Origin: Allopusillimonas ginsengisoli
GTDB taxonomy: Bacteria > Pseudomonadota > Gammaproteobacteria > Burkholderiales > Burkholderiaceae_B
DNA length: 64,000 nt
NCBI RefSeq assembly: GCF_004153455.1
Contig: NZ_SDQE01000005.1
Location: forward strand, 1 to 64,000
Direction: 5' to 3'
The translations under genes and the position numbers were made by a program. Under the pieces are notes generated by a model. The model was not told the DNA's origin, made no database searches, and worked only from the letters and a program-made list of their open reading frames with translations. This document shows, one piece after another, positions 1 through 64,000 of this stretch (its first letter is position 1; each line of letters begins with the position of its first letter).

Positions 1-126
1 GCCATGATCGATGGCCAGCGAAGCCAACGCGACATTACCCTCCAGACATTGGGCGACCAGCTCTGCCTTGAACTGCGGGCTGTAAGTGCGCCGCACCGGA
101 CGCGGGGGAAGAGAGTTTATGACCAT
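1..126 (-). CDS. IS transposase OrfA/TnpA-type protein, N-terminal 42 residues (cut by window edge)
   Basis: Read on the minus strand from an ATG at 126, the frame is open to the window edge. It gives 42 residues containing RRTYSPQFKAELVAQC and ending LASLAIDHG. This is the N-terminal helix-turn-helix pattern of the small transposase subunit of IS66 (TnpA) or IS3 (OrfA) elements, in which an Arg-rich start, a YSPxFKAELV stretch and a second helix ending in HG are typical. IS66-type is my preference, but family assignment from 42 residues is uncertain. The rest of the element lies left of position 1, so I cannot say whether it is intact. The start codon sits at the foot of a perfect inverted repeat (126-141). 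Confidence 0.6.
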   Translation of the reverse strand, partial: MVINSLPPRPVRRTYSPQFKAELVAQCLEGNVALASLAIDHG

Positions 127-158
127 ATCGTGTCCACGATAAATAAGCGGATGCTTAT
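126..158 (-). promoter_or_regulatory. Two tandem inverted repeats at the transposase start
   Basis: Two short perfect inverted repeats lie side by side just upstream of the transposase start. TATCGTG/CACGATA spans 126-141 with a 2-base loop, and ATAAGC/GCTTAT spans 143-158 with a 4-base loop. In the transposase mRNA the first would fold over the ribosome-binding region and touch the first base of the ATG, a common way for insertion sequences to limit transposase translation. The role is inferred from position only. I could not identify a convincing terminal inverted repeat of the IS. Confidence 0.35.
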
Positions 159-184
159 CCTCTCTTATTCAGGCAGTCGACTCA

Positions 185-697
185 ATGTGTGTTCACCGGA
201 TGCATACCGTTGAGAAACGAGGCTTCTACTTTCATGGGAACATCAAACGGAAGGACGCTTGGAAGCCCCACGAGCAAGGCAAGGCTGAATCGCTAGCCCT
301 TCTCGCATTAAGCATCGCCACAAAAATTTCCATGAAGGCAGCAGAGCCAATATTCGCTCCGGAATTAAAGAAACGCCACTTTGAAGACGCAATGCGCACG
401 GGAGCCAAAATCGTGTTCGAGATAAAATTCAAATTCCGAGAACCAGAGGAAGTGTTCGACCGAGAGAATGAAATCAACATCAATATGCCTGGAACAAAAG
501 TAACACCTCGATCTGCATTCGCGGTTGCTCAGCATTTTCTCCATGTATTCCAACACAATCAGCCCGTATCAGCTCTACGCGAGGCGGAATGTTCGGTTCA
601 GGGAACCGGGGAAAAGGTATTCAACCTTACATTTCATCCCATCAGGGATGGTGCCGGAAAGGCCACATCAGAAAAATCTGCTGATGCTTCAGGCTGA
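185..697 (+). CDS. Orphan hypothetical protein, 170 aa, possibly a remnant
   Basis: An open frame of 170 codons lies between the IS fragment and the guaA terminator. I do not recognise the family. The product is basic and charged in its first two thirds (several K, R and E clusters), has no signal peptide or membrane segment, and ends in a Gly/Ala/Ser-rich tail. Internal ATGs at about 200 and 330 could be the true start. Codon use is less regular than in the neighbouring housekeeping genes and no clear ribosome-binding site is visible. It may be a truncated accessory gene left beside the IS, or not be expressed. The rest of 1-925 holds nothing else I can support. Confidence 0.3.
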   Translation: MCVHRMHTVEKRGFYFHGNIKRKDAWKPHEQGKAESLALLALSIATKISMKAAEPIFAPELKKRHFEDAMRTGAKIVFEIKFKFREPEEVFDRENEININMPGTKVTPRSAFAVAQHFLHVFQHNQPVSALREAECSVQGTGEKVFNLTFHPIRDGAGKATSEKSADASG

Positions 698-847
698 TGA
701 ACTGTCGGTCTTCTCAATCCAACACTTCCTTCTGTTGTTGGGTTAGACGTGCGCTCGGGTAAGAAATCTAGATGCCATGCCCGTACTCCTCGCCCAGACA
801 TGGTATCGGAACATATTGTCATGATATTGCTTTCTACATACCATGAA

Positions 848-888
848 AAATGCCATTGATAATGCAAAAAGCACCATCAATGGCATTT
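848..888 (-). terminator. Hairpin terminator downstream of guaA
   Basis: A perfect 13-base inverted repeat (AAATGCCATTGAT at 848-860 and its complement at 876-888) encloses a small inner stem (TGC/GCA). It starts about 38 bases past the guaA stop codon. Read on the minus strand, the stem is followed by a run of five T, and on the plus strand by a T-rich tract, so it could end transcription from both sides. Confidence 0.75.
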
Positions 889-925
889 ATTTTATTTAAT
901 TAAATCAATTAGTTAAGAAACACCC

Positions 926-937
926 TCACTCCCACTC
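926..937 (-). other. guaA 3'-end sequence matching a known genomic-island attachment core
   Basis: The last codons of guaA read GAGTGGGAGTGA. The 3' end of guaA, with this conserved segment, is an established integration site for genomic islands in several proteobacteria. Here the DNA beyond it (1-925) is accessory in character, with an IS fragment and an orphan ORF. I found no second copy of the core between 1 and 925, so the outer boundary of any island would lie outside this window, and no integrase is visible. Confidence 0.35.
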
Positions 938-2515
938 AATCGTAGCAGGCGGCTTGCTCGACACATCGTAAGTCACTCGATTGATTCCCCGCACTTCATT
1001 GATAATGCGTGAAGACACCTTCTTGAGCAGTGCATAGGGCAGTTCTGCCCAGTCTGCTGTCATGAAATCCGTGGTCTGCACTGCGCGCAAGGCCACCACA
1101 TAGTCGTAAGTGCGGCCGTCGCCCATGACACCCACGGACTTCACCGGCAGGAAGACAGCAAAAGCCTGAGAAGTAAGGTCGTACCAGTTCTTGCCACTGG
1201 CGCTGTCGACCGTATTGCGAAGCTCTTCAATGAAAATGGCATCGGCGCGGCGCAGCAAGTCGGCGTATTCTTTCTTGACTTCGCCCAAGATGCGCACGCC
1301 CAGGCCAGGCCCGGGAAAGGGATGGCGATAAACCATGGCCGGCGGCAAGCCTAGCGCGATGCCCAGCTTGCGTACTTCGTCTTTGAAGAGTTCTCGCAAG
1401 GGCTCGAGCAGCTTGAGGTTCAGCGTGTCTGGGAGCCCGCCTACATTGTGGTGCGATTTGATCGCGACGGCTTTCCCTGTCTTGGCGCCGGCCGATTCAA
1501 TCACATCCGGATAGATTGTGCCTTGAGCAAGCCAACGAGCGTTGGACAGTTTGGCGGCTTCAGACTGGAACACCTCAACGAACTCTCGACCGATAACTTT
1601 ACGTTTGGCTTCTGGATCAGACACACCGGCAAGCTTGCTCATGAAGGCATCTGTGGCGTCTACATGGATGACCTTGATGCCGAAGTGGTCGGCAAAGGTG
1701 GCCATGACTTGCTTGGCTTCGTTCAGGCGCAACAGACCATGATCGACGAACACGCAGGTAAGCTGGTCTCCAATGGCCTTGTGGATGAGCGCTGCGGCAA
1801 CCGAGGAATCGACACCCCCCGACAGCCCAAGGATGACTTCGTCGCTACCGACCTGGGCACGTATGGCGGCCACGGCTTCGTCAACATAATCAGGCATGTT
1901 CCAGTCGCGTGTGCATCCACATATTTCGGTGACGAAACGCGCAAGAATGGCTTCGCCCTGGGCGGTGTGCGTGACTTCGGGGTGAAACTGCAGGGCATAA
2001 AAACCGCGCGCTTCGTCTGCCATGCCCGCAATGGGGCATGGCGCGGTGGACGCCATCAGCTTGAAGCCTGGTGGCAGCGCCGTAACCTTGTCGCCATGGC
2101 TCATCCAGACTTTAAGCATGCCGTGGCCTTCGTCTGTGGAGAAATCCTGCAGGCCTTCGAGCAGACGCGTATGGCCGTGCGCGCGGACTTCGGCGTAGCC
2201 GAATTCGCGATGATCGGACCACTCTACCTTGCCGCCCAGTTGCGACGCCATCGACTGCATGCCGTAGCAAATGCCTAGCACAGGGATGCCTAACTCGAAC
2301 ACCGCAGAAGGCACCTTCAACGACGCTTCGGCGTAGGCCGAAGCATGGCTCCCCGACAGAATAATGCCTTTGAGCCCCTCGCGTTGGGACTCGAAAAACG
2401 CGTTGTCAATGTCCCCGGGGTGAATTTCGCAATAAACGCCCGCATCGCGAACGCGACGGGCAATAAGCTGTGTGACCTGGGAGCCGTAATCGAGGATAAG
2501 AATGCGCTGGTGCAT
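926..2515 (-). CDS. guaA: GMP synthase (glutamine-hydrolysing)
   Basis: Converts XMP, ATP and glutamine to GMP, the last step of guanine nucleotide synthesis, in the cytoplasm. The 529-residue length fits the family (E. coli 525). The N-terminal class I glutamine amidotransferase domain (about 1-205) carries the nucleophile Cys83 in GICYGMQ and the His178/Glu180 pair in FHPE. The ATP-pyrophosphatase domain follows, with its P-loop LSGGVDSS at 231-238, and then the C-terminal dimerisation domain ending KPPATIEWE. The start at 2515 begins with the usual [13 protein letters not shown] pattern. guaB lies upstream on the same strand but two plus-strand genes separate the pair. The 3' end carries a sequence known elsewhere as an integration site (see findings). 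Confidence 0.98.
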
Positions 2516-2680
2516 GATGAACAGAAAAAAGGGAAATCAAGGCGTTAATGTACCGTATCGGGCGGGATTACGCTGGCGCGCCAGGGCGACTGACGTTACA
2601 GTATCTCTCAGGCGGAAATGGTGCGATGCCTCAATATGCACTGCTCAGCGTCCTCCATCCTGTACACGGCAAAACCAACA

Positions 2681-3904
2681 ATGCATCAACAAACGCAATC
2701 CTCAACAACCGCTCTCGCCCTGGCCGGCTTTATCGCACTGGCAGTTTGCATGGGCATAGGCCGATTTGCTTTCACGCCCCTTCTACCCATGATGCAGCAA
2801 GACGCTGACCTGCAGATCGCTCAGGCAGGTTGGCTGGCCAGTGCCAACTACTTCGGCTATCTTGCTGGCGCATTGGTGGCTGGCGCAATTCCGTGGGAAA
2901 CCAGAACGCAATTGCGGGTAGGGCTTTGGCTGGTCGTCATTACGACAGGACTGATGGCGCTGGGCCATTATTGGCCTCTCTGGGCGGTCTGGAGATTCAT
3001 TGCGGGCGTGGCCAGCGCCATTGGTCTGGTCGCCGTGTCAACGCTCTGCCTGTCGCGCCTTGCTGCGCTGGGACAACCGCATAAAGCAGGGCTGATGTTT
3101 ACCGGCGTGGGTTTTGGCATTGCGCTGGCCGGCCTGCTCTGCATGGGGCTCAGTCTCGCTCATGTTTTGTCGGCCACAGCATGGTTGGTGATGGCAGCCG
3201 TTGCGCTTCTCGGTCTTGTTTGCACGCGTTGGCTTTTGGCTAAGGCCTCCTTCCATGCCGCTCCCCCAGCAAGTGATCACGCTGTCGCCAACAGCACTAC
3301 CTCTACTTCTGAAAAACAAAGCATGATCCGACACGCCCGGCTTATTTTCTGCTACGGCTGTTTCGGATTCGGCTATATCCTGCCCGCAACGTTTCTCCCA
3401 GCCCAGGCTCGCCTGTTGGTCAGCGACCCCTCTATTTTTGGGTTGGCCTGGCCTTTGTTTGGTTTGGCGGCAGCGGCCTCCACACTGATAATGAGCCGCA
3501 TCCGTCGTAACTACTCACGCCGTGCGATGTGGGTTATCACGCAACTCGTCATGGCGTTGGGCGTGTTGATTCCGGCCTTGTGGTCCAGTGTCACAGCCAT
3601 TGTGATTGCGGCGCTGTGTGTCGGTGGTACGTTCATGGTCGTAACCATGATGGGTATGCAAGAAGCGCAAATCCAGGGCGGCGCTAATGCGCGCCAGCTC
3701 ATTGCCGCCGTGACCGCTGCCTTTGCTACCGGGCAGCTTGCAGGCCCCGTTGTATTCAGTCTGATGCACGATTACCTGGGCACAAGTCTGGAGGGCGCCC
3801 TGGTACTGGGCTGCGCTATTCTGCTGTTAAGCTGCGCCCTGCTGCTGCGTCCCTTTCCCGCACTTAACGGCGCATCGTCACCCATCGACAGGAGCCAGGT
3901 ATGA
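2681..3904 (+). CDS. MFS transporter, YbfB/YjiJ-like family
   Basis: A roughly 407-residue inner-membrane protein with about twelve hydrophobic segments. The N-terminal stretch MGIGRFAFTPLLPMM in the first membrane helix is typical of the YbfB/YjiJ group of major facilitator proteins, whose substrates are mostly unknown. I chose the ATG at 2681, which puts the first helix about 15 residues in. The frame is open back to 2618 and an earlier start is possible. Its stop overlaps the next gene's start by four bases (ATGA), so the hydrolase is translationally coupled to it. The pair lies on the opposite strand between guaB and guaA and is probably a small acquired operon. Substrate unknown. Confidence 0.85.
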   Translation: MHQQTQSSTTALALAGFIALAVCMGIGRFAFTPLLPMMQQDADLQIAQAGWLASANYFGYLAGALVAGAIPWETRTQLRVGLWLVVITTGLMALGHYWPLWAVWRFIAGVASAIGLVAVSTLCLSRLAALGQPHKAGLMFTGVGFGIALAGLLCMGLSLAHVLSATAWLVMAAVALLGLVCTRWLLAKASFHAAPPASDHAVANSTTSTSEKQSMIRHARLIFCYGCFGFGYILPATFLPAQARLLVSDPSIFGLAWPLFGLAAAASTLIMSRIRRNYSRRAMWVITQLVMALGVLIPALWSSVTAIVIAALCVGGTFMVVTMMGMQEAQIQGGANARQLIAAVTAAFATGQLAGPVVFSLMHDYLGTSLEGALVLGCAILLLSCALLLRPFPALNGASSPIDRSQV

Positions 3905-4695
3905 CCTCCACACACGGCATCGAACGCCAACCAGACACCACCGCCGCAACGTTTGTGCTCGTGCATGGCGCATGGAATGGGGGCTGGTGCTGGTCGCGCG
4001 TTGCCGAACAGCTGCGCCAGTCTGGGCATAAGGTGTATACCCCCACCCTCACCGGACTGGGCGAGCGCAGCCATCTATTGACGCCAGACATTGATCTACA
4101 GACTTTCATACATGATGTCGTCAACGTACTTGTCTGGGAAGATCTGAACGATGTCATTCTGGTGGGTCACAGCTTTGGAGGGGTGGTAATCAGCGGTGTT
4201 GCGGATGTTGCTGCCGACCGAATCCGCCAGCTGATTTATCTGGATGCATTTATTCTGGAAAGCGGTGTGTCAACCATGGACACCCTCTCGCCCGACAACC
4301 AGGAAAAGCTTCGACAAGGCATGGAGCGCACAGGCGGCGCGGTGCCAGCCCTGGCGCCACCCCGCCCGCAGAGCCTGGGTATCACAGACGACGATGATGT
4401 TGCCTTTGTGCAAGGCCGATTAATGCCGCAGCCTTACAAGAGCTATACCAGCGCGCTGGCATTGCAGCATCCCCTGGGCAACGGCTTACCCTGTTGTTAT
4501 GTGCAATGCGTCAACCCAGTATTTCCGGCGGTTGCCGCAAGCGCGAACTGGGCGCGAGAACAAGATAATTGGCGCATTGAACCGCTGGTCAGCAGCCATT
4601 GCGCAATGGTTACGGCTCCGCGTAAGCTGGGGGATCTTTTGCTTGAACTGGCAGTGGCTGGGCATCAGTCTGATGCTCCAGCCGGTTCAGTATGA
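3901..4695 (+). CDS. Alpha/beta hydrolase, plant-esterase/hydroxynitrile-lyase-like
   Basis: A 264-residue alpha/beta hydrolase. It opens with FVLVHGAWNGGWCW, the oxyanion-side HG loop plus a WCW pattern shared with methyl-esterase and hydroxynitrile-lyase type enzymes. The nucleophile elbow GHSFGG places Ser at residue 91, and a C-terminal SSHCAM segment offers the catalytic His. No signal peptide, so probably cytoplasmic. The start overlaps the stop of the MFS gene. The two may deal with the same small ester or amide, one by cleavage and one by transport, but nothing in the sequence names the substrate. The gene ends 16 bases from the convergent guaB stop. Confidence 0.85.
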   Translation: MTSTHGIERQPDTTAATFVLVHGAWNGGWCWSRVAEQLRQSGHKVYTPTLTGLGERSHLLTPDIDLQTFIHDVVNVLVWEDLNDVILVGHSFGGVVISGVADVAADRIRQLIYLDAFILESGVSTMDTLSPDNQEKLRQGMERTGGAVPALAPPRPQSLGITDDDDVAFVQGRLMPQPYKSYTSALALQHPLGNGLPCCYVQCVNPVFPAVAASANWAREQDNWRIEPLVSSHCAMVTAPRKLGDLLLELAVAGHQSDAPAGSV

Positions 4696-4711
4696 CAAGG
4701 ATGGGGCCAGA

Positions 4712-6223
<1,512 letters not shown>

Positions 6224-6279
6224 CTAGCCATGCACGCAAAATTATCGAACGCCCGTCTATCAGGGAACACTGTCACGCA

Positions 6280-9200
6280 CTAACCCAGCCAGACCCGCGC
6301 ATTGCGGAACATGCGCAGCCATGGGCTGTATCCACCATGCGGACTATCCAAACCACCGCTGTCCAGGGGGCCCCAGCGCTCCGGCGCCCAAGACAGCATC
6401 ACGTTGCGTGTGACGCGCTCTGGATGCGGCATCATGACCGTGAAACGACCATCTGCCGTTGTGACGCCCGCCAAACCGCCCGGGCTGCCATTAGGATTGT
6501 GGGGATAGCGTTCGGTGCGCGCGCCGTGATGATCAAGATAGTACAGCGCGCCTGCCACCTGGGCCGGGTTGCCCTGCGTTGCGAAGTTGGCGTAGCCTTC
6601 GCCATGCGCCACCGCTACCGGCACATGGGTGCCGGCCATGCCCTGCATGAAGAGCGATGGCGACTCGGGTATCTCTACCAGCGAAAGCCTGGCCTCGTAT
6701 TTTTCTGACAGGTTGCGGGTGAAACGCGGCCAGTGCTCCGCCCCCGGTATCATCCCCGACAAGGCCGCCATCATCTGGCAGCCATTGCAGACGCCCAGCG
6801 CGAACACATCGGGTCGCGCGAAGAAAGCAGCAAACTGATCTGCCAGTTGCTGGTTGAAGCGGATCGTACGCGCCCAGCCCTCGCCAGCCCCCAGCACGTC
6901 GCCATAGCTGAACCCGCCCACCGCCACAAAACCCTGCATATCCTGAACGCTGACACGGCCTGCCAGCAAGTCAGTCATGTGAACATCGACAGATTCAAAA
7001 CCTGCTTTGTCGAAGGCCCAGGCCATCTCGACCTGACTGTTGCAGCCCTGTTCGCGCAACACTGCGATACGCGGGCGAACGCCGGTCGAAATAAAAGGCG
7101 CAGCAAGGTCTTCTTGGGGGTCGAAGGCTACACGGGGTGTGAGACCAGGGTCGTTCTTGTCGCGCCACAATTCGAACTCGGCCTGCGCGCAGGCCGGGTT
7201 ATCGCGCAAGGCCATGATGCGTCGCGTGACTTCAGCCCACTGCTGGCCAAGGTCGGCGCGTGCTTTCTGGTAGATGCATTTGCCGTCGCGATAGATCTGG
7301 ACTTCGTCCAGCGCATTAAGGCTGCCAAGCACGTGTGCGTGCGCCGACAGTCCGGCCTCTCGAAACGCCTGCAACACCGCGTCGCGCTGGCCCTGGGGCA
7401 CCTGAATGACGGCGCCGGCCTCCTCGGCAAACAAGGCCTTGACGGTGGCTTCGTCGCGTTGCACGGCGACCTGCTCCGGCCGTATCTTGTAGTCGCCCCA
7501 GTCAGCAGTATTGGGATCAATGGTCAGCATGTCCACGTTGATGGACACGCCAACATGCCCCGCGAACGCCATCTCGCAGATGGTCGCCAGCAGACCGCCA
7601 TCGGAACGATCGTGGTAGGCCAGAAGGTGCCCTTGCGCGGCCAACTGACGCACAACCTGGAAGAAAGCCTTGAGGGCAGCCGCATCGTGCATGTCAGGCG
7701 CTTCTTCCCCGACTTGACCAAACGCCTGCGCAAGCACCGAGCCGCCCAGACGATGCCGTCCAAAACCGAGATCGATCAGGATGAGCGAGGTAGCGCCCGC
7801 ATCTGTGCGCAGTTGCGGCGTGAGCGTTTTGCGGACATCGCCGACCGGCGCAAAGGCCGTGACAATTAGCGAGACCGGTGCCAGCACTTCACGCGCGGCG
7901 CCATCCTGCTGCCAACTGGTTCGCATGGACAGAGAGTCCTTGCCTACAGGTATGGAGAGGTCCAGTGCCTGGCACCAGTCGCTGACGGCCGCCACAGTGT
8001 CATACAAAGCGGCATCCTGACCAGACGCACCGCAGGCGGCCATCCAGTTCGCCGATAACTTGATGTCCTTGAGCGATTGCACATCGGCGGCCGCCAGATT
8101 GGTCAGCGCTTCGGCAACGGCCATGCGGCCGGAAGCCGGCGCGTTAATCACCGCGAGCGGCGTACGCTCGCCCATGGCCATGGCCTCGCCACGCACGCCC
8201 TCATAATCTGCCAGTGTCACGGCGCAATCGGCAACGGGAACCTGCCAAGGTCCGACCATCTGGTCACGGCTGCTCAATCCGCCGACTGTGCGATCGCCAA
8301 TGGTGATGAGAAAATTCTTGCTCGCGACCGTGGGATGACGCAAGACGCGGTCTATGGCTTCGCTCAGATCAATACCCACCACGTCGATGCCATCGTGCAA
8401 GTATTCAGCACGGGTAACATCGCGCACCATGCGGGGCGGTTTGCCAAGAATGACGCCTACCGGAACATCCACTGGCCGAGGGAGCTCGCCGGCCTTGGTC
8501 TGGGTCGCGGACTCGGGCAATCCCTCACCAAAGGTGACACGCAGCTGGCGCTCTTCCGTGGCAATCCCCACGACTGCATAGGGACAACGCTCGCGACGCG
8601 CAATCTGATCAAAGCGTGGCAAGTCTTCTGGCTGAACCGCAAGGACATAGCGTTCCTGGGACTCGTTGCTCCAGATCTCTGCGGCAGACAGGCCGGACTC
8701 CTCGACGTGAACCTGCTGCAGCTCGAAAATGGCGCCCCGGCCGGCATCGTTGACCAGTTCAGGAAAAGCGTTGGACAAACCGCCAGCACCGACATCATGT
8801 ATGGCCAGGACGGGATTGCGCTCACCCTGCTGCCAGCAACGGTCTATGACCTCTTGTGCCCGGCGCTCGATTTCGGGATTGCCCCGCTGCACCGAATCAA
8901 AGTCAAGCTCGGCGCTGTTGGTGCCCGCGCTCATGCTGGACGCGGCGCCTCCCCCCATGCCGATGCGCATGCCGGGGCCGCCCAACTGGATCAGCAAGGC
9001 GCCAGGAGGAATGGGATCCTTGTGCGTGAGCCGGGCATCAATGGAACCCAGGCCGCCCGCAATCATGATGGGTTTGTGATAGCCCCAGTGCACGCCTGCC
9101 GAAGTCTGTTCGAACGTACGAAAATAGCCCAGCAAATTGGGACGCCCAAACTCATTGTTGAAGGCCGCGCCGCCGATGGGCCCTTCGATCATGATGTCCA

Positions 9201-10332
9201 GGGGACTGGCGATGCGGTCGGGCATGCCATAAGGATTGGCTTCCCACGGCTCGACCGCATCCTTGAACGCCAGGTTGGATACCGTGAACCCTGTCAGGCC
9301 TGCTTTGGGTTTGGAGCCCCTGCCTGTCGCGCCTTCATCGCGAATTTCCCCTCCCGCGCCCGTGGCCGCGCCCGGAAAGGGAGCGATGGCCGTGGGGTGA
9401 TTATGGGTTTCGACCTTCATCAGCGTGTGAACGGTGGCCGGATGATGGCGATATACAGGCTCGCTGGCTGTCTGGCCTGCGTGAAACAACGTGGCCTGGC
9501 CGCCGCGCATGATGGCGGCATTGTCGGAATAGGCCACCACGGTGCCCTCTGGCTGCGCGGCGTGCGTGGCGCGTATCATGCCGAACAGCGTATTGGGCTG
9601 TTCCTGACCATCGATCACCCAGCGTGCATTGAAAATCTTGTGGCGGCAATGCTCGCTATTGGCCTGCGCGAACATCATGAGTTCGACATCCGTCGGGTTG
9701 CGGCCCAACTGACGAAACGATGCGTCGAGATATTCGATTTCGTCGATGGACAAGGCCAGCCCGAGCTCCCGATTGGCGCGTTCCAGCGCAGGCTGCCCCT
9801 GGCCGATGACGTCAATCGTCTGGATGGGCTTGCCGGGCAACGACGCAAACAGCTCACTGCCGTCGAACGACTCGTCCACCACAGTTTCGGTCATCCGATC
9901 GTGCAGGCAGGCGGCGATCCCCGCGAGTTGACTTTCATCCAGCGACTTGGCGCCCAACAGACCCCGCGAAGGTGTTATCAGATACCGTATACCGCGCTCA
10001 ATACGCCTGACGGCGTTCAGGCCACAGTTGTGGGCGATGTCGGTCGCCTTGCTAGCCCACGGAGAAACCGTGCCCAGGCGCGGAATCACGCGCAGCACGA
10101 TCGTGGTGCGGCCTTCTTTGGGTGCCTGGTCAGGCAAGGCGCCGTAACGCAGCAACTGCTCCAGACGCTGCTGGCCATCCTGGCCAAGCGCAGCATCCAG
10201 CCACACAAAATGCTCATAACGCGCGTCGATATCGCCGACGGGCAGGCCCAATTGAGAAAAACGCTGGAGCAGACGCTCGCGGCGAAAAGAGGATAGGACC
10301 GAGGAACCTGGAAAATGCTGGATGGAGTTCAC
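6280..10332 (-). CDS. purL: Phosphoribosylformylglycinamidine synthase (FGAM synthase), large single-chain type
   Basis: Fourth step of purine synthesis: FGAR plus glutamine plus ATP gives FGAM. At 1350 residues it is the long proteobacterial form: an N-terminal PurS-like region, two AIRS-type ATP-binding halves (for example [14 protein letters not shown] and [19 protein letters not shown]-like segments), and a C-terminal class I glutaminase domain. That domain has its nucleophile Cys in LGVCNGCQM and His/Glu near MMPHPERV. The start [10 protein letters not shown] is the usual one. It lies upstream of guaB on the same strand with about 107 bases between, so joint transcription is possible. 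Confidence 0.98.
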
Positions 10333-10381
10333 GATACAACGCAGGCAAATGAAGGGAATGAACGCGTCATTTTACCTGTTT

Positions 10382-10407
10382 GGCGGCTTATGGCCCGCAA
10401 GCCCGCC
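10382..10407 (-). terminator. GC-rich hairpin directly after greB
   Basis: An imperfect stem (GGCGGCTT pairing with AAGCCCGCC, one bulged base) begins at the greB stop codon. No T-run follows on the minus strand, so it is a weak terminator candidate at best and may instead protect the greB mRNA end. It also lies in the upstream region of purL. Confidence 0.3.
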
Positions 10408-10964
10408 TAAGCATCCGGATAAATGACTTCAATAACGTCCAGTTCATCCAGCCCGGCGGGCGTGCGCAGCGCAATCGTATCGCCCTCACGCGCCTTGAGC
10501 AACGCCCTGGCCACGGGAGAAATCCAGCTTATGCGGCCCTGCAGCGGCTCGGCTTCGTCGACGCCGACAATGGTCACGCGGAACTCCTCGCCCGCCTTGT
10601 CACAATACACGACCGTGGCCCCGAAGAAGACTTGGTCGCGGTTGGGCTGCAGGGCCGGATCCACCACCTCGGCAATCTCCAGCCTTTTGGTCAGAAAGCG
10701 CATGCGTCGGTCGATTTCGCGAAGCCGCTTCTTGCCGTAGAGATAATCGCCATTCTCTGAACGATCGCCATTCGAAGCAGCCCACGATACGACCTGCACG
10801 ACGGAAGGCCGCTCGACATTCATCAGATGGGCAAGCTCGGCACGAAGACGCTCATAACCCGCCTTGGTGATGTAGTTACGGGTGCCCTCTGGCAACGCAA
10901 CGGCCTCGGGACCGAGGTCGTCTTCGTCGTCATTGTCGGATTCTTTGACAAATGCCTTGTTCAT
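10407..10964 (-). CDS. greB: Transcription elongation factor GreB
   Basis: Binds the secondary channel of RNA polymerase and stimulates cleavage of backtracked RNA. The 185-residue protein has a short acidic N-terminal extension and then the Gre coiled-coil beginning near YITKAGYERLRAELAHL. It carries the GDRSENGDYLYGKKRLREID segment typical of GreB, with the acidic tip residues, and ends in an FKBP-like C-terminal domain (about 110-183). The basic KKRLREIDRRMRFL stretch favours GreB over GreA. The gene is followed by purL on the same strand. Confidence 0.93.
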   Translation of the reverse strand: MNKAFVKESDNDDEDDLGPEAVALPEGTRNYITKAGYERLRAELAHLMNVERPSVVQVVSWAASNGDRSENGDYLYGKKRLREIDRRMRFLTKRLEIAEVVDPALQPNRDQVFFGATVVYCDKAGEEFRVTIVGVDEAEPLQGRISWISPVARALLKAREGDTIALRTPAGLDELDVIEVIYPDA

Positions 10965-11013
10965 GTCGTACCACTATCAATAAAATGCACCGGACGCGGG
11001 GCAGGCGACAGGT

Positions 11014-11844
11014 TCAGAGCCAGTCGTGCCAGACGGGAGTCAGTCCCGCAGGCAACGGCGGAATGCCGCCTAAGTCCAGCTTACCCTCTTTTGGGCTGTG
11101 AAAGTCGGATCCGGCCGACGCCAAGAAGCCAAAACGCTTGGCAACGCGCGCGTACTCGCTATATTGATCCGGAGTATGGCTGCCTGTGACAACCTCTATG
11201 CCCTCGCCACCCAGGTCCTTGAACTGCTCGAAGAGCGCATCGAACTGCATGGGCGTATACAGATATCGGCCAGGATGCGCGATCACGGCACGGCCACCTG
11301 CCCCGGTAATCCACCCCACTGCCTGTTCCAGCGTAGACCAGTGCACAGGCACGTAGCCGGGTTTGCCATCTGCCAGATACTTGTTGAACACATCCTGCAT
11401 GGTCTTGCAATAACCCTGTTCAACCAGAAAACGGGCGAAATGCGTGCGACTGATCAGATCGGGATTGCCCGCGAAGGGCAGCGCACCTTCGTAGCTGTCA
11501 GGAATGCCCAGGCTGGCCAGCCTGTCGGCCATTTTGCGGGCGCGTATTGCCCTGCCTCCGCGTATATCAGCGAGCCCGGCATTAAGGGCTTTATCGTGCT
11601 CGTTGAGATTGAGCCCAACAATATGCACTGTATGTCCGGCCCAGGTGACGGAGATTTCCACACCGGTAACATATTGCATGCCCAGCGCCCGGGCGGTCTC
11701 CCGAGCCTCTTTCAGGCCGGCAAGCTCGTCGTGATCGGTCAGTGCCCAGAGCCCCACCCCGTTATCATGGGCGCGCGCAGCCACTTGCGCCGGCGTGAGA
11801 ACGCCGTCGGACATCAGGGAATGACAGTGCAGATCAACCTTCAA
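11014..11844 (-). CDS. PHP-domain 5'-3' exonuclease/phosphatase, RNase AM (TrpH/YciV) family
   Basis: A 276-residue PHP-superfamily metal-dependent hydrolase. The start MKVDLHCHSLMSDG is the first metal-binding motif (HxH), LTDHDE is the second, and a late SAGSDFHSP segment gives the final His pair. The family includes E. coli RnaAM, which removes 5' nucleotides from RNA fragments and hydrolyses 3',5'-nucleoside bisphosphate; that role is inferred from family membership. The 89-base stretch upstream (11845-11933) is strikingly AT-rich and probably carries the promoter. Confidence 0.88.
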   Translation of the reverse strand: MKVDLHCHSLMSDGVLTPAQVAARAHDNGVGLWALTDHDELAGLKEARETARALGMQYVTGVEISVTWAGHTVHIVGLNLNEHDKALNAGLADIRGGRAIRARKMADRLASLGIPDSYEGALPFAGNPDLISRTHFARFLVEQGYCKTMQDVFNKYLADGKPGYVPVHWSTLEQAVGWITGAGGRAVIAHPGRYLYTPMQFDALFEQFKDLGGEGIEVVTGSHTPDQYSEYARVAKRFGFLASAGSDFHSPKEGKLDLGGIPPLPAGLTPVWHDWL

Positions 11845-11933
11845 TAATGCTCTCTTGTAGTTTATTTAGCTGTATTTTGATTTATTTCGTTATTTTTTAA
11901 TTTTTGCTAGTTTACCGGACTTACGCCCGGACG

Positions 11934-12884
11934 CTACGCCGACAATAGAAACCGGGCCACAGGATCGATCTCGATCGGGTCGCGCAACGTTGGCGCATGA
12001 CCCACGCCAGCCACTGTATGCAGGCTGGCCCCAGCATTTCGGCGCACCATCTGTTCCGCAGTCTCGGCCGAAAGCAGGTCGGACAATTCGCCGCGCACGA
12101 TCAGGATAGGATTATTGATACTCTCGTATGCCTGCCAAAGCAAGGCTTCTGAAGCCATCAACATGGCTTTGGACTGCGCAGCCATCGCCTGGGCGATCCG
12201 CAGATCATAGTGCTTTACCCATTTATCGCCCTGTTGCACGAAAACGTGACGAGTCAATGCCTGCCAACCCGCCTGATCGTGTTCGCCAAAGCCCTGCGAC
12301 ACGCTATGCACATAGTCTACCGCCTGGTCGAACCGATCAAAAGACATGGGTTCGCCCACGTACTCGCTGATGCGGGCCAGGCCATTGAAATCGAGCGCCG
12401 GGCCAATATCATTCAGTACGAATTTCCCGATGGGCAGGCGCAAGTCAGTGGGCAAACCCGCGTCGCCGCGCGCAGGCCGGACACTTGATGACATCGCCAA
12501 TGTACCCGCCATCCCCATGCCGATCAACCCGCCCATCGACGTCCCAACCCAATCCAGGCTGGCAGGCCGCAAGCGGGCAATCAGAGTGAGTATATCGGCA
12601 ACATACTGTGGCACCGCATACGTCGCGGGATTAATGAGCCAATCGGACTTGCCGCGGCCAACGATGTCCGGGCAGACAACCCGGTAGTCCCCTGCCATCC
12701 GTTGCGCCAGCAAGTCAAAATCCCTGCCTGTGCGGGTCAGACCGTGTACACACAGCAGCACCCTGTCGTTGTTCGGATCGCCCCACTCCCAATAGGCCAT
12801 GCGGTGTGTTCCAGCAGGGCTGGCGCACATCACGTAATCGAGACGGGGCGCGCAGGCAGTAGTCGACGTAGAGGCTTCAGGCAT
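11934..12884 (-). CDS. Alpha/beta hydrolase
   Basis: A 316-residue alpha/beta hydrolase. The oxyanion loop VHGLTRTGRDF precedes the nucleophile elbow GTSMGG, with Ser at 116, and the His is in VAGVGHAPTL near the C-terminus. CPDIVGRGKSDW is the usual strand-4 segment. An insertion of about 15 polar residues after the elbow helix (SSSVRPARGDAGLP) looks like a flexible lid extension. No signal peptide. Substrate unknown; such genes near RNase AM homologues in Burkholderiales are usually just called hydrolases. A perfect GCCGG/CCGGC repeat (12905-12917) lies 20 bases upstream of the start. Confidence 0.85.
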   Translation of the reverse strand: MPEASTSTTACAPRLDYVMCASPAGTHRMAYWEWGDPNNDRVLLCVHGLTRTGRDFDLLAQRMAGDYRVVCPDIVGRGKSDWLINPATYAVPQYVADILTLIARLRPASLDWVGTSMGGLIGMGMAGTLAMSSSVRPARGDAGLPTDLRLPIGKFVLNDIGPALDFNGLARISEYVGEPMSFDRFDQAVDYVHSVSQGFGEHDQAGWQALTRHVFVQQGDKWVKHYDLRIAQAMAAQSKAMLMASEALLWQAYESINNPILIVRGELSDLLSAETAEQMVRRNAGASLHTVAGVGHAPTLRDPIEIDPVARFLLSA

Positions 12885-12935
12885 AAGAGACTCGCATTTG
12901 GGTCGCCGGACACCGGCATATTGTCGATTGTACGG

Positions 12936-12960
12936 CCTTGCGGGACGGGATCCCGCAAGG
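12936..12960 (-). terminator. Perfect hairpin after the bkd operon
   Basis: A perfect 10-base stem (CCTTGCGGGA at 12936-12945 and its complement at 12951-12960, loop of 5) lies 23 bases beyond the stop of the E3 gene. There is no T-run on the minus strand after it, so termination would be partial or factor-assisted. It separates the bkd operon from the hydrolase gene downstream. Confidence 0.55.
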
Positions 12961-12982
12961 GCAAATGACGCGCCATGCTGTG

Positions 12983-14479
12983 CTAGATGTGCAGCGCGTG
13001 ACCCAACGCCCTGAGCGCCGCCTCCTGCACCGCTTCACCCAGGGAGGGATGCGCATGAATAGTGCCTGCCACATCCTCCAATCGCGCGCCCATTTCGAGC
13101 GACTGTGAGAACCCGGCGGCCAACTCTGAAACACCGCGCCCCACCGCTTGCCAGCCGACAATCAAATGGTTGTCACGCCGTGCGACAACGCGCACAAACC
13201 CAGCACTCGACCCCAGCGTCAGGGCGCGCCCGTTCGCCGCAAACGGGAACATTGCGGTGATGCAGTCCTGCCCCTGTTTTTTTGCTGTTTCTGGGTCCAG
13301 ACCGGCGATGACCACTTCCGGATCCGTAAAGCACACGGCGGGTATGGACGCCGGCATGAAATGACGGCGTTTGCCTGCGATCACCTCGGCCACCATCTCG
13401 CCCTGCGCCATCGCACGATGCGCCAGCATAGGTTCGCCCGTCAGGTCGCCAATTGCCCAGACATTTCTCATCGAGGTGCGGCACTGGTCGTCGATCCTGA
13501 GGGCATGTCCATTGCGGTCCAGCCCCAGCGTTTCCAGACCGAAGCCCTCGGTACGCGGCCTGCGCCCGACTGCGACCAGCACCAGATCAGTCTTCAGTTT
13601 TTTCTCGACCCCACCTTCGTCCTCCAGCAAGAGCGCCTCGCCATTCTCGTCCAGGCCCTTCACGGTGCAGGACAAATGCAGATCAACGCCCAGCTTAATG
13701 AGAGCATCGGCGACAGGCTTGGCAAGCTCGGCGTCATAGGCGGGCAAAATGCGCGCCTGGGATTCAATGACGCTCACCGCCACACCCAGCTTGCGATAGG
13801 CCATCCCCAGCTCCAGGCCGATGTAGCCGCCGCCCACCACAGCCAGATGAGCGGGAAGTGAGCTGGGGGACAGCGCCTCGCTGGACGAAATCACCTTGCC
13901 GCCAAAAGGCATGAACGGCAACGCCACCGGCACCGACCCGGTCGCCAGCAGCAGATGCTCGCAATGGATGCGCACCGGTTTGCTGAGGGGCTTTCCCGGG
14001 TTTTCGGCCGCGTCATCCCCGGGTATTGCCTGTGTCGCTGGCTGCCCTTCCGGCTCATCCGGCGAGATGCCTGGTATTGGACCATCTCCAGGCTGAAACA
14101 CCTCCACATTTTTGCCATCGATAATCCGGGCCCAGCCCTTGATCACCTTCACATGATTTTTTTTCAGCAGCGCGCCCACGCCGCCCGTCAGGCGCTTGAC
14201 GATGCTGTCCTTCCACGCGACGGTCTGACCGATATCAATACTGGCCTGGCCAGCCATGCTTATACCCAGCTCGGACGCACCGCCTTGGGCTGACATGGCA
14301 TGAAACTGTTCGGCCGCATGAATCATGGCCTTGGAGGGAATGCAGCCTATGTTCAGGCATGTTCCGCCCACATTGTCCGCCTCGACCAGTACAGTGGGGA
14401 TGCCCAACTGCCCGGCACGAATTGCGGCCACATACCCGCCAGGGCCGCCGCCGATAATCAATAAAGTGGTTGATTGCAT
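12983..14479 (-). CDS. lpdV: Dihydrolipoyl dehydrogenase (E3) of the branched-chain 2-oxoacid dehydrogenase
   Basis: FAD enzyme that reoxidises the E2 lipoyl groups with NAD+. The FAD-binding GGGPGG motif is at residues 10-15 and the redox disulfide is Cys41/Cys46 in GGTCLNIGC. The NAD-binding GGGYIGLE motif is mid-protein, and the C-terminal catalytic segment is HAHPSLGE. The start at 14479 follows GGAG and leaves 7 bases after the E2 stop; the frame is open to 14554 but the extra 25 residues are unconserved. Residues 128-168 form an insert rich in Pro, Gly, Asp and Glu that I do not recall from LpdV-type enzymes; it sits just before the FAD-domain strand EHLLLATGS. The rest matches the LpdV type closely. 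Confidence 0.93.
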
Positions 14480-14486
14480 ATCCGCT

Positions 14487-15941
14487 CTACTCCACAAACA
14501 ACATCGCCGGGCATTCCAGGCAGCCTCGTATCCGCTGTATGAACTGTGCAGCATCCATGCCGTCTACCACGCGATGGTCAAACGATGACGATAGATTCAT
14601 CATTTTGCGCGCAACCACTGCGCCCTCAAGGATCACAGGCCGTTCAACGATACGGTTCACACCCACAATGGCAACCTCCGGGTAGTTGATCACGGGGGTG
14701 GACACGACGCCGCCCAGTGCACCCAGACTGCTCAATGTGATCGTGGATCCGGAAAGTTCATCACGTGTGGCGCGGCCCGTGCGCACAGCCTCTGCCAGCC
14801 GTGCAATTTCTGCGCCGCAGGCCCACACGTCCATGGCTTCGGCGTGCCTGATGACAGGCACCATCAAGCCGGCATCCGTCTGCGCCGCAAAACCAAGGTG
14901 GACAGCGCCATACCGGGTGACGACCCCTTCGTCGTCTTCGTAGCGCGCATTGATCTGCGGAAACTCACGCAATGCGATAACCATTGCCCGCGCCAGGAAC
15001 GGCAGCATGGTCAGCTTGCCGCGCTGCCCCCCCCATGTCGCGTTAATGCGGGCGCGCAGTTTCTCCAGCTCCGTCACATCCACTTCCTCAACATACGTAA
15101 AATGAGGAATGCGGCGTTTGGATTCCTGCATTTTCTCGGCGATCTTGCGCCGCAGGCCAACCACTTTTACTTGCTGCTCATCTTCACGCCGCCCATATAC
15201 GGACATCCTTGTATTGCCAATGCCCGTTCCCGTGGCGCGCTCCAGATGGCGGTCCAGGTCGGCATGCGTAACCTGGCCGGCAGGCCCTGTGCCCGGGATG
15301 TATTGCAATTCAATGCCCATTTCCCAGGCACGCTTGCGCACAGCCGGCGAAGCCAGCGGTTTTTCGCCGTGTGGGCGCGCAATGCCGCCGCCAACACTCT
15401 GCGCCGTTTGCGCAGCTGGAGCAGGCGCAGCTGGAGCAGGCGCAGCGGCAACAGGCTGCTGCGTAGGCGCAACCTTTGCCGTGGCCGCATCAGCACTGTC
15501 GCTGGGGGCCGAGGGTTGTGGTCCTGCGTTGCCTTGCTCAGTGTCGTCGCGATCGCTCCCCGCGGTCGGCACTGTCTCGGCAGCACCGTCCTTGTCTGTC
15601 GCGCCCATCCAATCAGATGGCGTCGGTTGCGATTCAATCGCGCCGCCTGCCCTCTCGGCATGGCCCTTGCGCTGCCGGAACAGGTGCTCGTTGCCCTCGC
15701 CCTCGACTTCCAGGCGAATAAGCTCTGCGCCCACCGACATGACCTCGCCGACGTCGCCGCCCAGCGCAAGCACCTTGCCATCAACCGGCGACGGCACCTG
15801 AACGGTGGCCTTGTCCGTCATGACATCGGCCAATACCTGGTCTTCAGTCACGGTGTCGCCAGGTTGCACATGCCATTCGACAAGCTCGACCTCAGCAATG
15901 CCTTCGCCAATATCCGGCATCTTGATGATATGCGTACCCAT
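14487..15941 (-). CDS. bkdB: Branched-chain 2-oxoacid dehydrogenase E2, lipoyl acyltransferase
   Basis: Core acyltransferase of the complex, passing the branched acyl group from lipoate to CoA. One N-terminal lipoyl domain (about 1-80) carries the lipoylated Lys44 in MTDKATV. A long linker rich in Ala, Pro and Gln (about 140-190) follows, then the E1/E3-binding domain beginning [13 protein letters not shown]. The C-terminal catalytic domain contains the active-site segment [10 protein letters not shown]. The 484-residue length is slightly long, mostly due to the linker. The E1beta stop lies 2 bases upstream and E3 follows after 7 bases, so the four genes form one operon. Confidence 0.95.
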
Positions 15942-15943
15942 GG

Positions 15944-18670
<2,727 letters not shown>

Positions 18671-21600
18671 ATGAGTCATTTCATCGACCGGCTCAAGTAT
18701 TTTTCCACGGCGCGGCCCGAATTCTCAGACGGCCACGGCGTAACCCTCAAAGAAGACCGCAAGTGGGAAGAGGCCTACCGGCAACGATGGCAGCACGACA
18801 AGATCGTGCGTTCCACGCACGGCGTAAACTGTACGGGCTCCTGTTCCTGGAAGATTTATGTCAAAGGCGGCATCGTCACCTGGGAAACGCAGCAAACAGA
18901 TTACCCGCGCACACGCCCCGACATGCCCAATCACGAACCCCGGGGCTGTTCGCGCGGGGCTTCCTATTCCTGGTATCTTTACAGTGCCAACAGACTCAAA
19001 TATCCGCTCGTTCGTAGCGCCCTGCTCAAACTATGGCGCGACAGGCGGACAACACTGTCACCGGTCGACGCCTGGGCCGCGATCGTCGACGACGCCGAGT
19101 CGCGGTCATCGTATACCCGACGTCGAGGTCTAGGCGGTTTCGTCCGGTCCACCTGGGACGAAGTCAACGAAATCATCGCCGCATCCAACGTACATACCAT
19201 CAAGCGCCACGGGCCGGATCGCATCGTCGGCTTTTCGCCCATTCCGGCCATGTCGATGATCTCATATGCCGCAGGCAGCCGTTATCTTTCGCTGATTGGC
19301 GGGGTCAGCCTCAGCTTTTACGACTGGTATTGCGATCTTCCGCCCTCCTCCCCACAGACCTGGGGGGAACAGACCGATGTCCCAGAATCCGCAGACTGGT
19401 ACAACTCAACCTTCATTATCATGTGGGGCTCCAACGTCCCGCAGACGCGTACACCCGATGCGCATTTCATGACAGAAGTGCGCTATCGCGGCACCAAGGT
19501 CGTATCCATCTTCCCGGACTACGCCGAAGGCGCCAAGTTCGGCGACCTCTGGATGCATCCCAAGCAGGGAACCGATGCGGCATTGGGCCTGGCCATGGGA
19601 CACGTGATTCTCAAAGAGTTTCATGTCGCCGGCAAAAGCGATTACTTCGCCGATTACTGCAGGCGCTACACCGATATGCCCATGCTGGTACGCATCGTCA
19701 GGCAAGGAGACCACTACGTGCCCGAACGGATGCTGCGGGCCGATGAGTTCGAGGATGCGCTGGGGCAGCAGAACAACGCAGCCTGGAAAACGGTCGTACT
19801 GGACGAAATCAGCGGCGAGCCTGTCGCGCCCGTGGGATCGATCGGCTTTCGCTGGGGCCAGAAAGAAGGCGGCGACGCGGGCAAGTGGAATATCAAACAA
19901 GAAGACGCACAAGGCAACCCAATTCGCCCGCAGCTGTCGCTGACACACACTCATGACGAAGTCATCGAGGTTGCCTTTCCTTACTTCGGCAACACCGAAA
20001 CCACCCACTTCACCCATACCGGCCACGATAGTGTGTTGCCACGCCGGATAGGCGTGAAAAGGATGGCCACGCGCAACGGCGAAGTGCTTGTCGCCACGGT
20101 CTATGACTTGTTTATTGCCAACTATGGTGTGGACCAAGGATTGGGCGGCGAGAACGTTGCCGCCAGCTTTGACGATGATCTCCCCTATACCCCCGCCTGG
20201 CAGGAAAAGATCACCGGCGTAAAACGGCAGGACGTCATCGCCGTCGCGCGCGAGTTCGCGGAAAATGCGCACAAGACGGAAGGCAAGTCGATGATTATCA
20301 TCGGTGCCGGCCTGAACCATTGGTTCAATATGGACATGAGCTATCGCTCGGCCATCAACCTGCTGGTCATGTGCGGCTGCGTAGGCAAATCGGGTGGCGG
20401 CTGGTCTCATTACGTTGGGCAGGAGAAACTGCGCCCGCAAACAGGATGGCTGCCCCTCGCTTTTGCCACAGACTGGCATCGCCCTCCGCGATTCATGAAT
20501 GGCACATCGTTTTTCTATGCCCACACCGATCAGTGGCGCTACGAAACCATGAAGGTATCCACGCTGTTGTCGCCCCTGGCCGACAAACAGGCCTTCCCTG
20601 AAAACCCGATCGACTATAACGTGAAGGCCGAACGCATGGGATGGCTGCCGACTGCGCCGCACTTCTGTACCAATCCGCTGGACATCGGCAAGGCATCAGC
20701 AACCGAGGATGCCGCCGCCTATGTCGCCAACGGACTCAAGAGCGGCGCCATCAGGATGGCCTGTACCGATCCCGACGCACCGGAAAACTTTCCGCGCAAT
20801 CTGTTTGTCTGGCGCTCCAACCTGCTGGGCTCTTCCGGCAAAGGCCATGAATATTTTCTCAAACACTTGCTCGGCGCGGAGCATGGCGTACAAGGCAAGG
20901 ATCTGGGTACCAGCGGGGGCATACAGCCACAGGAGGTGGTGTGGCGCGATCCTGCCCCCCAAGGCAAACTCGATCTGGTTGTGACACTGGATTTCCGCAT
21001 GTCTACCACCTGCCTGTACTCGGACATCGTGCTGCCGACCGCCACCTGGTACGAAAAAGATGACATGAACACTTCCGACATGCATCCGTTCATTCATCCC
21101 TTGTCCACCGCCGTCGATCCAGCATGGCAGTCAAAAAGCGACTGGGATATCTACAAAGGCATTGCAAAGCGTTTTTCCGAACTAACGCAAGGCCATCTTG
21201 GCGAGGAGCGCGATGTGGTGCTCTTTCCGCTTCAGCACGACAGTGCGGATGAAATAGCGCAGACAGGCAATATTGCGGATTGGGGTTGCGGCGAATGCGA
21301 ACCCGTGCCCGGCAAGACCATGGCCAATGTCGTGACTGTCGTACGCGACTACCCGAACACCTACAAGAAGTTCACATCCGTAGGGCCCTTGCTGGACAAG
21401 CTGGGCAATGGCAGCAAAGGCATAAGCTGGAAAACGGGCGAAGAAATCGAATTGCTGCGCGGCCTGAATCATGTCGTGCAGGAAGAAGGCATATCAAAAG
21501 GCCGGCCGCAGATTTATTCTGGCATCGATGCAGCGGAAGTGGTGCTGTCCCTCGCTCCCGAGACCAACGGCGCGGTCGCCGTCAAGGCCTGGCAGGCCGT

Positions 21601-22495
21601 GTCCAAAGTGACCGGGCTGGATCATACTCACCTGGCCCGCAGCCGCGAAGACGAAAAAATTCGCTTTCGCGATATACAGGCTCAGCCGCGCAAAATCATT
21701 ACTTCACCCACCTGGAGCGGTATCGAGTCCGAGCACGTTTCCTATAACGCAGGCTATGTGAATGTGCATGAGTACATTCCATGGCGCACGCTTTCCGGTC
21801 GACAGCAACTCTATCAGGATCATCGCTGGATGCGCGATTTCGGCGAATCGCTCTGCGTCTACAAACCGCCTCTGGATACGCGCAGTACGCTGGGCATGGA
21901 AGGCACGCGATCGAATGGCAACCCCGAGATTGCACTGAATTTCCTGACGCCACATCAAAAATGGGGCATACACAGCACCTACACCGATAACCTGTTGATG
22001 CTGACGCTGTCGCGTGGTGGGCCTATTGTCTGGATGTCCGAAATCGATGCGCAGAAAATTGGCGTCGTCGACAACGACTGGATTGAGGCGTTCAATGTCA
22101 ACGGCGCGCTCACTGCTCGAGCTGTTGTCAGCCAGCGCATCCCCAAGGGGGCTGTGCTCATGTACCACGCTCAGGAGAAAATCATCAACACGCCTGGATC
22201 CGAGGTCACGGGCGTGCGCGGTATTCACAACTCCGTTACCCGCATCATTCCCAAACCTACCCACATGATCGGCGGCTATGCCCAGTTGGCCTATGGCTTC
22301 AATTACTACGGCACGGTCGGCTCAAACCGGGACGAGTTCGTGATCGTGCGAAAAATGAAGACCATAGACTGGAAGGATGAGTCCACTCCCGCGTCTGTAC
22401 TGTCGGACAGCGCAGCGGCCAGGCATGCGCATACACTGGCGCACGGCGCGCCCACGCTGGCCATGGCCGAGAAAGAACAGGGAGACGAAAAATGA
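18671..22495 (+). CDS. narG: Respiratory nitrate reductase alpha subunit
   Basis: Cytoplasm-facing catalytic subunit of the membrane-bound nitrate reductase, reducing nitrate to nitrite at a bis-MGD molybdenum centre. The 1274-residue length fits (E. coli 1247). The N-terminal FS0 cluster ligands are visible in HGVNCTGSCSW, a His-Cys-Cys pattern as in NarG, followed by GCSRGASYSWYLYS. The molybdopterin region includes DWYCDLPPSSPQTWGEQTD, with the Asp expected as Mo ligand. A cytoplasmic NarG has no twin-arginine export signal beyond its remnant, and none is seen. narH starts within its stop codon region (4-base overlap). Confidence 0.98.
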   Translation: MSHFIDRLKYFSTARPEFSDGHGVTLKEDRKWEEAYRQRWQHDKIVRSTHGVNCTGSCSWKIYVKGGIVTWETQQTDYPRTRPDMPNHEPRGCSRGASYSWYLYSANRLKYPLVRSALLKLWRDRRTTLSPVDAWAAIVDDAESRSSYTRRRGLGGFVRSTWDEVNEIIAASNVHTIKRHGPDRIVGFSPIPAMSMISYAAGSRYLSLIGGVSLSFYDWYCDLPPSSPQTWGEQTDVPESADWYNSTFIIMWGSNVPQTRTPDAHFMTEVRYRGTKVVSIFPDYAEGAKFGDLWMHPKQGTDAALGLAMGHVILKEFHVAGKSDYFADYCRRYTDMPMLVRIVRQGDHYVPERMLRADEFEDALGQQNNAAWKTVVLDEISGEPVAPVGSIGFRWGQKEGGDAGKWNIKQEDAQGNPIRPQLSLTHTHDEVIEVAFPYFGNTETTHFTHTGHDSVLPRRIGVKRMATRNGEVLVATVYDLFIANYGVDQGLGGENVAASFDDDLPYTPAWQEKITGVKRQDVIAVAREFAENAHKTEGKSMIIIGAGLNHWFNMDMSYRSAINLLVMCGCVGKSGGGWSHYVGQEKLRPQTGWLPLAFATDWHRPPRFMNGTSFFYAHTDQWRYETMKVSTLLSPLADKQAFPENPIDYNVKAERMGWLPTAPHFCTNPLDIGKASATEDAAAYVANGLKSGAIRMACTDPDAPENFPRNLFVWRSNLLGSSGKGHEYFLKHLLGAEHGVQGKDLGTSGGIQPQEVVWRDPAPQGKLDLVVTLDFRMSTTCLYSDIVLPTATWYEKDDMNTSDMHPFIHPLSTAVDPAWQSKSDWDIYKGIAKRFSELTQGHLGEERDVVLFPLQHDSADEIAQTGNIADWGCGECEPVPGKTMANVVTVVRDYPNTYKKFTSVGPLLDKLGNGSKGISWKTGEEIELLRGLNHVVQEEGISKGRPQIYSGIDAAEVVLSLAPETNGAVAVKAWQAVSKVTGLDHTHLARSREDEKIRFRDIQAQPRKIITSPTWSGIESEHVSYNAGYVNVHEYIPWRTLSGRQQLYQDHRWMRDFGESLCVYKPPLDTRSTLGMEGTRSNGNPEIALNFLTPHQKWGIHSTYTDNLLMLTLSRGGPIVWMSEIDAQKIGVVDNDWIEAFNVNGALTARAVVSQRIPKGAVLMYHAQEKIINTPGSEVTGVRGIHNSVTRIIPKPTHMIGGYAQLAYGFNYYGTVGSNRDEFVIVRKMKTIDWKDESTPASVLSDSAAARHAHTLAHGAPTLAMAEKEQGDEK

Positions 22496-24033
22496 AGATC
22501 CGCGCACAGATCGGCATGGTCATGAATCTGGACAAGTGCATTGGGTGCCATACGTGCTCAGTGACCTGCAAGAACGTCTGGACCTCGCGGGAAGGCGTGG
22601 AGTATGCCTGGTTCAACAATGTGGAAACAAAACCAGGGGTGGGCTACCCGCAAGACTGGGAAAACCAGAAGCGATGGCATGGCGGCTGGCGGCGCAAGGC
22701 CAACGGCAGAATAGAACTGGCGGCGGGCAACAAATGGAGAGTGCTGTCCCGAATATTCGGCAATCCCGACCTGCCCGAAATCGACGATTATTATGAACCT
22801 TTTACTTTCGACTATGCGCATCTGCACGATGCACCCGAAGTGAAGGTGGGTCCCGTGGCTCGGCCACGCTCGCTGATCACCGGCGAGCGCATGGAGAAAA
22901 TCGAATGGGGTCCAAACTGGGAAGAAATACTCGGCGGAGAGTTCGAGAAGCGCAAGGCTGACTATAACTTCGACCAGGTGCAAACAGACATCTACGGCGA
23001 ATTCGAAAATACGTTCATGATGTATTTGCCGCGCCTGTGCGAGCACTGCCTGAACCCGGCATGTGTCGCGTCCTGTCCATCCGGCGCGATCTACAAACGC
23101 GAAGAAGACGGCATCGTACTGATCGACCAGGACAAATGCCGCGGCTGGCGCATGTGCGTATCAGGCTGTCCCTACAAGAAAATCTACTATAACTGGCAAA
23201 GCGGCAAATCTGAAAAATGTATTTTTTGCTACCCACGCATAGAAGTGGGCCAGCCCACGGTGTGCTCTGAAACCTGTGTGGGGCGCATTCGCTATCTGGG
23301 TGTATTACTGTACGATGCGGACCGCATAGAAGAAGCGGCCTCTGTTGAAAATCCTCAAGACCTGTACGAAGCCCAGCTTGCCATTTTTCTGGATCCCCAC
23401 GATCCTGCGGTCTGTGAACAAGCGCTGCGCGATGGCGTGCCCGAGAACTGGCTGGAAGCTGCCAGGCACTCACCCGTCTACAAGATGGCGATGGACTGGA
23501 AAGTCGCCTTTCCGCTGCATCCGGAGTACCGCACGCTGCCCATGGTATGGTACGTGCCGCCCCTCTCGCCCATCAGCACCGCCGCCAATGACGGCAGGCT
23601 GTCAACCAACGGCTTGTTGCCTGATGTTGATGCCCTACGCATTCCTCTGCGCTATCTTGCCAACCTGCTGACCGCCGGAAAAGAAGCACCGGTACGGCTT
23701 GCGCTCAAACGCATGCTGGCAATGCGTGCCTTCATGCGGGGCAGGCATGTCGACAAGCATGATGACCCGGCGCTGCTCGATGAAGTGGGTCTGACGATTG
23801 CGCAGATCGAGGATATGTACCGCTACATGGCGATCGCCAATTACGAAGACCGCTTTGTCATTCCCACCACCCACCGTGAATATGCGGAAGATGCTTTTGA
23901 CTTGCGTGCTTCCTGCGGCTTCTCGTTCGGCAACGGCTGTTCCGACGGCACCACGGAAACCAGCCTGTTTGGCGGACACAAGGGAATAGGCAAGGAACGC
24001 AAAACTATCCCGATACGAGCTGCGGGGGAATAA
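22492..24033 (+). CDS. narH: Respiratory nitrate reductase beta subunit
   Basis: Electron-transfer subunit holding three [4Fe-4S] clusters and one [3Fe-4S] cluster between NarI and NarG. The first Cys group is CIGCHTCSVTC near residue 16. The second group is CEHCLNPACVASCPSG. The third is KCRGWRMCVSGCP, where Trp replaces the Cys that would complete a 4Fe cluster, as in E. coli NarH. A fourth group, CIFCYPR, follows. The 513-residue length is normal. It overlaps narG by 4 bases, and narJ begins directly after its stop. Confidence 0.98.
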   Translation: MKIRAQIGMVMNLDKCIGCHTCSVTCKNVWTSREGVEYAWFNNVETKPGVGYPQDWENQKRWHGGWRRKANGRIELAAGNKWRVLSRIFGNPDLPEIDDYYEPFTFDYAHLHDAPEVKVGPVARPRSLITGERMEKIEWGPNWEEILGGEFEKRKADYNFDQVQTDIYGEFENTFMMYLPRLCEHCLNPACVASCPSGAIYKREEDGIVLIDQDKCRGWRMCVSGCPYKKIYYNWQSGKSEKCIFCYPRIEVGQPTVCSETCVGRIRYLGVLLYDADRIEEAASVENPQDLYEAQLAIFLDPHDPAVCEQALRDGVPENWLEAARHSPVYKMAMDWKVAFPLHPEYRTLPMVWYVPPLSPISTAANDGRLSTNGLLPDVDALRIPLRYLANLLTAGKEAPVRLALKRMLAMRAFMRGRHVDKHDDPALLDEVGLTIAQIEDMYRYMAIANYEDRFVIPTTHREYAEDAFDLRASCGFSFGNGCSDGTTETSLFGGHKGIGKERKTIPIRAAGE

Positions 24034-24723
24034 ATGAAAGATCATGGCATCCTGCTGAGCATGCTCAGCGCCCTGCTTGACTACCCCGATCAACCGCTGC
24101 TTGATGCTTTGCACGAAATCCGGGAAACAGTCGCCACCCATCCCGCGCTGCCCTCCCCTTGCCGGTCCGCACTGTGCGCGCTGATCGACTATCTGGACAA
24201 CACGGATTTGCTGGATTTGCAGGAAACCTATGTCGCCACGTTCGATCGAGGACGGGCTGGTTCACTGTATCTGTTCGAGCATGTGCATGGCGAATCGCGC
24301 GATCGCGGACAAGCAATGATAGACCTGTTGGCTATGTATGAGAAAAGCGGTCTGTTTCTGGACGCCAGGGAACTGCCCGATTACCTGCCCGTGCTCCTGG
24401 AATTTGCCGCGCACGAGCCGGTGGATCGCGCACGCCGCCTGCTCGGTGAGGTTGCTGACATCAACCGCACCATTGCCGCGCACCTTGCGCAACGCGGTAG
24501 TGGATATGCCGCCGCGGTGGCCGCGCTGCTTCCCTTGGCCGGAGAGCCCTATCCGTCAAACGATCTACGCACGGCAACCTCCGAAAAAAACAGTACAGCC
24601 ATTGATACGGAAGCGCTTGACAGAGAATGGCAGGACGAGCCCGTCAGTTTTCTGAATGCGCAGTCGCCGATATCTCCGCAAGAGCAACCAGTCAGGTTTT
24701 ATTCCAAGCGCCCATCCCGATAG
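24034..24723 (+). CDS. narJ: Nitrate reductase molybdenum cofactor assembly chaperone
   Basis: TorD/NarJ-family all-helical chaperone that holds NarG-NarH during cofactor insertion and is not part of the final enzyme. At 229 residues it is of usual size. Typical segments include LSALLDYPDQPL at the start, TYVATFDRGRAGSLYLFEHVHGESRDRGQAM in the middle, and ELPDYLPVLLEF. The last 50 residues are polar and probably disordered. The ATG follows the narH stop with no gap. Confidence 0.96.
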   Translation: MKDHGILLSMLSALLDYPDQPLLDALHEIRETVATHPALPSPCRSALCALIDYLDNTDLLDLQETYVATFDRGRAGSLYLFEHVHGESRDRGQAMIDLLAMYEKSGLFLDARELPDYLPVLLEFAAHEPVDRARRLLGEVADINRTIAAHLAQRGSGYAAAVAALLPLAGEPYPSNDLRTATSEKNSTAIDTEALDREWQDEPVSFLNAQSPISPQEQPVRFYSKRPSR

Positions 24724-24789
24724 CCGTGAGGGGCCCGACACCGATCTTTATCCCGACGTTCTGGCCAAAAGTATTCTGGGAGTCAATGT

Positions 24790-25476
24790 ATGAATCAAAG
24801 TACGACAAATGCGCTGCTGTTCGGTGTGTATCCTTACATCTGCATGACCATCTGGCTGCTGGGCAGTCTGATACGGTTTGACCGCGAACAGTACACATGG
24901 AAAAGCGATTCGTCGCAATTGCTTCGCCGCAGGCAACTGCGTCTGGGGAGCAATCTCTTTCACTTTGGGGTGCTGATTGTGATCGCGGGCCATTTTGTGG
25001 GATTTCTGGCGCCCCACTGGATGGTGTCGCCCTTCCTGAATGCATCACAACATCAATTGCTGGCCATGGCGGGGGGCGGCGCGGCGGGCATCGTCGCCAT
25101 TGTTGGCCTGAGCATTCTGTTCTATCGACGACTGGCGGACCCCCGCATACGGATAAATAGCGCCAACGCGGACATTCTTGTGCTGGCGCTGCTGTGGGTA
25201 CAGCTTGCCCTGGGCCTGCTGACCGTGCCGATGTCCTTGCAGCACATGGACGGTGTGATGTTTGAAACGCTCACCAGCTATGTCAAGGGCATTGTCACCT
25301 TCAACCCGGGCAGCGCGGCGCTGATCGCCACCGTACCTTTTGTCTACAAAGCCCATATCTTTCTGGGTTTCACGATCTTCCTGATTTCGCCCTTTACCCG
25401 GCTGGTGCATATCTGGAGTGGCTTTGCCACGGTCGGCTATCTCGCCCGCCCGCATCAGATCGTCCGCAAACGCTGA
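24790..25476 (+). CDS. narI: Respiratory nitrate reductase gamma subunit, cytochrome b
   Basis: Membrane anchor with two b-type hemes; takes electrons from quinol and passes them to NarH. The 228 residues hold five hydrophobic segments, beginning FGVYPYICMTIWLLGSLIRF. Candidate heme ligands are the His residues in LFHFGVLIVIAGHFVG, and in YKAHIFLGFTIF and TRLVHIWSG near the C-terminus. The 66-base gap from narJ is the widest inside the operon but contains no obvious terminator. Confidence 0.97.
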   Translation: MNQSTTNALLFGVYPYICMTIWLLGSLIRFDREQYTWKSDSSQLLRRRQLRLGSNLFHFGVLIVIAGHFVGFLAPHWMVSPFLNASQHQLLAMAGGGAAGIVAIVGLSILFYRRLADPRIRINSANADILVLALLWVQLALGLLTVPMSLQHMDGVMFETLTSYVKGIVTFNPGSAALIATVPFVYKAHIFLGFTIFLISPFTRLVHIWSGFATVGYLARPHQIVRKR

Positions 25477-25492
25477 TACAAGGAAACCTCGC

Positions 25493-26290
25493 ATGCTGAA
25501 GGCCTTCACAAATGCAGAGAAATCTCCGGACACAGGCTCGCTTCGCGTTAATGGCGTATTGATTGACGATGACGCGATCGCTGCCGAAACCGCCTCTCAT
25601 CCCGATGAAGCGGACCCGGGCTTTGCCGCGCGACGCGCCTTGGTGCTGCGCGAGCTGCTGACACAACAAGCCCGTGCCAAAGGATTGCTGGACGACGGCG
25701 CGGCGATAGACGACGCCACGATAGACCGCCTTCTCGACATGGAATGTCCCATGCCCGAACCTACCGAAGCAGAATGCAGGCGGTACTACAGCGCCAATGC
25801 CTCGAAATTCCGGAGTCCGGATATCGTCCACGCCCGGCATATCCTGTTTGCACTCACAGAAGGCGTCGCCATGTCCAGGCTGCGCGCGCGGGCCGAGGAA
25901 GTTCGTCGTGATCTCGCAAGGCATCCCGACAAATTCGACGCGCTTGCCCGCAGCCTCTCAAACTGCCCTTCTGGCAAGGTCGGTGGCAATCTTGGTCAGC
26001 TCACCCGCGGTGAAAGCGTGATCGAATTCGACAAGGCGCTGTTCGACACCAGGCAGACAGGCCTGCTGCCTGGATTGGTCAGAACACGCCATGGCTTTCA
26101 TATCGTGTTGATAGAGCGCAGGCTGGATGGCGCCGAACTGCCCTTTGAGGCGGTCTCACAAAGAATTGAACAATATCTTCGTGATTACGTCAGTCACAAG
26201 GCCATTCAGCAGTACTTGACCTTGCTGGTCTCCAGAGCGAAGGTTCAGGGCGTTTCACTGGATGTTCCTCATGGGCCGCTTCTGCAATAG
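25493..26290 (+). CDS. Parvulin-type peptidyl-prolyl isomerase in the nar operon
   Basis: A 265-residue protein with an N-terminal helical region and a parvulin (PpiC) domain at about 95-215, recognisable by HARHILFAL and GGNLGQLTRGESVIEFDKALF, then RTRHGFHIVLIERR. No signal peptide is visible, so it is probably cytoplasmic, like NifM, the isomerase linked to nitrogenase. The ATG at 25493 follows AAGGAA and lies 16 bases after narI. Position between narI and narK suggests help in folding or maturing the nitrate reductase. Such an isomerase recurs in nar clusters of beta- and gammaproteobacteria, but its exact client is not known to me. Confidence 0.9.
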   Translation: MLKAFTNAEKSPDTGSLRVNGVLIDDDAIAAETASHPDEADPGFAARRALVLRELLTQQARAKGLLDDGAAIDDATIDRLLDMECPMPEPTEAECRRYYSANASKFRSPDIVHARHILFALTEGVAMSRLRARAEEVRRDLARHPDKFDALARSLSNCPSGKVGGNLGQLTRGESVIEFDKALFDTRQTGLLPGLVRTRHGFHIVLIERRLDGAELPFEAVSQRIEQYLRDYVSHKAIQQYLTLLVSRAKVQGVSLDVPHGPLLQ

Positions 26291-26362
26291 CGCACACGTG
26301 GCGGACCCATCCTCATTCAGGCTATTCCACCCCAAGCCGGCATAGACTCACCAGGAGCAGCG

Positions 26363-27601
26363 ATGGCAGCGCATAGATCCCCTTTCTTTGTATTATGTGT
26401 AACCACCTTCGCTTTCATGGTGTGTTTTGTCGTCTGGATGATGTTTGGCGTGGTCGGTATCGCGCTGCGCGAAGAGCTTGCGCTGAGCAGCGCCGAGTTC
26501 GGGCTGCTGACCGCCACGCCCGTACTGACGGGTGCCCTGCTGCGCCTGCCGCTAGGCATGTGGACCGACCGTTACGGAGGCCGTATCGTCATGACGGCGC
26601 TGTTGGTCGCCTGCGCAATTCCCGTCTATCTCGTCTCGTATGCCACCGCCTTATGGCAGTTTCTGCTCATCGGTTTGTTTCTCGGCGTAGTGGGCGCATC
26701 GTTTGCGGTGGGCACACCTTACGTTGCCAGACTATTCCCTCCCGACAAACGCGGATTTGCGATGGGATTCTTCGGCGCAGGCACCATTGGCGCCGCCGTC
26801 AATCTGTTTGTGACACCTGCGCTGCAATCCGCACTGGGCTGGCGCGCCGTCCCCAAGATCTACGCTATCGCACTGTTGGCCACTGCTATCGTTTTCTGGT
26901 TCGGCTCAGTCAAGGACCCCGGCGTCAAGAAGTCCACGCTCTCGCTGAGCAATCAGCTCAGCATCATCAGGGATCCGCGCGTCTGGCGCTATTGCCAATA
27001 CTATTCCATCTGCTTCGGCGGCTTTACCGCGCTTTCGCTCTGGATTCCGCAGTACATGATGGCCGAATTCGGGTACTCCATCGTACTGGCCTCCGCGTTG
27101 GCCGCGGGTTTTTCCTTGCCTGGCGCGGTACTGAGAGCCGTCGGAGGAAGCCTGGCCGACCGCTACGGAGCGCACAAGATTACATGGTGGGGGCTATGGG
27201 TCGCCTGGGTGTGTCTGTTTATCCTGTCCTATCCTGACACCACCTTTGTCATCAACACCATCAATGGTCCGCGCAGCTTCCATATCCACATCGCGGCACC
27301 CGTCTTTACCGTCCTGCTGTTTATTCTCGGTTCGGTATTCGCTTTCGGCATGGCGTCGACCTTCAAGTATGTAGCGGATGACTTCCCCAATCAAATGGGC
27401 ATTGTCACCGGCATTGTCGGACTGGCCGGCGGTGTGGGTGGCTTTCTGCTGCCTGTGATGTTCGGCGCCGCCCTTGAAATTTCAGGCATACGGTCCAGTT
27501 CCTTCATGCTGCTGTACGGTATCGTCTGGGTATCCCTGATCCTGCTTTATCAGTCCAATGTCCGGCGCGTGAGAATGGATGGCCAGCTCAACAACGGCTG
27601 A
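26363..27601 (+). CDS. narK: Nitrate/nitrite transporter
   Basis: A 412-residue MFS protein of the NarK/NasA group with about twelve membrane helices. Supporting segments are LPLGMWTDRYGGR, the loop 2-3 motif, and the Gly-rich nitrate signature around GFFGAGTIGAAVNLF. A second Gly-rich stretch, TGIVGLAGGVGGFLLP, lies in the C-terminal half. It most resembles a single NarK1 or NarK2-type domain, and no fused second copy is present. Placed at the end of the nar cluster, it would import nitrate or exchange it for nitrite. Confidence 0.94.
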   Translation: MAAHRSPFFVLCVTTFAFMVCFVVWMMFGVVGIALREELALSSAEFGLLTATPVLTGALLRLPLGMWTDRYGGRIVMTALLVACAIPVYLVSYATALWQFLLIGLFLGVVGASFAVGTPYVARLFPPDKRGFAMGFFGAGTIGAAVNLFVTPALQSALGWRAVPKIYAIALLATAIVFWFGSVKDPGVKKSTLSLSNQLSIIRDPRVWRYCQYYSICFGGFTALSLWIPQYMMAEFGYSIVLASALAAGFSLPGAVLRAVGGSLADRYGAHKITWWGLWVAWVCLFILSYPDTTFVINTINGPRSFHIHIAAPVFTVLLFILGSVFAFGMASTFKYVADDFPNQMGIVTGIVGLAGGVGGFLLPVMFGAALEISGIRSSSFMLLYGIVWVSLILLYQSNVRRVRMDGQLNNG

Positions 27602-27718
27602 ACGCCATATTTACTGCTACGGCCAGACATACCGCAGGCATTGTGCCCCTTTGCCCGCCACACCGTTGTGGCCTCTCGTTCGATCAGTACCAGACACATC
27701 AACGCAAGGAAACCTCTA

Positions 27719-28126
27719 GTGAACATCTCCTGTTTCGATGACCTTCTCGCCGCAGCGCGCCAGCAAAGCGTGCCTCAGCGGCTGCTGTTCGTTTTTACGG
27801 CCGTCGAACTGCCCGAGGACTGCACACCGGCACAGCGCAAGGCGTTCGATGCCGGCGCAGGCGGCGCGCTCACGCCACTGGCATGCCTGGACAAATCCGC
27901 AGACGAACTTGATAGCTTTGAAGCCCTATGCGCCGAATCCCGTCTATACATACCGGCGTGGACACTGGTTTTTGCAGCCGCCCTGTCTGGGAAAACAGGC
28001 CAACCCCTAAGCAGCGAAGACGCCGAAGCACCGTTGAACAAAATGGTGGACATGATCAAAACAGGCGCAGTCGGGCCGCTTATCCCTTTTGACACGAGCG
28101 GGCACGCGGTCGTGCTGACAGCATGA
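27719..28126 (+). CDS. Small conserved protein often mislabelled ribonucleotide reductase alpha
   Basis: A protein of about 135 residues beginning VNISCFDDLLAAARQQ, then RLLFVFTAVELPED and MVDMIKTGAVGPLIPFD. I recognise it as a short conserved protein of Burkholderiales that is often named ribonucleotide reductase subunit alpha in databases. It has none of the catalytic cysteines or the ten-stranded barrel of that enzyme, and is far too short. The GTG at 27719 follows AAGGAA, whereas the longer frame to 27641 adds unconserved residues. Function unknown. It follows narK by 117 bases and converges with comEC. Confidence 0.7.
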   Translation: MNISCFDDLLAAARQQSVPQRLLFVFTAVELPEDCTPAQRKAFDAGAGGALTPLACLDKSADELDSFEALCAESRLYIPAWTLVFAAALSGKTGQPLSSEDAEAPLNKMVDMIKTGAVGPLIPFDTSGHAVVLTA

Positions 28127-28159
28127 CCTTTGACCTTGACCAGCGCGATCACACCGGCC

Positions 28160-30859
28160 TCAAAATCGAGTGTGCGACGAGCTTGCAGGCACGCCCGTTG
28201 TCCAGTACCGCCGCCTCGACATCCGTTCAGTGCTGACCTTCAGCCCTGACGCCTCAGACCGCGCAATAATCGCGCCATGCCTATCCGTCCGCCAAAACCT
28301 TGCGCCACTACGCTGCCATCGTTTTTCCACAGTGGCGCTGGGATGGCCGTGGCGGTTCCAGGGCCCCGCCTGGGCAATAACATGCTTTGCCTGCATCGCC
28401 ATCACGAACAAAGGAGTGGAAGCGGTTTTGGAACCATGATGAGCGGCGGTCAATACGTCTGTTTTGCCCAACCCGCCCCGTACCAATATTTCCTCCTGGC
28501 GCGCACCGATGTCTCCCGTCAACACGGCGGTATGGTGCGCACCGGTAATACGCAGCACGCAGCTCTGGCTGTTGCGGTTGTTATGCTTCGTGCCTGCACT
28601 GTTATGGTTGCCCGGCGCACTGGCATTGCCCGGCAGCGCGGCGATGGCTTCTTGCGGCCACAGAAACTCAAATTGCACGCCATCCACCTGCCAGCGCAAA
28701 CCCCGCAAACAAGGTTCACGCTTGTCAGGCAGGCGCAACGCCTCTTGCGAAGGTTGCCCGCTCGCCGCCAGTTTATAGGCTTCGCGTTCAAGAAACTGAT
28801 CAATGTCGAAACTCCCATAGGCCTGAGTCACCGGTATCGCCGTCAATACACTACGCAAGCCGCCGGCATGGTCCAGATCCGCATGCGACACCACGAGCGT
28901 ATCCAGCTTGCGCACCCCAAGGGTACGCAGATAGGGAATAACAATCCGCTGGCCATCGTCAGAAACAGGGCTGCGCCGCCCACCCGTATCAAAGAGCAGC
29001 GTATGATGTGACGTCTGGATCACAATCGCGCCCGCCTGCCCCACGTCCAGCGCATGCAGTGTCCAGTCTCCATGGTCGGGGCGATCCGGACGCCAGCACA
29101 ATGCAGGCACCAGCAGCAGCCAGGCCAGATGGCGGCACGGTGCACCGTAGGGCATGAGTGCCAGCACCACCCCCGGCAGCCCCAGTAACGTCAACCACGC
29201 GGATGTTGCCGGAACGGGAAAGCTCGCCGCAGGAAGCGACGCCAGCCACACCGTCGGCGCCATCGTAAACTGCAATGCGCCATGCCCCAGCCAGGCCAAG
29301 GCACCCGCAAAAGCGCCCAGGCCAGGCAGCAGCGACACGGCCGCGCATAGCAGCGCCACAGGCGTCACGACCAACCCAATGATGGGGATCGCATAGGCAT
29401 TGGCCAGCGGCGATACCGCAGACATCTCATGAAAAAGCAGTGCCAGGACAGGCGTCAGCACCAGGGTCACGACCAGTTGCACGCGGATGGCTGCGCCCAG
29501 GAAACGCCGGACCCGCTGGAAAGGCCCTGTCACGTTGCGGCCAACCGCGCGCCCCGTCCAGCTGCTGCTCGCCAGCAGAACCGCAACTGCCCCGAATGAC
29601 AACCAAAAGCCACTGGCAAGAACGGCCCAGGGATCAAGCAACGTCACCGCAAACGCCGCCAGGCACAGTACGCTTGATGACGACACGGGCAAACGCAACA
29701 CGTAGGCGGCCGCCACCACGGCAAGCATCAGAAAGGTACGGCGCGCAGGTACCCCCCACCCGGCCAGCAAGCAGTACAGCCATGCCACAAACAAAGCCGC
29801 CAACGCGCCGCAGACCTGAGCGGGCATGCGTTCGGCCAGCGCCCGTCCGCGCCACCGCAGGCGCCGCCACAGCATATTGACTGTAACGCCGCCCAGCGCG
29901 GCAATCATGGTGATATGCGAGCCACTGATGGACACCAAATGGGTAATGCCGCTGCGATTGAAAATCTGCCAGTCCTCAGCCGACACGCTGGCTTGATCGC
30001 CAATGGCCAGCGCCAACAGCACGGCACCATAACGCATGCCGTCCAGGTGCGGCATCATGGCCGCCCGCACATGATGCCGCGCCCGTTCGGCAACAATGGA
30101 TAGGCTTGCCTGGCCTGCCTCATGCAACAGACGCGGCGTGCCACGCACCGTCCCGGTTGCCCTGACCCCCTGCGCGAAAAGATGGCGTTCGTAATCGAAA
30201 GCATGAGGATTGCGGGGCCCCCAGGGCGGCCGCATCACCACTGCCATGCGCCATGTTTGTCCTGGGATAATCTCAGGAAACTGCGCCGGAGGCTTGTTGC
30301 CGCGGCCATAAGGCCCCGCCCCATTCGGCGCGGACCAGTGGACCAATATGCGCGCGGGAACCCCTTCCGGAACCGCCGAAATGACCTCTGCCTCGAATGA
30401 TCGCCGCTCGGCATCCAGCCTGGGCAAAGACGCCACGCGCAGCACAACGCGGGCGACCTGATTGTAATGAATGGGTTGCAGCGCATCCGCCAGCCGAGCC
30501 TGCGCTCGCAGCGATGTCTGTGCGAACCCCACACCGAACGCACACAAAGGCAATAACCAGGATGCCCGCAAGCCTATGCGACGCCGCCCCGGCACGGCGC
30601 TGAATCGAACCTTGCGCAAAGCGGCCGACACCTTGGCTTGCTCTGCCCTGTGGCCTCTCTCTCCTGCCTCCGCTTTCGCAGAGCGTGCCATGTTCGCTGG
30701 TTCGTCGCGCCAGCACAAGCTGGTCACTATTATGCTGGCCATTATTATGCCCAGCCCGCCCAATGCCATCCACACCACATTGCGGTCTGGCAAATCCGAC
30801 AAGCCGTGTACTGCCCCACTGCCCAATACAAAAGCGAGCAGACTGATGCGCCCTGTCAT
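28160..30859 (-). CDS. comEC: ComEC/Rec2-type DNA uptake channel
   Basis: Inner-membrane channel that brings one DNA strand into the cytoplasm during natural transformation. The 899 residues comprise an N-terminal DUF4131 region, the multi-helix competence domain (around HLVSISGSHITMIAALG and GWGVPARRTFLML), and a C-terminal metallo-beta-lactamase domain. The latter has VVSHADLDHAGG and TAAHHGSKTAS as metal-binding motifs. Between the second and third membrane helices a polar stretch of about 45 residues (around WRDEPANMARSAKAEAG) is an unusual insertion. The start MTGRISLLAF leads directly into a membrane helix. Confidence 0.93.
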   Translation of the reverse strand: MTGRISLLAFVLGSGAVHGLSDLPDRNVVWMALGGLGIIMASIIVTSLCWRDEPANMARSAKAEAGERGHRAEQAKVSAALRKVRFSAVPGRRRIGLRASWLLPLCAFGVGFAQTSLRAQARLADALQPIHYNQVARVVLRVASLPRLDAERRSFEAEVISAVPEGVPARILVHWSAPNGAGPYGRGNKPPAQFPEIIPGQTWRMAVVMRPPWGPRNPHAFDYERHLFAQGVRATGTVRGTPRLLHEAGQASLSIVAERARHHVRAAMMPHLDGMRYGAVLLALAIGDQASVSAEDWQIFNRSGITHLVSISGSHITMIAALGGVTVNMLWRRLRWRGRALAERMPAQVCGALAALFVAWLYCLLAGWGVPARRTFLMLAVVAAAYVLRLPVSSSSVLCLAAFAVTLLDPWAVLASGFWLSFGAVAVLLASSSWTGRAVGRNVTGPFQRVRRFLGAAIRVQLVVTLVLTPVLALLFHEMSAVSPLANAYAIPIIGLVVTPVALLCAAVSLLPGLGAFAGALAWLGHGALQFTMAPTVWLASLPAASFPVPATSAWLTLLGLPGVVLALMPYGAPCRHLAWLLLVPALCWRPDRPDHGDWTLHALDVGQAGAIVIQTSHHTLLFDTGGRRSPVSDDGQRIVIPYLRTLGVRKLDTLVVSHADLDHAGGLRSVLTAIPVTQAYGSFDIDQFLEREAYKLAASGQPSQEALRLPDKREPCLRGLRWQVDGVQFEFLWPQEAIAALPGNASAPGNHNSAGTKHNNRNSQSCVLRITGAHHTAVLTGDIGARQEEILVRGGLGKTDVLTAAHHGSKTASTPLFVMAMQAKHVIAQAGPWNRHGHPSATVEKRWQRSGARFWRTDRHGAIIARSEASGLKVSTERMSRRRYWTTGVPASSSHTRF

Positions 30860-30975
30860 CGCTAGCCTCTATCCAGCCATCAAACGAATCAGGATAAGGA
30901 ATGGGCAAACAATCTGGCGGCTCGTGACATGACAAGCTCACTTCGGAAAACACCGAACTCACGGCGTGCAGACCA

Positions 30976-31782
30976 TTAATGCATCAGGCGCGGCAACACC
31001 CGCTGCGCATTGCGGCCTGTCGCGACAATGACCTCTTCGGGAGTCATGCCACGCAATTCAGCCAATACATGGGCGATCCTGCTGACTTCAGCGGGTTGGT
31101 TACGCGGCGTGGGTGCGCCCGGCTGTCCCAGCCAGGCAGGAGGAATATCTGGTGCGTCGGTTTCCAGCACCAGGGCGTCCAGCGGGAGCTGCGTCGCCAG
31201 GCGGCGTATCTGCAGCGCGCGCGCAAATGTCATCGCGCCGCCGAAACCCAGCGCAAATCCCTGCTCCACGAAGTGTTGGGCCTGCTGAAAACTGCCATTG
31301 AAAGCATGCGCAATCCCGGTCACCGATGGCCTGCGCCGCAACTGCTTCAGGATCTGGTCCTGCGAGCGGCGGACATGCAACAGCACCGGCAACGCATAGC
31401 GTTGGGCCAGCTCCAGCTGCGCCACATAGAACGCTTCCTGGCGGCGGGCCATCGCTTCCTGCTTAAGTTCTGGTATAAAAAAATCCAGCCCAATTTCACC
31501 GATCGCTACAAACCGGGGATCATCCAACGCCTGCACGATCATAGTCTCCAGCACGCGCAAGTCTTGCTCTTGGGCGTCTGGCACACCGATGGGATGTATG
31601 CCCAAAGCATAGGCGCCGCCGTCGAAGGAATGTGCAAGGTCCCGGACTACCTGAAAATTCTGCCGACTGACAGCGGGAATGACAATACGCGCAACGCGAT
31701 GCTCAAACGCTTTCTCAATCACCGCATGGCGGTCGTGGTCGAACTCAGAAGCATCAAGATGACAATGCGTATCGATAAGCAT
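30976..31782 (-). CDS. TatD-family metal-dependent DNase
   Basis: A 268-residue TIM-barrel hydrolase of the TatD family, which acts on DNA with two metal ions. The start MLIDTHCHLDASEFDHDR holds the HxH motif and AIGEIGLDFF the catalytic Glu. HVRRSQDQIL and GIAHAFNG supply further His ligands, and LETDAPDIPP gives the final Asp. Whether it acts in repair or processing of incoming DNA is not shown; ComEC lies just downstream on the same strand, separated by 116 bases. Confidence 0.9.
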   Translation of the reverse strand: MLIDTHCHLDASEFDHDRHAVIEKAFEHRVARIVIPAVSRQNFQVVRDLAHSFDGGAYALGIHPIGVPDAQEQDLRVLETMIVQALDDPRFVAIGEIGLDFFIPELKQEAMARRQEAFYVAQLELAQRYALPVLLHVRRSQDQILKQLRRRPSVTGIAHAFNGSFQQAQHFVEQGFALGFGGAMTFARALQIRRLATQLPLDALVLETDAPDIPPAWLGQPGAPTPRNQPAEVSRIAHVLAELRGMTPEEVIVATGRNAQRVLPRLMH

Positions 31783-31860
31783 CTACAGTTCCCTTGTGAG
31801 CAGTGGTGAGGCGGCGCTCTGGACAAAGCGACGCCTGGCCATTGCCGAGCCGCCCCGTTC

Positions 31861-32574
31861 TCAGGCCGCGCCCAGCGGTACCGTTTCCGCATCGATCAGC
31901 TTGCCTTTTTCCATCGCGAGCTGTCGATGGGCCAGCGCCGCGAGTGCGGGATCGTGCGTGACAATGGCGAATGCAGTACCGAACTCCCGGTTCACCCGCA
32001 CGAGCAGGTCAAACATGCTCTCGGCCGTGTAACGATCCAGATTGCCCGTGGGTTCGTCTGCCAGCACGCAAGTAGGCCGTGTCACCAGCGCTCGGGCCAG
32101 GGCCACGCGCTGCCGTTCACCGCCGGACAACTGGCCAGGATAATGATCCACACGATCGGCCAGGCCAACCTGCTCCAGCACGATCTGCGCCTGCTCGCGG
32201 GCCTTGTTGCGTGATTCACGGCGAACGATCAGCGGCATGGCTACGTTTTCAAGCGCAGAAAACTCCGGCAGCAAATGATGGAATTGATAAACAAAGCCCA
32301 GGTGCTGGTTACGCAGCCGGCTGCGTGCGGATTCTGACAAACCAGCAACGGAATGGCCATTGACAAACACCTCGCCCGAGGTGGGCTGATCCAGCAAACC
32401 CAGCGTATGCAGCAAGGTACTCTTGCCGGAACCCGAGGCACCCACAATCGCCACCATTTCGCCACGGTCAACATGCAGGCTCACATCGCGCAGCACAGAA
32501 ATCGACTGGCCGCTCTCGGTATAGGTTTTGACCAGGTTCGTGGCTTTCAGGGCATGGATAACAGCATCAGTCAT
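31861..32574 (-). CDS. lolD: Lipoprotein-releasing ABC transporter ATPase
   Basis: ATPase of the system that extracts outer-membrane lipoproteins from the inner membrane and hands them to LolA. The 237 residues show Walker [10 protein letters not shown], a LolD-like Q-loop region [20 protein letters not shown], signature LSGGE and Walker [12 protein letters not shown]. The ATG at 32574 overlaps the permease stop by 8 bases; the frame open to 32664 adds unconserved residues. Confidence 0.95.
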
Positions 32575-33838
32575 GGCGAAGCACCTGTGCGGGTTGGAGG
32601 CTGGACGCGCGCCAACTGGGATACAGCGTGGCAAGCAGGGACAGCACCAGCGAAGTGACCGCAATCGTGACGATATCGGTCATTTGCGGATCGGACGGCA
32701 ATTCGCTGATGAAATAGATTTGCTGCGGGAGGAATTGCACCCCCAGCATGCGTTCGATAAATGGCACGATCGTCCCTACGTTATAGGCAACCAACATCCC
32801 GAATCCCACGCCCAGCAAGGTGCCCACAATGCCGATCAACGAGCCTTGCACCAGAAAAATCCGTGCGACTTCGCGTGGACTGGCCCCCAGCGTTCTCAAA
32901 ATGGCAATATCCGACCGCTTGTCCTTGACCGCCATCACCAGCGAAGACAGCAGATTAAAGGCCGCAACCGCCACAATAAGGGCGAGAATCAAAAACATCA
33001 TGCGTTTTTCGGTTTGCACTGCCGCGAACCAGGTACGATTGTTTTCGGTCCAATCCTGCGCAACAAGGTAGGATGGCAGACTTTGACGCAGTTCGTCGGC
33101 CACCAGCGGGGCCTTTTGCATATCCTCAATGCGCAGTCTGACGCCGGTATGCGCGCTATCCCGGAATACCTTGGCGGCATCCTCGTAATTGATAAATGCC
33201 ATGGAGGCATCAAATTCGTAGTAGCCCGACGAAAAAAGACCGGTGATGGTGAACTGCCGCATGCGCGGCGTAAACCCGGCCGGCGAAATGGAACCCTGCG
33301 GCGCCAATACCAACACCGTATCGCCCACATCCACACCCAGCGAGTAGGCCAGATAATTGCCCAGGACAATGGCATAGCTGCCAGGGGCCAGCGAAGCCAG
33401 CTTGCCCGATTTCATCTGCTCTGCCACATCGGAGACTTCGTGCTCCAGAGCCGGATCAATGCCGCGCACCTGCACACCACTCAGCTTTTCGCCTCGCACA
33501 ATCATGCCCTGGCCCGATACAAATGGAGCCGATCCTTTGACTTCCGGGTTCTGGGCCGCCTGGTCCGCGATATCACGCCATTGCGACAACACAATTTGCG
33601 GCGCCATATTGGGCGCATACAGCTCCACATGCGGCAAAACCGACAGCATGCGGTCGCGCACTTCTTTCTGGAACCCGTTCATGACCGACAAGACAACAAT
33701 CAGCGCTGCCACGCCCAGGGCAATCCCCACCATGGAACTGGCGGCGATAAAGGACACGAAGCGATCTCCCCCTCCACCCTTGCGTCGGGACCGGGCCAGA
33801 CCTGCATAACGCGCCCCTATCCAAAACTCATATGACAT
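32567..33838 (-). CDS. lolC: Lipoprotein-releasing ABC transporter permease (LolC/LolE family, possibly LolF)
   Basis: Membrane subunit with four helices (first near SFIAASSMVGIALGVAALIVVLSV, three near the C-terminus) and a large periplasmic domain between. The MNGFQKEVRDRMLS motif after helix 1 is family-typical. The 423-residue length is usual. I chose the ATG at 33838 (MSYEFWIGARYAGL), the conserved start. Only one permease gene accompanies lolD here, so the transporter may use a homodimer, as in bacteria with LolF. A second permease gene elsewhere cannot be excluded. Confidence 0.94.
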   Translation of the reverse strand: MSYEFWIGARYAGLARSRRKGGGGDRFVSFIAASSMVGIALGVAALIVVLSVMNGFQKEVRDRMLSVLPHVELYAPNMAPQIVLSQWRDIADQAAQNPEVKGSAPFVSGQGMIVRGEKLSGVQVRGIDPALEHEVSDVAEQMKSGKLASLAPGSYAIVLGNYLAYSLGVDVGDTVLVLAPQGSISPAGFTPRMRQFTITGLFSSGYYEFDASMAFINYEDAAKVFRDSAHTGVRLRIEDMQKAPLVADELRQSLPSYLVAQDWTENNRTWFAAVQTEKRMMFLILALIVAVAAFNLLSSLVMAVKDKRSDIAILRTLGASPREVARIFLVQGSLIGIVGTLLGVGFGMLVAYNVGTIVPFIERMLGVQFLPQQIYFISELPSDPQMTDIVTIAVTSLVLSLLATLYPSWRASSLQPAQVLRHD

Positions 33839-33877
33839 CTTCAAGCCACCATTTCCCATTGACACTACAATTCCGGA

Positions 33878-34807
33878 ATGCAAATCGTACTACCTGGCGC
33901 CTTGCCCGAACCGCGAGAAGCGGGCGAACTGGCTGCCTACGTGATAAAAAATGCGCCAACGCTGGCACAATGGCTGGCTCGCGCTCGCCACAAGGAGCTT
34001 GAGGCCGATCCGGCCGACACCGCCTGCCTGCCCCATGAATACTGGCAGTTGGCGGCGCTGGGCTTCCAGCCCACGCCCGAACAGAATTTTGCCACAGGCC
34101 TTGCACCATTCCGCGGTGGCGGCAATCACCCCGCAGATCAGCCTATCTGGCTGGCCGAGCTCGTCCATGTGGCGCCTTCACGCGATGGCGCCGCACTGTT
34201 GCCGGCTGCCGATCTGGCCATTACACCAGCCCAAAGTGTAGCCTTGTTCGAGTCAGTGCATGGCATGTTCGAGGAAAGCGGTTTTCGGCTGAGCGGATCA
34301 GACAACCCGCATTGGCATGTCATCCCGCCCGACGGTTACCAGACGCGATCAGCCAGCCCGGCGCTGGTTGCCATTACATCGGTGAACGACTGGTGGCCGC
34401 AGGATATGGCCTCTCGCCCTTGGCGCAAGCTGGTCAACGAGGTACAGATGCTGTGGTTTGAGCATCCCGTCAATAAAGAGCGTGCGCACGAAGGCTTGCC
34501 ACCGGTTAACAGTCTGTGGCTCTATGGCGGCGCGCGCCCCAATCAACTGAAGGCGCTGACGCTGCCCGACGTTCATATTCACGATATATTGCTGGCGCCG
34601 TCTGTTCGTCAGGACTGGTCGGCCTGGCTGGACGGGCTGTCCTGGCTCGAACAGAACATATTTCCCGCCCTCGCTGGTTCTGAGTCCGTGCAATTGGTGC
34701 TGACAGGTCGAGACCGCATTATCGAGCTTGCAGCTGGCTCGCGCTGGACGCACTGGCTGCGCCGCAATAAAGAATCCTGGAGAACATGGTGGTCGCCCCA
34801 ACACTGA
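33878..34807 (+). CDS. RpfE-like conserved protein upstream of recJ
   Basis: A 309-residue soluble protein without signal peptide. It resembles the RpfE-like family (sometimes described as phosphoglycerate-mutase-like), found next to recJ in Xanthomonas and Ralstonia. Supporting segments are CLPHEYWQLAALG near residue 50, WLAELVHVAPSRDGAAL, NEVQMLWFEHPVN, and LPPVNSLWLYGGA. The function is unknown; the name RpfE comes from a regulatory locus but does not establish regulation. It is divergent from lolC with 39 bases between, and overlaps recJ by 22 bases, so the two are co-translated. Confidence 0.65.
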   Translation: MQIVLPGALPEPREAGELAAYVIKNAPTLAQWLARARHKELEADPADTACLPHEYWQLAALGFQPTPEQNFATGLAPFRGGGNHPADQPIWLAELVHVAPSRDGAALLPAADLAITPAQSVALFESVHGMFEESGFRLSGSDNPHWHVIPPDGYQTRSASPALVAITSVNDWWPQDMASRPWRKLVNEVQMLWFEHPVNKERAHEGLPPVNSLWLYGGARPNQLKALTLPDVHIHDILLAPSVRQDWSAWLDGLSWLEQNIFPALAGSESVQLVLTGRDRIIELAAGSRWTHWLRRNKESWRTWWSPQH

Positions 34808-36504
34808 GTACACGCACACCCAATCCCGCCGCCGCCCGCCAGCTGGAGGCGGCTGGCATCCATCCTTTGCTGTCCCGCCTGTGGGCCGCGCGCGGCGTCA
34901 GCAGCCCTGCCGAAGCACAGCAAAACTGGTCCGCCATGATCCCGCCAGGCCAGCTCACGCATGTGCAGCATGCCGCCGCCTTGCTCGCCGACGCAATTCA
35001 GGCGCACAAGCGTCTGCTGATCGTGGCGGACTACGATTGCGATGGCGCTACGGCCTGTGCCGTGGGTTTGCGCGGCCTGCGCAGCATGGGCGCCATCGTG
35101 GATTTTCTGGTTCCCAACCGTTTCGAAACCGGTTACGGCCTTTCGCCGGCCGTCGTCGCGCTTGCCGTGGCGCACCCGGCGGGCAAACCCGATATCCTTC
35201 TTACCGTTGACAATGGCATTGCCAGCCTGGACGGGGTCGACGCGGCGCAAGCGGTGGGAATCGATGTCATTGTTACGGACCATCATCTGCCTGGAGACAC
35301 GCTGCCCCGGGCCCTTGCCATCGTCAACCCCAATCAGCCCGGCTGCGGCTTCCCTTCAAAAAACCTGGCGGGCGTGGGCGTAATCTTTTACCTTATGCTT
35401 GCGCTGCGCGCAGAACTGCGACGACGTGGCGTTTATGCCAGCGATGGCGGCCCCCGGCTGGATCAACTGGCAGACCTGGTTGCCCTGGGCACGGTGGCCG
35501 ATGTGGTCAAACTGGATGCCAACAATCGATTACTGGTCACGCAGGGCCTGCAGAAAATGCGCAGTGGGCGCATCCAGGCCGGTATCCGCGCGCTGTTTGC
35601 GGTTGCCGGACGTGAGCCGCGACAAGCCAGCGGTTTCGACCTCGGTTTTGCGCTGGGCCCCCGCATCAACGCCGCCGGCCGCCTGGCCGACATGAGCATA
35701 GGCATAGAATGCCTGACCACTGATGATGAAAGCCGTGCGCTCCAACTGGCTCGCCAACTGGACGAAATGAATCAGGAAAGACGCGGCATTGAAACAACCA
35801 TGCGCGAAGAGGCATTGGCCGCAATCGCGGCCACCACGCCCACGATAGGCGCCACCGTCTGCGTTTATCACCCCGACTGGCATCAGGGGGTGGTCGGTCT
35901 AGTGGCCTCGCGCCTCAAAGAAACCTATTGGCGGCCTACCCTGGCCTTCGCGCGGTCGGACTCGGGCGAACTGCGCGGTTCCGGGCGCTCCATTCCCGAT
36001 GTGCATCTGCGCGATGTATTGGATCTGATTTCCAAGCGCCACCCCGGCATCATCCTCAAGTTCGGCGGCCACGCCATGGCAGCGGGTCTGACCTTGCGCG
36101 AAGACGCCTATGGACAATTCATACAGGGCTTTGACGCCGCGGTCACCGAGCTTACGGGCCGCAGCAGTTTCGAGCCGGTTATCGAGACGGACGGATCGCT
36201 GGAAACCGGGTATGCCAATGCCGAGGTGGCCGGATTACTGCAGCGCCAGGTTTGGGGCGCCGGTTTTCCCGCGCCCGTTTTCCGCGATACCTTTTACGTA
36301 CGGCAGCAGCGCCTGTTGAAAGACAAGCACCTGAAACTCAGCCTGGAGCGCGGACACCAACGCTTCGATGCCATCTGGTTCAATCACGCGGAAATGCTGC
36401 CCGAGCATGTCGACGTCGCCTACCGCCTCGACCAGAACACCTGGAACGGTATCGTATCGGCGCAGCTCATCGTGGAATATGCCTGCGCCGACCTTGGCCA
36501 ATGA
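34786..36504 (+). CDS. recJ: Single-stranded-DNA-specific exonuclease RecJ
   Basis: 5'-3' exonuclease in recombination and mismatch repair. The 572 residues carry the DHH-family motifs: DYDCDG at 82-87, VDNGI near 141, and TDHH at 164-167. The DHHA1 region has GSGRSIPDVHLRDVL and FGGHAMAAGLTL. The start at 34786 lies inside the end of the upstream gene, with GGAG a few bases before it. Normal length for the family. Confidence 0.96.
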   Translation: MVVAPTLSTRTPNPAAARQLEAAGIHPLLSRLWAARGVSSPAEAQQNWSAMIPPGQLTHVQHAAALLADAIQAHKRLLIVADYDCDGATACAVGLRGLRSMGAIVDFLVPNRFETGYGLSPAVVALAVAHPAGKPDILLTVDNGIASLDGVDAAQAVGIDVIVTDHHLPGDTLPRALAIVNPNQPGCGFPSKNLAGVGVIFYLMLALRAELRRRGVYASDGGPRLDQLADLVALGTVADVVKLDANNRLLVTQGLQKMRSGRIQAGIRALFAVAGREPRQASGFDLGFALGPRINAAGRLADMSIGIECLTTDDESRALQLARQLDEMNQERRGIETTMREEALAAIAATTPTIGATVCVYHPDWHQGVVGLVASRLKETYWRPTLAFARSDSGELRGSGRSIPDVHLRDVLDLISKRHPGIILKFGGHAMAAGLTLREDAYGQFIQGFDAAVTELTGRSSFEPVIETDGSLETGYANAEVAGLLQRQVWGAGFPAPVFRDTFYVRQQRLLKDKHLKLSLERGHQRFDAIWFNHAEMLPEHVDVAYRLDQNTWNGIVSAQLIVEYACADLGQ

Positions 36505-36531
36505 CAGCCGCAAAGCCAAACAATACGCAGA

Positions 36532-37482
36532 TCACTCCGCGCTGGCTTTCGAGGGGCAATCCTGCTCCATCATGGTTTTCGCGCCGCGCTCGATCTCAGC
36601 CTGCGTAAGATCGCGCACATGTGTGGCCAATGACCATCGATGACCAAACGGATCCTCGACAACACCGTAACGGTCGCCCCAGAACATATCCTGTGGCTGC
36701 ATGACCACCGTGGCGCCTGCGGCAACCGCCTTGTCAAAGGCCGCATCCACATCGGGCACATATACATGCATGGACACTGGTGAACCGTTGAGCGTCTTCG
36801 GCCCCTTGGCCCCCCAATGGGGCGCTTCATCCATCAAAAAGACCGCGGAACCTGCGATACGGACACATGCGTGCGCAATCATTCCTGGCGCCATTTCAAG
36901 CTTGCTTTCCTCGCTCGCGCCAAATGCCTTCTTGTAGAATTCGATGGCCTCTGCCGCGCCGGCACACACCAAATGCGGTGTGATCGTGTTCATGCCCAGC
37001 GGAATAGCGCGTACCCTTGGCTGGTCGTCTTCGTGTTCGGGCTTGAGATCACACAATGCCCTACCCGTCTGAATATCAAATGGCAGCGAAAAATGCTCAT
37101 GCGTGGCCAGCCAACCATCCCCAGTGCGACGGTAACTGGCTGTCATGCGAGAATAGCCCGACTCACCCTGCTTGCCGTTTTCGTCCTCCATACCGCAGCG
37201 GATAAGCGCATGCGCAACCGCCAAGTCATCCGCCACCTGGATATCCAGTTCATGGACCTGAAACACCATGGATCCATCGCACATATCCATGCAAAACTTC
37301 CAGTGCTCCCTATAGGCTTGCATCCCCTTGAACTGCAAGGTCTGAATGGCATCGAATGCCACAATCTCCGGCGCGTAATACGCCATGATGCGATCAACGT
37401 CCTTGTCACGAACCGCTGTCGCCCAGTTATGTATGCCAGTCTGAATCGCTTGCGCGGCGCTATTGGACTCTTCCGTAGTCAT
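36532..37482 (-). CDS. Fusion of a SnoaL-like domain and a VOC (glyoxalase-like) domain
   Basis: A 316-residue two-domain protein. Residues 1-150 look like an NTF2/SnoaL-like fold of the ketosteroid-isomerase type (HNWATAVRDKDVDRIMAYYAPEIVAFD, then RRTGDGWLATHEHFSLPFD). Residues 165-300 form a PhnB-type VOC domain (MNTITPHLVCAGAAEAIEFYKKAFG, SPVSMHVYVPDVDAAFDKA, DRYGVVEDPFGHRWSLATH). The His/Glu metal ligands of a true glyoxalase are not all obvious, so activity is open. It is divergently transcribed from an HxlR-type regulator, the likely controller. Confidence 0.85.
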   Translation of the reverse strand: MTTEESNSAAQAIQTGIHNWATAVRDKDVDRIMAYYAPEIVAFDAIQTLQFKGMQAYREHWKFCMDMCDGSMVFQVHELDIQVADDLAVAHALIRCGMEDENGKQGESGYSRMTASYRRTGDGWLATHEHFSLPFDIQTGRALCDLKPEHEDDQPRVRAIPLGMNTITPHLVCAGAAEAIEFYKKAFGASEESKLEMAPGMIAHACVRIAGSAVFLMDEAPHWGAKGPKTLNGSPVSMHVYVPDVDAAFDKAVAAGATVVMQPQDMFWGDRYGVVEDPFGHRWSLATHVRDLTQAEIERGAKTMMEQDCPSKASAE

Positions 37483-37607
37483 GTCTATCTCCTCTATCTG
37501 GTGGTGTTAAAACACGCTATGCAGCGACTTCCGGAGCCCTGGAAGGTGGCAGCGCGATGTTTCGACGCGCCTAATTTATCACTCGCTAGTCCTAAAAAAC
37601 AATTAAT

Positions 37608-37625
37608 AAGTATTAAAAAAGTATT
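37608..37625. promoter_or_regulatory. Direct repeat AAGTATT-N4-AAGTATT in the divergent gap
   Basis: Two copies of AAGTATT spaced 11 bases apart (37608-37614 and 37619-37625), in an AT-rich stretch between the SnoaL-VOC gene and the HxlR gene. The one-turn spacing puts both copies on the same face of the helix, as expected for a winged-helix regulator. It lies about 50 bases before the regulator start, near where its promoter should be. Confidence 0.35.
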
Positions 37626-37672
37626 TCGGCGTTACACTCTTGCCTAGGTACTGAGCTGACTATGTCAAAACA

Positions 37673-38359
37673 ATGGTGAAAACAGGCAAAAAAAGAAGCT
37701 ACGAAGACTATTGCGCCGCCGCCCATGCACTGGATATCATCGGCGAGCGCTGGGCGCTGCTGATTGTGCGCGACCTGCTCCTTGGCCCCAAACGGTTTAG
37801 CGACCTACGCAACGGGCTGTCGTCCATCAGTCCCAATGTTCTCACTCAACGACTGAACGAAATGGAATCCAGCGGGGTCATCATTCGGCGCAAGCTACCG
37901 CGCCCCGCGAGTGCCTGGGTCTATGAGCTGACGCCTTGGGGGCAGGAACTCGAACCGCTGGTCCTGCAGTTGGCGCGCTGGGGGGTAAGGTCGCCCTTTT
38001 TCGAGCGTGGCCGGGCGTTGGGGCCCGATGCGCTCCTGCTATCATTCAAAGCCATGTTTGATCCCAGCGCGGCAAGCGACCAGACACTGAGCATAGGCGT
38101 GCGCATACAGGGCGAAGACTTTCACGCCCATGTCAAAAACCGGCAAATGACGGTTACCCGCGGCCACGCGCAAGCGCCAGACGCAATGATTGAAGCCAGC
38201 ACGCAGATTCTGCTGAACCTGGCCTATGGCGGGCTCGACCCTGACACTGCCGCCCAGGCGGGCATGATTCGCTACAGCGGAGATGTCTACGCGCTGCGGC
38301 AGTTCTTCGCAGTGCTCAAGCTTCCCGAACTTGCAATGGGCGATCCGGATCACGCTTGA
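37673..38359 (+). CDS. HxlR-family transcriptional regulator with C-terminal extension
   Basis: The first 110 residues are an HxlR/DUF24 winged helix: CAAAHALDIIGERWALLIVRDLLLGPKRFSDLRNGL, then SPNVLTQRLNEMESSGVI. HxlR proteins often sense reactive electrophiles or aldehydes through the early Cys, and one is present here at about residue 13. Unlike the usual ~110-150 residue members, this one continues to 228. The C-terminal half resembles a small SCP2-like lipid or ligand-binding fold, judged only from its pattern (DFHAHVKNRQMTVTRG, ASTQILLNLAYGG). It probably regulates the divergent SnoaL-VOC gene. Confidence 0.88.
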   Translation: MVKTGKKRSYEDYCAAAHALDIIGERWALLIVRDLLLGPKRFSDLRNGLSSISPNVLTQRLNEMESSGVIIRRKLPRPASAWVYELTPWGQELEPLVLQLARWGVRSPFFERGRALGPDALLLSFKAMFDPSAASDQTLSIGVRIQGEDFHAHVKNRQMTVTRGHAQAPDAMIEASTQILLNLAYGGLDPDTAAQAGMIRYSGDVYALRQFFAVLKLPELAMGDPDHA

Positions 38360-38490
38360 CGGCAGCGTGACGCCGCCAACACTCAGCACAAAGGCCTCGG
38401 CTTGATTCCTGGCCCGCTACGCCCCGGTTGCATTACACGATCATTACCGTTTCATTACATACTTCTTTTCAAGCTGCATCTTGCAAGAGA

Positions 38491-39105
38491 ATGTCTTCCA
38501 TGACTGTCTTGAATGCACTGGATCTGAAAGTTTTTCTGTACTTGAATGGGTCGCCCTCCACAGCGCCCTGGCTGCTCGTGCTCGCTTATTTTCTTGCCAA
38601 CCAGTTGATCTACCTGGTGCCAGTCGGGCTTGTCGGCACCTGGTGCTGGGGCAATGCCACCCAGCGCAAACTCGCCCTCCATGTCCTGTGCGCCGTTCTT
38701 GCAGTGCTGGCGATCAACTACCTTGCGGGCCTGGCCTGGCCCAGGGGCCGCCCTTTCGTCCTGGACGTTGGCCACACGTTTTTTGCCCACGCCCCGACGC
38801 CAGCCTTTCCCAGCAACCATGCAGGCATCCTGTGGGCGATAGGCTTCACATTGGTGTTGAACAAGCCACGCGTCAGCGCAGGCTGGTTGGTGTTGGCCGC
38901 CGGCCTCGGCGTCGCCTGGTCCCGCATTTTCCTGGGCGTGCATTTCCCGCTGGACATGGCCGGCGCGCTTGTGTCGGCAGCGCTGGCCAGCCTGGCGGTC
39001 AGCCTGGGCTGGAAACATATCGAGCAACCGCTCGTTAGCGCCGCCATGCGCGTGTACAGGCTGATATTTGCCTACCCCATTGCCTGGAAATGGGTCAGAG
39101 ACTAG
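38491..39105 (+). CDS. PAP2-family membrane phosphatase
   Basis: A membrane protein of about 204 residues with five to six hydrophobic segments and the three phosphatase motifs: a reduced motif 1 in WPRGRPF, PSNHAG as motif 2, and SRIFLGVHFPLD as motif 3. The family includes undecaprenyl-pyrophosphate phosphatases (BcrC type) and lipid phosphatases; lipid recycling for envelope synthesis is the most likely role. I chose ATG 38491, preceded by AAGAGA; 38500 is also possible, and the open frame reaches back to 38428. Confidence 0.85.
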   Translation: MSSMTVLNALDLKVFLYLNGSPSTAPWLLVLAYFLANQLIYLVPVGLVGTWCWGNATQRKLALHVLCAVLAVLAINYLAGLAWPRGRPFVLDVGHTFFAHAPTPAFPSNHAGILWAIGFTLVLNKPRVSAGWLVLAAGLGVAWSRIFLGVHFPLDMAGALVSAALASLAVSLGWKHIEQPLVSAAMRVYRLIFAYPIAWKWVRD

Positions 39106-39139
39106 CCACCGATTTCAATACACCCATGGTGCGCAGCAG

Positions 39140-39355
39140 TTAATCCCCTGCAAAGGGTGCAATCAACTGCATAGCCAGTTCCACATCCGACTCATCAACG
39201 AGCAACGCCTGCTGGTTCAGGCTGTTGGTAACCGGCCCTGGATACATGGAGCTGAATGCGCCCCCGCGCATGACATACGGAATATCATAAGCCTGCATCA
39301 AAGCCTCAATCACGGCAGCCTCAGACTCCGACTTTGGTGAATAGATTGGTATCAT
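39140..39355 (-). CDS. DUF2007 family small protein
   Basis: A 71-residue protein with the pattern of DUF2007 (putative signal-transducing protein): YSPKSESEAAVIEALMQAYDIPYVMRG near the start and ALLVDESDVELAMQLI near the end. The fold is ferredoxin-like in known structures and resembles PII-type proteins, but no function is established. It is divergent from the serine acetyltransferase gene. Confidence 0.8.
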   Translation of the reverse strand: MIPIYSPKSESEAAVIEALMQAYDIPYVMRGGAFSSMYPGPVTNSLNQQALLVDESDVELAMQLIAPFAGD

Positions 39356-39466
39356 AATTCTTTCCCCCTGTCTGACTGAGTCTACCGGTTTGCGTCCTGG
39401 GCAGGCAAGGCGTCATACTGCAGGCTTTACCTGGGGTTTCATTCAGTGTCCGGAGTCACTGCTCAC

Positions 39467-40399
39467 ATGGCTGTATTCAATATCCAACCCATTGTCACCT
39501 CCCTGAACGCGGTCAGGCAAGACTGGCGTATCGCCCAGCACCGTTCACGCGAACCTGGTGGGCGGGAATTTCCGTCTCCACAGGCTATTGCACGCATTCT
39601 TGAAGACCTCAAAGGTGTGCTGTTTCCCATGCGCCTGGGGCCACTGGATCTGCGGCAAGAAAGCGAGGATTTCTACATAGGCCACACGCTTGATTCCGCG
39701 CTGCATGCGTTGTTGCATCAGGTTCGCCTCGAACTGTATTACCAGGCACGCCGCCAGAACATCGAAGGCAACGCCCTCGAGGCAAGAGCGGTTTCCGCAG
39801 TCCAGGCATTTGCATCGGCGCTGCCCGAAATCCGCCGCCTGCTCGACACCGATGTACTGGCTGCCTATCAGGGAGACCCCGCGGCACGCAGCGTAGACGA
39901 AGTATTGCTGTGCTATCCGGGCGTCCTGGCAATGATCCACCATCGTATTGCCCATCAGTTCTACAAGCAGGGCCTGGGGCTGCTGGCTCGCATGTCGTCG
40001 GAACTGGCCCATTCGGCCACGGGCATCGATATACACCCCGGCGCGCAGATCGGCCCCCATTTCTTCATCGATCACGGTACGGGCGTGGTCATCGGCGAAA
40101 CCGCCATCATCGGCGAACGGGTACGCATTTATCAGGCCGTCACCCTGGGCGCCAAGCGCTTCCCTCTCGATGCCAACGGCGAACTGCAAAAAGGCTTGCC
40201 GCGCCACCCGATTGTCGAAGACGACGTGGTGATCTACGCTGGCGCCACGATTCTCGGCCGTGTCACATTGGGACGCGGCTGCACCATAGGAGGCAATGTC
40301 TGGCTGATTGACGATGTTGCGCCCGGCAGCCATGTAACCCAAGCAGAATTCCTGGGCACGGGTACCTGTGATCCCGCTGCAGAAGGTACTGCGCAATAA
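39467..40399 (+). CDS. cysE: Serine O-acetyltransferase (EpsC type)
   Basis: Makes O-acetylserine from serine and acetyl-CoA for cysteine synthesis. The N-terminal helical domain (about 1-170) is followed by a left-handed beta-helix of hexapeptide repeats (GIDIHPGAQIGPHFFIDHG, GVVIGETAIIGERVRIYQ, VIYAGATILGRVTLG). The catalytic His lies in IDHGTG. At about 310 residues it is the longer EpsC-like form. A GTG at 39446 could add seven residues; I prefer the ATG at 39467, after GGAG at a slightly long distance. Confidence 0.93.
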   Translation: MAVFNIQPIVTSLNAVRQDWRIAQHRSREPGGREFPSPQAIARILEDLKGVLFPMRLGPLDLRQESEDFYIGHTLDSALHALLHQVRLELYYQARRQNIEGNALEARAVSAVQAFASALPEIRRLLDTDVLAAYQGDPAARSVDEVLLCYPGVLAMIHHRIAHQFYKQGLGLLARMSSELAHSATGIDIHPGAQIGPHFFIDHGTGVVIGETAIIGERVRIYQAVTLGAKRFPLDANGELQKGLPRHPIVEDDVVIYAGATILGRVTLGRGCTIGGNVWLIDDVAPGSHVTQAEFLGTGTCDPAAEGTAQ

Positions 40400-40402
40400 G
40401 CG

Positions 40403-41098
40403 CTAGCGGCCCAGCGCCATGCTCACCGCATGGCGCGCGTGGATGCGCGTCGTATCAAATAACGGCACATCGGTATCCTTCTGGCTCACCAACAGGCCGA
40501 TTTCTGTACAGCCCAGAATAACTGCTTGCGCGCCCTGCGCAGCAAGCCCGCTGATAATGCGCAGATATTCAGCGCGCGACCCCGCCTCCACGCTCCCAAG
40601 GCAGAGCTCGCGGTAAATTATGTCGTGAACGATTTTTCTGTCGGCCACGTCAGGCACAATCACCGTCAGGCCGAACTGTGTTTCAAGACGACCGCGATAG
40701 AAATCCTGCTCCATGGTAAAGGCCGTGCCCAGAAGCCCAACGGTGCCAACGCCATGCGACGTCAGCTCTTTCGCCGTCGCGTCGGCAATGTGCAGCAACG
40801 GGATATCCACCGAACCGGTGATATCATCGGCAAGCTTGTGCATGGTATTTGTGCACAGCACCAGAAAATCAGCGCCCGCTGCCTGCACACGCCTGGCCGC
40901 ATCCGTCAGAATGCGCCCCGCGCCCTCCCAGTCGCCCTGATGCTGCAGTTTTTCGATGGGCTCGAAATCGACGCTGTACATGACAAGCTCAGCCGAGTGC
41001 AGGCCACCCAAGGCGCGTGCTACACCCTGATTGATTTCCCGGTAGTAGTCCGCAGTGCTTTCCCAGCTCATGCCGCCTAACAGCCCGATGGTTTTCAT
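40403..41098 (-). CDS. Aspartate/glutamate racemase family protein
   Basis: Cofactor-independent amino-acid racemase of the Asp/Glu/hydantoin superfamily, 231 residues. The start MKTIGLLGGMSWESTADYYREIN is typical of the YgeA-like group. The two catalytic cysteines are Cys82 in LCTNTMHK and Cys197 in LGCTEIGLL. The substrate is probably aspartate, glutamate or a broad set. The gene converges with cysE (3 bases between stops). Confidence 0.92.
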   Translation of the reverse strand: MKTIGLLGGMSWESTADYYREINQGVARALGGLHSAELVMYSVDFEPIEKLQHQGDWEGAGRILTDAARRVQAAGADFLVLCTNTMHKLADDITGSVDIPLLHIADATAKELTSHGVGTVGLLGTAFTMEQDFYRGRLETQFGLTVIVPDVADRKIVHDIIYRELCLGSVEAGSRAEYLRIISGLAAQGAQAVILGCTEIGLLVSQKDTDVPLFDTTRIHARHAVSMALGR

Positions 41099-41220
41099 GC
41101 GCCCCCCACGTCCAAAGGGATCAGCTTAACGATGCCATGCCGGAAGATCAACCGCCGCCCGCCGCGCCATCACTGCTCAAGCCTGCGCGCGACGGCAAAT
41201 GAAGCAGGGCCGACAACTGG

Positions 41221-42060
41221 CTAGTGGCAGTCCGGCACTTCCTGATCCAGATACACTTCAAAAGCTATATCCTGGGCCCGTTTGGCCGTGATCTCGGCCA
41301 GATGCCGCTGCCTTCGCCATTCAGCGACCAACTTTCGGGCAGCATCCAGCGTGTCGACATCCTGGGCGGATACAGCAAACACCAGTTTGGCTTGCGGGCC
41401 GGGAGGAAGACTGGCGGAGAATTTCTTCCACTCCGGGAACTTGAGCAAGGCCTTGAGCAACGCCTCGTCGTGAACCGCCGCGTCACACTCGCCGACTCGC
41501 ATTGCCAGCAGAGAATCGGCCGGTGCGCGCATGACTTTCTCCAGCGCACCATAACGGGCGGCCATGCTGCCGACATACAAGCCCCCTTGGGACAGGCATA
41601 CCGTACGGCCTTTGAGCTGATCCCAAGTGGTGATATCGGTGTCCGTGCGCATAATCGCCATGGGGCGCGATACATAGCCGGTGGGCACGGTTGCAACCTC
41701 GCCGTTCGGCACCGTCGCCTTGGCGGGCACGCTGATCAGAGCCGCGTCTATGTCGCCTCGTCTCAACCCTGCCACGGCGCTTTCGGGGTCCCGAGCCGGC
41801 GTCGCCACCACCGAACGATTCAGCTTGTGCGCAAGCGCCTCAGCCAGCTCCATATCCGGCGCATCTGGCGTACGAACCTTGGATCCGCCAATGAAGGGCG
41901 GAATGACATAGTGCACGCCCAACACCAGTGAGCGTTCCGCCATAGCATGCTCATCGGAATGCGCCACGCTGGCAGCGCCCGCGGATGCCGGGGCCGCCGC
42001 GACGCAGACGACGGCCAGCAACATAAAGCGACCAGGCAATATTGGACGGAAGGCGGACAT
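41221..42060 (-). CDS. Periplasmic solute-binding protein, family 3-like
   Basis: A 279-residue exported protein: a Cys/Ala-rich signal peptide at 1-33 (cleavage near ASA or AGA), then a two-lobed binding domain. It opens LVLGVHYVIPPFIGGS, includes DMELAEALAHKLNR and VAGLRRGDIDAALISVP, and later DQLKGRTVCLSQGG. These match amino-acid-type binding proteins (SBP family 3), not the SsuA/TauA family of the operon's first binding protein. Its ATG lies two bases after the permease stop, so it is the fourth gene of the operon. What it binds is not evident. Confidence 0.8.
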   Translation of the reverse strand: MSAFRPILPGRFMLLAVVCVAAAPASAGAASVAHSDEHAMAERSLVLGVHYVIPPFIGGSKVRTPDAPDMELAEALAHKLNRSVVATPARDPESAVAGLRRGDIDAALISVPAKATVPNGEVATVPTGYVSRPMAIMRTDTDITTWDQLKGRTVCLSQGGLYVGSMAARYGALEKVMRAPADSLLAMRVGECDAAVHDEALLKALLKFPEWKKFSASLPPGPQAKLVFAVSAQDVDTLDAARKLVAEWRRQRHLAEITAKRAQDIAFEVYLDQEVPDCH

Positions 42061-42062
42061 GG

Positions 42063-42836
42063 TCAAACGTACTGATAGCGCAAGACACGACGCTTCAGGT
42101 TTTCGAGCATGAGCTGATCAATCAAGGTCGCCAGCACGGCGATTGTCATGATATTGGCCATGACCCCAATCATATCGGCCGTCTCACCGGAATACGCCAG
42201 GGAACGGCCCAGCCCCTGCCCAAAACCAATCAGCATCTCGGCCGATATCAATGCGCGCCAGGCGTTGCCAAACGCCAGCTGTGCCCCGGTAATCAGCTCG
42301 GGCATCACCGCAGGCAAATACACCCGTTTGAGCATATCCCAGCGGCTTGCACCCATCACCCTGGCCGCTGATACATGTACTGCCAGGACGCTCTCGGTGG
42401 CATTCATTACCGAAAGCGCAGCCGGAAAGAATGCGGACAATGCCACCACCACAATAATGGGCAGATTTCCAAAACCCATCATAATGAGAAAGAGTGGTAC
42501 CCAGGCTATCGATGGAATGGATTGCAGAATAATGATGGCGGACTTGAGCACTTCGCGGAAAAAGAACAGGATGCCGCCGACTAGCCCAAACCCCACGCCA
42601 AAGATCAGCGCAGCCAGATAGCCCGCCCCCAGGCGTCCTAGGCTGCCCGACAGCTGTGCCTGGAAGGCAGACGTTTTAATGTCTTCCACTAACCGCATAA
42701 ACACCGGCGGCAAACCGGGCATCAGAAAATCGGGCAGTATCCATGCCATGATCTGCCAGAACAAGAGGATGGTCGCCACCGCAAGCGCCATGGCCATTTT
42801 TTTTCTACTGGGAGAGAGTCTATTCTGAACGCTCAT
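42063..42836 (-). CDS. ABC transporter permease, SsuC/TauC/NrtB type
   Basis: A 257-residue membrane protein with about six helices and the coupling-loop (EAA) motif AARVMGASRWDMLKRVYLPAVMPELITG. It follows the operon order ATPase, binding protein, permease. The class imports sulfonates, taurine, nitrate or similar small anions, or pyrimidine precursors; sequence alone does not separate these. Confidence 0.9.
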   Translation of the reverse strand: MSVQNRLSPSRKKMAMALAVATILLFWQIMAWILPDFLMPGLPPVFMRLVEDIKTSAFQAQLSGSLGRLGAGYLAALIFGVGFGLVGGILFFFREVLKSAIIILQSIPSIAWVPLFLIMMGFGNLPIIVVVALSAFFPAALSVMNATESVLAVHVSAARVMGASRWDMLKRVYLPAVMPELITGAQLAFGNAWRALISAEMLIGFGQGLGRSLAYSGETADMIGVMANIMTIAVLATLIDQLMLENLKRRVLRYQYV

Positions 42837-42859
42837 GCTTGCTGCTAAAAAGAAGAGAC

Positions 42860-42877
42860 GGCCGGTCAGCGCCGGCC
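42860..42877 (-). terminator. Intra-operon hairpin between binding protein and permease
   Basis: A perfect GGCCGG/CCGGCC stem with a 6-base loop lies between the binding-protein stop (42934) and the permease start (42836). A T-rich tract follows it on the minus strand. It would act as a partial terminator or RNA stabiliser, raising binding-protein levels above those of the permease. Confidence 0.5.
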
Positions 42878-42933
42878 AGGAAACACAATCACTGCGGTAA
42901 AGTACGCGCTACCCGGGACAGCTCGCCGGCGCC

Positions 42934-43929
42934 TTACAGTTTGCGCGTTTGTTGCCAATCCAGATCAACAATCTTGCTCACGTCGAAAGGCTTGCCGTCA
43001 CTTGTCTTGAGCGAACCCTGGGCCTGCATGATGTCGGCGATTTCCTGCATGCGCGCCAGTTCCGGTTCGGTCAGTACCGGGCTGAACGTCTGACTCTTGA
43101 TGGCATCACGTATGACGTCTTCACGAGCCACCTCGCCCTGGTGCAGCGTCTTGAGCGTCGGTTCGGCGATAAAGTAGCTGGCAATCAGCTTGGCGCCTTC
43201 CTCGGGCTTGTTCTGCAACAAATCGATGGCATCGCGCTGGGCATCCAATGATTTCCAGACGTCGTCCTTGCGTTTCTTGAGCGTATCGCCGGAAGTAATG
43301 ACAACCATGCACGGGAACGGCCAGACCTCGCCGACCTCGTAAATTTGCTTGACGGGCGCTATCAGCTGCGCGATACGAGCTTGCGGTTCGAACAGGAAGG
43401 CGGCATCCACCCGCTTGCCGACCAGCGACTGCACGGCAACTTGTGGACTCACGCCCATGATGGAGAGATCTTCCGCCTTGAGCCCGGCGTCCTTGAGTAC
43501 AACCCCTTTCAGTACAGTATCAGCAGTGCTGCCCTCTTTCTGGGAAGCAAGCGTACGGCCTTTCAGATCCTCAACCTTGTCGATGCCCGCGTCCTCGCGA
43601 ACGACCAGCGCGTGAAAACCGTGCTGCGCACCGCCGACAACCTTCAAGTCTGCCCCCCGGGAGGACCAGGACGCTGCGTTGGTAAAACCGAGCACGCCGG
43701 TATCCAGCTGGCCGCCCACAATGGCTTTGATCAGATCCGTACCAGACTTGAATTCAACCAGCTCGACATCCAGCCCGTGCTTTTTGTAGAACCCGCCTTC
43801 GTAAGCGGCGATGGCCTGCGCATCATCCATGACACGCAAATAGCCAATCTTGAATGTGTCTGCCGCCAGAGCCTGGCCGGACAAGGCGAGCGCCGCCAAT
43901 GCAGGCAGCAATAAACGTGACAGCTTCAT
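42934..43929 (-). CDS. ABC transporter substrate-binding protein, SsuA/TauA (NMT1) type
   Basis: A 331-residue periplasmic protein with a clean signal peptide (MKLSRLLLPALAALALSGQALA, cleaved after ALA), followed by FKIGYLRVMDDAQAIAAYEGGFYKKHGLDVEL and GQLDTGVLGFTNAAS. These are typical of binding proteins for sulfonates, taurine or related anions. Residues that define ligand cannot be judged by eye. The ATG at 43929 follows GGAG; the longer open frame to 43983 lacks conservation. Confidence 0.9.
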   Translation of the reverse strand: MKLSRLLLPALAALALSGQALAADTFKIGYLRVMDDAQAIAAYEGGFYKKHGLDVELVEFKSGTDLIKAIVGGQLDTGVLGFTNAASWSSRGADLKVVGGAQHGFHALVVREDAGIDKVEDLKGRTLASQKEGSTADTVLKGVVLKDAGLKAEDLSIMGVSPQVAVQSLVGKRVDAAFLFEPQARIAQLIAPVKQIYEVGEVWPFPCMVVITSGDTLKKRKDDVWKSLDAQRDAIDLLQNKPEEGAKLIASYFIAEPTLKTLHQGEVAREDVIRDAIKSQTFSPVLTEPELARMQEIADIMQAQGSLKTSDGKPFDVSKIVDLDWQQTRKL

Positions 43930-43946
43930 CAATAACTCCAAATGCC

Positions 43947-43966
43947 TCCGGCAGCCTTCTGCCGGA
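43947..43966 (-). promoter_or_regulatory. Perfect hairpin upstream of the binding-protein gene
   Basis: TCCGGCAG/CTGCCGGA, an 8-base perfect stem with a 4-base loop, ends 18 bases upstream of the binding-protein start. A second perfect stem (CGGGCC/GGCCCG at 44042-44057) follows the ATPase stop by 20 bases. Together the two hairpins bracket the 147-base gap between ATPase and binding-protein genes and may serve as RNA processing or stability elements. Confidence 0.45.
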
Positions 43967-44076
43967 TGCTGAACGGCGCGCAACGAGTGTTTCGCGACTT
44001 GCTAGGGGTGCTGACCGGTGCGCAAGCGGCTTCCGCGCAACCGGGCCTGCCGGCCCGCGCGGAATACCGACACTGA

Positions 44077-44937
44077 TCAGGCCAGCGCTTCTTCTGTAAA
44101 TTTTGGTGCGGCGCGGCTTTCTGCGCGATCGGCGGTTAACACACCGCCTGCCGCTGGTGTGCCGACAGAAGGCGGCGCCGTTTCGCGAGGCGGCCCGTTG
44201 TCGACCTCGGTGTTGATGCCCAGCAGACCCAGGATTTCCCTTCTCATTGACGCAAACGCAGAAAGGTCATGCGATTTTTCTTGCTGCGACAAGGTAAATT
44301 CCTTGAGCACCGTTGCAGGCCTGGCGCTGAACACCAGGATGCGGTCGGCCAGGAACAAGGCTTCGTCGACATCATGCGTAACCAATAAGACCGTGGGGGT
44401 GGTCTCGCGGATCAACTGGCGCAGGACATCCTGCAATGTCATGCGGGTCAGGGCGTCCAGCGCGCCAAAGGGCTCATCCAGCAGCAGCGCCTTGGGGTTG
44501 GTAATAAAAGCGCGCGCCAAGGCTGCACGTTGACGCATTCCACCGGACACCTGATGCGGAAAATAATCTTCGAACCCTGCAAGATTGACCTTGCCCAACC
44601 AGGCTCTGGCGCTGCGCAGCGCGCTGGATTTATCCTGTTTCTGCAGCTCCAGCGCCAGCGCCACATTCTGGACCAGCGTCAACCAGGGATACAGCGCATT
44701 TTCCTGAAACATGAGCATGCGCTCAGGGTGCGCGCCCTTGATGGGCTTGCCGTCTGCCAGCAGTGTGCCCGCGCTGGGCTTTTCCAGGCCCGCCACCAAA
44801 TGCAGCAACGTAGACTTGCCGCAGCCCGACGGCCCCACCAGCGCTACAAGCTCTCCGTCGCCGATATCGCGATCAAATCCCTTGATAACCGGCAAGTCGG
44901 AAAACTGCTTATCTATATTCTTGAATGAGAGTTTCAT
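44077..44937 (-). CDS. ABC transporter ATPase, SsuB/TauB/NrtD type
   Basis: A 286-residue ATPase and first gene of the operon. Walker A is GPSGCGKST, Q-loop region MFQENALYPWLTL, signature VSGGMRQR, Walker B LLLDEPFGALD and H-loop VTHDVDE. The last ~45 residues form a Pro/Ala/Glu-rich tail beyond the normal end of the domain, probably disordered. It is divergent from the hemerythrin gene, with a palindrome near its promoter. Confidence 0.92.
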   Translation of the reverse strand: MKLSFKNIDKQFSDLPVIKGFDRDIGDGELVALVGPSGCGKSTLLHLVAGLEKPSAGTLLADGKPIKGAHPERMLMFQENALYPWLTLVQNVALALELQKQDKSSALRSARAWLGKVNLAGFEDYFPHQVSGGMRQRAALARAFITNPKALLLDEPFGALDALTRMTLQDVLRQLIRETTPTVLLVTHDVDEALFLADRILVFSARPATVLKEFTLSQQEKSHDLSAFASMRREILGLLGINTEVDNGPPRETAPPSVGTPAAGGVLTADRAESRAAPKFTEEALA

Positions 44938-44948
44938 TTTGGTTCAAT

Positions 44949-44962
44949 TAACCAATTAGTTA
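44949..44962 (-). promoter_or_regulatory. Near-perfect palindrome overlapping the ABC operon promoter
   Basis: TAACCAATTAGTTA is self-complementary at 12 of 14 positions. It lies 12-25 bases before the ATPase start, overlapping a TATAAC sequence that could be the -10 box on the minus strand. This is a natural place for a dimeric repressor. I cannot name the regulator, and none is encoded next to it. Confidence 0.4.
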
Positions 44963-45226
44963 TATCGAACTGTACTTTTGGACTTAATATCTCACAAGAA
45001 TTTTTCTGCTCTTTATATATAACTCAACAACATATGCAACTGGCATTGCTCAACGACAGCGATCCCCCTGAGCGTGGGCGCTCGAAGGCGCCGCGCCATA
45101 CAATGGTGTTTATCCTTGTCATACAGACATGGCTGCAAAATGCCCGCCAGAAGATCGTACCGTCTGTATTGCAGCGGAAAGCCAAGCGATTTCGCCCAGG
45201 GAGCCTACAAACAGGGAGCATATCAA

Positions 45227-45784
45227 ATGAGCAGTACTGCATTTCCGGGGTTTTCTGGCCCCGCAGCAAGTACCGAAGCGCCACTGGAAATGCTGGCGGC
45301 CTGCCATGTTCGTATCGAGCGCTATTGCGCCACGCTCAGCCGGCTGAGCGGTCATGCGCTCGAGCAAGGTAGCGATGCCGACGCCCAACGCGCTGCGGCC
45401 GGCATCATCCGCTACTTCGACACGGCTGCAGTGCTTCATCACGCCGATGAAGAAGAAGACCTTTTTCCGGCACTGCTTGAATCCATGGCAGGCTCCGACG
45501 CAGTCTGTATTCGCGAACTGACCAGCGCCCTTTCCGCCGAGCATCGCTTGCTTGAAAGCGCCTGGCGTACGCTGCGCGCGTCCTTGCAACGCATTGCCGC
45601 GGGCAAGCCGGCGCTGCTGCCTGACGCCGCGGTCATCACTTTTACCAGCACCTACGCGCGCCATATGCGTATCGAAGAAGACGAAGTGCTGCCCATGGCA
45701 GCGCGCCTGTTGAGCGACCACGATATCGATCGTATAGGTCGGGCCATGCGCAAGCGGCGCGGCATCAGCGACGATCTGATCTGA
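45227..45784 (+). CDS. Hemerythrin-like (HHE) domain protein
   Basis: A 185-residue all-helical protein with the metal-ligand pattern of a di-iron hemerythrin fold: HVRIERYC in the first helix, HHADEEEDLFP in the second, EHRLLESAW in the third, and HMRIEEDEVLP in the fourth. Such proteins bind oxygen or nitric oxide or repair iron centres. The ATG at 45227 follows AGGGAG; the longer frame to 45074 is unconserved. A stem-loop follows the stop. A link to nitrate respiration is possible but the genes are 18 kb apart. Confidence 0.88.
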   Translation: MSSTAFPGFSGPAASTEAPLEMLAACHVRIERYCATLSRLSGHALEQGSDADAQRAAAGIIRYFDTAAVLHHADEEEDLFPALLESMAGSDAVCIRELTSALSAEHRLLESAWRTLRASLQRIAAGKPALLPDAAVITFTSTYARHMRIEEDEVLPMAARLLSDHDIDRIGRAMRKRRGISDDLI

Positions 45785-45821
45785 CGGCGCCCGGCTGGCA
45801 AGGCACCCCTGGCTCAAGAAG

Positions 45822-45839
45822 GGGAAACCCCGGTTTCCC
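45822..45839 (+). terminator. Perfect hairpin after the hemerythrin gene
   Basis: GGGAAACC and its complement GGTTTCCC are separated by only two bases. The stem lies 37 bases past the stop codon. No T-run follows, so it is at most a weak or factor-assisted terminator. Confidence 0.45.
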
Positions 45840-45934
45840 GCCCCAATAGGGAATGCTATTCTTGCCGGCAAAGCAACCAAAGGGGGCGATTCGCACACCG
45901 GCTCCTTCCCGGCAGCCAGTAGAACAGGACAACC

Positions 45935-47059
45935 ATGGAACCATCGCGCGTCGAAAATTTCCTGCAGTTCGTCAACGTCAAAAAAACCTATGATCAGAAA
46001 ACGCTGGTCGTAAAGAACTTCAATCTGGACGTCAAGCAAGGAGAATTCGTCACCCTGCTGGGCCCTTCGGGATCGGGCAAAACCACGGTATTGATGATGC
46101 TAGCCGGATTCGAGAACGTGACCAGCGGCACGATTACCGTAGGCGGTAAGTCCATTACGACCACCGCGCCCTACAAGCGCAACATAGGCATGGTGTTCCA
46201 GAACTATGCACTGTTTCCGCATATGACAGTGGCAGAAAACCTGGCCTATCCGCTCAAGGTACGAAACCTGCCCAAAACGCAGATCAGGGAGCGCGTCGAC
46301 CGCTATCTGGCGCTGATAGAGCTTGGTCATTTTGGCGACCGTCACCCCGGGCAACTGTCAGGTGGACAGCGCCAGCGGGTTGCCCTGGCGCGCGCCCTGA
46401 TTTTCGAGCCCACCCTGGTCCTGATGGACGAACCCTTGGGCGCGCTGGACAAAAAGCTGCGGGAACAGATGCAGTTTGAAATTACGCGTCTGCACAGCCA
46501 ACTGGGGTTTACGGTCATCTACGTGACGCACGACCAGGTAGAAGCGCTGACCATGTCCAGCCGTATTGCCGTTTTCAACGAAGGCGTGGTACAGCAGTAT
46601 GCCTCGCCGGATGATCTGTACGAGCGCCCCGCCAACGCCTTTGTCGCCAACTTCATCGGAGAAAACAATCTCATTCCGGCGCTCGCGCCAGAAATCGACG
46701 GCAAAATGGCGCGCAGCAGCCTTGAGGGCGGCGCACGCATCACGACCTTCAACGGCAACTGTCTGGTTGGTGCACAGCGCTGCATCGTGTCGGTCCGGCC
46801 TGAGAAACTCACCATTCAAACCGATGCAAGGACACTGGATAACCAGGTCGGCGCGCGCTTCATCACCCGGCATTACGTGGGCGACTTCATCCGCTATTAC
46901 TTCGAGCTGGACAACGGCTGCAAGGTAGCCGTCAAGACGCTCAACGATACGCGCGCGCCAGACCTGGCAAACGGCCAGTCCGCCGTACTGGCCTGGCGCG
47001 CAGAAGACAGTTTTGCTTTCCGTAGTGACACCAATCCAGTCCAAGGAGACACGCCATGA
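45935..47059 (+). CDS. ABC transporter ATPase, polyamine (PotA) type
   Basis: A 374-residue ATPase with Walker A GPSGSGKTT, Q-loop FQNYALFPHMTVAENLAYPL, signature LSGGQRQR, Walker B VLMDEPLGALD and VTHDQVEALTMS. A C-terminal TOBE regulatory domain starts near NFIGENNLIPA. This is the PotA/spermidine-putrescine class, which also includes iron and opine importers. It heads a four-gene operon and overlaps the next gene by 4 bases. Confidence 0.92.
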   Translation: MEPSRVENFLQFVNVKKTYDQKTLVVKNFNLDVKQGEFVTLLGPSGSGKTTVLMMLAGFENVTSGTITVGGKSITTTAPYKRNIGMVFQNYALFPHMTVAENLAYPLKVRNLPKTQIRERVDRYLALIELGHFGDRHPGQLSGGQRQRVALARALIFEPTLVLMDEPLGALDKKLREQMQFEITRLHSQLGFTVIYVTHDQVEALTMSSRIAVFNEGVVQQYASPDDLYERPANAFVANFIGENNLIPALAPEIDGKMARSSLEGGARITTFNGNCLVGAQRCIVSVRPEKLTIQTDARTLDNQVGARFITRHYVGDFIRYYFELDNGCKVAVKTLNDTRAPDLANGQSAVLAWRAEDSFAFRSDTNPVQGDTP

Positions 47060-48120
47060 TAAAACTCAATAAAACGCTGGGGCCCGTTCTGGCGCTCAGC
47101 CTGGGGCTGTGGGGCGCAGCACAGGCTCAGGAAACGCTGACGGTCGTCTCGTTCGGCGGCGCCTATGGCGCGGCGCAGAAGGTGCATCAGATCGATCCCT
47201 ACATGAAAGCCACCGGCAACAATGTGCTGTTCGAAAACTACACGGGCGGCGTGGCGGAAATCAAGGCACAAGTGGAGGCCGGCAAGATACAGTGGGATGT
47301 GGTCGACATCGAAACCATAGACCTTGAACGCGCCTGCTCCGAAGGCCTGCTCGAAGTCATTCCGCACGACATCCTGCAGGCGGGCGCCGACGGCACGCCC
47401 GCTGAAGAAGATTTCATCCCCGAGGCCCTGAGCAACGAATGCGGGATCGGCGAAATTATCTGGAGCACCGTTTACGCGTATAACAACAAGACGATCGGCG
47501 AGAACAAGCCAAGCACCATACAGGATCTTTTCGATCTCAAGAAGTTCCCCGGCAAGCGGGCGCTGCGCAAACGCGCACAAGTCAATCTCGAATGGGCCTT
47601 GCTGGCCGATGGCGTCAAACCCGAGGACGTCTACACGGTGCTGGCCACCCCTGAAGGCCAGGACCGCGCATTTGCCAAGCTTGACAGCATCAAAAGCGAT
47701 ATTGTCTGGTTCGATAGCTGGTCCCAGGCGCCGCAACTGCTCAACGACGGTGGCGCCATTATGGTGCAGTCGGCCAACGGCCGCTTCTTCGAAGCGATCA
47801 AGAAAGAAGGCAAGCCGTTCACCATGGTATGGGACGGCAATCTGTACGATCTTGATGCCTGGGGCATTGTCAAAGGCACACCCAAACTGAAAGAAGCACT
47901 GAACTTTGTCGCCTTCACGACCAGTACCAAAGCGCTGGCCGGGTTTCAGGATGTCGCTTACGGTCCGCCGCGCAAGTCCTCCATGGCCCTTGTTGACAAA
48001 GACGTCATCGAGCACTTGCCCAGTTCCCACGTGGACGAGGGACTGAAGGCCGACGGCATCTTCTGGGCGGATTATGGAGAAAGCCTCGGCGAAAAATTCA
48101 ATGAATGGCTGCTCAAATAA
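47056..48120 (+). CDS. Periplasmic binding protein, PotD-like
   Basis: A 354-residue protein with a signal peptide (cleaved near AQAQE) and a PotD/PotF-type binding fold: LTVVSFGGAYGAAQKVHQIDPYM at the mature start, then WDVVDIETIDLERACSEGLLEVI, and GPPRKSSMALVDKDVIEHLP near the end. It may bind putrescine, spermidine or another amine. It lies between ATPase and permease genes, overlapping both. Confidence 0.9.
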   Translation: MIKLNKTLGPVLALSLGLWGAAQAQETLTVVSFGGAYGAAQKVHQIDPYMKATGNNVLFENYTGGVAEIKAQVEAGKIQWDVVDIETIDLERACSEGLLEVIPHDILQAGADGTPAEEDFIPEALSNECGIGEIIWSTVYAYNNKTIGENKPSTIQDLFDLKKFPGKRALRKRAQVNLEWALLADGVKPEDVYTVLATPEGQDRAFAKLDSIKSDIVWFDSWSQAPQLLNDGGAIMVQSANGRFFEAIKKEGKPFTMVWDGNLYDLDAWGIVKGTPKLKEALNFVAFTTSTKALAGFQDVAYGPPRKSSMALVDKDVIEHLPSSHVDEGLKADGIFWADYGESLGEKFNEWLLK

Positions 48121-49433
48121 GCAACACCGCCACAAAGATGCAGGCAACAAGCACACCAGGCAACACCTCGGCCCACCTCGCCGCAGCACCGTCGGTGCAC
48201 GAAGCCGGTACACTGACGCCTGATGAAGTTCGCACCGAAAGGCGCGAACTTCAGCGGCGCAAACGCATTGCGTTTCTGCTTGTCGTACCGTTGCTTGCTT
48301 TTATCTTCTTTGCCTTTGTAGCCCCGATTGCGTCCATGCTTTATCGCAGCGTCTACAACCCTGCGGTTGCTGAACTGATACCCGAAACGGTTGCTGCGCT
48401 GTCGGACTGGAAAACCGGACTGCCCGACGACGACGCGTTCAAGGCCTTTGCCGGCGAGCTCAGAACTCTGGCGAATGAGCGCAAGTCGGGTACTCTGGCA
48501 GCGGCCGTGAACAGGATTCAGCCTGGCTCGTCCAGCCTGATCAACGCCACTGCGCGAAAAATGCGACAGCTTTCGACTGAGGACATCGCATCAAACGGGG
48601 CCGCAAAGCTGCGCGAAGCCGATGCCCGCTGGACGCAACCGGGGTTATGGCGCGCCATCAAGGAAGTCGGCCAGCCGTATACCGACGGCTTTTACCTGAC
48701 CGCCGTCGATCTGGAGCGCAGTGCGGAAGGCGAGCTGCACTGGCGAAAATCCGCGCGCATTTATCTCCAGCTTTATGGCAAGACACTGGGCATCGCCCTG
48801 ACCATCACGGTATTGTGCATCGTGCTCGGATACCCGCTCGCCTACTACCTTGCCCATGCGCCTCGTCGCATCGCCGGCATGCTGATGGTTCTGGTGCTGC
48901 TCCCGTTCTGGACATCGCTGCTGGTCAGAACAACGGCATGGATTGCGCTGTTGCAAACCCACGGTGTCATCAACTCCATACTCGAGGCCATCGGCTTGAT
49001 TGGGCAACCTCTCGAGATCCTTTATACACGCATGGCCACCGTCATCGCGATGACCCACATCCTGCTGCCGTTCATGATCCTGCCGCTCTATAGTGTCATG
49101 CGCGGCATAGACCCAAGCTATGTGCGCGCCGCACTTTCTTTGGGCAGCCGCCCTTGGTCGGCATTTCTTCATATCTTCATGCCGTTGACCTTACCGGGGC
49201 TGAGCGCGGGTTCGTTGCTGGTCTTCATTATTTCCGTGGGCTACTACATCACCCCGGCGCTGGTGGGCGGCACAGACGGACAAATGATTTCCAATATCAT
49301 CGCCTTTCACATGCAGCGTTCCAACAACTGGGGCCTGGCCGCCGCATTGGGCACTTTGCTGCTGGTGCTCATCCTGACGCTGTACTGGATTTACGATCGC
49401 CTGATTGGCGCCCGCAATATAAAACTGGGGTAA
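48105..49433 (+). CDS. ABC transporter permease, PotB type, with large extra loop
   Basis: A 442-residue permease with a long cytoplasmic N-terminus (about 60 residues) and a first membrane helix at about 62-85. A hydrophilic segment of some 130 residues (about 90-220) precedes the usual permease core, which starts at LYGKTLGIALTITVLCIVLG. The EAA loop reads AALSLGSRPWSAFLHIFMPLTLPG. Typical PotB proteins are about 285 residues. The start overlaps the binding-protein stop by 16 bases; ATG 48138 is an alternative. Confidence 0.88.
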   Translation: MAAQISNTATKMQATSTPGNTSAHLAAAPSVHEAGTLTPDEVRTERRELQRRKRIAFLLVVPLLAFIFFAFVAPIASMLYRSVYNPAVAELIPETVAALSDWKTGLPDDDAFKAFAGELRTLANERKSGTLAAAVNRIQPGSSSLINATARKMRQLSTEDIASNGAAKLREADARWTQPGLWRAIKEVGQPYTDGFYLTAVDLERSAEGELHWRKSARIYLQLYGKTLGIALTITVLCIVLGYPLAYYLAHAPRRIAGMLMVLVLLPFWTSLLVRTTAWIALLQTHGVINSILEAIGLIGQPLEILYTRMATVIAMTHILLPFMILPLYSVMRGIDPSYVRAALSLGSRPWSAFLHIFMPLTLPGLSAGSLLVFIISVGYYITPALVGGTDGQMISNIIAFHMQRSNNWGLAAALGTLLLVLILTLYWIYDRLIGARNIKLG

Positions 49434-49439
49434 TCGGTC

Positions 49440-50285
49440 ATGGATAGATACCCGGCTTACTATACATGGCGCCAGAAGTCAGGCGCCTATGCGCTCAAGC
49501 TTACTGCTTGGGCCGTGCTGTTTTTTCTGATATTGCCTATCCTCATCATTATCCCGCTTTCCTTCAATGCCGAGCCATTCTTCAGCTTTACGCCCGGCAT
49601 GCTGAAACTGGACCCGGAAGCCTATTCCCTGAAATGGTATGCATCCGTTTTTCATAGCCAGAACTGGCTGCTGGCCATACGCAACAGCTTTGTCATTGGC
49701 ATTTTCGCGACCCTGATCGCCACCACTCTCGGCACGCTTGCCGCAGTCGGACTGGCCAGCGAGCATATGCCGCTAAGACGCCTCATCACCGCCCTGCTGC
49801 TGTCGCCCATGATCGTTCCGCTCATCATTGTCGCCGCCGGAATGTTCTTTTTCTATACGCGCTTCAATCTGGTAGGAACTTATGCCGGCATCATCATCGC
49901 CCATGCCGCGTTGGGCGTTCCCTTTGTAATCATTACCGTCACCGCCACCCTGACCGGTTTCGATCAATCGCTTTACCGGGCAGGACTCAGCATGGGCGCG
50001 TCGCCGTTGCGGGTTTTCCGCGATGTTGTCATTCCGCTGATCCGGCCAGGCGTCATCTCTGGTGCGCTCTTCGCCTTTGTCACCTCCTTCGATGAAATTG
50101 TGCTGGTACTGTTTCTGGCCGGCCCAGAGCAGGGAACCATTCCGCGCCAGATGTTTGCTGGCCTGCGCGAGCAGATCAACCCGGCGATCCTGGCTGTTGC
50201 CACCCTGCTCACGGCTGTATCCATTCTTTTGCTGGCAACGCTTGAGCTGCTGCGCCGCCGCGCCGAAAAAATACGGCACGCATAA
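49440..50285 (+). CDS. ABC transporter permease, PotC type
   Basis: A 281-residue permease with about six helices. The EAA loop is AGLSMGASPLRVFRDVVIPLIRPGVISG, followed by FAFVTSFDEIVL, which is characteristic of PotC-type subunits. It begins 6 bases after PotB and closes the four-gene operon. Confidence 0.92.
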   Translation: MDRYPAYYTWRQKSGAYALKLTAWAVLFFLILPILIIIPLSFNAEPFFSFTPGMLKLDPEAYSLKWYASVFHSQNWLLAIRNSFVIGIFATLIATTLGTLAAVGLASEHMPLRRLITALLLSPMIVPLIIVAAGMFFFYTRFNLVGTYAGIIIAHAALGVPFVIITVTATLTGFDQSLYRAGLSMGASPLRVFRDVVIPLIRPGVISGALFAFVTSFDEIVLVLFLAGPEQGTIPRQMFAGLREQINPAILAVATLLTAVSILLLATLELLRRRAEKIRHA

Positions 50286-50345
50286 CGCACGCATCAACAA
50301 CAAGACGCAGCAAATGCCATTATGAGAAACCCTTAATCTCGATTT

Positions 50346-50374
50346 TTGACTTGACACATGACCATCAGTAAAGT
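50346..50374 (+). promoter_or_regulatory. Sigma-70-like promoter for the TRAP operon
   Basis: TTGACT (five of six consensus bases) is followed 17 bases later by TAAAGT (four of six). The implied start of transcription lies about 45 bases before the DctP ATG, with GGAG ahead of the ATG. Confidence 0.45.
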
Positions 50375-50396
50375 GGCCTAACCCCGCAGAGCATAG

Positions 50397-51428
<1,032 letters not shown>

Positions 51429-51449
51429 GCCGCTGCCTCGCGCACAAGC

Positions 51450-51471
51450 GGGCCACCTGACCAGGTGGCCC
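51450..51471 (+). terminator. Intra-operon hairpin between dctP and dctQ
   Basis: GGGCCACC/GGTGGCCC, a perfect 8-base stem with a 6-base loop, begins 22 bases after the dctP stop. It is followed by a C/T-rich tract. It probably reduces read-through into the membrane genes or protects the dctP message. Confidence 0.55.
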
Positions 51472-51506
51472 CCTCCTATTCGCATATCCGGCGCACGGAG
51501 CCCTTC

Positions 51507-52055
51507 ATGAAACTACGCTGGTTTGAACGCTTCGAAGAGTGGATGATTGCCGCCCTTCTGGCAGCCATCACGCTGATCACCTTCGCGCAAGTCGTTGCGC
51601 GTTATATATTCAACTACAGCTTCGTGTGGGCTTTGGAGCTTGCGACCTTTCTGTTCGGCGGGCTGATTTTTCTTGGCATTTCTTACGGCGTTCGCGTTGG
51701 CGCGCATATTGGCGTGGATGCCCTGGTCAAGGTATTGCCGCGTAAAGTTGCCTATGTCGTCGGCATCGTTGCCACCCTGCTATGTCTGATCTACACCGTG
51801 ATTGTGTTTTACGGCAGCTGGATCTACGTAGACAAAATGTACGAAATCGGCATTCTGGCGCAAGATTTGCCCATCCCGCAATGGATCCCGCGGCTGGTCA
51901 TGCCGATTGGATTTCTATTGTTCTTCATGCGCCTGTTCAAAATTCTTATCGATCTGCTGCAAGGCCGGCGCGTGCAATTGTTGGGCGATGAGGTAGAAGA
52001 TGCGCTCAAATACAGCAGCGATGATACGTCTGTAATAAGCGGGGAACAAAAATGA
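51507..52055 (+). CDS. dctQ: TRAP transporter small membrane subunit, DctQ type
   Basis: A 182-residue protein with four predicted membrane helices (from MIAALLAAITLITFAQVVARYIF to LVMPIGFLLFFMRLFKIL). It couples DctP and DctM. The ATG at 51507 follows GGAG. Its stop overlaps the dctM start by 4 bases. Confidence 0.92.
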   Translation: MKLRWFERFEEWMIAALLAAITLITFAQVVARYIFNYSFVWALELATFLFGGLIFLGISYGVRVGAHIGVDALVKVLPRKVAYVVGIVATLLCLIYTVIVFYGSWIYVDKMYEIGILAQDLPIPQWIPRLVMPIGFLLFFMRLFKILIDLLQGRRVQLLGDEVEDALKYSSDDTSVISGEQK

Positions 52056-53329
52056 CAACAACCGCCCTCTTCATCATGCTGTTCGTGTTCATGTTCCTGG
52101 GCACGCCTGTGGCCGTTGCGTTGGGCCTTTCTTCGTTGCTGACCATTCTTTTCTTCGGCCACGATTCGCTGGCGTCATTGTCATTGAAAATGTTCGAAAC
52201 GTCGGAACACTTCACATTGATGGCCATCCCGTTCTTCGTGCTCGCCGGCGCATTCATGACGACCGGCGGCGTGGCCAGGCGAATGATACGTTTCGCCATT
52301 GCAGTTGTCGGCCATTTTCATGGCGGCCTGGCGATTGCCTCGGTCATGGCTTGCTGTCTTTTCGCTGCAGTATCCGGCTCATCGCCAGCCACCGTCGTGG
52401 CCGTCGGCTCCATCGTCATCGCGGGCATGGTGCGCTCCGGTTATCCCCAGCCATTTGCAGCCGGCGTGGTCTGCAATGCCGGAACCTTGGGCATCCTGAT
52501 TCCGCCATCCATTGTGATGGTGGTCTACGGCGCCGCCACGGAAACATCGGTGGGGCGGCTGTTCATGGCAGGCGTCGTCCCGGGGCTGACGCTCGGCCTG
52601 TTGCTCATGATTGCCATCTACATCGTGGCGCGGGTCAAGAACTACCCACGCCAGCCTCGTGCATCCCTGAAAGAAACCCTGGTAGCCGGCCGCGATTCTT
52701 TCTGGGGCCTGATGCTTATTTTCATTATTCTCGGCGGCATTTACGGTGGCGTATTCACACCGACTGAAGCGGCCGCCGTATCCGCCGTCTACGCCTTCTT
52801 TGTCGCCGTCTTCATCTATCGCGACATTGGCTTTAAAGAAGTGCCTGACGTGCTGCTGGATGCTTCCAAGGTGACCATCATGCTGATGTTCATCATCGTC
52901 AACGCGCTGCTGTTTGCCCATGTATTGACGACGGAACGCATCCCCCAGGCTATCGCCGAGCAAATTGTGGCCTGGGACATGGCAACCTGGCAGTTTCTGA
53001 TCGTGGTCAATATTCTGCTGCTTGTGGCGGGCATGTTCATGGAGCCCACAGGCATCATTCTTATCCTGGCGCCTATTCTCTTTCCCATCGCCACCCAATT
53101 GGGGGTCGACCCGGTACATCTGGGCATTATCATTGTGGTCAACCTCGAAATCGGCATGGTCACCCCGCCCATCGGGCTGAACCTGTTTGTAACCGCCGGC
53201 ATCACCAAAATGACCATCGGGCAAGTGGTACGCGCCGCATCGCCCTGGCTGTTGCTGCTGCTGAGCTTCCTGATCCTGGTTACCTACGTGCCGGCGGTAT
53301 CGCTCTGGCTCCCCGATCTGCTGGGCTGA
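52052..53329 (+). CDS. dctM: TRAP transporter large membrane subunit, DctM type
   Basis: A 425-residue transport subunit with about 12-13 helices, driven by the sodium or proton gradient. Typical segments are LMAIPFFVLAGAFMTTGGVARRMI, SGSSPATVVAVGSIV, NAGTLGILIPPSIVMVVYG, and the C-terminal EIGMVTPPIGLNLFV. Length and order match the family. Confidence 0.95.
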   Translation: MTTTALFIMLFVFMFLGTPVAVALGLSSLLTILFFGHDSLASLSLKMFETSEHFTLMAIPFFVLAGAFMTTGGVARRMIRFAIAVVGHFHGGLAIASVMACCLFAAVSGSSPATVVAVGSIVIAGMVRSGYPQPFAAGVVCNAGTLGILIPPSIVMVVYGAATETSVGRLFMAGVVPGLTLGLLLMIAIYIVARVKNYPRQPRASLKETLVAGRDSFWGLMLIFIILGGIYGGVFTPTEAAAVSAVYAFFVAVFIYRDIGFKEVPDVLLDASKVTIMLMFIIVNALLFAHVLTTERIPQAIAEQIVAWDMATWQFLIVVNILLLVAGMFMEPTGIILILAPILFPIATQLGVDPVHLGIIIVVNLEIGMVTPPIGLNLFVTAGITKMTIGQVVRAASPWLLLLLSFLILVTYVPAVSLWLPDLLG

Positions 53330-53384
53330 TCGCCCTGGACGTCCGCCCCGGCGATTTCCCGCCTGAACGCCGCGCAGCCCCCCT

Positions 53385-53418
53385 ACCCCCTCGCCGTCGG
53401 CAACGGCGTCCAGGGGGT
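53385..53418. terminator. Strong stem-loop between dctM and prfB
   Basis: A two-part stem: outer ACCCCCT/AGGGGGT (7 pairs) and inner CGCCGT/ACGGCG (6 pairs) around a 5-base loop, with a 3-base bulge. It lies 56 bases after dctM and 60 before prfB. There is no T-run, so it may be a rho-independent terminator lacking a U tract or an mRNA 3'-end stabiliser. Confidence 0.5.
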
Positions 53419-53477
53419 GGCGCGCAACAGGTTAAAATAGCAGGTTAGCTCAAGAAATTACCCATTCAGGAACACAC

Positions 53478-54582
53478 ATGGAAGCCGAACGCCATAACCA
53501 ACTCGCCGCCCATCTCGAAGACTACGCCGAGCGGCAAGCTGCCCTTCGGGGGTATCTTTGACTACGATGCCAAGTTTGAACGTCTTCAGGTTGTAAACGC
53601 AGAACTCGAAAGCCCCGAAGTCTGGAACGACCCGAAACATGCCCAGGACCTGGGCCGCGAAAAGAAAAGCCTGGACACCATCGTCGGCACGCTCTCCGAG
53701 ATCGCCGCCAGCCTCGCAGACGCGCGCGAACTCTTTGAATTGGCCGAACTCGAAGACGACGACGACATGATGCTTTCCATTGAACGCGATGCGCAGGCCA
53801 TTGCTGTGCGCCTCGAAGAACTGGAATTCCGTCGCATGTTTTCGAACCCGGCCGATCCGCTCAACTGTTTTGTCGACATTCAGGCCGGCGCAGGCGGCAC
53901 CGAGGCCCAGGACTGGGCCTCCATGCTGCTACGCCAGTACCTGCGCTATTGCGAACGCAAAGACTTCAAGGTCGATGTCCTCGAAGAATCCGAAGGTGAA
54001 GTCGCAGGTATCAAATCCGCCACCCTCAAAGTCGAGGGCGATCACGCCTTTGGCTACCTGCGCACCGAAACCGGCATTCACCGCTTGGTCCGCAAAAGCC
54101 CTTTCGATTCAGCAAATGGCCGGCATACCTCCTTTGCGAGTGTCTTTGTCTACCCCGAAGTCGATGACTCCTTCGAAATAGACATCAATCCCGCGGATCT
54201 GCGTGTCGATACCTATCGTGCCAGCGGCGCGGGCGGTCAGCACATCAACAAGACCGATTCTGCCGTGCGGATCACGCACGAACCCACTGGCATCGTGGTG
54301 CAGTGCCAGAACGATCGCTCCCAGCACCGCAACCGCGCCGAAGCCATGCAGATGCTCAAATCGCGTCTCTACGAAAAAGAAATGCGCGAACGCATGGCCG
54401 AGCATCAAAAAATGGAAGATGCCAAGACCGACGTAGGCTGGGGCCACCAGATCCGCTCCTACGTACTGGATCAAAGCCGGATCAAGGATCTGCGTACCAA
54501 CGTCGAAATCTCCAACACCCAGAAAGTACTGGATGGCGACCTCGACGCGTTTATCGAAGCCAGTCTCAAACAAGGGGTATAA
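53478..54582 (+). CDS. prfB: Peptide chain release factor 2, programmed +1 frameshift
   Basis: Releases finished proteins at UGA and UAA codons. The gene is in two frames: 27 codons from ATG 53478, then an in-frame TGA at 53559-53561, with translation resuming one base on (53560-54582), giving 367 residues. The slippery site CTT-TGA-C is preceded by GGGGGTAT, the Shine-Dalgarno-like stimulator used in E. coli prfB. The frameshift lets RF2 regulate its own level. In the second frame SPF (207-209), the tripeptide that reads UGA, and GGQ (252-254), the hydrolysis motif, are intact. This is a working gene, not a pseudogene. Confidence 0.96.
53550..53562 (+). promoter_or_regulatory. RF2 autoregulatory frameshift site
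   Basis: GGGTATCTTTGAC, with three further purines or G bases just before it, reproduces the classic prfB recoding site: internal Shine-Dalgarno-like G-run, slippery CTT, stop TGA and a following C that weakens termination. Confidence 0.95.
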
Positions 54583-54584
54583 GC

Positions 54585-55337
54585 ATGCAAGCCACTACCG
54601 TTGCCATCGTGACAGGTGCTTCGCGCGGACTGGGCCAGGCACTGGCGATGGGCCTGCTCGGCCCCGACACCTACCTGTGCACCGTTGCCCGCACCCGCAA
54701 CACGGAACTGGCCGCCCGCGCCGCCCAGTCAGGCGCGCAATTGCAACAGATACAGTGCGACCTGGCCGACCCGGCAGCTGCAGAACAAACCGCAACACGC
54801 ATCATGGGCAGCCTCCCGACCGACGCCCAGCGCTATCTCCTCATCAACAATGCAGGCATTGTGGATCCTGTCGGCCAGGCAGACCAGCTCCTGCAGGCAT
54901 CAGCGATCACCGCCGCCCTTACCCTGAACATTACAAGCGTGATGCTGCTGACAGCGGCCTTCGTTCAGGCGTCCAAGCCGCGGCAGGCAGACAGTCGGAT
55001 ACTCAATATTTCATCCGGGGCCGGTCGCAACCCCACCCCTGGCTGGAGCGTCTATTGCGCGAGCAAGGCGGCGCTGGATCATTACACGCGTGTACTGGCC
55101 TGCGAAAACCATGGCGTACGGGCGGTTGCGCTCGCCCCCGGGGTGATCGACACAGCCATGCAGCATGCCATACGCGGCGCAGCGCCTGCCGATTTCCCCA
55201 ATGTGGCCAAGTTCCAGCAACTGCACGAACAAGGCCAGCTATCCAGCCCAGAAGCCACCGCCGCTCGCATACTGCGTTACATTGTCCGCGATGATTTCGG
55301 CGACACTGTGCTGGACGACATCCGAAATTACGATTAA
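54585..55337 (+). CDS. Short-chain dehydrogenase, sepiapterin/benzil reductase-like
   Basis: A 250-residue SDR with the cofactor motif TGASRGLG near residue 10, NNAG in the middle, and the catalytic YxxxK as YCASK, preceded by a Ser in ISSGAG. The final residues (VLDDIRNYD) resemble sepiapterin reductase or benzil reductase-like enzymes (YueD). The substrate is uncertain. The ATG lies 2 bases after the prfB stop, and lysS starts 12 bases downstream, so it is co-transcribed with both. Confidence 0.85.
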   Translation: MQATTVAIVTGASRGLGQALAMGLLGPDTYLCTVARTRNTELAARAAQSGAQLQQIQCDLADPAAAEQTATRIMGSLPTDAQRYLLINNAGIVDPVGQADQLLQASAITAALTLNITSVMLLTAAFVQASKPRQADSRILNISSGAGRNPTPGWSVYCASKAALDHYTRVLACENHGVRAVALAPGVIDTAMQHAIRGAAPADFPNVAKFQQLHEQGQLSSPEATAARILRYIVRDDFGDTVLDDIRNYD

Positions 55338-55349
55338 GCCTCATCACTC

Positions 55350-56870
55350 ATGAACGACTCAACGCCCAATACGCCCGCCACCGACGAAAACCATTTGATT
55401 GCAGAAAGGCGCGGCAAGCTCGCTCGCCTGCGCGCTGAAGGCGTCGCTTATCCTAATGATTTTTGCCCTGATGCACGTGCCGCACACCTGCATCAGGCCT
55501 ACGACAACCTCGACAAAGACGCGCTTGCCGCTCAGGAAACGCAGGTACGCGTCGCAGGGCGCATGATGCTCAAGCGCATTATGGGCAAAGCCAGTTTTGC
55601 GACCTTGCAGGATGGCTCAGGCCGCATTCAGATTTTCCTGGATCGCAACAAACTGGGCGAAGCGTGCTACGCAGATTTCAAAACATGGGACATCGGCGAT
55701 ATCGTTGGCGTGGAAGGCACCATGTTCAAGACCAACAAAGGAGAGCTGTCGGTTCATGCCAGCGCCATCAGACTGCTGTCCAAGTCGCTAAGGCCCCTGC
55801 CCGACAAGTTCCACGGCCTGGCCGATCAGGAAATGCGTTACCGGCAGCGTTACGTCGACCTCATCATGGCCGACGATACTCGCCGTACCTTTCTTGCACG
55901 AAGCAAGGCCATGGCCAGCATCCGGCAATTCATGGTAGAGGCAGACTTCCTTGAAGTCGAAACACCCATGCTGCATCCCATACCCGGAGGCGCGGCCGCC
56001 AAGCCTTTTACGACTCACCACAATGCGCTGGACATGGATATGTACCTCCGCATCGCCCCAGAGCTCTATCTCAAGCGCCTGATCGTGGGCGGCTTTGACC
56101 GCGTGTTCGAGATCAATCGCAATTTCCGCAACGAGGGAGTCAGCCCGCGCCACAACCCCGAATTCACGATGATGGAGTTCTACGCTGCCTATACGAACTA
56201 CCACTGGCTGATGAGCTTCACGGAATCGCTGCTGCGCCAGGCTGCCACAGATGCAACAGGCAGCGCGGTACTTACCTACCAGGGCGAAACAGTCGATCTC
56301 TCCCAACCATTTGATCGCCTGACCATTGTTCAGGCCATACAGAAATATACAGAGGGCTACACAGACACCCAATTGCATGATGCAGTATTTCTGCGCCATG
56401 AACTGCGCCGCCTGGGCGCCGATATCGATGGACCTGTTCTCGGGCGAGCAGGAACCGGCGCCCTGCAGCTCGCGCTGTTCGAAGAAACAGCCGAAGCGAA
56501 GTTGTGGAACCCCACCTTTATCATCGACTATCCTGTCGAGGTCTCGCCACTGGCTCGCGCGTCGGACAAGCAAGCCGATATCACCGAACGCTTCGAACTA
56601 TTCATCACCGGTCGCGAGATCGCCAACGGTTTTTCAGAGCTGAACGACCCCGAGGATCAAGCCGCGCGTTTTCAGGCGCAGGTCCAGGCCAAAGATGCAG
56701 GCGACGAAGAGGCCATGTACTACGACGCAGACTATATTCGTGCGCTGGAGTATGGCATGCCGCCTACGGGCGGCTGCGGCATCGGCATAGATCGACTGGT
56801 CATGTTGCTCACCGACAGCCCCAGCATCCGAGATGTCATTCTATTTCCGCATCTGCGGCGGGAAGACTGA
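55350..56870 (+). CDS. lysS: Lysyl-tRNA synthetase, class II
   Basis: Charges tRNA-Lys. The 506 residues hold the N-terminal OB-fold anticodon-binding domain ([22 protein letters not shown]), then the class II catalytic domain. Motif 1 is near [21 protein letters not shown], motif 2 is [26 protein letters not shown], and motif 3 is [15 protein letters not shown]. The ATG follows the SDR gene by 12 bases. It ends one base from the convergent sialic-acid operon. Confidence 0.97.
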
Positions 56871-56871
56871 T

Positions 56872-59800
56872 TCAAAGCTGGATCTTCCGATCGGCAAGCA
56901 ATAGATTTGCCTGCCATCGGTCCATCGCGTAGGCGGGTGTGCTGTCTGGGTAGCGTATCAGCAAGGTATGCCAGCATCGCGCCGCCTCGCGAAACCGACC
57001 CGACAACTGATAGACTTCAGCCATCAGCTCATACTCGGCGGGGTTTTCCGGGCCTCGCACACCCGGCTTACCGAACACTGACACAGCGCGACGCATATCA
57101 CCCAGCATACGATAGACATACGTTAGCCTGCGCAGCCCATCCTCCAGGCTCATCGCATGCGCTTCAAGCAAATGAACAGCCGACGACCAATCGCGCAGCG
57201 CAAAAGCGCAACGTACCCGCAGATCAATGGCATCAAGATCCTTGTCATCCGCAGCAATCAGCGTATCGCACACCCGGGCACTGGCCGTATAGCAGGAACG
57301 CATTGCCAGCGCATGCGCATACAGGCGGCCCAAACACGCAGGCATGCTCACGATGGGGCTGATCTCAGTGATCTCGCCGGCCCTGGCCCACGCGGCAAAA
57401 GAAGGATAGCCTTCAGTCAGCAATCGGATAAGCTCTTTCCAGTCTTTTTGCGCAAACGCCAACTGCGCTCCTTCTGACCTGACCAGCCAGGCTGTCCTGC
57501 CATGCCGTGGAAGCTTGTTCAACCAAGCGTTGGACTTTTCAAAGTCATGGCACATCCTATAGGCTTTGCTGATGGCCAGTTCTGGCAAAAGCGAGCCCAA
57601 CTCAGCGCGATCAAGCTCTGAGGCACACGCTTGTGCGATAGCAATCACATCGTCCCATTGCTGGTGGGCGCAATAAACCCAAACCAACATGGCATTGCGC
57701 GCAGCGCCTTCCGGCGCCATGTCCGCCATGAGCGCCTGGCAGCGTTCGCCCTTCCCACGTTCAGCCAGCCCATACAACAAGATGCCATACAGTGTTTGAT
57801 CTGACGGTGCCAGCGGGAATCGCTCAAGGAGCAGGTCGCATACCGTGTCATAAGATTGTTGAGCCAGCAAAAACTGAAGTTCAACCTTCTGGAATCGCTT
57901 CATGCTGTCCGGCCGTGCGCGCCCAAGTACCACAGACGCGGAATCGTACAGCACGCGCGCGCTGTCAATGTCCATAGCGCAGAACTTCTCTATCAAGCTG
58001 ACCAGCGTCGCCGCGAGATTCATCGCCACGCCATCAGCCATGTCCTGAACAATGCTTCGCTGCAAAATGCGAGTAGCCATCGCCTGCGCATCGTCAAGCT
58101 TGCCCAACTCAGTCACAATACGCAGATAATCAATACATACACACAACGGGATGCTGTTCTGTGCGCTGGCCAGCCACGCCTCGTGATCGCGATAAGCCCG
58201 CTTGATGTGCTGCAGGGCATCCTGCCATTGCCCACAGGCCATCGCCAACCGGGCACGTTCGACGCAAACCAGGCGCATTCCCGTGCCATCTTCCTCCGCG
58301 GTAGCCAGCCAGGCCTGTCCATCTTGTTGCTGCGGCGCTTGCCGGCATGCCTTCGCCATCAGCAGTGCAGCCGCATGCTCGCGGCGCTCTTTCTCTCCGA
58401 TTGTGGCAACTGCCAGCGTACCCGCGGCAAGCACCTCGTCCCAACGAGCACTCGCCGCAAGCGCCCAAGCTCGAAACAAGGCATACAGTCCTTCGTCGGC
58501 CCGTATGCCATGCGTCCAGCGCCGAAATAACCGCCAGGCGGCATCCGCATCCGACAAGCCCTCATAACAGCGCAACAGCAGGCTTGTGATGGTGGTATCA
58601 GGCACAGGGTGCCAGCAATCGAGTCGAGCAAGCGTTTCCCGTGCTTGCATCCATTGCAGATCATCGATATATACACGTGCAACGGCCAACTGCAAGGGCT
58701 GGCACAAACGCTCATGAAGTGGTGACACGACGGCGCGCGCTGCGTCATGGCAGGCCAGCGCCTGCGCAAAACTCCCTCGCTGGCGCAAGCCCTCGACCGT
58801 CTCGACGGCGGCTGAAACAAATGCCATCGCCCCGGCATTATCACGCAACGCTGCCGATGCCACCGTCGCGCAAACCTCGCTGGCCTCGTCAAAGCGGCTG
58901 AGCTGCAGCAGCACACGCACGTAATCCAGCTTATCGCCTGGGGACATGGCTTGCCATGTCGGGTAAGCCCAAGAGAAATAGCAGAGTGATTTTTCCCATT
59001 GACTCTGCGCCAGCGCAAGCCTTGCCTGCTCGAGCATCCAGGCCTGTTCTTCAGCGAAGCTGGGCCGCAAAACGGACAATGCGTGCTCTGCTCGCGCGAA
59101 ATCACCCTGTACACGCAGTGCTCGAACGTGATCCAAAGAGTCTGAAACTGTATGCTCGGCTTCAATCGACACGCAGGCGTCTGCCGCCTGTTCGCGCGCG
59201 GCGTGCCGAAATCCGCGAGTACTGCCAGCACCATCCTGATCGATATCCAGGACGTCCTGCGCCTGAGTCACTCCGGGAAATTTTTCCAGTATCTGAAGGT
59301 GTTCGGATATCAACGCACGCGCGGACGCATCGGTACTGTTCGCCTCGTCTCTGGGAAGCACATTCAGGAACCAGGGGCCAATCGCATAGGCCCTGGTTTC
59401 CGGGCTGACCAACTGCGTATAGACCAGGGCTGTAGAGGCGATACCCAGGATTGCCTTGGGCCGCGCCAGGCAGATCAACGGTTCGACTGGAAAATCCGTT
59501 TCCTGGAAAATAACGAATGGTTGGCTGCCATTTGTCACGCCGTCAATACGTCGCCTGAACGCCTGATACAGGGTTCGCCGATCTTTGTGATGCATTTTTA
59601 TGAACACACGTGCGTTAAGACGGCTGCTTGCCAGTGCCAGCATGTTGACAAGCACATCGCAAAATGTCTCATCATTCACAGGATATCGTTGGCTCACGAA
59701 CAGAATGTCGTTGCCGCCGATATCGTAATGATTTACCAATTGCCGTGTCCGATCGTCGATGGTCAAGCCGCCCGCATGAAGAAAAAATCGGGTCGCAATC

Positions 59801-60486
59801 CGATAGTTGAATACGCCATTGAGCAGCTCGGGAAAAGCAGCATAAACTCGATCGAAATCTCTAAAATAGCTCAGGGCCGGCAATAAGCTTCGGTAGCCAG
59901 GTACACAGCGCATGACCCCGCGTCGCCATGCTGCCCATACCGGGGCCGTATCATCGACAGCCGATAGGTTATGTCCGCGCGCATCAAGCTTGTAGGTCGC
60001 GGTCCCCTCCTCCACCAGACACATAGTGCAACCACGCTGCTTTGCAAGCGTTGCCAGTACAGCATAGTGCCGCTCGAAACTGAGCAGAAACACAGATCGA
60101 GGAGCTACCGTTCGAAGCAGGGTCTTGTAGATCCGTTTCATCACCGAAAGCTTCTTCAAGGCGATCCGATTGGGGGTTCTCGGAATCCTGACACGTGACA
60201 CAGCACTGAACAGTTCTTTGTTCACTTGCTGTTCTATCAAGACGGGCATGTTCAAGTTTGCAGACGTATACAGAACAGCCAAATAGTTGCCCGCCAGCTT
60301 CTCGAAACGGATCAAGGCCTGAACCTGGCGCAATTGACCCACATGCGATACGACGAACAAGTTGTCGGCCGGGGTGTCTGCCGTACCGCGCAGGCCGCCA
60401 TGCTTATTCCAGGCAGTGGCGGCTCGCCTGGTCAGTGTGCCAAACTGGACAGCAGCGCGTTGTGCCCACCGTACAAACCTATCCAT
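56872..60486 (-). CDS. NeuS-like polysialyltransferase fused to a TPR-like solenoid
   Basis: A 1204-residue protein, about three times the size of E. coli NeuS (about 409). Residues 40-410 follow NeuS closely from memory: VVSHVGQLRQ near 45, SFERHYAVL near 136, LVEEGTATYK with the catalytic EEG at 159-161, SQRYPVND near 265, and ASTALVYTQLVSP near 350. NeuS adds alpha-2,8-linked sialic acid at the inner face of the membrane. The second conserved motif, HP in known enzymes, reads HH (299-300). Residues ~440-1190 are Ala- and Leu-rich paired helices resembling TPR repeats, with no catalytic motif I recognise. It is last in the neu operon and overlaps the gene before it by 8 bases. Confidence 0.8.
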   Translation of the reverse strand: MDRFVRWAQRAAVQFGTLTRRAATAWNKHGGLRGTADTPADNLFVVSHVGQLRQVQALIRFEKLAGNYLAVLYTSANLNMPVLIEQQVNKELFSAVSRVRIPRTPNRIALKKLSVMKRIYKTLLRTVAPRSVFLLSFERHYAVLATLAKQRGCTMCLVEEGTATYKLDARGHNLSAVDDTAPVWAAWRRGVMRCVPGYRSLLPALSYFRDFDRVYAAFPELLNGVFNYRIATRFFLHAGGLTIDDRTRQLVNHYDIGGNDILFVSQRYPVNDETFCDVLVNMLALASSRLNARVFIKMHHKDRRTLYQAFRRRIDGVTNGSQPFVIFQETDFPVEPLICLARPKAILGIASTALVYTQLVSPETRAYAIGPWFLNVLPRDEANSTDASARALISEHLQILEKFPGVTQAQDVLDIDQDGAGSTRGFRHAAREQAADACVSIEAEHTVSDSLDHVRALRVQGDFARAEHALSVLRPSFAEEQAWMLEQARLALAQSQWEKSLCYFSWAYPTWQAMSPGDKLDYVRVLLQLSRFDEASEVCATVASAALRDNAGAMAFVSAAVETVEGLRQRGSFAQALACHDAARAVVSPLHERLCQPLQLAVARVYIDDLQWMQARETLARLDCWHPVPDTTITSLLLRCYEGLSDADAAWRLFRRWTHGIRADEGLYALFRAWALAASARWDEVLAAGTLAVATIGEKERREHAAALLMAKACRQAPQQQDGQAWLATAEEDGTGMRLVCVERARLAMACGQWQDALQHIKRAYRDHEAWLASAQNSIPLCVCIDYLRIVTELGKLDDAQAMATRILQRSIVQDMADGVAMNLAATLVSLIEKFCAMDIDSARVLYDSASVVLGRARPDSMKRFQKVELQFLLAQQSYDTVCDLLLERFPLAPSDQTLYGILLYGLAERGKGERCQALMADMAPEGAARNAMLVWVYCAHQQWDDVIAIAQACASELDRAELGSLLPELAISKAYRMCHDFEKSNAWLNKLPRHGRTAWLVRSEGAQLAFAQKDWKELIRLLTEGYPSFAAWARAGEITEISPIVSMPACLGRLYAHALAMRSCYTASARVCDTLIAADDKDLDAIDLRVRCAFALRDWSSAVHLLEAHAMSLEDGLRRLTYVYRMLGDMRRAVSVFGKPGVRGPENPAEYELMAEVYQLSGRFREAARCWHTLLIRYPDSTPAYAMDRWQANLLLADRKIQL

Positions 60487-61600
60487 GATTCATTCCTGTA
60501 ATGGCGAAGGACCTGCCCACAACGCGCAAGCTTTTCAATGGATGTCTCAGAAAAACAGCAGGAAAAGCGAGGGCCAGTTTTGTTATGGAACAGCGAGCGG
60601 GTAGCACCCTGAGTTCGTTTTTTGGCTGCATCAAACGATGCTTCACGGTTTCCAGGCCGAACGCGGGATGTTGAACGTTCTCACGCAGCCAACGGCTGCA
60701 GGCTGCGGGCGGCCGCATGAAATCCACCTGCTCCGCTTGGACGATCAACCCACTATCCTGAAAATACTGATCATGACTACCCTCACTGGCATAGCCGCTC
60801 AACAAGTAAACGTTTTTTCTCAGAAGCAGGGCCTCGATGGCCGCGGAGCTCGATATACTCAAGCAAGAATCCACGATCTCCAACACACTGTTGACAGGCG
60901 CTTCAGTGAACGACATATTCACAGGCTTGCCGATATCGGCAATGATGCGGCAGAGCGCCTCGGGCACCTGCCTTGACCCTGGTTCGGCGGACCGCCCCTT
61001 GATCAAAAACATGCGATGCGGATTGCGCTCTGCGATGAGAATCAGATCTTGTGCCAGCCGCTGCCGTTCCTTCCTTCGGCATGGCACATACAACTGTTCG
61101 AAGAAGGCTGTCGATGGTAGAATGCCCACCACATCCTTTGCAGAACTGTTGTCAACCTGTCCTCCTGCGTGCGCTTCCAGCCAGGCCGCTCCGTACACAA
61201 TCCCATTGTTCTGCAAGCCCAGCGCATGACAAACACGCCGGTATATGCCTGCATCCATTTCTGAATTGAGAAGCACGATATCGCATCCGGCGCGGGTAAT
61301 GAACGCATCGAGCTGGCTGTCCATAACGATGCCGGGAAACAAAGCGACGGCTTTGATGCGGTCAGCCTTTCGACGCACCCGATCCAGCAGAGCATTCAAG
61401 TCTCGTCCGCCACAGCTGAAAACAATGACATCATGGACGGCAAGTGCGCGGCAGAGTGCATCAGCATCTTTCCAAGCTTGTAGATCAAAGCGCTTTGTCT
61501 TGCCAAAACGCTTGTCGTCATTCAGCGCCTGGCACAGAAACCGGGTCGCCTTTTCCTGCGCATACGTTCGAAAGACAACCGCAACCTGACACTGGTTCAT
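60479..61600 (-). CDS. Unassigned GT-B-like protein of the sialic-acid operon
   Basis: A 373-residue protein, not certainly placed in a family. No signal peptide; a short hydrophobic stretch near the C-terminus (ITKLALAFPAVFLRHPL) could bind membrane. The N-terminal half resembles a nucleotide-sugar-type Rossmann domain, and SSSAAIEALLLRKNVYLLSG near residue 255 is the kind of Ser/Gly-rich loop seen in GT-B sialyltransferases and in NeuC. It sits directly before the NeuS-like gene, where E. coli K1 carries neuE. It may start the sialic-acid chain on its lipid carrier, but this is inference. It overlaps neuB by 4 bases. Confidence 0.6.
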   Translation of the reverse strand: MNQCQVAVVFRTYAQEKATRFLCQALNDDKRFGKTKRFDLQAWKDADALCRALAVHDVIVFSCGGRDLNALLDRVRRKADRIKAVALFPGIVMDSQLDAFITRAGCDIVLLNSEMDAGIYRRVCHALGLQNNGIVYGAAWLEAHAGGQVDNSSAKDVVGILPSTAFFEQLYVPCRRKERQRLAQDLILIAERNPHRMFLIKGRSAEPGSRQVPEALCRIIADIGKPVNMSFTEAPVNSVLEIVDSCLSISSSAAIEALLLRKNVYLLSGYASEGSHDQYFQDSGLIVQAEQVDFMRPPAACSRWLRENVQHPAFGLETVKHRLMQPKNELRVLPARCSITKLALAFPAVFLRHPLKSLRVVGRSFAITGMNHG

Positions 61601-62640
61601 GCCTGGACGTCCCCGTTCCGCAATTGAGCTCCCTTCTTGATGTCGCGGGCCGCATAGCGTCCCAGTAATCTATCGTAGTCCTCTGCGCTGAACGCTCCGG
61701 TGCCGGGCCGTTTGACCCATAGATTTTCCTCCGTGAGTAGTTCTCCGGCACGTATGTCTCTGTCTGCCACGACAGAGGCAAAGGCGAATTTGATGGTGGC
61801 CGCCTCTTCGGGCAGCGGCTGCTTCTCCCCGCCTCTGGCCAGGAATATCGCTTGCGACCCGCGAATCAACTGGGCCAACGCGGCAGGGTCCATCGAGCAA
61901 GCGATATCTGGACCTGGGCGGCACATATCGTCGGTAAAGTGGCGCTCCACAATGCTGGCCCCCAACGCAACAGCGGCGAGACAGGCATAATTGTCCACAG
62001 TATGATCGGACAAACCCACAACAGCGTCAGGAAAAGCTTCCGCCAGACGCTGAAGGGCGCCAAGCCGAACCAGATGATAGGGTGTAGGATAGACATTCGT
62101 GCAATGCAGCAGCGCAAAGGGCACATTGGCGGCGCGAAGTATCTGCACCGACTTTCCCACGCTGGCCAGATCGTTCATCCCTGTCGACAGGATAATCGGC
62201 TTGCCGAACGAGGCAACCAGCCGCAGCAAGGGATAATTACTGCACTCCCCTGAACCAATCTTGTACGCCGGGACGCCCATGCGCTGTAGCCTGTAGGCGG
62301 CCGCGCGCGAAAAAGGCGTGCTGATGAAAATCAGCCCTTTCGCTTGCGCATATTTCATCAACGCGGTTTCGTCCGCTTCGCTCAATGCGCAGCGCGCCAT
62401 GATGTCAAAAATAGAAACTTCGGCATTGCCGGGCACAACGTCGCGTGCCTCCACCGACATTTCATCTTCGACAATATGCGTTTGGTGCTTGATCACCTCT
62501 GCGCCCGCCCGCTGCGCGGCGTCAACCATGGCAATGGCCGCGTCGAGACTGCCCTCATGATTGATACCAATTTCGGCGATCACCAAGGGTTCATGCGCCG
62601 GCCCCACTGGCCTGCCCTGAATGCTGAAGGATGGAAGCAT
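61597..62640 (-). CDS. neuB: N-acetylneuraminate synthase
   Basis: Condenses N-acetylmannosamine with phosphoenolpyruvate to give sialic acid (Neu5Ac). The 347 residues contain the barrel domain with VIAEIGINHEGSLDAA near the start, GSGECSNYPLL and KPIILSTGM in the middle, and VVGLSDHTVDN, all typical of NeuB. A C-terminal SAF (antifreeze-like) domain begins around RDIRAGELLTEENLWVKRPG. The KIGSGEC region matches E. coli NeuB more than legionaminate synthase as far as I can recall. It begins 3 bases after neuA. Confidence 0.93.
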   Translation of the reverse strand: MLPSFSIQGRPVGPAHEPLVIAEIGINHEGSLDAAIAMVDAAQRAGAEVIKHQTHIVEDEMSVEARDVVPGNAEVSIFDIMARCALSEADETALMKYAQAKGLIFISTPFSRAAAYRLQRMGVPAYKIGSGECSNYPLLRLVASFGKPIILSTGMNDLASVGKSVQILRAANVPFALLHCTNVYPTPYHLVRLGALQRLAEAFPDAVVGLSDHTVDNYACLAAVALGASIVERHFTDDMCRPGPDIACSMDPAALAQLIRGSQAIFLARGGEKQPLPEEAATIKFAFASVVADRDIRAGELLTEENLWVKRPGTGAFSAEDYDRLLGRYAARDIKKGAQLRNGDVQA

Positions 62641-62643
62641 GTG

Positions 62644-63318
62644 TTACCTCCCCGCCAGCATATGCGCGATGAACAAGTCTTGCTCTGTATCGATATCGAG
62701 AGATCTGGAGACAGGCATTTCAAAAAATTCCAGTTTAGGTACAAAAAATGTACGAGCCGACAATAACGCCGACATCTTGTTGATATACAGCGCGCCATTC
62801 ACTCTGTACGCAGCAGGCAGGTGTTGACGCGGCACCTCCATCGCTGACAAGTCATCCAAGGGCACCAGACCTTTGTCGTGCGAGTGTCGGATAAAGGTTT
62901 TGTAGGGATGGTGCTCGCAGGGGCATACGGAAACCACGGAGTTCGCATCAGCGCGACGGCGCAGCTCAATGGCATCGGCCACATCCCTGGCAGTGCGTAG
63001 CGGGCTGGTTGGCTGCAGCAGCACACACTCGCCATCTTGTATGCCTACGGTCTCCAACGCATGACACACCACATCAATGGATTTGGCTGTGTCGCTTGCC
63101 AGCAGTCCAGGTCGCCACACTACACGGGCGCCCTGCCGTATGGCCTCGCAGGCAATTTCATGTCCATCGGTGGACACCACCACCTCATCCACCACGCCCG
63201 ACTCGAACGCCGCCCGGATCGCGTGTTGCAGCAACGTATACGGCCCGACTTTGCGTAGATTTTTACGCTTTAGTCCCTTCGAGCCCGCCCTGGCGGTAAT
63301 GACGGCAAGCACTGTCAT
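62644..63318 (-). CDS. neuA: CMP-sialic acid synthetase (acylneuraminate cytidylyltransferase)
   Basis: Activates sialic acid with CTP. The 224 residues open with AVITARAGSKGLKRKNLRKVG, the CTP-binding P-loop. They also carry LLQPTSPLRTARDV and the C-terminal SLDIDTEQDLFIA metal-binding segment. The ATG at 63318 overlaps the neuC stop by 4 bases; the open frame to 63498 would run into neuC. The E. coli K1 enzyme has an extra esterase domain, which is absent here. Confidence 0.93.
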   Translation of the reverse strand: MTVLAVITARAGSKGLKRKNLRKVGPYTLLQHAIRAAFESGVVDEVVVSTDGHEIACEAIRQGARVVWRPGLLASDTAKSIDVVCHALETVGIQDGECVLLQPTSPLRTARDVADAIELRRRADANSVVSVCPCEHHPYKTFIRHSHDKGLVPLDDLSAMEVPRQHLPAAYRVNGALYINKMSALLSARTFFVPKLEFFEMPVSRSLDIDTEQDLFIAHMLAGR

Positions 63319-64000
63319 GCTGAGTCCTGTAGCATCGTCTGGTGCATGAGATTCGCATGGTAGGCCGGTGCGGCCAGCGGTTTGGCGAAATCCACAAAGG
63401 ACTTCTGAACAGGCGTGCGCCAGAACGAATCCGTAGTGATCGCTTGCTTGAATTTTCTCACGCTGTCCCCGTCCCCAAACCAGGCCGAAGGCGCGCAACG
63501 CTTGAGGTGCTTGACCTTGTCTATGCCCTCCAGAATCGCTTCAATGCGATAGTCTGTGCTGACAATGGCGCCAATGCGCGATCGCCTATGTTGCCGGGTG
63601 CCGACATTCACAGCGGGCACACCATAGAAAGGCGCCTCTCTGACGCCGGCGCTGGAGTTGCCCACGATGTAAAGCGCATGCTTTAGAAACGTAAGAAAGT
63701 ATTCAAATCTGATTGATGGGAAAATTCGGAAACGGTCGCAGTTTCGGTACCCGTGCAACGTATCGAGTATTTCCTGGCTGCCAAGATCATTGTTGGGATA
63801 AATCACAATGTACCGATCCCCGGATCTGGATAAGGCCTCGAAGAACCAGCGCGCATAGTCTTGTATGTGTGAACGCTCGGTAGTTACCGGATGAAAAATA
63901 GCCAAGGCATAGGCGTCGAATCCTACGTTGTAGCGCGCCTTTGCATCACACAGGGAAGGCAGATCGGCCGCGCTCATGGCATCCAGGTCCGGCGAACCGA
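63315..64000 (-). CDS. neuC: UDP-N-acetylglucosamine 2-epimerase (hydrolysing), partial
   Basis: Makes N-acetylmannosamine from UDP-GlcNAc, the first step to sialic acid. Only the C-terminal ~228 residues lie in the window. The open frame continues past the end, reading GSPDLDAM as its first residues, which is an internal NeuC segment, so position 63977 is not the start. ALAIFHPVTTERSH and GNSSAGVREAPFYGVPAVNVGTRQ are epimerase signatures that bind the UDP-sugar. The gene is probably followed upstream, beyond 64000, by the rest of the locus. Confidence 0.9.
   Translation of the reverse strand, partial: GSPDLDAMSAADLPSLCDAKARYNVGFDAYALAIFHPVTTERSHIQDYARWFFEALSRSGDRYIVIYPNNDLGSQEILDTLHGYRNCDRFRIFPSIRFEYFLTFLKHALYIVGNSSAGVREAPFYGVPAVNVGTRQHRRSRIGAIVSTDYRIEAILEGIDKVKHLKRCAPSAWFGDGDSVRKFKQAITTDSFWRTPVQKSFVDFAKPLAAPAYHANLMHQTMLQDSA

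Follow-up and report, generated by a model that had tools for sequence, protein, structure and literature searches.

The polymerase gene in the 64 000-nucleotide stretch that was analysed (the window) encodes what is probably a polysialyltransferase building a sialic-acid capsule, in which a catalytic head is followed by a C-terminal tail of ~780 residues, predicted to be all-helical. The fusion is genuine and no artefact. The tail is read here, with a probability of roughly one half, as a built-in docking arm of the chain-elongating enzyme of a group 2 polysialic acid capsule. Features are listed in table 1.

The gene was read as one uninterrupted frame of 1204 codons from an ATG on the minus strand, the plus strand of the same interval being interrupted by stops; the single frame had been claimed in the original prediction, which named no strand. 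The N-terminal match to PF07388 foreseen at residues 40–410 was located by Pfam search at 42–366 (E 6.6e-58, 197.2 bits vs the cut-off of 23.3), spanning positions 1–312 of the 316 in the profile. The predicted model was aligned with the M. haemolytica polysialyltransferase (MhPST, PDB 5wc6) at Z 25.5 and rmsd 2.6 over 371 residues, and counterparts of the MhPST active-site residues were assigned by motif as Q51, Q54, E159, E160, R267, H299, K301, E335, S351 and T352. The D/E-D/E-G motif is kept as E159-E160-G161. The HP motif reads HH (H299-H300), with the His kept and the Pro replaced by His; this proline is missing solely from the window protein among the aligned rows, and the rest of the aligned active site is intact. 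In the NmB enzyme, P279A was reported to lower Vmax ~4-fold, to raise the Km for CMP-Neu5Ac ~5-fold and to give 60% of the capsule signal (PMC2169525), so the activity of the window enzyme could be low. The protein is 28% identical to K1 NeuS, and its head is basic (53 K+R vs 35 D+E). For the first 30 residues, a maximal hydrophobic moment of 0.66 and a net charge of +5 were obtained, compared with 0.51 and +4 in K1 NeuS, 0.71 and +7 in Bordetella ansorpii and weaker values of 0.43 and −2 in the congener CGII-56. The corresponding helix appears in the AlphaFold2 model, at low pLDDT, and is a possible membrane anchor by likeness to MhPST, as described in excerpts of PMC5517516.

Table 1. Features of the polymerase and its neighbours (window coordinates).
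Feature	Position	Strand	Basis or remark
GT38 polysialyltransferase with C-terminal TPR-like tail, 1204 aa	56872..60486	−	
PF07388 catalytic domain, GT-B fold, residues 42–366	59389..60363	−	Pfam, alignment, predicted fold
Basic amphipathic N-terminal helix, about residues 6–29, possible membrane anchor	60400..60471	−	hydrophobic moment, charge, model
Predicted TPR-like solenoid tail, residues 424–1204, 42 predicted helices	56875..59217	−	TPR matches, periodicity, model
Aromatic-rich repeat QWEKSLCYFSWAYP, residues 496–509	58960..59001	−	better-conserved tail part, three fused proteins
Conserved solenoid C-terminal end, residues 1151–1200	56887..57036	−	alignment; TPR_2 match 1151–1181
neuE homologue (PF20471, DUF6716)	60479..61600	−	overlaps polymerase start by 8 bp
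neuB, N-acetylneuraminate synthase family	61597..62640	−	TIGR03569 392.3 bits, just below 399.65 cut-off
neuA, CMP-sialate synthetase	62644..63318	−	open frame reaches 63498
neuC, UDP-GlcNAc 2-epimerase	63315..64000	−	window end cuts gene; frame runs to contig position 64580

The polymerase gene is the last of a K1-like group 2 capsule operon. KpsM/KpsT, KpsE, KpsC, KpsS, NeuA/B/C, NeuE and the polymerase are encoded together, as in a K1-type group 2 locus, and identities to K1 NeuC, A, B, E, S and KpsC, T, M, E, S were 27–52%. The overlap of neuE with the polymerase gene, 8 bp in the window, is also 8 bp in B. ansorpii and is 11 bp in K1. In neuA, homology to the NeuA of B. ansorpii begins at residue 61 of the open frame. 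The kpsS gene lies ~12 kb past kpsE, behind a PKS gene; an OPX protein with Poly_export/SLBB domains is encoded in the locus, for which blastp at 1e-5 returned no alignment to K1 KpsD. KpsF, KpsU and NeuD did not come up when the ORF lists of the locus were inspected by eye. Judged from the adjoining neuC, neuA, neuB and neuE, the product would be polysialic acid made from CMP-Neu5Ac; the best NCBIfam model for NeuA was PseF, far below its cut-off (117.8 vs 205.7), and NeuB scored just under the cut-off of NnaB, so the sugar is not certain.

The tail had been described as repeated Ala/Leu-rich helical hairpins, which agrees with its composition (16.1% Ala and 12.4% Leu over residues 441–1204), an all-helical model and a period at lag 34, and less well with the TPR models of Pfam, all of which stayed below cut-off in the window protein (best TPR_2, 24.6 vs 27) and in that of CGII-56. 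For the B. ansorpii protein, TPR_19 (27.3 vs 25) and ANAPC3 (29.7 vs 27.2) passed theirs. AlphaFold2 placed 42 helices of at least 4 residues and no strand in model residues 420–1194 (model numbering plus 4 gives protein numbering), with a mean pLDDT of 63.2 for the model and ten-residue means of 55 or below at about 600–720 and 850–1080, so that the middle of the tail is modelled at low confidence. BLOSUM autocorrelation of residues 431–1204 gave its top peak at lag 34 (z 4.06), matched at any of 41 lags in 3 of 1000 shuffles. Lag 34 was also the top peak in the B. ansorpii tail (z 3.23, matched by 4.0% of shuffles) and came just behind lag 44 in that of CGII-56 (z 2.82 and 2.83, respectively; 9.8% of shuffles), with z values of 0.50, −0.21 and −0.81 in the three heads; an unrelated peak at lag 20 was present in the window head (z 3.61, 1.4% of shuffles). 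A profile of the three tails matched the designed TPR 7obi at 3.9e-5, OGT and SPINDLY TPR chains were among the weak matches, and scanning with a TPR consensus gave 4 tail matches vs 3.8 expected from shuffles, no better than chance. The tail is predicted to be a TPR-like solenoid with a 34-residue helical-hairpin repeat. Its ends are conserved, residues 1151–1200 being 48% identical to CGII-56 and 34% to B. ansorpii, and its middle is poorly conserved as well as poorly predicted.

Among 268 genomes of the family, three profile-spanning PF07388 matches were obtained, in the window, the congener and B. ansorpii, in frames of 1007–1205 codons. The three Alcaligenaceae tails are homologous (blastp 1.1e-19, 5.2e-11 and 2.6e-6), which argues for a function of the tail; the enzyme call and the head and tail layout of the original prediction were upheld, and the layout is conserved. 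A frameshift or sequencing artefact joining two genes was rejected, given the same single open frame in three species. In the head tree, the window and B. ansorpii enzymes grouped at 86/83, the Helicobacter rodentium pair (100/100) being the sole firm group; the placement of CGII-56, and hence a single clade of the three fused enzymes, is left unsettled by this tree, which carries a long-branch warning. The polysialyltransferase of H. rodentium (712 aa, its gene among neu genes) and a 752-codon frame of a relative, G966, have a PF07388 head plus a C-terminal extension of ~300–340 residues. The H. rodentium extension is predicted to be helical in a low-confidence model, on which its fold rests, VIA-align having assessed in effect the head alone; no Pfam TPR match and no 34-residue period were found in it, and no homology to the window tail was detected for the extension of this group. 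Solenoid tails may therefore have been gained at least twice, on the basis of undetected tail homology, which does not prove separate origins. Tail-less enzymes occur in Actinobacillus, P. testudinis, Psychrobacter and Microbulbifer (frames of 404–446 codons), and K1 NeuS has 409 aa; polysialyltransferases in general can therefore do without a tail. A contig scan with the full-length protein as query returned no loci, and with a three-row head alignment at least eight, from two peptide patterns. Three further long frames were set aside: a frame of 1050 codons from a relative of B. ansorpii, without such a tail and with only a sub-cut-off PF07388 match near the end of the 658 aa covered; a second Psychrobacter protein (649 aa, 68 bits), in which the extra part, by eye, precedes the PF07388 region; and a frame of 654 codons from the class sample, with a sub-cut-off PF07388 match and no tail seen by eye in the frame listing.

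In the preferred reading, the window enzyme elongates the chain of a putative ABC-transporter-dependent polysialic acid capsule, the N-terminal helix probably keeping it at the inner membrane, and the tail would be its docking arm. The solenoid would bind capsule-assembly partners, most likely NeuE and/or KpsC, would pass to the polymerase the Kdo-lipid already bearing the first sialic acid, and would tie synthesis to export through KpsMT. Without the tail, the head should still elongate free oligosialic acid but would use the native lipid-linked primer inefficiently. Docking, chain-length control and acceptor recruitment had been suggested as roles in the original prediction; published precedents favour either docking with acceptor handover or oligomerisation. 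Cps3D and Cps7D with truncated TPR domains were reported to be active on capsule fragments, with no marked elongation of the transition-transferase product (excerpts of PMC11666461). For K1, an interaction of NeuS with KpsC by two-hybrid and an accessory role of NeuE in the 'sialisome' were described, both in favour of docking; that an interaction of NeuE with NeuS could not be demonstrated by two-hybrid counts against it (excerpts of PMC2408645). A joint reading, with at least two gains of solenoid tails (one in Alcaligenaceae, one in the H. rodentium group) and the tail serving as a covalent 'sialisome' scaffold, is doubtful; one protein would then polymerize sialic acid and organize priming by NeuE, synthesis of the anchor by KpsC/KpsS and export, and deletion of the tail would uncouple polymer synthesis from export or alter chain length.

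The main rival, which we consider unlikely, is that the tail drives oligomerisation of the polymerase and is otherwise dispensable for catalysis. Cps1B without its C-terminal TPR domain was reported to keep its activity and product NMR unchanged and to change from a dimer-to-trimer state to a monomer (excerpts of PMC5974469), and tail-less MhPST behaved in solution as a monomer on size exclusion (PMC5517516, in part); against this, the TPR domain in Cps3D and Cps7D also matters for the acceptor (PMC11666461), and a tail of this size seems far larger than a dimer interface would require. A solenoid that binds polysialic acid as it grows and, serving as ruler or processivity clamp, sets its length is improbable, although TPR–polymer interactions have been reported for synthase-dependent systems (PMC11666461) and a basic TPR groove of VexE was proposed as a product channel (excerpts of PMC9597891). 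All three tails are net acidic (85 K+R vs 98 D+E in the window, 46 vs 77 in CGII-56, 59 vs 79 in B. ansorpii) and the window head is basic, which, as a matter of overall charge, weakly disfavours binding of the polyanionic product by the tail; the tails as cut for periodicity are also unequal in length (774, 620 and 593 residues). Slightly more improbable is recruitment of a partner from outside the capsule complex, such as a modifying enzyme or protein acceptor, as in TPR-bearing O-GlcNAc transferase. The OGT and SPINDLY matches point that way, as does the next gene after the B. ansorpii polymerase, whose product shows weak hydrolase and TPR matches; yet TPR matches are generic, the polymerase gene closes a lipid-linked capsule operon, and no relative of the hydrolase-like protein was found in the window's genome in one protein search (E 1e-3, no positive control). 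A decaying or accidental fusion, that is a low-activity HH enzyme with a functionless tail, or a sequencing artefact, would fit the lost proline and the barely conserved mid-tail and is very improbable given one open frame in three species, detectable tail homology, conserved tail ends and otherwise intact aligned active-site residues.

For group 2 polymerases, primer handover, export coupling and the limit on chain length are open questions; a 2025 review calls for study of whether the length of K1 chains is unregulated or set by a yet unidentified factor (PMC12220298). A separable docking arm together with natural tail-less relatives would allow the question to be addressed by comparing the full-length protein with the head alone, and a tailed polysialyltransferase could aid enzymatic synthesis of lipid-linked polysialic acid. 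The 'Capsule C' of B. ansorpii was described in 2016, with 'sialic' absent from the main text as retrieved (PMC5045587); the polysialyltransferase locus suggests an identity for it.

The window enzyme shares PF07388, the GT-B fold and the catalytic Glu and His with the GT38 enzymes E. coli K1 NeuS, M. haemolytica SiaD/PST and N. meningitidis SiaD, an N-terminal amphipathic segment is common among them, and K1 likewise has its polymerase beside neuE in a neu/kps locus. It differs from them in the C-terminal TPR-like tail and in HH instead of HP. H. rodentium and its relative are alike in a PF07388 head with a C-terminal extension, which is shorter. That no polymerase with this layout had been described was too strong a claim for capsule polymerases at large and held for GT38, no TPR-bearing polysialyltransferase being described in the open-access literature searched, as far as its text was available. 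The TagF-like Cps1B, Cps3D and Cps7D are likewise ABC-transporter capsule polymerases with a terminal TPR domain, C-terminal in Cps1B (excerpts of PMC5974469 and PMC11666461); they differ in catalytic domain and polymer, and the window tail has about double the length stated in those papers (~400 aa). No TagF-like polyol/hexose-phosphate transferase domain was found among the Pfam matches of the window protein up to E 1, and it is not classed with them, though it may work similarly. TviD and VexE of the Vi antigen likewise carry TPR modules on ABC-transporter capsule-pathway enzymes, and the C-terminal TPR of TviD recruits a partner; these are an O-acetyltransferase and an acyltransferase with other catalytic domains, not polysialic acid polymerases (excerpts of PMC9597891). 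So far as was searched, the tail is novel for polysialyltransferases, yet other enzymes of capsule synthesis are known to carry similar ones.

The polymerase frame was confirmed as one uninterrupted minus-strand frame; its start shares 8 bp with the end of the neuE homologue, and a plus-strand frame that we take to encode lysyl-tRNA synthetase runs towards it, ending at 56870. Its N-terminal part is a polysialyltransferase, as the original prediction had claimed: a profile search matched PF07388 to residues 42–366 (E 6.6e-58) and phmmer against the PDB matched Mannheimia haemolytica SiaD (MhPST) over residues 41–407 (5.8e-60). An AlphaFold2 model of residues 5–1204, built from a 9-row alignment, was largely confident in the GT-B head, and comparison of this predicted structure with PDB 5wc6 gave Z 25.5 over 371 aligned residues. 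Excerpts of PMC5517516 describe MhPST mutants implicating Q41, Q44, E152, E153, R259, H291 and K293, and nucleotide contacts by E323, S339 and T340. By motif, the window-protein counterparts are Q51, Q54, E159, E160, R267, H299, K301, E335, S351 and T352, respectively. The sole departure among the MhPST active-site and HP positions is the HP-motif proline, replaced by histidine, which was found there in no other row of the alignments made.

Identities to Escherichia coli K1 were 28% (NeuS), 27% (NeuE), 30% (NeuC), 31% (NeuA) and 34% (NeuB), and 43% (KpsC), 52% (KpsT), 33% (KpsM), 30% (KpsE) and 37% (KpsS). The NCBIfam NeuA and NeuB models did not reach their own cut-offs for the window's proteins. 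Because the neu/kps set matches its K1 counterparts, the locus likely directs a polysialic acid capsule. The insert between kpsE and kpsS, which encodes a polyketide synthase of type I (identified by eye), a BioF/serine-palmitoyltransferase-like enzyme, a sulfatase-fold protein and an SDR, possibly serves to make a special capsule-anchor lipid.

Features of the window's locus and of related loci (C29, the window's contig; L-numbers, stretches with their own coordinates)
Genome	Feature	Position	Strand	Details
A. ginsengisoli	polysialyltransferase with TPR-like tail	56872-60486	minus	1204 codons from ATG; profile-spanning PF07388 match, 1205-codon frame
A. ginsengisoli	neuE, neuB, neuA, neuC	upstream of polymerase	minus	
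A. ginsengisoli	kpsC, kpsT, kpsM, OPX gene, kpsE	beyond window end		
A. ginsengisoli	polyketide synthase, BioF-like, sulfatase-fold, SDR genes	C29 about 70714-82241 (L005:16715-19000, L006:1-6855, L006:6856-9241)		between kpsE and kpsS
A. ginsengisoli	kpsS	after SDR gene		
Alcaligenaceae bacterium CGII-56 (G001)	fused polymerase			profile-spanning PF07388 match, 1043-codon frame
CGII-56	transposase-like frames	L007:2-2787		in place of start of neuE homologue
Bordetella ansorpii	fused polymerase			profile-spanning PF07388 match, 1007-codon frame
B. ansorpii	kpsC	L038:300-2407		split between overlapping frames of 283 and 424 aa
B. ansorpii	428-aa protein	L038:11054-12340		directly after polymerase; weak alpha/beta-hydrolase, then weak TPR matches
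B. ansorpii	PKS-like frame, BioF-like gene	L038:12373-17134		likewise flanking the locus
H. rodentium	538-aa protein	L040:6173-7789		just before polymerase; N-terminal part hydrolase-like by eye
H. rodentium	neuA frame	L040:12290-13822		continues into repeat-like and glycosyltransferase-like regions (by eye)
Psychrobacter	second, distant PF07388 protein	L051:1333-3282		649 aa, 68 bits; about 270 additional residues N-terminal to PF07388 region (by eye)

PF07388 matches at E 1e-3 were obtained in 5/268 family genomes, four above cut-off. Three span the profile (201–296 bits), all in long frames; the others are partial: a 321-codon frame holds one of 26.3 bits, and a 1050-codon frame of a different kind holds one below cut-off. 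The fusion thus recurs in CGII-56 and B. ansorpii, with tails homologous to the window's (blastp, 1.1e-19 and 5.2e-11) and best kept near residues 496–550 and 1151–1200. Counting the window's genome, matches occurred in 14/369 sampled genomes of the class and 9/398 sampled genomes of the phylum, where no other PF07388 frame exceeded 654 codons. A pattern scan of the species collection found eight loci, with frames of 1043, 1007 and 713 codons and five of 341–446, the 341-codon Mannheimia frame being part of that gene only. Among H. rodentium and relatives, 7/118 genomes matched (H. rodentium counted), two strongly (214 and 266 bits; 713 and 752 codons) and one weakly across the profile (47 bits; 349 codons). 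No blastp match at E 0.1 linked the three Alcaligenaceae tails to that of H. rodentium.

In B. ansorpii the gene order is kpsC, kpsS, neuC, neuA, neuB, neuE, fused polymerase; the split in kpsC reflects either disruption of the gene or an error in sequencing. One search found no relative of the 428-aa protein in the window's genome, and the 538-aa H. rodentium protein had no Pfam hydrolase match. With its extended neuA, the sialic acid locus of H. rodentium encodes one more multi-domain protein. The CGII-56 transposase-like frames are presumably IS66-like; since they replace the start of the neuE homologue, the capsule may be off there, though the polymerase frame is open. Excerpts of PMC5045587 place a 'Capsule C' cluster in one of two B. 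ansorpii strains; given the gene set at L038:300-10949, and assuming that this is the same cluster, it may encode polysialic acid.

From about residue 424 onwards the model is entirely helical, with 42 helices at least 4 residues long; it is fairly confident near the two tail ends, at about model residues 441–580 and 1081–1180, and of low confidence in much of the mid-tail and at the head–tail junction. Autocorrelation of residues 431–1204 peaked at lag 34, the TPR period (z 4.06; matched by 3/1000 shuffles over 41 lags). At this lag the B. ansorpii tail gave 3.23 and the CGII-56 tail 2.82, the latter non-significant alone (reached by 9.8% of shuffles); the three heads, as controls, gave 0.50, −0.21 and −0.81, and the tails of H. 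rodentium and its relative G966 carried no such signal (−1.17 and −0.94). A three-tail profile matched a designed TPR protein (3.9e-5); its matches to SPINDLY and OGT were weak. Structural comparison of the tail gave helical-repeat proteins, TPR ones among them, at Z about 10–12 with large rmsd, a level common among helical repeats according to the comparison tool. No single Pfam TPR model exceeded its cut-off in the window protein; two did in the B. ansorpii homologue. 'TPR-like solenoid' is thus a fair label, the mid-tail being unproven.

By analogy with known capsule enzymes, the likeliest role of the tail would be to hold the polymerase at NeuE/KpsC and so to bring it the primed lipid. Excerpts of PMC2408645 describe a NeuS–KpsC interaction in K1 and assign NeuE, a membrane protein, an accessory role; excess NeuS suppresses the effect of losing NeuE. 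A NeuE–NeuS contact was looked for there and none detected. Excerpts of PMC11666461 report that Actinobacillus pleuropneumoniae Cps3D and Cps7D lacking the TPR still extended capsule fragments and did not markedly extend the transition transferases' product. The strongest rival is that the tail would serve as an oligomerisation module, as the C-terminal TPR does in Cps1B (PMC5974469, in part). The net-acidic character of all three tails makes direct binding of polymer less probable. For docking, a further parallel is TviD, whose C-terminal TPR region recruits TviE (PMC9597891, in part).

A TPR tail on a GT38 polysialyltransferase, and at such length, was found described nowhere in the open-access literature searched. 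TPR-bearing capsule polymerases are already known, so the layout has precedent and the claim that no such polymerase had been described is too strong; the window fusion is a solid variant whose mechanism can be tested, rather than a system of a new kind.
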